Shown in pieces: positions 1 through 24,876 of a stretch of DNA of 24,876 bases. The stretch lies in the IMG/VR virus record IMGVR_UViG_3300048091_000428, positions 1 to 24,876 of that record; one strand, 5' to 3'. The first letter of the stretch is position 1; each line of letters opens with the position of its first letter. A program made the position numbers and the translations under genes. This DNA is from a virus. The notes beneath the pieces were generated by a model that worked only from the letters and a program-made list of their open reading frames with translations, was not told where the DNA came from and made no database searches.

Positions 1-585
1 GCTCAGCGCATCGGCACGCTGCCAGACAACAGCTACCTGCCGGTGATGACCTTCTGGGACATCGGTGTCGGCGACTCCACGGCCATCTGGTTCGTGCGTC
101 AGGTCGGCAACGAGTACCACGTCATCGACTTCTACCAGAACAGCGGGGAAGGCCTGCGGCACTACATGAAGGTGCTGAAGGACAAGGGCTACACCTACTC
201 CGAACACTGGGGCCCGCACGACATCGACAACCGGGAATTCGGCAGCGATGCCAAGACCCGCCGGGAAATGGCGCGCGAGGGCTACGAGATCGACGGACAG
301 CATTACCGCATGACTTTCCAGGTCGTGCCGAAAATCGGTGTCGACGACGGTATCGACCAGGCTCGCGAGATCCTCGCCCACTGTGCCTTTGACGAGGCGA
401 AGTGTGAGGAGGGCATCACGGCGCTGGAGAACTACCGCAAAGAGTGGGACGACAAGAAGGGCTGCTGGAAAGATCGGCCGCTTCACGACTGGGCGTCTCA
501 CCCCGCCGATGCGTGGCGCTACTTCGCTGTCGCCAAAACGAAGCGCGCCACCATGACGCACATTCCTGTCACCTTCACTTTCTGA
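1..585 (+). CDS. terL: Terminase large subunit, C-terminal part (5' end outside window)
   Basis: This is the end of the DNA-packaging motor. The large terminase couples ATP hydrolysis to translocation of DNA into the prohead and cuts the concatemer. The visible 194 codons are the nuclease half, with an RNase H-like fold. An early strand carries DIGVGDSTAIW, whose first Asp is a typical metal ligand. A middle HDID segment lies near residue 75 and a late HPADAWRYFAV segment near the C-terminus supplies the last acidic ligand. The reading frame is open from base 1, so the start and the ATPase domain lie upstream. The portal gene follows after 7 bases, as expected for a packaging module. The family assignment is from motif pattern and context. 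Confidence 0.85.
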   Translation, partial: AQRIGTLPDNSYLPVMTFWDIGVGDSTAIWFVRQVGNEYHVIDFYQNSGEGLRHYMKVLKDKGYTYSEHWGPHDIDNREFGSDAKTRREMAREGYEIDGQHYRMTFQVVPKIGVDDGIDQAREILAHCAFDEAKCEEGITALENYRKEWDDKKGCWKDRPLHDWASHPADAWRYFAVAKTKRATMTHIPVTFTF

Positions 586-592
586 GGCCCAT

Positions 593-2062
593 ATGCCCAA
601 CTACAGCGCCAAACGGCAGGAGTACGACGATGCCTTGCCCGGTTGGCAGCTGGTCAAGCGTTGCGTAGCCGGGCCGCGAGAGGTTCGCAAGTACAACGAA
701 TACTTGCCAATGCCTGACCCGCACAATCAATCGCCCGAGAATATCGCGCGGTATGAGCAGCTCAAGAAGCGGGCGATGTTCCTCAACGTCACCGGGCGCA
801 CTCGCACCGGGCTGTTGGGCGCGGTGTTCCGCAAGACGGCAGAGATCAAGCTGCCATCGGCCGTTGGGTATCTGCTGGAGAACATCAGCGGCGACGGCTC
901 GAGCCTTGAGCAACTGTGCAAAGAGGCAACCGGCGAATGCCTCGACACTGGCCGTGGCGGACTGCTGGTGGACTTCCCGAAGGTGGAGCTGCCCGAGGGT
1001 CAGACGTCACTCACTGTCGCCCAAGCCGCGAATGCGCGGGCCTACGTTCACTTCTACCCAGCCGAGAGCATCGTCAATTGGCGGGAAGATGTGATCGATG
1101 GCGTACGCCGGCTGACGCTGGTGGTGCTCCACGAAAAGATTAACGAAGCCACGGCTGACGGCTTTGAGTTTACGGCGAAGGATCAGTACCGCGCGCTGAT
1201 GCTGCTCGATGGCAAATACGTGCAGCGTGTGTACACGGAAGACACGCCGGACGGCGCCGAAACGAACCCGACCGACAAGGCTGGCAAGTCATTCGATCAC
1301 ATCCCGTTCCACTTCTTCGGCTCACAGAACAACGACGCCAGCATCGACAAGGCGCCGCTGGAAGACTTGGCCGAGGTGAACATCCTTCACTACGGCAACA
1401 GCGCCACGGTGGAAGAGGCGGGCTTCATCAGTTCGCAGCCGACGCTTTTCATCACTACGGATATCCAGCCTGACGAGTTCATCAAGCTGAACCCAAACGG
1501 GATGCACATCGGTTCGCGGCGCGGGCACAACCTCGGCAAGCAAGGCTCAGCGGTGATGCTGCAGGCCAAGGAAACTCAACTCGCCCGCGAGCTGATGAAG
1601 GACAAGGAAGAGCAGATGCTCATGATCGGTGCCCGCATCGTCCAGCAGGGCGGCGGCGCTGAGACGGCAGAAGCTGTTCGCATCCGGTACAGCTCTGATA
1701 ACTCGGTGCTGGGAACGATCGCCGGCAACGTCTCCGAGGCTGTGCGGCTGTCTTTGTTCGATGCCCAGCGTTTCATGATGGACGCGGTCGACGAAGCCGG
1801 CACTGTTTTCTGGCTCAACCAAGAGTTCTTCGATCAGGTAATGGATGCTCAATCGATCTTGGCTCAGATGCAGCTCTGGCAACAGGGCATCATCGCCAAG
1901 AAGGACTTGCGCACCAACTTGCGTCAGGCGGGCGTGCTTGAGTCTGATCGCTCAGACGACGATATCGACGCCGATCGCGAGGACGAAGCTCCGGTGGTGA
2001 GCAGCGAGGACGATCCGGTCGTGCCGCCCGACAAGAAGCCTGACGAGGTGAATGATGAGTAG
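593..2062 (+). CDS. Portal protein (DUF4055-type)
   Basis: The portal forms the dodecameric ring at the unique capsid vertex through which DNA enters and leaves, and it docks terminase and then the connectors. The 489 aa length is normal for a portal. The N-terminal part (YDDALPGWQLVKRC, then YLPMP and FLNVTGRTRTGLLGAVFRK at about residues 40-85) resembles the DUF4055 portal family. The C-terminal 40 residues are acidic and probably disordered. A GAGG motif lies 5 bases before the ATG. The gene sits directly after terminase and its 3' end overlaps the next gene by a few codons, suggesting translational coupling. The role is well supported by position and size; the precise family is from recognition, not from a search. 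Confidence 0.85.
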   Translation: MPNYSAKRQEYDDALPGWQLVKRCVAGPREVRKYNEYLPMPDPHNQSPENIARYEQLKKRAMFLNVTGRTRTGLLGAVFRKTAEIKLPSAVGYLLENISGDGSSLEQLCKEATGECLDTGRGGLLVDFPKVELPEGQTSLTVAQAANARAYVHFYPAESIVNWREDVIDGVRRLTLVVLHEKINEATADGFEFTAKDQYRALMLLDGKYVQRVYTEDTPDGAETNPTDKAGKSFDHIPFHFFGSQNNDASIDKAPLEDLAEVNILHYGNSATVEEAGFISSQPTLFITTDIQPDEFIKLNPNGMHIGSRRGHNLGKQGSAVMLQAKETQLARELMKDKEEQMLMIGARIVQQGGGAETAEAVRIRYSSDNSVLGTIAGNVSEAVRLSLFDAQRFMMDAVDEAGTVFWLNQEFFDQVMDAQSILAQMQLWQQGIIAKKDLRTNLRQAGVLESDRSDDDIDADREDEAPVVSSEDDPVVPPDKKPDEVNDE

Positions 2063-3098
2063 TGAGGGCTATCTGACCGATGCCACCACTCGGCACCAGG
2101 TGTACGTCCAGCGCTACGCCGGCGGAAACCTAAAGCGGGTGGCGTCATTCATCAGCAAGGCCATCAATACGGCAAAGGCGCGCGTGACGGCAGGCCTTAG
2201 CGCCTACGGCACGCGTCGGTACACCTCGCAGATAGAAACGCTCCAAGGCGATTTGCGGGGCATTTACGACGACATGAAGGGCAGGGCTCAGCTCGACCTT
2301 GGCGAGTTCGCTGCCTACGAGGCGGAGTTCAACGGCAAGATGCTGGGCAAGGTCATCAAGGCCGTTGTTCAGTTCAACGTGCCTTCGGCTGAGATGGTGA
2401 GCGCGGCGGCACTGGCTGACCCGATGCTGCTGGAGGCCCGCAAGGGCGTTCAACGGATCAGCATCAGCGGTGCGCTCGACCAGTTCGGCACCAAAAAGGC
2501 CGCTGAGATCATCGGCGAAATTCAGATTGGTTCAAGCCTCGGCGAGACCAGCCAGCAGATCGGACGGCGCCTGACCAGCATTCACCAGTTGCATCAGGAT
2601 CAGGCCTCGTCACTCGTTCGCACGATGACGAACCATGTCGCCAGCACGGCGCGCATGGAAACGCTCAAGGCCAACGACGACATCCTGCAGGGCTGGCGAT
2701 GGATCTCCACGCTGGACAGCAAGACCAGCGCCATGTGTCAGGCGAGGGATCAGCACATTTACGGATGGAACGACTCCAAGCCTCCGGGCCACTGGAATTG
2801 CAGGTCGGGCGCGCTGCCCGTACTGAAAGATGAGTTTGCCCGCGAGATTCCCGGCTCAACCCGGCCCTCAATCGGGCCTGACGGCGTCACGCTGGTGCCC
2901 AGTAAGACCAGCTATCAGGACTGGCTGTCACGGCAGCCCGCAGCTTTCCAGCGCGACGTGCTGGGGCCCAACCGATACGCCCTGTTCAGCAAGGGAGAGC
3001 TAACCCTCGACAAGTTCGTCGACGACAACGGCAAGACCCTGACCCTGAAGCAGCTGAAAGACCTAGAACCGCTGGCCTTCGAGCGAGCAGGGCTCTGA
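2052..3098 (+). CDS. Minor head / head morphogenesis protein (Mu gpF-like)
   Basis: A 348 aa protein of the phage Mu F-like head morphogenesis family, a minor capsid component packaged in few copies near the portal vertex. The diagnostic C-terminal block is at about residues 226-252: a Thr/Ser-x-x-Cys segment (SAMCQARDQHIYGW), followed by PPGHWNCRSG, with the Cys/His spacing of a metal-binding or disulfide site. The N-terminal half is helical. The start overlaps the portal stop by 11 bases. Two ATGs (2052 and 2055) are available and a GAGG at 2045-2048 fits the second slightly better. An intrinsic terminator follows at 3123-3145, closing the packaging-portal module. Confidence 0.8.
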   Translation: MMSSEGYLTDATTRHQVYVQRYAGGNLKRVASFISKAINTAKARVTAGLSAYGTRRYTSQIETLQGDLRGIYDDMKGRAQLDLGEFAAYEAEFNGKMLGKVIKAVVQFNVPSAEMVSAAALADPMLLEARKGVQRISISGALDQFGTKKAAEIIGEIQIGSSLGETSQQIGRRLTSIHQLHQDQASSLVRTMTNHVASTARMETLKANDDILQGWRWISTLDSKTSAMCQARDQHIYGWNDSKPPGHWNCRSGALPVLKDEFAREIPGSTRPSIGPDGVTLVPSKTSYQDWLSRQPAAFQRDVLGPNRYALFSKGELTLDKFVDDNGKTLTLKQLKDLEPLAFERAGL

Positions 3099-3122
3099 CA
3101 ACGAACCACACACACACACACG

Positions 3123-3145
3123 ACCGGCCTTGAGCCGGTTTTTTT
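3123..3145 (+). terminator. Intrinsic terminator between minor head and scaffold genes
   Basis: A six-base-pair stem (ACCGGC/GCCGGT) with a CTTGA loop is followed at once by seven T residues. It lies 25 bases after the minor head gene stop. The T-tract runs into an in-frame ATG at 3146 that would make a longer scaffold product, but that ATG has no ribosome binding site. Confidence 0.8.
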
Positions 3146-3187
3146 ATGCCTGCGGCTGAGCCAAAGGCAAATCATCCGGGGGATGAC

Positions 3188-3883
3188 ATGAAGTACAAGA
3201 TCAGCAAGGCGGAATACGAAGCGCTCGATGCAGCCATGCAGGCGCTTTACAAGGCGATGGGCGATGACTTCGTTCTGAGCGTTGAGGGCTTGCCCGGCGG
3301 TGGCGATGACCTCGAAGGCCTGAAGCGGCAGAACCAGACGCTGCTGGACGAGGCCAAGGAGGCAAAGCGTCTGCGCCGCGAAGCTGATGAGAAGCTTGAG
3401 CGTGAAAAGCTCGACGCTGCCAAGGCAAAGGGCGACTTCGAACAGCTTTACGCAAGCAGCGAGCAGGCCCTTGCGGCTGAGCGCACTCGCCTCGCCGAGC
3501 TGACCACCAGCATCGAGCGCCGCGACCTCACCTCGGCAGCCAGCAAGATTGCCACCGGCATCGCCGACGGAGAAAACGCGGAGATCCTCGCCGAGTTTGT
3601 CCAGCGCCGCCTGAAGATCGTTGAAGGCCAGGTCAAGGTCACGGACGCCTCCGGCAACCTGACCATCGCAACACTTGATGACCTGGCAAAAGAATTCCAG
3701 CAAGCGCCGCGCTACGCATCACTGGTGCGCGGCACGCAAGCGAACGGCGGCGGGGCTGCCGGGGGTAAGGGTGGCGGGGCCACCAAAACGTGGGAACAAA
3801 TGACCGGTATGGAGCGCGTAGAGCTTCGCCGAACCAACCCCGCCGAGCACGCGCGCATGAAAGCCGCTGCTGAGGCCAAGTAA
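3188..3883 (+). CDS. Capsid scaffold protein (probable)
   Basis: A 231 aa, highly charged, mostly helical protein. It begins MKYKISKAEYEALD, followed by a short Gly-Gly linker and a long Glu/Lys/Arg/Ala coiled coil at about residues 45-125. The basic C-terminal tail ends in a Met-Glu-Arg-Val-Glu-Leu-Arg-Arg-type helix, preceded by a glycine-rich stretch. This build and its place directly before the capsid gene fit an internal scaffold that directs coat assembly and then leaves the prohead. The start at 3188 is preferred to the in-frame ATG at 3146: the earlier one lies at the end of a terminator T-tract without a Shine-Dalgarno site, whereas GGGGGA precedes 3188. No protease domain is seen. 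Confidence 0.75.
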   Translation: MKYKISKAEYEALDAAMQALYKAMGDDFVLSVEGLPGGGDDLEGLKRQNQTLLDEAKEAKRLRREADEKLEREKLDAAKAKGDFEQLYASSEQALAAERTRLAELTTSIERRDLTSAASKIATGIADGENAEILAEFVQRRLKIVEGQVKVTDASGNLTIATLDDLAKEFQQAPRYASLVRGTQANGGGAAGGKGGGATKTWEQMTGMERVELRRTNPAEHARMKAAAEAK

Positions 3884-3897
3884 AAGGAAATTCAGCA

Positions 3898-4926
3898 ATG
3901 CCAACCATTCTCTCGGACGTCGTGTTCCGCGACGAGCTGCGCGATTACATCACCGTCAACACTGCAGAGCGCACCGCGTTCTTCCAGTCGGGCATCCTGA
4001 CCACCAACTCGGACATGACCACTCTGCTGGCCAGCCCGTCGAACACCTTCACCATTCCGTGGTGGGTTGACCTGGACGCGTCCATCGAGTCGAACTACTC
4101 GAACGACGTGTACACCGACATCGCAGTTCCGCTCTCGGTCACCAGCGCTTCCATGCAGGCGCGCGCCGCGTACCTCAACGAAGGCTGGAACTGCATGAAC
4201 CTGGTGAAGAACATCACCAAGCAGGATCCGCTGGAATTCGTGGCGGGTCGCCTGATCTCTTACTGGCAGCGCGTGGCCCAGCGCCGCACCATTGCCACCG
4301 CAGTGGGCATCTACAACGACAACATCGCTTCCAACGGTGGCGATATGGTCGTGGACGCCGGCGGCATCATCAATCCAGCCGCAGTGATCCGCGCGAAAGG
4401 CACCATGGGTGACTACAGCGGCCAACTGGGTGGTCTGAGCGTCATCGCGATGCACTCGGCAGTTCACACCGAGTTGTCGATCCAGAACCAGATCGACTTC
4501 ACTCCGATGGCAGACCAAACCCCAGAGTTCGGTCGCTTCCAAGGGATGCCGGTCGTCTTGGATGACGGCCTGCCAGTGATTGGTAACGGCCCTACCGCCA
4601 AGTACTTGTCGATCATTTTCGGCCCGGGTGCCATCGGCTACGCCGAGCAGCAGCCGGAAGGCGAGGACGGTCTGGAATACGATCGTACCCCTGATCGCGG
4701 TAACGGCGGCGGTGCTGAAACCCTGTGGACTCGCCGCAACTTCGTCGTGCACCCGCTGGGCTTCTCGTTCAACAGCACCACCATCACCGGTACCCCGACC
4801 ACCACGCGCCCAATCTCGGCGAACTGGGCTGACCTAGCTCTGGCTACCAACTGGGAGCGCAAGTTCGCCCGCAAGCAGGTGCCTATGGCGTTCATCACCT
4901 CTCTCGTTACTGCACCAGCGGCGTAA
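3898..4926 (+). CDS. Major capsid protein
   Basis: A 342 aa coat protein candidate that would build the icosahedral shell. It follows the scaffold gene by 14 bases with a strong AAGGA ribosome binding site. Its composition is that of an abundant structural protein: even, GC-ending codons, many Asn, Thr and aromatic residues, and no catalytic motifs. The segment from about residue 60 (TIPWWVDLDASIESNYSND) to residue 145 resembles coat proteins of other Pseudomonas and Burkholderia phages. The central helix (LISYWQRVAQRRTIATAVG) would fit the spine helix of an HK97 fold. The assignment rests on order (portal, minor head, scaffold, coat), size and composition. Two inverted repeats follow the stop codon. 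Confidence 0.85.
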   Translation: MPTILSDVVFRDELRDYITVNTAERTAFFQSGILTTNSDMTTLLASPSNTFTIPWWVDLDASIESNYSNDVYTDIAVPLSVTSASMQARAAYLNEGWNCMNLVKNITKQDPLEFVAGRLISYWQRVAQRRTIATAVGIYNDNIASNGGDMVVDAGGIINPAAVIRAKGTMGDYSGQLGGLSVIAMHSAVHTELSIQNQIDFTPMADQTPEFGRFQGMPVVLDDGLPVIGNGPTAKYLSIIFGPGAIGYAEQQPEGEDGLEYDRTPDRGNGGGAETLWTRRNFVVHPLGFSFNSTTITGTPTTTRPISANWADLALATNWERKFARKQVPMAFITSLVTAPAA

Positions 4927-4933
4927 ACGAGCG

Positions 4934-4971
4934 CGCGGTGGGTGAGTTTCCCGCCGCGTAGATCTGATCTA
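4934..4971 (+). promoter_or_regulatory. Tandem stem-loops after the major capsid gene
   Basis: A nine-pair stem (CGCGGTGGG with CCCGCCGCG, one G-T pair, seven-base loop) at 4934-4958 is followed immediately by the short inverted repeat TAGATC-T-GATCTA at 4959-4971. There is no T-tract, so this is not a classical terminator. It could protect the 3' end of the capsid mRNA or attenuate transcription into the following genes. Function is inferred. Confidence 0.5.
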
Positions 4972-4981
4972 GGAGAAACCC

Positions 4982-5527
4982 ATGACTGTAAAAAAAGACA
5001 ATCACATCGACCCAAATACGAAGGCGCGCTGGGGCTTTGCAGGCGAGGAAGGTGAAGTCACCATCGGCCCTCAGACTGTCGGCGAAACCGGCGGCGTCGA
5101 TCATGCCCGATCGCGCATTGCAGAAGGTGGCGGCCGTAACAGTGGTGGCGGCGCGGAGCCGTCCCGCGAAGCCTTGGAGCTCGACGCGGTGAACACTTTG
5201 GCCGCAGGCCTCGAAGCGGGCGTGCTCAATCCGGTCGAGGGTGATGGGCCAGCTCTGCGTCTGTATCAAGCACTGACGGGCATCCAAGAAGGCATGAAGA
5301 ATCTTGCCGACGCCCGTAACGCCGCGGTGAATAAATCCGAAGAGCTGCAAAAGGAGGTCGACGCCTTGCTGGCGCAGGCAGAGAAAGATCGCTTGGCCGC
5401 TGCAACCGACCCCCTCGACGAGCTGACCGTCGTGCAGATCAAGGAACAGCTCGACGCCAAGGGCGTGGCCTACAAGGTCAACGACTCGAAGCCCGAGCTG
5501 CTCGCGATGCTGAAGTCCAACCAGTAA
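4982..5527 (+). CDS. Head-associated protein with C-terminal HeH/LEM-like domain
   Basis: A 181 aa protein. The N-terminal 60 residues are Gly- and charge-rich and look disordered. The middle (about residues 60-140) is helical and partly coiled-coil. The last 36 residues (from DELTVVQIKEQLDAKG to the end) form a helix-extended-loop-helix (HeH/SAP-like) unit with the typical pattern of Val-x-x-Leu-Lys-x-x-Leu, Gly, and a second Leu-rich helix. HeH domains are small nucleic-acid or protein binding units, often fused to phage head and neck proteins. The gene lies directly downstream of the capsid gene with an AGGAG site. A head decoration or completion role is inferred from position; a precise function is not known. 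Confidence 0.6.
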   Translation: MTVKKDNHIDPNTKARWGFAGEEGEVTIGPQTVGETGGVDHARSRIAEGGGRNSGGGAEPSREALELDAVNTLAAGLEAGVLNPVEGDGPALRLYQALTGIQEGMKNLADARNAAVNKSEELQKEVDALLAQAEKDRLAAATDPLDELTVVQIKEQLDAKGVAYKVNDSKPELLAMLKSNQ

Positions 5528-5533
5528 CACCCG

Positions 5534-5547
5534 GGGGCTTCGGCCCC
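5534..5547 (+). promoter_or_regulatory. UUCG-tetraloop hairpin
   Basis: GGGGC-TTCG-GCCCC makes a five-pair stem capped by a C(UUCG)G tetraloop, an exceptionally stable RNA hairpin. It lies just after the HeH-domain gene and 12 bases before the GGAGG of the next gene. There is no T-tract, so RNA processing or stability is more likely than termination. Confidence 0.5.
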
Positions 5548-5568
5548 ACTCATTCAAGCGGAGGCCTG

Positions 5569-5958
5569 ATGGCTACCTACTTCACCGTGGCGGACGTTGA
5601 CGCCATCCTCGGGGCTTCGTGGGCTCCAGATGACAAGAAGGCCCGGGCGGTTTTGCAGGCGAATGCCTATATGACCTCGCTCAATCTGGTGGGCATCGAC
5701 ATGGACGCGATTCCCGACGAGGTGAAGCAGGCCGGCGCTGAGCTGGCGGTTGTCGCCTCTGAGGGCAAGTTGTACCAACAGCACACCGAGGGATCGCTGG
5801 AGGCCAAAACGGTGAAGGCCGGATCGGTGACAACCAGCAAGACATTCGCCTCGATCGACACCAGCAAGTCGACCGCGCTGCCCGATGGCGTCCAGTTCGC
5901 GCTTGGGCTGCTCGCGCAATGGCGCACCAGCGGCTTCAGCTTCAACGTGTACAGGTGA
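5569..5958 (+). CDS. Head-tail connector (DnaT_2-like, adaptor position)
   Basis: A 129 aa protein that begins with a short helical repeat region (VADVDAILGASW... AVLQANAYMT) and ends in a helix and strand (QFALGLLAQWRTSGFSFNV). The pattern resembles the small phage proteins labelled 'DnaT-like ssDNA-binding' in databases. In this genomic position they are generally neck adaptors that sit below the portal, so the DNA-binding name is probably misleading. A GGAGG site lies 5 bases before the ATG. It is the first of four small genes with touching or overlapping ends, typical of a head-tail joining cassette. The role is inferred mainly from order. Confidence 0.6.
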   Translation: MATYFTVADVDAILGASWAPDDKKARAVLQANAYMTSLNLVGIDMDAIPDEVKQAGAELAVVASEGKLYQQHTEGSLEAKTVKAGSVTTSKTFASIDTSKSTALPDGVQFALGLLAQWRTSGFSFNVYR

Positions 5959-5961
5959 CCT

Positions 5962-6321
5962 ATGGGCCTACGTGAAGAGATTCAGGCGGATCTGGCTGAG
6001 GCCTTCGACACTGACCTGGCGGACGCCGTGAAGCCATTCAGCGGTGGCGTGACGCTGCCGGGAGCGTGGGATCCGGTCACTGAGGCGGCGGGCGACCCCG
6101 TTGTCATCGCCTACACCGGCCGAGGTGTGTTCGACGCATTCAAGATCGCACAGGTCGACGGCGTGAACATCCGCGCCACCGACCAACTGCTGATCGCGCT
6201 GACCAACGAAACGATTGGCGGGGTTCCGGACATCGGCCACAAGATCAACGATTTCGACGTGGTCAATGTCCAGACTGACCCGTCCGGCGCCCACTACGAG
6301 ATCCAGCTGAGGAAAGTCTGA
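5962..6321 (+). CDS. Head-tail joining / stopper-like protein
   Basis: A 119 aa, mostly beta protein. A short N-terminal helix (REEIQADLAEAFDTDLADAV) is followed by strands carrying VIAYTGRGVFDAF and the later DQLLIALTNE. This is the pattern of small phage neck proteins that plug or complete the connector after packaging. Relatives sometimes carry the erroneous label 'glutamate 5-kinase'; no kinase motif is seen. The gene starts 3 bases after the preceding stop, and its own stop overlaps the start of the next gene. The function is assigned from size, fold impression and position between adaptor and tail-completion genes. Confidence 0.5.
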   Translation: MGLREEIQADLAEAFDTDLADAVKPFSGGVTLPGAWDPVTEAAGDPVVIAYTGRGVFDAFKIAQVDGVNIRATDQLLIALTNETIGGVPDIGHKINDFDVVNVQTDPSGAHYEIQLRKV

Positions 6322-6896
6322 TGACCACCAAAGCAGGCTGGAGCCATAGCCTCACCGAGTTCGCCGATCAGGCTGGCGAGGACATCACCCAGATGGCGCG
6401 CGTCATCGCGACCGCCATGCTCACGGAGGTGGTGAACCGCTCGCCGGTCGGCAACCCCGACCTGTGGCAGGCCAACGTGGCGCTGCGCACGAAGAACGTG
6501 GCGCTAGCTGATGCGTACGACGCGAACGTCGATGCTCGCAACGCTGCGCGCACCGGTGGCCGCGCCTACAAGAAGCTGACCAGGCGCGAGCGCGAGGAGA
6601 ACTATTTCGTCAAAGCGCAGGCAGCGGGGAAGGGCTACATCGGCGGCACGTTCCGAGGCAGTCACCTGGTATCGATCGGCACGCCCGACATGACTGTGAC
6701 CGACAACGTCGATCCCTCCGGCGGCGAAACGATCAGCAAAGGCAGCATGCTCATTAAGGCCTCGGGAAAATTTCCGGTCATCTATATCCAAACGAACAGC
6801 CCCTACGGCGAGATGCTGGAATTGGGGCATTCCACACAGGCGCCCGGCGGGGTTTATGACCTCGCGTTTATAGGCGTATCCGAGGCCTACAAATGA
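6321..6896 (+). CDS. Tail completion / neck protein (HK97 gp10-like)
   Basis: A 191 aa basic protein. It opens with a helix (LTEFADQAGEDITQMARVIATAML) followed by a Val-Val-Asn-Arg-Ser-Pro-Val-Gly turn. It ends with NSPYGEMLELGHSTQAPGGV, a block typical of HK97 gp10-like tail completion proteins, in which a Tyr/Leu-Glu-x-Gly-His-Ser/Thr segment is conserved. Such proteins connect the finished tail to the head. The middle part (about residues 60-115) is rich in Arg and Lys. The start overlaps the preceding stop in a TGATG arrangement, and the next gene overlaps by ATGA, so the cassette is translationally coupled. Confidence 0.65.
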   Translation: MTTKAGWSHSLTEFADQAGEDITQMARVIATAMLTEVVNRSPVGNPDLWQANVALRTKNVALADAYDANVDARNAARTGGRAYKKLTRREREENYFVKAQAAGKGYIGGTFRGSHLVSIGTPDMTVTDNVDPSGGETISKGSMLIKASGKFPVIYIQTNSPYGEMLELGHSTQAPGGVYDLAFIGVSEAYK

Positions 6897-7288
6897 CCTT
6901 CGAGCAGATCAGAGCGCTCATCACCGGACGCATGGTGGCCTTCACCGGCATTGACCAGGCGCGGATTGATTACCCGAACCAGCCGGAAGTGTTCACGCCG
7001 CCGGCGACCGGCCTCTGGTGCAGGCTGAATATCCAGTACGCCTCGGCCTTCATGGCTGGTATGGCCGACCGACCGCACACACGCAAGCCCGGGCAGATCA
7101 GCCTCCAGTGCTTCGCCAGAGAGCGCACTGGCACCAAGGCCATCAATGAACTGGCCGACGCGCTTGAGGCGCACTTCGCCTACTGGATGTCCGGCGAACT
7201 TGAATGCATGGAAGCCAGTCAAGTGGTCGCCGGTGAGTTCGAGGGCTTCTACCAAATCAACGTTAACGTTCGGTTTCGGGCCGGTTAA
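6893..7288 (+). CDS. Tail terminator protein (gpU-like, DUF4128-type)
   Basis: A 131 aa protein with the size and layout of tail terminators, which cap the tail tube when it reaches full length and provide the head-binding end. An N-terminal helix (TFEQIRALITGRMVAF) and a central helix (ERTGTKAINELADALEAHF) flank beta strands. The C-terminus (FYQINVNVRFRAG) is a strand ending typical of the family. It overlaps the previous gene by four bases. Its last 26 bases overlap, tail to tail, the 3' end of the minus-strand gene ending at 7263. The role is supported by position immediately upstream of the tube gene, apart from the inserted antisense gene. Confidence 0.65.
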   Translation: MTFEQIRALITGRMVAFTGIDQARIDYPNQPEVFTPPATGLWCRLNIQYASAFMAGMADRPHTRKPGQISLQCFARERTGTKAINELADALEAHFAYWMSGELECMEASQVVAGEFEGFYQINVNVRFRAG

Positions 7289-7901
7289 CTAGCGTGCCAC
7301 AGTATTGGTGAAGTGCGAACCAACGCTGCAACGGCACTAGTTTTTTGACGGCATCTTTGGTGTCTTTGTATTTAAAGAGGGGATCCTCTTTCCCGCGCTG
7401 CCAGTCCGCAAAAGCATGAACTATCACTGCGGAGACTTCATTTATGCACTCAATACTTCCGCCCTTGGAGTAGTACTCCGGAGTTCCACCGGCCAAATTT
7501 TTGAGCCTTAAATAAAATTGATGGCGCCAATGTTCTTCGTGACTTTCGCACTCTTTTAGTATGACTCGGTCGTTGATTTGCTTCTTGGCCTCCTTGTACT
7601 GCTCTATGAGCCTGGCGGATGTGAGCCAGCCAAGCCTGTCATTCGGTGGATTTTTACCGACTGGGGTCTGGTCGACTAAGGCGATAAACGATCGCTCTAG
7701 CGTTCGCACGGCATCGCCTAATAGTCGCTCGTTCTTCCTTGCTTTTGCGGTCGACCGAATAGTTACTGCCGCGAAAAAAGCGGAGGCTGCACCTGCGTAG
7801 GCGGCGCACACTTCGGCAGATGGGAAAAATCCAGCGACTGTTACGTAGAACGTAGATAGGTCCATAGGGAAGTCCGTTTCGTGGTGGCGGTTGGCAATCA
7901 T
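7263..7901 (-). CDS. Antisense accessory membrane protein (moron), function unknown
   Basis: The only long gene on the minus strand inside the tail operon. The 212 aa product has an N-terminal hydrophobic stretch (about residues 20-47, GFFPSAEVCAAYAGAASAFF), then a basic stop-transfer segment (RSTAKARKNER) and a charged, helical cytoplasmic-type domain with many Lys, Glu and aromatic residues. No known domain is recognised. Met-13 (MDLSTFYVTVAG) is an alternative start; neither start has a clear Shine-Dalgarno site. Its composition is visibly more AT-rich than the flanking tail genes, a sign of separate origin. Placement suggests expression in the lysogen rather than with the late genes. Superinfection exclusion or anti-phage defence at the membrane is possible but is inference only. 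Confidence 0.7.
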   Translation of the reverse strand: MIANRHHETDFPMDLSTFYVTVAGFFPSAEVCAAYAGAASAFFAAVTIRSTAKARKNERLLGDAVRTLERSFIALVDQTPVGKNPPNDRLGWLTSARLIEQYKEAKKQINDRVILKECESHEEHWRHQFYLRLKNLAGGTPEYYSKGGSIECINEVSAVIVHAFADWQRGKEDPLFKYKDTKDAVKKLVPLQRWFALHQYCGTLVNRPETER

Positions 7902-7962
7902 CAGTCATCATCAGAACATTTTTCAATAGTCCTAGACATACCCAATCATCGAAGTTGAGATG

Positions 7963-7983
7963 CCCGCGCCTGCGGGTTTTTTT
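7963..7983 (+). terminator. Intrinsic terminator before the tail tube gene
   Basis: A five-pair stem CCCGC/GCGGG with a GCCT loop is followed by seven T residues. It lies between the start of the antisense gene and the tube gene and points in the direction of the late operon. Confidence 0.75.
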
Positions 7984-8006
7984 ATGCCCGCGAATAGGAG
8001 GCTCCA

Positions 8007-8927
8007 ATGAGCTCTGGCGCAAAAGTCGTTTCACACATCATCGCCGAGGTTGCGCCCGGCGTTACCCCAGCCGGAACTTGGGACACGCTGCGCCTCACCG
8101 GCAACGCGCTGACCCCGACGGTCAACACTCAGGTCAGTGACGAGATCACCGACACTCGGCTGAGCCAGGGCTCAGTCGCCACCAGCATCGATATCGGCGG
8201 CGACCTGACGGCAGAGTTCTCGTTCGGTTCGTTCGATAAGCTCCTCGAAGCTGCTTTCTACGGCGTCTGGACGGCCGACGTGCTGCGAGTGGGCGATACT
8301 CGCCACACCTTCAGCATCGCCAAAGGCTACAACGATGTCGGCGTCTATGGCGTGTTCAAAGGCGCGCATGTTTCGACCTTCGCTCTCGACATCCCGTCCG
8401 ACGGCAAGATCACAACTACCTTCAACATGGCCTGCTTGGATTACGCCGACAGCGAAGTTTCGATCGTTGTCTCGCCGAATGCGCCGACCACCACGCCGTT
8501 CCTTTCGAACAACAACGTCGGCACGATTCTGGTCAATGGCCAGTCGCTGGAGGGCGTGGCCTGCGTATCGGCCATGACCGTCAACCTCGACAACAGCCTC
8601 CAGACTCAGCGTTGCCTTGGCTCTGACAGCCTAGGCCCGGGTGCGCACATCGCTACCGAGGCTGCCATCACTGGCAGCATCACGCTGGCCTGGTCGAAAC
8701 GGGCTTGGGAAATCTGGAAGAACACTTTCACGCGGACGCCAATCGCCGTTGTGTTCCCGATCACCGATGCGCTGGGCAACAAGTACATCTTCAGCTTCCC
8801 TGCGGTGGAGGTTGACGGCGAGCTGCCGAACGGCGGTAAGCGCGACCTGATTGAGGTCACGCTGAACTACACCGTCGCCAAGCTCAGCCCGACCATCACC
8901 CGTGAAGCGGCTGATCCAACCCCGTAA
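8007..8927 (+). CDS. Major tail tube protein
   Basis: A 306 aa protein that would stack as hexameric rings to form the tail tube. The N-terminus (GAKVVSHIIAEVAPGVTP, then WDTLRLTGNALTPTV) and the block around residues 55-80 (GSVATSIDIGGDLTAEFSFG) match the Phage_tube_2-type tail tube family. The final 60 residues (FSFPAVEVDGELPNGGKRD onward) are the closing strands of the tube fold. The ATG follows an ideal AGGAGG site. The position upstream of the frameshifted chaperone pair and the tape measure is the conserved siphovirus order. A large stem-loop follows the stop. Confidence 0.85.
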   Translation: MSSGAKVVSHIIAEVAPGVTPAGTWDTLRLTGNALTPTVNTQVSDEITDTRLSQGSVATSIDIGGDLTAEFSFGSFDKLLEAAFYGVWTADVLRVGDTRHTFSIAKGYNDVGVYGVFKGAHVSTFALDIPSDGKITTTFNMACLDYADSEVSIVVSPNAPTTTPFLSNNNVGTILVNGQSLEGVACVSAMTVNLDNSLQTQRCLGSDSLGPGAHIATEAAITGSITLAWSKRAWEIWKNTFTRTPIAVVFPITDALGNKYIFSFPAVEVDGELPNGGKRDLIEVTLNYTVAKLSPTITREAADPTP

Positions 8928-8934
8928 ACCCTTT

Positions 8935-8968
8935 GGCTCCCTTGGTTCAAACGCCGGCCGGGGGAGCC
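8935..8968 (+). promoter_or_regulatory. Stem-loop after the tail tube gene
   Basis: GGCTCCC (8935-8941) pairs with GGGAGCC (8962-8968), and the loop itself contains the palindrome CGCCGGCCG. There is no T-tract. Like the hairpins after the capsid gene, it lies at the 3' end of a gene for a very abundant protein, which suggests mRNA stabilisation or partial attenuation. Confidence 0.45.
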
Positions 8969-8998
8969 CTTCTATTGGCGTGGCGTTGAGGAATTGAA

Positions 8999-9484
8999 AT
9001 GGCTCTGCAACTGGGCAAGAAGAAGCCGGCGATCGCCGGTGAGCGCTGGGCGAAGTTCGACGACGAAACCAAGATCCTGCTGGCCAGCATCGACAACCCT
9101 GAATATCAAGTCGCCCTTGAGCGGATGCGCCGCCGGATCCAGCGCAACGACGCGCGGTTTGAAGAAGGCCAGGTGGGCGTGGTCGCCGGCGAAATGACCG
9201 AGCACCAGAACCACGCAATGCTGCTCAGCCACTTCATCGTGAAGGATTGGGAAGGCGTACTGGATACCGAGGGCAGCCCGATCAAGTACAGTCCGTCAGT
9301 GGCCGCCGAGCTGCTCGAAAGCAACATTGAGTTCTTCATCTTCGTGCTGCGCGAAGGCGCGCTCGCCGCCAATGACACCGCCGAAGAGCGAGCTGAGTCG
9401 GTGGGAAAGCCCTTGCCCGCTTCGAGTGGGAGCAAGAGTGGGGCGGGGAAAGCGAAAAACGCAGGGCGGTCTACTCGCGGCTGA
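8999..9484 (+). CDS. Tail assembly chaperone G
   Basis: A 161 aa zero-frame product, the counterpart of lambda gpG, which binds the tape measure and recruits tube subunits. The body (residues 1-125) is helical and acidic (YQVALERMRRRIQRND, later VAAELLESNIEFFIFVLREG). The last 25 residues after the slippery site are low-complexity Gly/Ser/Lys, as expected for the terminated form. A GAGGAA site precedes the ATG. A G GGA AAG heptamer lies in frame at codons 136-137, so a minority of ribosomes should shift to -1 and make the longer GT protein. The location between tube and tape measure is diagnostic for this gene pair. Confidence 0.85.
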   Translation: MALQLGKKKPAIAGERWAKFDDETKILLASIDNPEYQVALERMRRRIQRNDARFEEGQVGVVAGEMTEHQNHAMLLSHFIVKDWEGVLDTEGSPIKYSPSVAAELLESNIEFFIFVLREGALAANDTAEERAESVGKPLPASSGSKSGAGKAKNAGRSTRG

Positions 9485-9726
9485 AGATGGCGATCCCCGG
9501 CGAGCCCGAGAATGACCCGCTGACCGCCTACCTGCTCAACCTGTACCGGAACGTGTCTCGCGGTCGCCGGTACATCGCCGGCATGGCTGGGGCGTTCCCG
9601 CTGCCGCTATCGGCGCGGGAGATCTCCGATTGGCTGGAGTCGCATCCATCGCCGCTGCCGCGTGATGAGATCGACGATGTGATGTTTGCGCTGGATGCGG
9701 TGTGCCTCGCTGATAATGGCGACTAG
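9397..9726 (+). CDS. T domain of frameshifted tail assembly chaperone GT
   Basis: The -1 frame is open from 9397 to the stop at 9724-9726. After slippage at 9403-9409 it is read from 9409, adding 105 residues (starting ALARFEWEQEWGGESEKRR) to the first 137 residues of G, giving a GT protein of 242 aa. The T part has the typical charged Glu/Trp/Arg entry helix and a central LTAYLLNLYRNVSRGRRYIAG block. An internal ATG at 9487 could make a separate 79 aa protein, but the upstream in-frame sequence is clearly coding, so GT fusion is the better reading. In lambda, GT binds the tape measure through G and tube subunits through T. Confidence 0.8.
   Translation, partial: VGGKALARFEWEQEWGGESEKRRAVYSRLKMAIPGEPENDPLTAYLLNLYRNVSRGRRYIAGMAGAFPLPLSAREISDWLESHPSPLPRDEIDDVMFALDAVCLADNGD
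9403..9409 (+). promoter_or_regulatory. Programmed -1 frameshift site (G GGA AAG)
   Basis: The heptamer GGGAAAG is positioned so that zero-frame codons are GGA and AAG. After a one-base slip they re-pair as GGG and AAA. It is the same heptamer used in lambda G-T. A downstream stem (CTTGC at 9412-9416 with GCAAG at 9432-9436, with extra inner pairs) could stimulate slippage. A second GGGAAAG at 9446-9452 is in the wrong frame and is not the site. Confidence 0.85.
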
Positions 9727-9762
9727 AATGCTGCTCACCCATCAGACGCAGAGATTCCCATA

Positions 9763-10062
9763 ATGAAGTTAAGTGTCGCTTTGTGTGTTTCGTTTGCAGC
9801 TCTTGTCTCAACCGCTACTCATGCGGCTGGAGACTCTTGCAAGAAAATATCCGCGCTTGCGGGGGAAGCGATGACTGCCCGCCAGGAGGGTCAGTTGCTT
9901 GAGGACTCACTCGAGAAAGTGGGAGATGGCAGCAAATTCGCCAGAGGGGTCGTTCTCAAGGCTTACGAAAAGCAAGTCATGATCACCGACACCATGAAGG
10001 AAGAAGCAGTAAAAGAATTCCGAAATGAGGCATATCGAATCTGTCTCAACGCAAATAGCTGA
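9763..10062 (+). CDS. Small exported protein (moron), function unknown
   Basis: A 99 aa precursor. Residues 1-21 form a signal peptide: Lys at position 2, a hydrophobic core (LSVALCVSFAALVS) and a cleavage motif at about Thr-His-Ala or Ala-Ala. The mature part of about 78 residues is helical and has one cysteine near each end (Cys-26, Cys-94), which could form a disulfide joining the termini. The pattern (CKKISALAGEAMTARQEG... AVKEFRNEAYRIC) resembles small secreted proteins found in other proteobacterial phages and genomes, none with a function known to me. It interrupts the usual chaperone-tape measure junction and is followed by its own terminator, so it is an accessory cassette, not a tail gene. 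-10-like hexamers (GATAAT at 9712, TAGAAT at 9724) lack a good -35. Confidence 0.75.
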   Translation: MKLSVALCVSFAALVSTATHAAGDSCKKISALAGEAMTARQEGQLLEDSLEKVGDGSKFARGVVLKAYEKQVMITDTMKEEAVKEFRNEAYRICLNANS

Positions 10063-10079
10063 ATAACGACAATGATCAG

Positions 10080-10100
10080 CCCGCCTCGGCGGGTTTTTTT
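10080..10100 (+). terminator. Intrinsic terminator after the exported-protein gene
   Basis: The palindrome CCCGCCTCGGCGGG is followed by seven T residues, 18 bases after the stop of the exported-protein gene and 17 bases before the tape measure ATG. Confidence 0.8.
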
Positions 10101-10117
10101 ACGTTTGGAGAAAAGCA

Positions 10118-13039
10118 ATGGCTCAGACATCCCGGCTGGTTCTGGAGATTGACAGTCGGGACGCGGAGCAAAAGGCCGCCGACACCCGAAAGGCGCTCGA
10201 AGCGCTCGAGGGTGCTGGGCTCCGTGCAAAGCCAGCAATGGATAAGCTCGCCGAAGGCATTGACGGCGTTGGTGACTCCTCACAAACCACCGGCAAAAAA
10301 GTAAAAACTCAAAGGGAGGAACTGGAAGAGCTTCTGGGCAGCATCGACCCCATAACCCGAAAGCTTAGCGAGCTGGACAAGCAGGAAAAGGAGCTGGCCA
10401 AGAACAAAAAGCTGGGCCTGATTGAGGCTGACACGTTTTCCGAGTACCAGGCGAAGATCAACACCACTCGTGCCGATCTTGGTCGATTCAACACTGACCT
10501 GAACAAAACAGGGATGACAGCGAAAGCGACAGCTGCAGCTCTTCGCGGCGTACCAGCGCAATTTACCGATATCGCCGTGTCGCTTCAGGGCGGTCAGGCG
10601 CCTCTCACGGTCTTCCTGCAGCAAGGGGGGCAACTCAAAGACATGTTCGGCGGTGTAGGGCCTGCGGCTAAAGCTCTGGGCGGATACGTCCTAGGGCTGG
10701 TCAACCCTTTCACCGTGGCAGCAGCTGCAGTTGGCGTTCTTGGTCTGGCCTATTACCAAGGCTCTAAAGAACAGGACGCCTATCGTCTTTCCCTCGTAAC
10801 CACCGGCAATGCTGCTGGCACCACTACGCTAGCCCTGGCCGAAATGGCAAAGCGCGTAAGCGGAACCGTCGGCACCACGGCAGACGCTGCGGCGGCGCTG
10901 GCACAACTTGCCGGAACTGGGAGGGTCGCGAGCTCAAGCTTTGAGCAAATCGCAACGTCTGCAATCGCATATGAAAAAGCCACTGGCAAAGCGGTGTCCG
11001 AAACGATCGCGGAGTTCGTCCGCCTTGCCGATGATCCGGTGAAAGCGGTTGCGGAGCTAAACAACAAGTACAACTTCCTGACCGCGTCGGTATACGAGCA
11101 GATCCGTGCCGCTCAGGAAATGGGCGAGAAAGAGGCGGCGGCAGCCATTGCTCAGGAGGCTTATGCCAAAGCATTGGGTGAGCGCGCCGCAACGATGAAG
11201 GCGAATCTCGGCACTCTCGAAAAGGCATGGAACGATCTTGCTGGCGCTGCAAAAAACGGCTGGGATGCAATTCTTAACATTGGGCGCGAGTCGAACGATG
11301 GGCCTGACGTCAAGGCCATCCAGCAGAAGATCAACTACCTGAAGTCGACCCTAGATACCGGCTATGAAGACGGTAACGCCAGAGAGCGGATTGCCTCTCT
11401 TCAGGCCGAACTTGATGCCTACGACAAGAAGTCGAAGGCAGAGCAAAAAGCCGCAGATGACGCTGCGAGGGCTGCACAGATCCAGCGCGACGGCCAGGCT
11501 GCCTATGAAGGACTCCAAAAGAGTATCGAGGATAATTTTACTAAGCGCCAAAAGATGAACAAGGCGTTGGAGGTCGAGGAAAAACGCATCAATGCTGCGC
11601 GCGCGGCGGGCTATACGATCACTGCCGAGCAAGAGAAGGCAGCCCTCAAAGCAATTCGCGAAAACTCTGTCTATAAGGAAGCAGAAGAGAAGAAGCCAAA
11701 GGCATACCGCGAAGACGCCGGCATGAAAGCGCTCGACCAAGCCCGCCAACAATACGCCGTGCTACAGCAGCAGAACTCGCTGATCGGCGTGCAAAAGGGT
11801 GAGGTCGACAAGCTTGGCGCTGCTGGGCAGGCGCTCGTTAAGTGGGAGCAAGAGCTCGCCGACATCAAAGGCAAGCAGACCCTGACATCCGATCAGAAAG
11901 CGTTGATCGCGAACCAAGAACTGATCACCGCCCAGCTCAAAAAGAATGCAGCGCTTGAGAAGGAAAACCAGCTCAAGAAGATCTCAACCGAAGAAACGCA
12001 AAAGCTCGCCGCATTCCAGACCAACTTGGCTAGCCAGTTAGCGAAGGCGCAGACGGGCTTGGACAACAATCTCGCCGGCATGGGCATGGGTGACCAGCAG
12101 CGACAGCGGTTGCAGGAGCAGCTCAACATCCAGCAGCAATACCAGTCGCAGCTGGATGCGCTTGAGCAGCAGCACAATGAGGGGCGCATCGGTGACAAGC
12201 TCTACGGTCAGGAGACTGAAGCGCTCCGTTCGGCCCTGCAAACCCGACTCGCCATGCAGCAGCAGTACTACACCGATGTGGACAAGGCCCAATCGGATTG
12301 GTCGCTCGGCGCCTCGTCGGCGTTCCAGACCTATTCGGAGCAGGCTCGCGATGTCGCTGGACAGACCCGCAACCTTTTCACGAACGCCTTCAGCAACATG
12401 GAAGACGGCATTATCCAATTCGTGAAGACCGGGAAGCTGTCGTTCAAGGATCTGGCCGACGGCATCATTGCCGACCTGATCCGAATCCAAGTGCGCAAAG
12501 CTGCAGTGGGTATCTTCGGCACAATCTTCAGCGGGTTGGCTGGCGCTGGAGCGTCGACGGCTGGCAATGGCCTCGCCGCCGGATCGGCCGGAGCCACGTC
12601 ATCCAGCCTTGGCGCATCGGCTGCCGGGTACAGCTCCAAGTTCGGTTTCTCCGACGGCGGCTATACCGGTGATGGCGGAAAGTTCGAGCCGAAAGGCGTT
12701 GTACACGGCGGCGAGTTCGTCGTCCGCAAGGAAGCGGTTAGCCAGCCGGGCGCGCGGGAATTCCTCGAACGCATGAACGCGAATACCAAGGGGTACGCGG
12801 ATGGCGGCTATGTCGGCGCGACCGCCGCAGGATCGACCTCCAATGTTGTACCGATCTCGTCCGGCGCATCGGCTGCACCGGTCATCCATCAGAGCTTCAG
12901 CTTCCAAGATACCCCGGACGACGCCACTGTAAACATGGTCAGGGAGGCCGCGATGCAGGGGGCAAAGGGTGGCTACGAGCTGGTCGTGCGCGACCTGAAA
13001 ATGAACGGAACCATCCGCCAGCTGATCGCAAGGCGCTAA
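10118..13039 (+). CDS. Tail tape measure protein
   Basis: A 973 aa protein, the longest tail component apart from the tip; its length sets tail length. It has an N-terminal coiled coil (about residues 10-140). A lambda gpH-like block follows (GVPAQFTDIAVSLQGGQAP, then LTVFLQQGGQLKDMFGG), leading into a hydrophobic segment at about residues 185-215 (LGLVNPFTVAAAAVGVLGLA). After this come several hundred residues of Lys/Glu/Gln-rich helix and a C-terminal part with Gly-Gly-Tyr repeats (FSDGGYTGDGG, VVHGGEFVVRKEAV). The last two features are common to prophage tape measure proteins of the TMP_2 type. GGAG precedes the ATG at 10118. A tail of roughly lambda length is inferred. Confidence 0.95.
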   Translation: MAQTSRLVLEIDSRDAEQKAADTRKALEALEGAGLRAKPAMDKLAEGIDGVGDSSQTTGKKVKTQREELEELLGSIDPITRKLSELDKQEKELAKNKKLGLIEADTFSEYQAKINTTRADLGRFNTDLNKTGMTAKATAAALRGVPAQFTDIAVSLQGGQAPLTVFLQQGGQLKDMFGGVGPAAKALGGYVLGLVNPFTVAAAAVGVLGLAYYQGSKEQDAYRLSLVTTGNAAGTTTLALAEMAKRVSGTVGTTADAAAALAQLAGTGRVASSSFEQIATSAIAYEKATGKAVSETIAEFVRLADDPVKAVAELNNKYNFLTASVYEQIRAAQEMGEKEAAAAIAQEAYAKALGERAATMKANLGTLEKAWNDLAGAAKNGWDAILNIGRESNDGPDVKAIQQKINYLKSTLDTGYEDGNARERIASLQAELDAYDKKSKAEQKAADDAARAAQIQRDGQAAYEGLQKSIEDNFTKRQKMNKALEVEEKRINAARAAGYTITAEQEKAALKAIRENSVYKEAEEKKPKAYREDAGMKALDQARQQYAVLQQQNSLIGVQKGEVDKLGAAGQALVKWEQELADIKGKQTLTSDQKALIANQELITAQLKKNAALEKENQLKKISTEETQKLAAFQTNLASQLAKAQTGLDNNLAGMGMGDQQRQRLQEQLNIQQQYQSQLDALEQQHNEGRIGDKLYGQETEALRSALQTRLAMQQQYYTDVDKAQSDWSLGASSAFQTYSEQARDVAGQTRNLFTNAFSNMEDGIIQFVKTGKLSFKDLADGIIADLIRIQVRKAAVGIFGTIFSGLAGAGASTAGNGLAAGSAGATSSSLGASAAGYSSKFGFSDGGYTGDGGKFEPKGVVHGGEFVVRKEAVSQPGAREFLERMNANTKGYADGGYVGATAAGSTSNVVPISSGASAAPVIHQSFSFQDTPDDATVNMVREAAMQGAKGGYELVVRDLKMNGTIRQLIARR

Positions 13040-13058
13040 GCAATTTAAGGAGTACTGC

Positions 13059-13643
13059 ATGGCTCTCACGTGGCCGGCTTTGCTGCGCCCGTCAGAAATG
13101 ACGTGGGGCATCGTCAACAACGGCAGGGCATTCACCTCAACGCTCTCGAACGCTCAGCAGATTGTCGGCTACCCAGGTGCCTATTGGCAGTGCACCTTGA
13201 CGTTCGGATTGCTGACCAGAGAGCAGGAGCGACAGCTGTCCTCATTCCTCGGGAAGCTTGACGGAATGATGGGCACCTTCAACCTCCCGGCGTTCACCCG
13301 CCGGCGTACCAACAATATTGGAGCGCTTTCCGTGGTCACCGGCAGCGCACAATCGCGGTCGATGGTCATTGGCGGCGCAGCAGCGAACGCCGCTGCTTTC
13401 AGCGCCGGTGACTACATCACCATCGCCGGTGAAATGTTCGAGGTCACTGATCCCGCATCGGCGAACGCACAGGGCAGGGTGACGGTGTTGCTCAACAAGC
13501 GCATTCGCAAGACGCTCACGGCGGGTTCCGCTGTCGAGTACCTCAACCCCTACTCGGAAATGCGCATGACCACCGATACGTGGGCTATGTCCATTAAGCC
13601 GGTGATCGCGAACGGCAGTTACCAATTCAGGGAGGCGTTCTGA
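13059..13643 (+). CDS. Tail tip protein (distal tail, gpM-like position)
   Basis: A 194 aa, beta-rich protein directly after the tape measure, with an AAGGAG site 8 bases before the ATG. The N-terminal part (WGIVNNGRAFTSTLSNAQQIV, then GAYWQCTLTFGLLTREQERQL) resembles small tail-tip proteins of phages with lambda-type tips, where a hub of gpM, gpL, gpK/gpI and gpJ caps the tube. The middle has a Gly/Ala-rich strand region. Its stop overlaps the next start in a TGATG junction. The tip role is inferred from order and the coupled arrangement. Confidence 0.6.
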   Translation: MALTWPALLRPSEMTWGIVNNGRAFTSTLSNAQQIVGYPGAYWQCTLTFGLLTREQERQLSSFLGKLDGMMGTFNLPAFTRRRTNNIGALSVVTGSAQSRSMVIGGAAANAAAFSAGDYITIAGEMFEVTDPASANAQGRVTVLLNKRIRKTLTAGSAVEYLNPYSEMRMTTDTWAMSIKPVIANGSYQFREAF

Positions 13644-14245
13644 TGCCCTCAGCATTTCCGTTCAGCCAAAGCGTCGTGAACATCATCGCCACGGGCCGCT
13701 TCATGCCTGTGTACGCTGTGCAGCTCGATTTCGTCGACGGCATGGTCTTTGCGCACACCGGAACCGGTGACCTGGTGGTCGACGGGATCACTTATCTGGG
13801 TGTGGGCAATTTCGGCCAGGTCAGCCAGTCGCAGGAAAGCGATAACTCCGGATCGCCGATGTCGGTCGAGCTGACTCTTAGCGGCCTGGATGCCTACATC
13901 CTTTCCGAGACCAATGTGCGCGGCTGTCGTGGCCGTATGGCCAAGGTGTTGTTCATCGTGTTCGACGAGGCCGGCAACTACGCGGCCGACATTCTGTTTT
14001 CCGGTCGAATGGACGCGGCCAAGTTCTCCTTCGCTGGCAACGGCCAAGACGGTAACAGCATCACCGTCCCAGTTATTGACCGGATGGCGGAGTGGAGCCG
14101 AACCGGCACCGAACGCTTCACCGACGAAAACCATCGTGCGCGCCACGACGGCGACCGCTTTTTCTACGCGATCGCCCAGATGTCCGAGTGGCCCATTTAT
14201 TGGGGATCGCGGAAGGACGCACCGACATTCACTTATGGAAGCTAG
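13643..14245 (+). CDS. Tail tip protein (gpL / DUF2163-like position)
   Basis: A 200 aa beta-rich protein. The core (VVDGITYLGVGNFGQVSQSQ, then SPMSVELTLSGLDAYIL) is like small tail proteins that measure and join the tip hub. The C-terminal part (ITVPVIDRMAEWSRTGTERF, with DENHRARHDGDRFF) is characteristic of this family of phage proteins, in which a D-x-x-H/Q-x-x-x-x-P/DG-D-x-F/G ending is usual. Lambda gpL carries cysteines that bind an iron-sulfur cluster; here only one Cys is seen, so the cluster is probably absent. Translation is coupled to the previous gene. Confidence 0.6.
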   Translation: MPSAFPFSQSVVNIIATGRFMPVYAVQLDFVDGMVFAHTGTGDLVVDGITYLGVGNFGQVSQSQESDNSGSPMSVELTLSGLDAYILSETNVRGCRGRMAKVLFIVFDEAGNYAADILFSGRMDAAKFSFAGNGQDGNSITVPVIDRMAEWSRTGTERFTDENHRARHDGDRFFYAIAQMSEWPIYWGSRKDAPTFTYGS

Positions 14246-14247
14246 CC

Positions 14248-14646
14248 ATGCGCTACCGAGACTGGACAACCCGTCTGAACGACGTGATCAAGGCCGCCCA
14301 AGAGCGGCCTTTTTCATGGGGCGAATTTGACTGCTGCCTGTTTGCGGCTGATTGCACAGCAGCGATTTGCGGCGTCGATCCCGCCGAGAGCTATCGCGGC
14401 AAATACACCACCGAGACTGGTGCCAAGCGGCAGTTGAAGAAGCAGCACGGCAGCCTTGAGGCGGCATGGGATGTCCATTTTTCCCGGGTGCCGCTGACCT
14501 TCATCCAGCGTGGCGACGTTGTGCTGTACGACGCGCCCGGAGGCCGAAGCATGGCTGTGTTCTGGGCTGGGGATTTTTGGGCAACGACCGATGACGGCGC
14601 ATCCCGAGTCGAATGCGCGCCACTGGCCGCTTGGAGGGTTGAATGA
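14248..14646 (+). CDS. Tail tip peptidase-like protein (DUF6950, NlpC/P60 relative)
   Basis: A 132 aa protein. Near residue 26 it has FSWGEFDCCLFAAD, where the Asp-Cys pair and following helix correspond to the nucleophile block of NlpC/P60 cysteine peptidases. A later GDVVLYDAPGGRSMAVFW segment sits where the catalytic His would be expected, but no clear His is present, so peptidase activity is doubtful. It matches DUF6950 proteins that occupy the gpK position in many phages, next to the central tip protein. The start at 14248 (MRYRDW) is preferred over longer in-frame alternatives because those overlap the preceding gene by more than 150 bases. The stop overlaps the next gene in ATGA. An intrinsic-terminator-like element lies inside codons 15-23. 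Confidence 0.7.
   Translation: MRYRDWTTRLNDVIKAAQERPFSWGEFDCCLFAADCTAAICGVDPAESYRGKYTTETGAKRQLKKQHGSLEAAWDVHFSRVPLTFIQRGDVVLYDAPGGRSMAVFWAGDFWATTDDGASRVECAPLAAWRVE
14291..14314 (+). terminator. Terminator-like element inside the DUF6950 gene
   Basis: A perfect seven-pair stem (AGGCCGC/GCGGCCT) with a six-base loop is followed by four further T residues (five in a row including the stem end). It lies wholly inside the coding sequence, about 45 bases after the start codon. It has the form of a working intrinsic terminator, although the T-tract is short. Confidence 0.5.
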
Positions 14647-17600
14647 GCGGCGGCGTCAGAAAACTTGCCTCAATTGTAGTTGGTGCGGTCGTTGGCTTTG
14701 CACAGGGTGGGCCGTGGGGCGCCGTTGCAGGTGCGGCGCTGGCCTTCTATGCGGCCGAGCAGCAGGAAAAGCTCAACACCAAGTCGCCGCTGCGTGACAA
14801 CGAACCTTCGGCGCAGACCGTGCGATCGTCAAAAGCGCCCGTGCGCTTCATTCTCGGCCGCGTTTCAACCGGTGGCGTGCTGGTATGGGCGCAAGAGCAG
14901 GCCGGCGCACAAGGTGAGGGGGAATGGCTTCACCTCGTATACGTGCTGTGCGAAGGCGCGATCGATGCTCTGGAAAACATCTACCTCGGCGAGGAAGACA
15001 TCGGCTCGTTTGGCCCTTTGGCCACCTACGAACTTGTGGTGAACCCAACTCAGGTGAACGCGTTTCTGAAAGCCAACTGCCCAGACTGGAAGGACAGCCA
15101 GATCGGGCGCGGTCTGTCCTACGTGCGCGTTTCGCTTCAGTACAGTGCTGAGAAGTTTCCGTCCGGTATTCCCGACACCCGCTTCGTGGTTCGCGGTCGT
15201 AACGATATTTACGACCCGCGCAGCGGTACCGCCGGTTACAGCGCCAATACCGCGCTGCACTTGCTGTGGTTCCTTCGCAACCGTTGCGGTGTGCCTGATG
15301 ACGAGATCGTGTTCGAGACGTTCGCCAGTGGTGCCAACGTCTGCGATGAGGCGGTCACCAATGCCGACGGATCTGTCAGTCAGCGCTATCGAACTGCTTG
15401 CGTGATCGGCGCCGACGAACAACGCACCGGTGTCCTGCAGAAGTTGGAAGCCGCGTCTGGCGGACACCTGCTCCGCGTTGGCGGTCGATGGATGTTTCAG
15501 GCCGGTGCTTACTACGGCCCGTACGACTTCGAGATCACCGAGGACATGGTGATCGGCACCGTAACCGGCAGCACCGAGCCTACCAACGACTCGGCAATCA
15601 ACACCGTTCGAGGCACATTCATCGACCCGGAACAGTCTTGGACGGAGACGGACTATCCGGAAGTCAGCGTCGCAGAGTGGATTGTTGAGGACGGCGGAGA
15701 AGCAGCGGAAACGCTCACCTATTCGTATGTCACCGATCCTTACCAAGCCCAGCGTCTGGCAAACATGGAGCTCCGCCGGCGGCGGGCTGGCGGTGCGATC
15801 AGCATCCCGATGAACTTCGCTGGTTACAACTGCCGACCTGGTCGCGTGGTGCGCGTTAACCTGCCGTCGCTGAACATCCTTGGCGAGTTCATTGTCTCGG
15901 ACTGGTCGATGGGCGACAGCGAAGGCTGCACCGTTCAGGTCAAACAATACGAAGCCGCGATCTTCGGTGACGCCGTTGGCCAGCCCTATAACCCGATCGG
16001 CTTTATCAACCTGCCATCTGGTGGACTCGGCACTCCGACTGCGCTGACATGGGCGCAAGACACCACTGCCGAAGTGACACAGGGCGTGTTGTCGTGGATT
16101 CCGCCCTCCGGAATCGTGAAGGAATACATCGTAATCGTCCGTCAGGGTGCGACCGCAATTCAGTCGCACAACGTACCCGCAACGTCCACCGAGTGCGCGA
16201 TCAACGGCCTGCCCTCCGGCAATTACACGATGAGTGTGGCTGCAGTTGGGCCTATGGCACGCTCCGGCGAGGTAACGATCACCGTCAGCATCAACGGCCC
16301 GCCAATACCGGAAAGCTGCGTGGTGCAATCCTCGATCGACAGCATCGTCTTGATTCCGAGCAACTCTCAGACCGGGTTGAATGGCGGCACCTACGAATAC
16401 TTCTTCAGCACATCACCCACCGCGACCGCTGCACAGGCGGACTATCTAGGGCAGGGCCTTTCCTTCACCCATACCGGTCTTGGATTCTGGACGAATTATT
16501 ACTATTTCATCCGTTCATCGAACGCTTACGGGAAAAGTGCTTTTCTTTATGTGCCTGCGCAAACCTCCAACAATGTTTCGGCTTACTTGGCCGCGCTGGC
16601 CGGCAAGATTGAAAAAACGGAGCTTGGTCAGCACCTGAGTGATCGCATTGACTTGATCGACGGTGACGGGCCCGGCTCGGTGAATGAGCGCATAGGTGAG
16701 CTTCAGACCGAAATAGATAGCTTGGTGGACGCTCTGGTTTATGTTCCCACAGACGCCTATGTCAGGGACAACACAGTCCGGGTAGGGGATAACCTTTGGA
16801 CAGCGATTGCTGATGTGCCTGCGGCAGCCAACGGTTCAAATGCCCCGCCGAATCCGACCTACTGGGTTAACAGCGGTCAGTCGATCAGAACGGCAAATGC
16901 TTTGGCCGCGCAGGTCACCAAAAACACCGCCGACATTGTCACCGTTGACGGGAAAACCACAGCGACTGCAACTCAGCTTCAAGCGCTGAAAGCCTCGTCC
17001 CGTGATGACGATGGGGAAGGGGAGCTGGCCGATGCGTTAAAAGGCTGGGACTCGACCGCCAGCTTTGCACAGGAAGTGAAGACGACGGCTGAGCGGGACT
17101 TTGCGCAGACTCAGCGCATCACAACGATGGATTCGCGGGTTGGCAATAATGAATCGAAGATTGCCATTGTTGAAACGACTGTAGCGACCAACCAGGAATC
17201 GACCGCGCAGCAGTTTGCAACATTGACCGCTTCGGTTGGCAGTAATCAGGCCGCGATTCAGTCCGAGTCGACAGTCCGATCCAATGCTGACGGCGCGCTT
17301 TCAACTCGGATAGACACCGCACAAGTCACTGCCGATAACGCGTCGGCCGCGGTGCAGACGGTAAGTCAAGCGCAGGCGTCCACGGATGGAAAACTGTCGA
17401 CCATGTGGTCGGTGAAGATGCAGGTCGCCGCTGGTGGTCAGTACGTCGCGGCGGGTATTGGGCTTGGCATCGAAAATACCGGTGCTGGGCTGCAAAGCCA
17501 ATTCTTGGTCAGCGCGGATCGTTTCGCCATCGTGAACACCATTGCCGGCGGAGCCATCTCGGTTCCGTTCGCGGTGCAAGGCGGCCAGGTGTTCATGAAC

Positions 17601-17828
17601 TCTGCGTTTATCCAGGACGGCAGTATCACGATGCTGAAAATCGGTCAGTACCTGCAATCTGATAATTACGTTGCAGGTTCTCAGGGGTGGCGATTGGATA
17701 AGGCAGGAAATCTGGAGTTTAACGGCCCGGCGCCGGGAGGTGGCAGGCTGACCATGACCAACCGCGCCATCAAGGTCTACGACCAGAACGGCGTCAAACG
17801 GGTTCAATTGGGGGACTTGGACGCATGA
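14643..17828 (+). CDS. Central tail tip / host specificity protein (gpJ-like)
   Basis: A 1061 aa protein, the large tip protein that closes the tail tube and carries receptor-contact domains. The N-terminus has a Gly/Ala-rich membrane-like segment (residues 8-36) as in gpJ relatives. The core from about residue 65 (VRFILGRVSTGGVLVWAQ onward) is the hub domain. A fibronectin type III-like domain lies at about 460-555. A carbohydrate-binding-like motif with aromatic Trp/Tyr spacing (DNTVRVGDNLWTAIADVP, then TYWVNSGQS) lies near 700-745. A helical repeat region follows at 750-900, and a DUF1983-type C-terminus closes the protein (WSVKMQVAAGGQYVAAGIGLG to the end). The 1061 aa length is close to lambda gpJ (1132 aa). 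It is translationally coupled on both sides. Confidence 0.9.
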   Translation: MSGGVRKLASIVVGAVVGFAQGGPWGAVAGAALAFYAAEQQEKLNTKSPLRDNEPSAQTVRSSKAPVRFILGRVSTGGVLVWAQEQAGAQGEGEWLHLVYVLCEGAIDALENIYLGEEDIGSFGPLATYELVVNPTQVNAFLKANCPDWKDSQIGRGLSYVRVSLQYSAEKFPSGIPDTRFVVRGRNDIYDPRSGTAGYSANTALHLLWFLRNRCGVPDDEIVFETFASGANVCDEAVTNADGSVSQRYRTACVIGADEQRTGVLQKLEAASGGHLLRVGGRWMFQAGAYYGPYDFEITEDMVIGTVTGSTEPTNDSAINTVRGTFIDPEQSWTETDYPEVSVAEWIVEDGGEAAETLTYSYVTDPYQAQRLANMELRRRRAGGAISIPMNFAGYNCRPGRVVRVNLPSLNILGEFIVSDWSMGDSEGCTVQVKQYEAAIFGDAVGQPYNPIGFINLPSGGLGTPTALTWAQDTTAEVTQGVLSWIPPSGIVKEYIVIVRQGATAIQSHNVPATSTECAINGLPSGNYTMSVAAVGPMARSGEVTITVSINGPPIPESCVVQSSIDSIVLIPSNSQTGLNGGTYEYFFSTSPTATAAQADYLGQGLSFTHTGLGFWTNYYYFIRSSNAYGKSAFLYVPAQTSNNVSAYLAALAGKIEKTELGQHLSDRIDLIDGDGPGSVNERIGELQTEIDSLVDALVYVPTDAYVRDNTVRVGDNLWTAIADVPAAANGSNAPPNPTYWVNSGQSIRTANALAAQVTKNTADIVTVDGKTTATATQLQALKASSRDDDGEGELADALKGWDSTASFAQEVKTTAERDFAQTQRITTMDSRVGNNESKIAIVETTVATNQESTAQQFATLTASVGSNQAAIQSESTVRSNADGALSTRIDTAQVTADNASAAVQTVSQAQASTDGKLSTMWSVKMQVAAGGQYVAAGIGLGIENTGAGLQSQFLVSADRFAIVNTIAGGAISVPFAVQGGQVFMNSAFIQDGSITMLKIGQYLQSDNYVAGSQGWRLDKAGNLEFNGPAPGGGRLTMTNRAIKVYDQNGVKRVQLGDLDA

Positions 17829-18145
17829 GTTACGGCGTACGGATGTGGGGTGCTGATGGCGTTTTACAGTTCAACACTGACACAGCCACTTGGCGAATAG
17901 TGCTGTCGGCCGTTGTGTCTTTTGCAGGGCAAGGAAAATCAACTCAGCAATATTTGTTGCCTGGTTGTAATCCAGGCAACACAACGGCTGTGGTACTCCC
18001 AATTGGCCCTTCAGCAGATTCTGATCGCCAACTCGAAACAGAAGTTTCAGACGGTGTTATATACGTTAGAAACTTCATAAACGGTTATGCAGCTTCGATG
18101 GTTTCTAATAGCACAATGAGGCTCGTAGTGATGAGGTGGTATTAA
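17825..18145 (+). CDS. Small tip-associated protein (DUF6453-like)
   Basis: A 106 aa protein beginning MSYGVRMWGADGVLQFNTDT, an opening seen in small phage proteins that follow the gpJ gene (a Gly-Val-x-x-Trp segment with a Gly-Val-x-x-x-Asp-Thr segment). The rest is predicted beta strands. It overlaps the gpJ-like gene by four bases and is overlapped by the next gene at its TAATG stop. Probably part of the distal tip or of its host-recognition layer; the exact function is not known. Base composition becomes more AT-rich from this gene onward. Confidence 0.6.
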   Translation: MSYGVRMWGADGVLQFNTDTATWRIVLSAVVSFAGQGKSTQQYLLPGCNPGNTTAVVLPIGPSADSDRQLETEVSDGVIYVRNFINGYAASMVSNSTMRLVVMRWY

Positions 18146-18810
18146 TGGCAGGCTTTGGATTTTCCGCTGTCAACGATGCCGGTATAGTTTCAATTGACTC
18201 TGAGTTTTCCCGACTATGTGTTATGCAGTCTGGCAGATATGCGGGTGTTTCAGGAGTGGCCCGTGTAACGTTTAGTCCCGCGATAACAACTCAAGAGCCA
18301 CCGCTTATGTTCCTTCGTCCAGATAATAACGGGGCGCTTGTCAATATAGGCTGCGGTCTTTTGGGCTCGCCGGGAAACTGGACGGGGATGAATATAATTG
18401 GGCCTACGAACTATAACCCTGCTGGGAAATACTTCATCGGGAGCTTTTCCCCTTCGCCCACGGCCAGTTTCGGTCTAAGGCTCTGGGATGGCACGACCAA
18501 ATTGATTTTTGACAGCGGAATGCCATCCGCAATATTTACACGGTTCTATCAAAACTGGACTTATGTAAGATCGACTACAGATGCTCAGGGGTTCGTCACG
18601 AACTGGTATTCATCTCCTTTCAGTTCTTCTGTTGATGAGTACCTATTAGTAAATAGTGGAGGTATGCGGTTATTGTCCGGCGATAACATAGGTCGTATTG
18701 GTGGTATTGTTTATGACTTTTCACTATCCCAGCTCTGGTTCACCACCCGCGCTCTAAATAATCCATACGCGTTTTCGTTGCCTGCGGTTTTCGCAAAAAT
18801 ATCAGCTTGA
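18145..18810 (+). CDS. Tail tip/receptor-region protein, function unknown
   Basis: A 221 aa protein of Gly, Ser, Asn and aromatic-rich beta strands (GFGFSAVNDAGIVSIDSEFS, ending YDFSLSQLWFTTRALNNPY). It has no signal peptide, membrane segment or catalytic motif. The start at 18145 is chosen because GAGG lies 7 bases upstream and the ATG overlaps the preceding TAA; a GTG at 18136 would add three residues. It lies between the gpJ-associated gene and the fibre gene, so a structural part of the tip is likely. Its AT-rich codons (many ATA, TAT, AAT) contrast with those of the tail genes upstream, which is usual for exchangeable receptor-binding modules. Confidence 0.55.
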   Translation: MAGFGFSAVNDAGIVSIDSEFSRLCVMQSGRYAGVSGVARVTFSPAITTQEPPLMFLRPDNNGALVNIGCGLLGSPGNWTGMNIIGPTNYNPAGKYFIGSFSPSPTASFGLRLWDGTTKLIFDSGMPSAIFTRFYQNWTYVRSTTDAQGFVTNWYSSPFSSSVDEYLLVNSGGMRLLSGDNIGRIGGIVYDFSLSQLWFTTRALNNPYAFSLPAVFAKISA

Positions 18811-18829
18811 TAACTAATGGGAGAAAATA

Positions 18830-19888
18830 ATGCCATGGCATAGACAGGGCACGATTTCTGTCGCCCAAAATTCGAACGTCGTGACGGGGGTAAATACTGC
18901 ATTTGCCGCGAACACTCGCATCGGTGATGCGTTTATCGGGCCGGACGGGCGTCAGTACGAACTCGGAAACGTTGCAAGCGACACGGTCATCTCAATCATC
19001 CCACCCTATATCGGCCCGACTGTCTCCGGTGCTGGTTACGCTATAACGCCGATTCAGGGTTACCAGAAAGGGCTGGCCGATCAGGTGCGCAGCTGGGTAA
19101 ACAGCTACGGCTCCAAAATGGCGGCGCTCGGCACCACTGGTAACTACGACGTGCTTCCACTCTCGAAGGGTGGTACGGGGGTTGCTGCGAACACAGGCCC
19201 AGAAGTCGTGGCTGCCATTGGCGCACTGCCGGTCGGTGCTGGCGGCATTCTAGGAGATGCCCGGTTCTTCTCGGGAAACATCGATTCGGTGGCAGCTGTT
19301 CCCAAAGGACGTTGCTTTGTCAGCTCAGCAACGGGCGGCACCAAGCCACCCGGGTATTCCTTCGGATTGCTCGACACGATATCGGCCGAGGCTAATCAGG
19401 GCGCCCATCAAACTTTCCATGTTGTCGACGGTGTGGCTGGTGGCGGAACGCTGAAAACATTTCATCGAGATCAATATGGCACCGGTGCGTTTGGCCCTTG
19501 GCGCATGGATTACCGTTCCAACAACATCATTGGAGCAGTCACAGCAGAATCCGGCGGTAACGGTGCACTCATTGAGTATGGAAGCAATGCGAATGGCAGA
19601 TACACGAAGTTTGTAGGTGGGCTCATGATTTGTGAAACCACTCCGGTGACTTTGTTGGCAGGGGCAGGGGGCGTGACCGGGGGAAACATCACTCTACCGG
19701 CCACCTTTATCAGCGCTGTTTTTACACCACTGATTTCAGGAGCTGCTGCTACGAGCAATGATCACTACGGGTTTATTTCGGTGACCCCAATCAGCACCTC
19801 AGCGGTTGCTTGGGTATTTCGAAACGGTGCTATTCAGCAAAACATATCCGGTGTGAAGGTTTTAGCTATCGGCAGGTGGACTGTATGA
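18830..19888 (+). CDS. Tail fibre protein
   Basis: A 352 aa probable side or tip fibre. The N-terminal 80 residues (WHRQGTISVAQNSNVVTGVN, then GDAFIGPDGRQYELGNVASD, then a Pro-Pro-Tyr-x-Gly turn) form the attachment domain typical of Pseudomonas and enterobacterial phage fibres. A Leu-Ser-Lys-Gly-Gly-Thr-Gly motif near residue 112 is the usual repeat preceding a fibre shaft. The C-terminal half is Gly- and Thr-rich beta sequence that would trimerise and bind a surface glycan. GGGAG precedes the ATG. The last codons overlap the following small gene, a typical fibre-chaperone arrangement. Confidence 0.75.
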   Translation: MPWHRQGTISVAQNSNVVTGVNTAFAANTRIGDAFIGPDGRQYELGNVASDTVISIIPPYIGPTVSGAGYAITPIQGYQKGLADQVRSWVNSYGSKMAALGTTGNYDVLPLSKGGTGVAANTGPEVVAAIGALPVGAGGILGDARFFSGNIDSVAAVPKGRCFVSSATGGTKPPGYSFGLLDTISAEANQGAHQTFHVVDGVAGGGTLKTFHRDQYGTGAFGPWRMDYRSNNIIGAVTAESGGNGALIEYGSNANGRYTKFVGGLMICETTPVTLLAGAGGVTGGNITLPATFISAVFTPLISGAAATSNDHYGFISVTPISTSAVAWVFRNGAIQQNISGVKVLAIGRWTV

Positions 19889-20214
19889 ATATTTTTCTCT
19901 CTCCCGTTCGCAGTGATGCGTCGCTCACTCTGGAAAAATCCGGAAACACGATTACTTTGAATGGCGAAGAATTCGATTTTTCAAGAATGAATGATGGAGA
20001 TTTTTTGCCCAAAAGAGCGATCCGTTCCACTTGGTTCACAGAAGATGTGAAGTGTGTCGAAGGCGTACTGGTGCTTACCCTCATGCTGCCTCTGCCGGCA
20101 AATTACAGCCAGGAACAGGCGTTCCCGCAACCGTTGCTTGATGTGCAAGAGGGGAAGGTGTTTTTACCTCAACCATTGACTGAGCTGAGCCTCTCAGAGG
20201 GACATGCGTCATGA
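19885..20214 (+). CDS. Small protein after tail fibre (fibre-associated)
   Basis: A 109 aa protein (MNIFLSPVRSDASLTLEKSG at its start), beta-rich in the first 50 residues and Pro/Leu-rich afterwards (MLPLPANYSQEQAFPQPLLD). The start at 19885 overlaps the fibre stop in ATGA and follows AGGTGG. Similar small genes lie between fibre and fibre-assembly genes in other Pseudomonas phages. It may fold onto the fibre or assist in its assembly; no specific domain is recognised. Confidence 0.5.
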   Translation: MNIFLSPVRSDASLTLEKSGNTITLNGEEFDFSRMNDGDFLPKRAIRSTWFTEDVKCVEGVLVLTLMLPLPANYSQEQAFPQPLLDVQEGKVFLPQPLTELSLSEGHAS

Positions 20215-20537
20215 ATATCGATTGGGATCAGCTTGTGACCAAAGCTATGAGAGAAGCCGCAGCGGCGGCTGAAACGCTGACAAAGGCGAAAGCGGACATT
20301 GCCCATCATGACGCCACAGCTGCAGCGCAAATACTAGGGATCCAAGACCGTATCGATACCCTCGGTTATGGCTTAGATTCAGGGAAAGCGACTTCTGAGG
20401 ATGAGGCAGAGCGAGCCGAACTGATTGGTGTTCTCAAGGCATGGAAGGCCTATAAGTTTGAGCTTGGCAACGTCTCAAAGCAGGCCAGTTGGCCGGAATC
20501 CTTCCTGTTACCGGAGCAGCCTACGTCACCCGCGTAA
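20211..20537 (+). CDS. Tail fibre assembly chaperone-like protein
   Basis: A 108 aa protein with an N-terminal Ala/Lys/Glu helix (residues 10-35) and a C-terminal block (LIGVLKAWKAYKFELGNVSK, then WPESFLLPEQP). The last block matches the ending of caudoviral fibre assembly proteins, where a Leu-x-x-Trp-x-x-Tyr-x-x-x-Leu helix is followed by a Trp-Pro-x-x-Pro tail. Such proteins help fibre trimers fold and are not always kept in the virion. It overlaps the upstream gene by four bases. It is shorter than the full-length family because the N-terminal domain is missing. Confidence 0.6.
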   Translation: MNIDWDQLVTKAMREAAAAAETLTKAKADIAHHDATAAAQILGIQDRIDTLGYGLDSGKATSEDEAERAELIGVLKAWKAYKFELGNVSKQASWPESFLLPEQPTSPA

Positions 20538-20549
20538 ACTGGTATATTC

Positions 20550-20568
20550 GCCCCTCAGAATTGGGGGC
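20550..20568 (+). promoter_or_regulatory. Hairpin covering the ribosome binding site of the acyltransferase gene
   Basis: GCCCC (20550-20554) pairs with GGGGC (20564-20568), four bases before the ATG at 20572. The 3' strand holds the only G-rich sequence that could act as Shine-Dalgarno. If the hairpin forms, translation would be reduced. It could equally be a weak end-of-operon hairpin for the fibre genes; there is no T-tract. Confidence 0.35.
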
Positions 20569-20571
20569 TGC

Positions 20572-21585
20572 ATGGCGAGAAGATTTCAGGGCGCGGATGG
20601 TATTAGGGCATCGGCTTGTTTGATCGTATTGGTGCTGCATTCGGTGGTGCTTTTATATCAAGGCTTGGACGGGTACCTCATCGGTCTGCCCAAAATAGGC
20701 GTTTGGATTTTTTTCGTCCTGAGCGCATTTTTATTAACGTGTAAGTTTGAAAGTGATGGGTTTACCCCTAAAGTACTAGGCGCATATACAGTTGGCAGGG
20801 TGTTGCGCATATTACCGCTGTATATTCTTTTTGTGTGCTTATATCGTTATGCGGGCACGGCTGGTATCGATACCGATAGCGACCTATGGCAGGCAATGAG
20901 TCTGCAGACTGGTTACAGTCATCTATGGACGATTCCTGTAGAGTTTAAATACTATCTGTTCCTTCCTTTTGTGGCTTTCTTTGCAATTTGGTGCCGAAAA
21001 AGAATGGGCGATACGGCGGCGATTATTGCGGGCCTAATGTTGGTTATATTACAGCAGCTCGTTTGGCCCTACTGGCATACCCCAGTGGGTACCGCCGATG
21101 TTCGCTGGTATTTTTCCTGTTTCACAATTGGCACGTTTGCCGCTGTTCTGTTCCCCGTGCTAGAAAGATCAGTCAGTGGCAAGAGGGCTGATATGCTGGT
21201 GACTATCTTGATGGTTTCCATTATTTTCATCAGTCCTTACGTTCAATTCAAATTGTTCGGAGTGGAACCGAACGATTACCTGGTTAATAAGTTTGTATTT
21301 CTGAGTTTTGGTTGCGCGCTATTAACGGTATTTCTAATCAATGGTGCGGGCTTCTACGGGCGCTTATTTATGACTAGGCCGTTTGTAATGATCGGGCGGT
21401 GGAGTTATTCGATCTATCTTGTGCATTGGTTGGTGATTGTCAAGATTTCGGAATTTTTATCGTTCAGCTTGTTGGGGGTGTTGATTTCAATTGGACTCTC
21501 AATATTGGCTGGTGCGATCATCCATTACGCGATAGAGCAGCCTTTAGAGAAATTTCGTCATAAAGTTATGAGAAAACTTACATAA
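20572..21585 (+). CDS. Membrane acyltransferase (Acyltransferase_3 / OafA-like)
   Basis: A 337 aa integral membrane protein with about ten hydrophobic segments. The N-terminus carries the family signature: Arg-4 (RFQGADGIRASACLIVLVLH), Asp-Gly-Ile-Arg, and a conserved His at residue 22. The later SHLWTIPVEFKYYLFLPF block is the Trp-Thr/Ser-Ile/Leu-x-Val-Glu motif, and GRWSYSIYLVHWLVIVK is the C-terminal signature. Such enzymes O-acetylate lipopolysaccharide, often the O-antigen, and in prophages they change the host serotype and block adsorption of related phages. It sits between the fibre cassette and endolysin, is AT-rich, and is followed by its own terminator, so it is an acquired conversion gene. 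The substrate is inferred. The ATG at 20572 is the first start that does not overlap the preceding gene. Confidence 0.85.
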   Translation: MARRFQGADGIRASACLIVLVLHSVVLLYQGLDGYLIGLPKIGVWIFFVLSAFLLTCKFESDGFTPKVLGAYTVGRVLRILPLYILFVCLYRYAGTAGIDTDSDLWQAMSLQTGYSHLWTIPVEFKYYLFLPFVAFFAIWCRKRMGDTAAIIAGLMLVILQQLVWPYWHTPVGTADVRWYFSCFTIGTFAAVLFPVLERSVSGKRADMLVTILMVSIIFISPYVQFKLFGVEPNDYLVNKFVFLSFGCALLTVFLINGAGFYGRLFMTRPFVMIGRWSYSIYLVHWLVIVKISEFLSFSLLGVLISIGLSILAGAIIHYAIEQPLEKFRHKVMRKLT

Positions 21586-21603
21586 GTTATTTATTTCGAA
21601 TCA

Positions 21604-21629
21604 GCCCGCTACTCGCGGGCTTTTTTTTT
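21604..21629 (+). terminator. Strong intrinsic terminator after the acyltransferase gene
   Basis: A six-pair GCCCGC/GCGGGC stem with a TACTC loop is followed by nine T residues. It lies 18 bases after the acyltransferase stop and just before the endolysin ribosome binding site. Confidence 0.85.
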
Positions 21630-21644
21630 GCCTGGAGAAAAGTG

Positions 21645-22067
21645 ATGAATGCAACCGAAAAAGACCGCGACATCCTCGCCCGAACGTTGTGGGGTGAGGC
21701 GCGCGGCGAAAGTCTGGCTGGCCAGATCGCCGTGGCCTGGACAGTTCGAAACCGCGTGTTTGATGGAAAGGAGAAGTCGTGGTGGGGGGAGGGGTATGCG
21801 GGCGTGTGCCAGAAACCGTACCAGTTCAGCTGCTGGAACAAGAACGATCCAAACTACCAGTTCCTGATCGGCGTGAAGCAAATCCCGTTTCGCGAGCTGG
21901 CACAGGCTCGTATCGCCGCTGACCAAGTGATTGACGGCAAGGTGCCGGATCCCACTGGAGGTGCCACACACTATTACGCGACAAGCATCAAGGCGCCGGC
22001 ATGGTCGCTGAAGGCAAAACAAACCCTGAAGTTGGGCGGTCACGTCTTCTTCAAGGATGTGCCTTGA
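21645..22067 (+). CDS. Endolysin, SleB-type cell wall hydrolase (Hydrolase_2)
   Basis: A 140 aa hydrolase that would cleave peptidoglycan at the end of the lytic cycle. It contains LWGEARGESLAGQIAVAWTV near residue 15, where the Glu of GEARGE is the catalytic acid, followed by a Val-x-Asn-Arg segment, a Tyr-Gln-Phe-Ser-Cys-Trp block and a C-terminal Gly-Gly-His-x-Phe-Phe motif. All are hallmarks of the SleB/CwlJ-like family. There is no signal peptide or membrane segment, so export would need a separate holin. GGAG lies 7 bases before the ATG at 21645; a GTG directly upstream is possible. No holin gene lies immediately next to it. Confidence 0.85.
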   Translation: MNATEKDRDILARTLWGEARGESLAGQIAVAWTVRNRVFDGKEKSWWGEGYAGVCQKPYQFSCWNKNDPNYQFLIGVKQIPFRELAQARIAADQVIDGKVPDPTGGATHYYATSIKAPAWSLKAKQTLKLGGHVFFKDVP

Positions 22068-22215
22068 ATTTCGTGGCATTCAACCCGTACGCGCCTGACT
22101 TGATCCCGCTCATGCTTGACGAATTATCGCCATCCCCGACAGCGGGGGCCGGGGGGATCGAGCTGCAGGCGCTGTCGAGTGTATGTACGTGAAATCTCCA
22201 CCTAGTACTGCACCT

Positions 22216-22244
22216 TTGTCTTCGCAATGGCAAACTCCTATTTT
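22216..22244 (+). promoter_or_regulatory. Candidate sigma-70 promoter for the lipoprotein gene
   Basis: TTGTCT (22216-22221) and TATTTT (22239-22244) are separated by 17 bases; each matches the consensus at four of six positions. Transcription would start near 22251, at the Shine-Dalgarno GGGAG, leaving a very short leader before the ATG at 22261. Independent expression in the lysogen is suggested but not shown. Confidence 0.35.
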
Positions 22245-22260
22245 TCTTGTGGGAGCTACC

Positions 22261-22518
22261 ATGAAGATTCTGCTTTCGGGCGTTCTGATGCTGCTAGTTG
22301 CTGGATGCTCTAACCACCCAATGGAATGTGCACTCGGGACTCCACGGGCTGATTGTTTGCCAGGAACAAATGGTTACGCTGAGCGTCAGAGGCGTGCAAA
22401 CAACGTCGAAGCCGGTGAGGCAGCTAAGACCGCAGCTGACGATGCGAAATGTCGATCCTACGGGGCGACGCCAGGTACTGATGCTTATGTGAATTGTCGG
22501 GTTCAACTCGACAAGTGA
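22261..22518 (+). CDS. Small lipoprotein (moron), function unknown
   Basis: An 85 aa precursor with a lipoprotein signal peptide (MKILLSGVLMLLVAGC). Lipobox LVAGC puts the modified cysteine at position 16, and the following Ser suggests outer-membrane sorting. The mature part of 70 residues has four more cysteines (23, 32, 64, 79), which could form two disulfides. The C-terminal pattern DAKCRSYGATPGTDAYVNCR, then Leu, is a small domain common in proteobacterial lipoproteins and exported proteins, of unknown role. It is not proline-rich and is not nested in another frame, so it does not look like an Rz1 spanin. The start follows GGGAG; a longer upstream reading frame would lose the signal sequence and is rejected. 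Confidence 0.7.
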   Translation: MKILLSGVLMLLVAGCSNHPMECALGTPRADCLPGTNGYAERQRRANNVEAGEAAKTAADDAKCRSYGATPGTDAYVNCRVQLDK

Positions 22519-22525
22519 CTCAACT

Positions 22526-22630
22526 GTGAATAGGTTCAAAGTGGATAAGCGGCTGGCGGGACTATCATTTTTGATCACCTTCGTTTGGGTCACGGTAGTG
22601 ATTGCGGTGATGTATTGGATGTCAGAGTGA
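22526..22630 (+). CDS. Tiny single-span membrane protein (putative)
   Basis: A 34 aa reading frame starting with GTG shortly after the lipoprotein stop. The first ten residues are basic (MNRFKVDKRL), then a membrane span of about 20 residues (FLITFVWVTVVIAVMYWMSE) runs to the end. The charge and hydrophobicity pattern is that of a real small membrane protein, with a positive cytoplasmic end. No strong Shine-Dalgarno is present, so it could depend on coupling to the lipoprotein gene. It could be a small holin-like or accessory peptide, but a single span this short could also be chance. Confidence 0.35.
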   Translation: MNRFKVDKRLAGLSFLITFVWVTVVIAVMYWMSE

Positions 22631-22644
22631 AGGCCATCATAGAG

Positions 22645-23016
22645 CTACCTGTCTAATGGCTGACCCGTACGTACGCTGATGCCCGTAGCTGCTTCGAGCC
22701 TAGTTGTCAGCTCGCTGATGTGCTTTGTCTTCGCCATCAATTCCCAAGCGCTCTTCGTTTCTGCACTAGTCGCCCGACGGTTTGCTTCGGCGGCCTCTTT
22801 TTTCGCGGCAGTCAATTGTGTCCGAAGCGAATCCCGCTCCGTTGCGGCGGAAGCGTGCATCTCAACCAGATTGAAAATCTGTTCTCTTTGCTTGCGCAAT
22901 TGGAGGTTCAGCTCCTCGAACTCGCTTTCGTACATTCTGAGCTGATGCTGGCAGGTTTCGAGCGGCGTCGGGCAACCGAGCCAATCGTCGGTGTCTTCTA
23001 TATAGAGGGGATCCAC
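22645..23016 (-). CDS. Coiled-coil protein, function unknown
   Basis: A 123 aa minus-strand product starting with GTG after AAGG. The N-terminal 25 residues (MDPLYIEDTDDWLGC) are acidic and aromatic with three cysteines near residues 15-22. Residues 28-110 form a nearly continuous Glu/Arg/Ala/Leu coiled coil (from LRMYESEFEELNLQLRKQ to ELTTRLEAATG). GC-ending codons support real coding sequence. There is no signal peptide or membrane span. The frame stays open upstream of the GTG without a better start. It points towards the late genes, convergent with the lipoprotein and the tiny membrane gene. Its heptad pattern recalls inner-membrane spanins, but the missing membrane anchor argues against that. 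Confidence 0.55.
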   Translation of the reverse strand: MDPLYIEDTDDWLGCPTPLETCQHQLRMYESEFEELNLQLRKQREQIFNLVEMHASAATERDSLRTQLTAAKKEAAEANRRATSAETKSAWELMAKTKHISELTTRLEAATGISVRTGQPLDR

Positions 23017-23139
23017 GGGTGTGCCTTGCTTGTACTGTTTGGATATACAGTAATCGAGGCGCAGCCGGTGAGCGAGGGTGAGGCGACGAGCTGTAGGGTT
23101 TTGGATTGGTGTTCGGTCGGCAGGACGCCGGGGAGGGTT

Positions 23140-23168
23140 GCGTGACTTTTGCGTGACTTGGCGTGACT
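23140..23168 (+). repeat. Three direct repeats of GCGTGACT near the prophage end
   Basis: GCGTGACT occurs at 23140, 23151 and 23161, spaced 11 and 10 bases apart, about one helical turn, so the copies face the same side of DNA. They lie 82-110 bases inside the prophage boundary, where phage integrases bind arm-type sites. A repressor or excisionase binding role is possible too. Confidence 0.5.
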
Positions 23169-23249
23169 CTATGTTGATCTATAGCTATTCGATTGCAGCG
23201 AGCGCCAGAGAAATCAACCGTATGCCAGAGGTTTGCTAGGTTACTGCGT

Positions 23250-23296
23250 GCATGGGGTGCTAGGGGTCGAGTGTTCGAATCACTCCGTCCCGACCA
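23250..23296 (+). other. Prophage attachment site: 3' half of a tRNA-Pro(GGG) gene
   Basis: The segment contains an anticodon loop ATGGGGT (anticodon GGG) and the 3' anticodon-stem strand GCTAG. The T-arm GAGTG-TTCGAAT-CACTC (23269-23285), acceptor strand CGTCCCG, discriminator A and CCA (23294-23296) follow. The 5' partner strands are absent: bases 23247-23249 do not pair with the anticodon stem, and no CGGGACG acceptor strand lies upstream. It is therefore a 3' tRNA copy and not a gene. This is the usual result of tyrosine-integrase insertion into a tRNA gene. The intact tRNA should lie at the other end of the prophage, next to the integrase. Confidence 0.8.
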
Positions 23297-23322
23297 TAAT
23301 TACTGATTAAAATCAGACACTT

Positions 23323-23349
23323 AAGCCGATCATCTAGATCGGCTTTTTT
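23323..23349 (+). terminator. Intrinsic terminator downstream of the tRNA-Pro 3' end
   Basis: A nine-pair stem AAGCCGATC/GATCGGCTT with an ATCTA loop is followed by a T-tract. Its position 27 bases after the CCA fits the natural terminator of the host tRNA gene. DNA from here on is therefore host, not phage. Confidence 0.8.
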
Positions 23350-23533
23350 GTGCCTGCACAAAAAACTCGGTGAGATTGTCGGCGGGGAGGATGGCTGAAT
23401 CCGTTTCAGCGCACCAGAGGCTCTACTCCGTATGTAGCAATGGTGGTGAGCAAGCTCTTTGTGATGGCATAATGCCTGTTCAATTGGATGAGAACGCACT
23501 TTGAAATTCGAACAGGTGGGACTGAAAGAGCAG

Positions 23534-23968
23534 ATGGTTGTTGAAGAGACCGTCAACGTCATCTATGCAATCAGAATTTTTTGCAAGCGACTATTGAACG
23601 GAATCAAGACTTCCCTCGATACGCAAGATGCGCAAGAGAAATTTGGCATTGAATTTTTTTTTCAACAGAGTCTTGAATCTCAGATCAAATCTCCATTCGG
23701 AAATGCTCGCGGAAGTCTGGATATCCAGATTTTGCGTGACGAAATTTTTGGCCGATATGTTTTTGAGAAAAGCGTTGTTTCTGAACGAGGCGATGAGATC
23801 TGGATTCCGGTCTGGGCTCTCAGAATCGATAGGTTCGGTAACGTGATTCTGGGTGATGAAGGCACCATCGAAATAGATGCCAAGGCGATTGATCCTCGAG
23901 ATACCGCGTTTACTGCTGTAGCGAGATCCTTGCTTTATTGCATGGGTATCACCCCGAAATTCAAGTGA
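23534..23968 (+). CDS. Hypothetical protein, host side of the attachment site
   Basis: A 144 aa protein if started at the ATG at 23534 (MVVEETVNVIYAIRIFCKRL), or 155 aa from TTG at 23501. It is a soluble-looking, mixed alpha/beta protein with no signal peptide. The acidic, aromatic strands include GDEIWIPVWALRIDRFGNVI, and a helix follows toward the end (TAFTAVARSLLYCMG). AT-rich composition differs from the phage structural genes. A terminator follows the stop codon after about 20 bases. No family is recognised. The ATG is preferred because of a GAAAGAG just upstream, but the longer form is not excluded. Confidence 0.55.
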   Translation: MVVEETVNVIYAIRIFCKRLLNGIKTSLDTQDAQEKFGIEFFFQQSLESQIKSPFGNARGSLDIQILRDEIFGRYVFEKSVVSERGDEIWIPVWALRIDRFGNVILGDEGTIEIDAKAIDPRDTAFTAVARSLLYCMGITPKFK

Positions 23969-23988
23969 TCACAGTATTCAGAATCCAG

Positions 23989-24010
23989 CCCCGCCAAATG
24001 CGGGGTTTTT
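23989..24010 (+). terminator. Intrinsic terminator after the hypothetical gene
   Basis: CCCCGC (23989-23994) pairs with GCGGGG (24000-24005) around a CAAAT loop, followed by five T residues. It closes the transcript of the preceding gene. Confidence 0.75.
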
Positions 24011-24378
24011 GTTTGGAGTGATTCGCGGGCGTGTTCACGAAGCCTTCAACTAGTGACGAACCTGATACAGGCTGAGATGTGCCTCGACATAGGCGCGGAG
24101 CAGGTACGGGAAGTCCCCCGGCCTGCGCCTTCGATCAGTCCTGTATTCAATAGGTGAAGTCATGCCCCATGAATAGCAAAGCCCCGGCGTAGAGCCAGGG
24201 CTTCTGGACGACTGAGAGAACCGCCCCCTGACTGCGTGAGGGGTGCCACTCAGACGCCAGCTCGGTCGTCACATTTTTTCCAACGAGATTCCATCAGTGG
24301 AACTCCGTGTGAAAGCGCCATCAGGCTGATTCCTCAAGACAGCAGTTGCAACAATCGGCCAATTTGTCAGCCGCTAAT
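24011..24378. other. Intergenic region with one hairpin, no gene seen
   Basis: No open frame with coding character is seen between the terminator at 24010 and the lipoprotein stop at 24379. At 24180-24202 an imperfect hairpin (AGCCC-C-GGC, loop GTAGA, GCC-A-GGGCT) resembles the GC-rich terminator-like hairpins common in pseudomonads. It could end transcription of the minus-strand lipoprotein gene, although it lies about 180 bases past its stop. Nothing else is recognised. Confidence 0.4.
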
Positions 24379-24846
24379 TTACATAATCACTAGAGATTTC
24401 TTGGACTGACAAACAGACTGCGTATTTCCTTCAAGCATTTTCAAAGTAATACCGTAGGCACCTGGTACGAACGACGAAGTGTCTACAGTGAATTTGAAAC
24501 CAGAGTTCGTAAGCTCTTTGTTGTTGTACACCTTGGCTACATCAGGGCGCTGAATTTTCTCAGGATCCTTCGCAGTGAGGGATTTGCCTTGTGCACCCAC
24601 TAAGTAAATCTGCAAATCCTGCGCTACAGCGTGCTTGGCATCATCAAACGCCCAACCGTTGATTTCAACGGTACCTCGCTTGACATAAACAATTGCGTCG
24701 GTTTTGCCGTTAATCGACTCCACGTTGCATTTGTCCGTGGCGTTAGTGGTGACGGTTGTATTTTCATTTTTATCGTTGCAGCCTGATAGAAATAAAGCTG
24801 CCATAACCATAAAGCTTGCTGCACTGAGTTTGTTCATAGTTTTCAT
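24379..24846 (-). CDS. Lipoprotein with polysaccharide-operon-type beta domain
   Basis: A probable lipoprotein of about 155 aa, encoded toward the prophage. From Met at 24846 (MKTMNKLSAASFMVMAALFL) the signal peptide ends in lipobox LSGC, followed by an Asn/Thr-rich spacer. The mature domain (VEINGWAFDDAKHAVAQDLQ, later RPDVAKVYNNKELTNSGFKF, then FVPGAYGITLKM) has the Gly-Trp-Ala ... Arg-Pro-Asp-Val-Ala ... Gly-Phe ... Pro-Gly-x-Tyr layout seen in periplasmic or membrane-attached domains of Pseudomonas and Acinetobacter cell-surface polysaccharide proteins. Two cysteines may form a disulfide between the ends of the domain. No Shine-Dalgarno is clear, and in-frame starts continue to the window edge, so the start is uncertain. 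Confidence 0.6.
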   Translation of the reverse strand: MKTMNKLSAASFMVMAALFLSGCNDKNENTTVTTNATDKCNVESINGKTDAIVYVKRGTVEINGWAFDDAKHAVAQDLQIYLVGAQGKSLTAKDPEKIQRPDVAKVYNNKELTNSGFKFTVDTSSFVPGAYGITLKMLEGNTQSVCQSKKSLVIM

Positions 24847-24876
24847 ATTGATCATCGATGTCTGAAAGCGTCGCAC

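Follow-up and report, generated by a model that had tools for sequence, protein, structure and literature searches.

An antisense, moron-like gene exchanged at the tail terminator–tube junction of Pseudomonas siphophages

The gene and its position in the tail operon

The window analysed here is the whole of a 24,876-base IMG/VR virus record. Its source is a Pseudomonas phage, whose relatives form a group of Pseudomonas siphophages. Between the tail terminator gene (6893–7288, plus strand; phrog_179, E 9.3e-38) and the tail tube gene (8007–8927, plus strand; phrog_290, E 2.3e-89) lies a gene on the minus strand, referred to here as X. A preliminary description gave X as a 212-codon minus-strand ORF at 7263–7901; these coordinates are exact, but the true start is probably the ATG at 7865, giving a gene of 200 amino acids plus stop (7263–7865). 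In the family alignment, X proteins begin at the Met of codon 13 of the longer ORF, and the −10 hexamer of a promoter-like pair (7902–7897) overlaps the upstream ATG at 7901, which together make the 200-residue protein the likelier product. The in-frame extension (7866–7901, minus strand) is absent from most relatives and, judging from the start alignment and the promoter overlap, is probably not translated.

At its other end, X was described as overlapping the terminator gene tail to tail by 26 bp (7263–7288) and as having captured its stop codon from phage sequence. Both statements fit the window allele and a few relatives but not the greater part of the family. The stop lies inside the terminator gene in the window, in its near relatives L002, L003 and L013, and also in L004, L019 and L088, whereas in 15 listed loci the X stop triplet simply overlaps the stop of the terminator gene (a 4-nt CTAA/TTAA overlap). 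The AT-rich character of the gene is clear, with a G+C of 0.47–0.55 across X against about 0.58–0.66 in the flanks. No tRNA or Rfam element was found in the window.

A conserved family of probably membrane-anchored proteins

The relatives of X that were detected come from 17 viral contigs and from two Pseudomonas genomes. X is a real gene and more than a chance ORF, because 25 relatives keep the same length and motifs, at identities down to 33%, and dN is well under dS. Of the columns of the 25-member alignment, 22 are invariant, and several of these fall in the WLTxARLI and ECESHEEHWRHQF-like motifs. Between window X and its closest allele, in L002, dN is 0.02 and dS 0.11 (dN/dS ~0.2), and on these estimates the protein sequence is under purifying selection.

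As the preliminary description had it, X resembles no known domain. Sequence-profile searches of Pfam, PHROGs, NCBIfam, PADLOC and PDB returned no credible relative, and the PADLOC 2.0.0 family models gave no match below E 0.035 to any of the 25 members. Among 50,697 phage records none contained a match to X, although 280 carry a homologue of the tail tube. The family appears to be undescribed in the libraries searched, while the kind of gene is already known. Two candidate assignments were dropped along the way. The stretch ECESHEEHWRH was discarded as a conserved metal or catalytic site on finding that C, H and E are not constant among the chromosomal relatives, which leaves W, R and F as invariant. 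An AbiC-type link, suggested by the N termini of the L196 and L199 relatives, had no Pfam match.

The protein can be divided into a hydrophobic N-terminal segment (about residues 18–36) and a helical, presumably cytosolic domain, as judged from hydropathy and the AlphaFold model. The N-terminal membrane segment that had been proposed corresponds to a real hydrophobic stretch, Ala/Gly-rich and followed by RSTAKARKNER, but its hydropathy is borderline: the Kyte-Doolittle 19-residue maximum is 1.51 in window X and 1.3–2.4 in the family. The arrangement suggests an inner-membrane anchor with the C terminus in the cytosol, at a borderline hydropathy value. The C-terminal domain is charged in the window allele, as described (+7), but ranges from +9 to −3 across the family, so that a basic charge is not a family trait. 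In the AlphaFold model of X most blocks of the helical domain have a pLDDT of about 80–97 and the N terminus is poorly predicted, and a model of a chromosomal relative shows a long helical hairpin with a similar helical domain. The alignment used for folding left out L177, a row from the plasmid collection. No structure matched either model at E < 0.1 when both were compared with the PDB and one also with BFVD.

The terminator–tube junction as a cargo site

The X cassette occupies a cargo interval (7289–7961) bordered on the left by the terminator gene and on the right by a hairpin with a T-run (7962–7984, plus strand) that is kept in empty and filled sites alike; the tube gene forms the right flank. 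Junctions were gathered through the tail tube and terminator proteins rather than through X. Among 91 distinct junctions, which are not independent events and which, being drawn from the best 80 loci per query, describe near relatives of the window only, 43 are empty, with 62–70 bp between the two flanking genes, and 18 hold X, antisense every time. The remainder hold a sense tail-tip-like gene related to PF09327 (23), an antisense NUMOD4/HNH endonuclease (2; L054 and L094) or other small ORFs (5). Of the 36 close backbones, 13 carry X, 12 are empty, 10 carry the tip-like gene and 1 a small ORF. In the isolated phage PSA-2T the junction is empty. Insertion at a variable-gene hotspot is thereby upheld by the very comparison that the preliminary description had proposed, since in close relatives the junction is empty or holds unrelated genes; the contrary outcome, in which all related phages carry the gene, was not found, as 43 of the 91 sampled junctions are empty. 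On trees of the flanking genes the presence of X requires at least 12–14 state changes, compared with 16.6–16.8 when labels are shuffled, and its presence is therefore nearly scattered.

X alleles are also exchanged as cassettes between phages, to judge from pairwise comparison. For instance, L006 and L007 have identical X genes (dS 0.01) but terminator and tube genes that differ at dS 0.42 and 0.55; nucleotide identity is 98–100% over X and its upstream region and mostly 80–93% on either side. The reverse is seen between the window and L037, where the flanking proteins are 94–96% identical and X only 45%.

Several other features of these junctions and their surroundings can be recorded here. 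The hairpin with its T-run is kept on the late strand in 90 of 102 terminator–tube junctions, with or without cargo, and was not detected in its standard form in the NUMOD4/HNH junctions of L054 and L094. Its form suggests an intrinsic terminator placed among the tail genes, an arrangement that could be accounted for by antitermination, by RNA processing or by dosage control. The commonest sense occupant (L025, L033, L085 and others) is similar to the C-terminal portion of the tail-tip protein that the phage itself encodes (14643–17828 in the window; PF09327), but its segments come in another order. A second variable region lies between the tail assembly chaperone and tape measure genes (L002, 1079–3154; L006, 246–2867); this region upstream of the tape measure has a G+C of about 0.53, and its genes, read by eye from the sequence, we take to be Arc-type DNA-binding-like (antisense) and Bro-N/antirepressor-like (sense). 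Between the neck and head-closure genes of L006, at about 6530–6660, there is an insert of ~130 bp relative to L007, which on this alignment adds one more minor point of variation among the connector genes.

A promoter-like site facing the late operon

Upstream of X lies a promoter-like pair, TTGAAA-18-GATGAT (7926–7897, minus strand), that ends 31 nt ahead of the ATG at 7865, and comparable sites stand at the same distance in all 19 distinct alleles. With a threshold of at least 7 of 12 consensus bases, a pair ending 27–38 nt before the start was found in 19 of 19 junction alleles, which are related to each other; in shuffled sequences such a pair occurred at 5.1 loci on average and at 12 at most. 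Two sub-types of the site can be seen, TGGTAA...CATAAT and TGGATT...TAGCAT. This recurrence is support rather than proof that X has its own promoter, because the alleles are related.

From the opposite orientation of X, the preliminary description had argued for expression in the lysogen. A promoter of its own, pointing antisense to the tail genes, is supported by the promoter-like site, and expression in the lysogen is what we infer from that arrangement. No minus-strand terminator-like site was found in 6800–8100, and for this reason transcripts of X are predicted possibly to read through into the connector genes.

By a published definition (PMC4378225), a moron usually consists of one coding region that separates two genes found side by side in related phages, and usually has its own promoter, its own terminator and an unlike base composition, some morons being expressed from a repressed prophage. 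X is a single coding region between genes adjacent in relatives, and its base composition is unlike that of its neighbours. A terminator of its own was not found for X in 6800–8100, and for this reason X is best filed as moron-like cargo rather than as a textbook moron.

Relatives at other genomic sites

X is not confined to the tail genes. In L009, L010, L015, L016 and L195 it is antisense elsewhere in the phage genome, with replication- or NinG-like genes on one side and holin-like or terminase genes on the other. In L194, where it is also antisense, its neighbours are a Mu-F-like head gene and the gene preceding the capsid. Some of these neighbours are named from the sequence itself rather than by family search. 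In more distant relatives, N-terminal hydrophobic helices are followed by the same domain; about 1% of the proteobacterial genomes sampled carry such a relative on a chromosome, and one plasmid, a Paraburkholderia megaplasmid (L177), has one too. The 44 neighbour proteins of these chromosomal and plasmid relatives gave few family matches, counted without a background control, two of the matches being unplaced; clear defence neighbours of the chromosomal relatives were not found among these 44.

Two of these settings can be described individually. On the megaplasmid, the relative (5881–6528) adjoins genes for an HSDR_N-like nuclease and a GHKL ATPase (6541–7713 and 7646–8872) with weak matches to restriction-enzyme families, and from its gene content the surroundings may possibly be a defence neighbourhood. 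In L196 (7290–9024), the gene ahead of a distant Pseudomonas relative of X, and on its strand, is predicted to encode a second membrane protein; the two adjoin a resolvase-like gene and may possibly form a two-gene unit.

Function and alternative explanations

That X is a moron cassette is well supported by these comparisons: it would be gained, lost and exchanged at the terminator–tube junction, with the conserved flanks probably providing the sites of recombination. We read it as a moron expressed in the lysogen because of its cassette behaviour, its own promoter-like site, its fixed opposition to the late genes and its strong constraint. With its own promoter reading against the late genes, X could be active in the lysogen at a time when the late operon is silent. 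Its product of about 200 residues would be held at the inner membrane by the N-terminal segment, with the helical domain in the cytosol, and would most likely serve to protect the lysogen against other phages by superinfection exclusion or abortive infection at the membrane. On prophage induction, late transcription passing through X in antisense would tend to shut the gene off. An anti-phage role is our first choice because multi-allele prophage genes swapped between near-identical phages would most often concern phage–phage conflict. A prophage-expressed moron whose membrane-acting exclusion or abortive protein is directed against superinfecting phages is a reading that we hold with about even confidence. 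The anti-phage or exclusion protein of the preliminary description accordingly keeps the standing of a proposal, the homology, fold and structure searches having been run and having given no match in a defence library or among known structures. Against our reading weigh the absence of a known fold or defence match, the borderline membrane segment, the absence of a minus-strand terminator-like site in 6800–8100 and the lack of a partner or self-immunity gene in the cassette; the promoter statistics, moreover, rest on related alleles. A bolder version, in which X founds a widespread, undescribed membrane-anchored helical superfamily that blocks or senses phage at the inner membrane and in which the fixed antisense placement in late operons is a self-immunity switch, late transcription silencing X once its own prophage is induced, is in our estimation speculative and rather unlikely.

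The main rival is a lysogenic-conversion membrane protein that alters the host envelope, stress response or growth physiology and has no part in defence. The distant relatives, single genes on ordinary chromosomes in about one in a hundred of the proteobacterial genomes sampled, would suit such a role, as would their want of clear defence neighbours, but the swapping and diversification of alleles at a phage cargo site may be more typical of conflict genes, and we consider this possible though on the unlikely side. A counter-defence protein, anti-CRISPR- or anti-restriction-like and made early from its own promoter for the benefit of the incoming phage, is improbable. Pseudomonas anti-CRISPR regions are likewise marked by own promoters and low-G+C cargo in structural operons (PMC4378225), but a probable membrane anchor would be unusual for inhibitors of this type, and relatives on chromosomes outside obvious prophages are hard to explain in this way.

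That X lies among the tail genes and reads towards the terminator gene, with no minus-strand terminator found, could also indicate a tail component or a cis-acting antisense-RNA regulator of tail genes. This is largely refuted and hardly credible, because X swaps, goes missing and sits at non-tail sites: nearly half of the sampled junctions in the same tail backbone are without it, it occurs elsewhere in phage genomes and on chromosomes, and its protein sequence is under selection. The preliminary description had named a tail role as an outcome that would count against its proposal, and this outcome was not found. A selfish element spreading only by insertion at the terminator–tube junction, in the manner of homing endonucleases, is very improbable; the presence of antisense NUMOD4/HNH genes at the same junction speaks for it, but the searches gave X neither a nuclease domain nor a fold match, and it is present at several sites unrelated to one another.

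What emerges is a junction that repeatedly takes up cargo in one group of Pseudomonas siphophages, and at which the X family is swapped while the tail genes stay put. If X is anti-phage, the natural allele swaps and empty-site controls can be used to find what it recognises, and antisense placement in late operons may be considered as a means of self-immunity.

Comparison with known systems

The closest precedent, by analogy between unrelated proteins, is Tab of the Pseudomonas aeruginosa phage JBD26, an 83-residue protein encoded on the minus strand and transcribed from the prophage by its own promoter (PMC10884400). The Tab gene lies between the terminase genes in the late operon, is paired with a plus-strand anti-Tab gene, and blocks tail assembly of other phages (PMC10884400). 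Both Tab and X are minus-strand genes in the late operon of a Pseudomonas phage; Tab is a moron with its own promoter (PMC10884400), and X is moron-like, with a promoter-like site upstream. X differs in its 200 residues, its site between terminator and tube, its hydrophobic N terminus and its lack of a partner gene.

In its predicted protein layout X resembles PdpSau of Staphylococcus prophages and the lactococcal AbiP, which have an N-terminal membrane helix followed by a charged cytosolic domain; PdpSau is also, like X, accessory, and takes the place of other cargo at a single site in the prophage (PMC10127798). These proteins carry an OB-fold-like nucleic-acid-binding domain and come from Gram-positive hosts (PMC10127798), whereas X has an all-helical domain in its model and no PADLOC match. 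By the tests made, X is outside both the Tab and the PdpSau families. The variable regions (RGPs) and morons of Pseudomonas Mu-like phages resemble X in that individual genes interrupt the order of core genes and are missing from close relatives, a number of them being of low G+C, as described in the available text (PMC4378225). They belong to another phage group, and neither the X junction nor the X family was found in that part of the source (PMC4378225).
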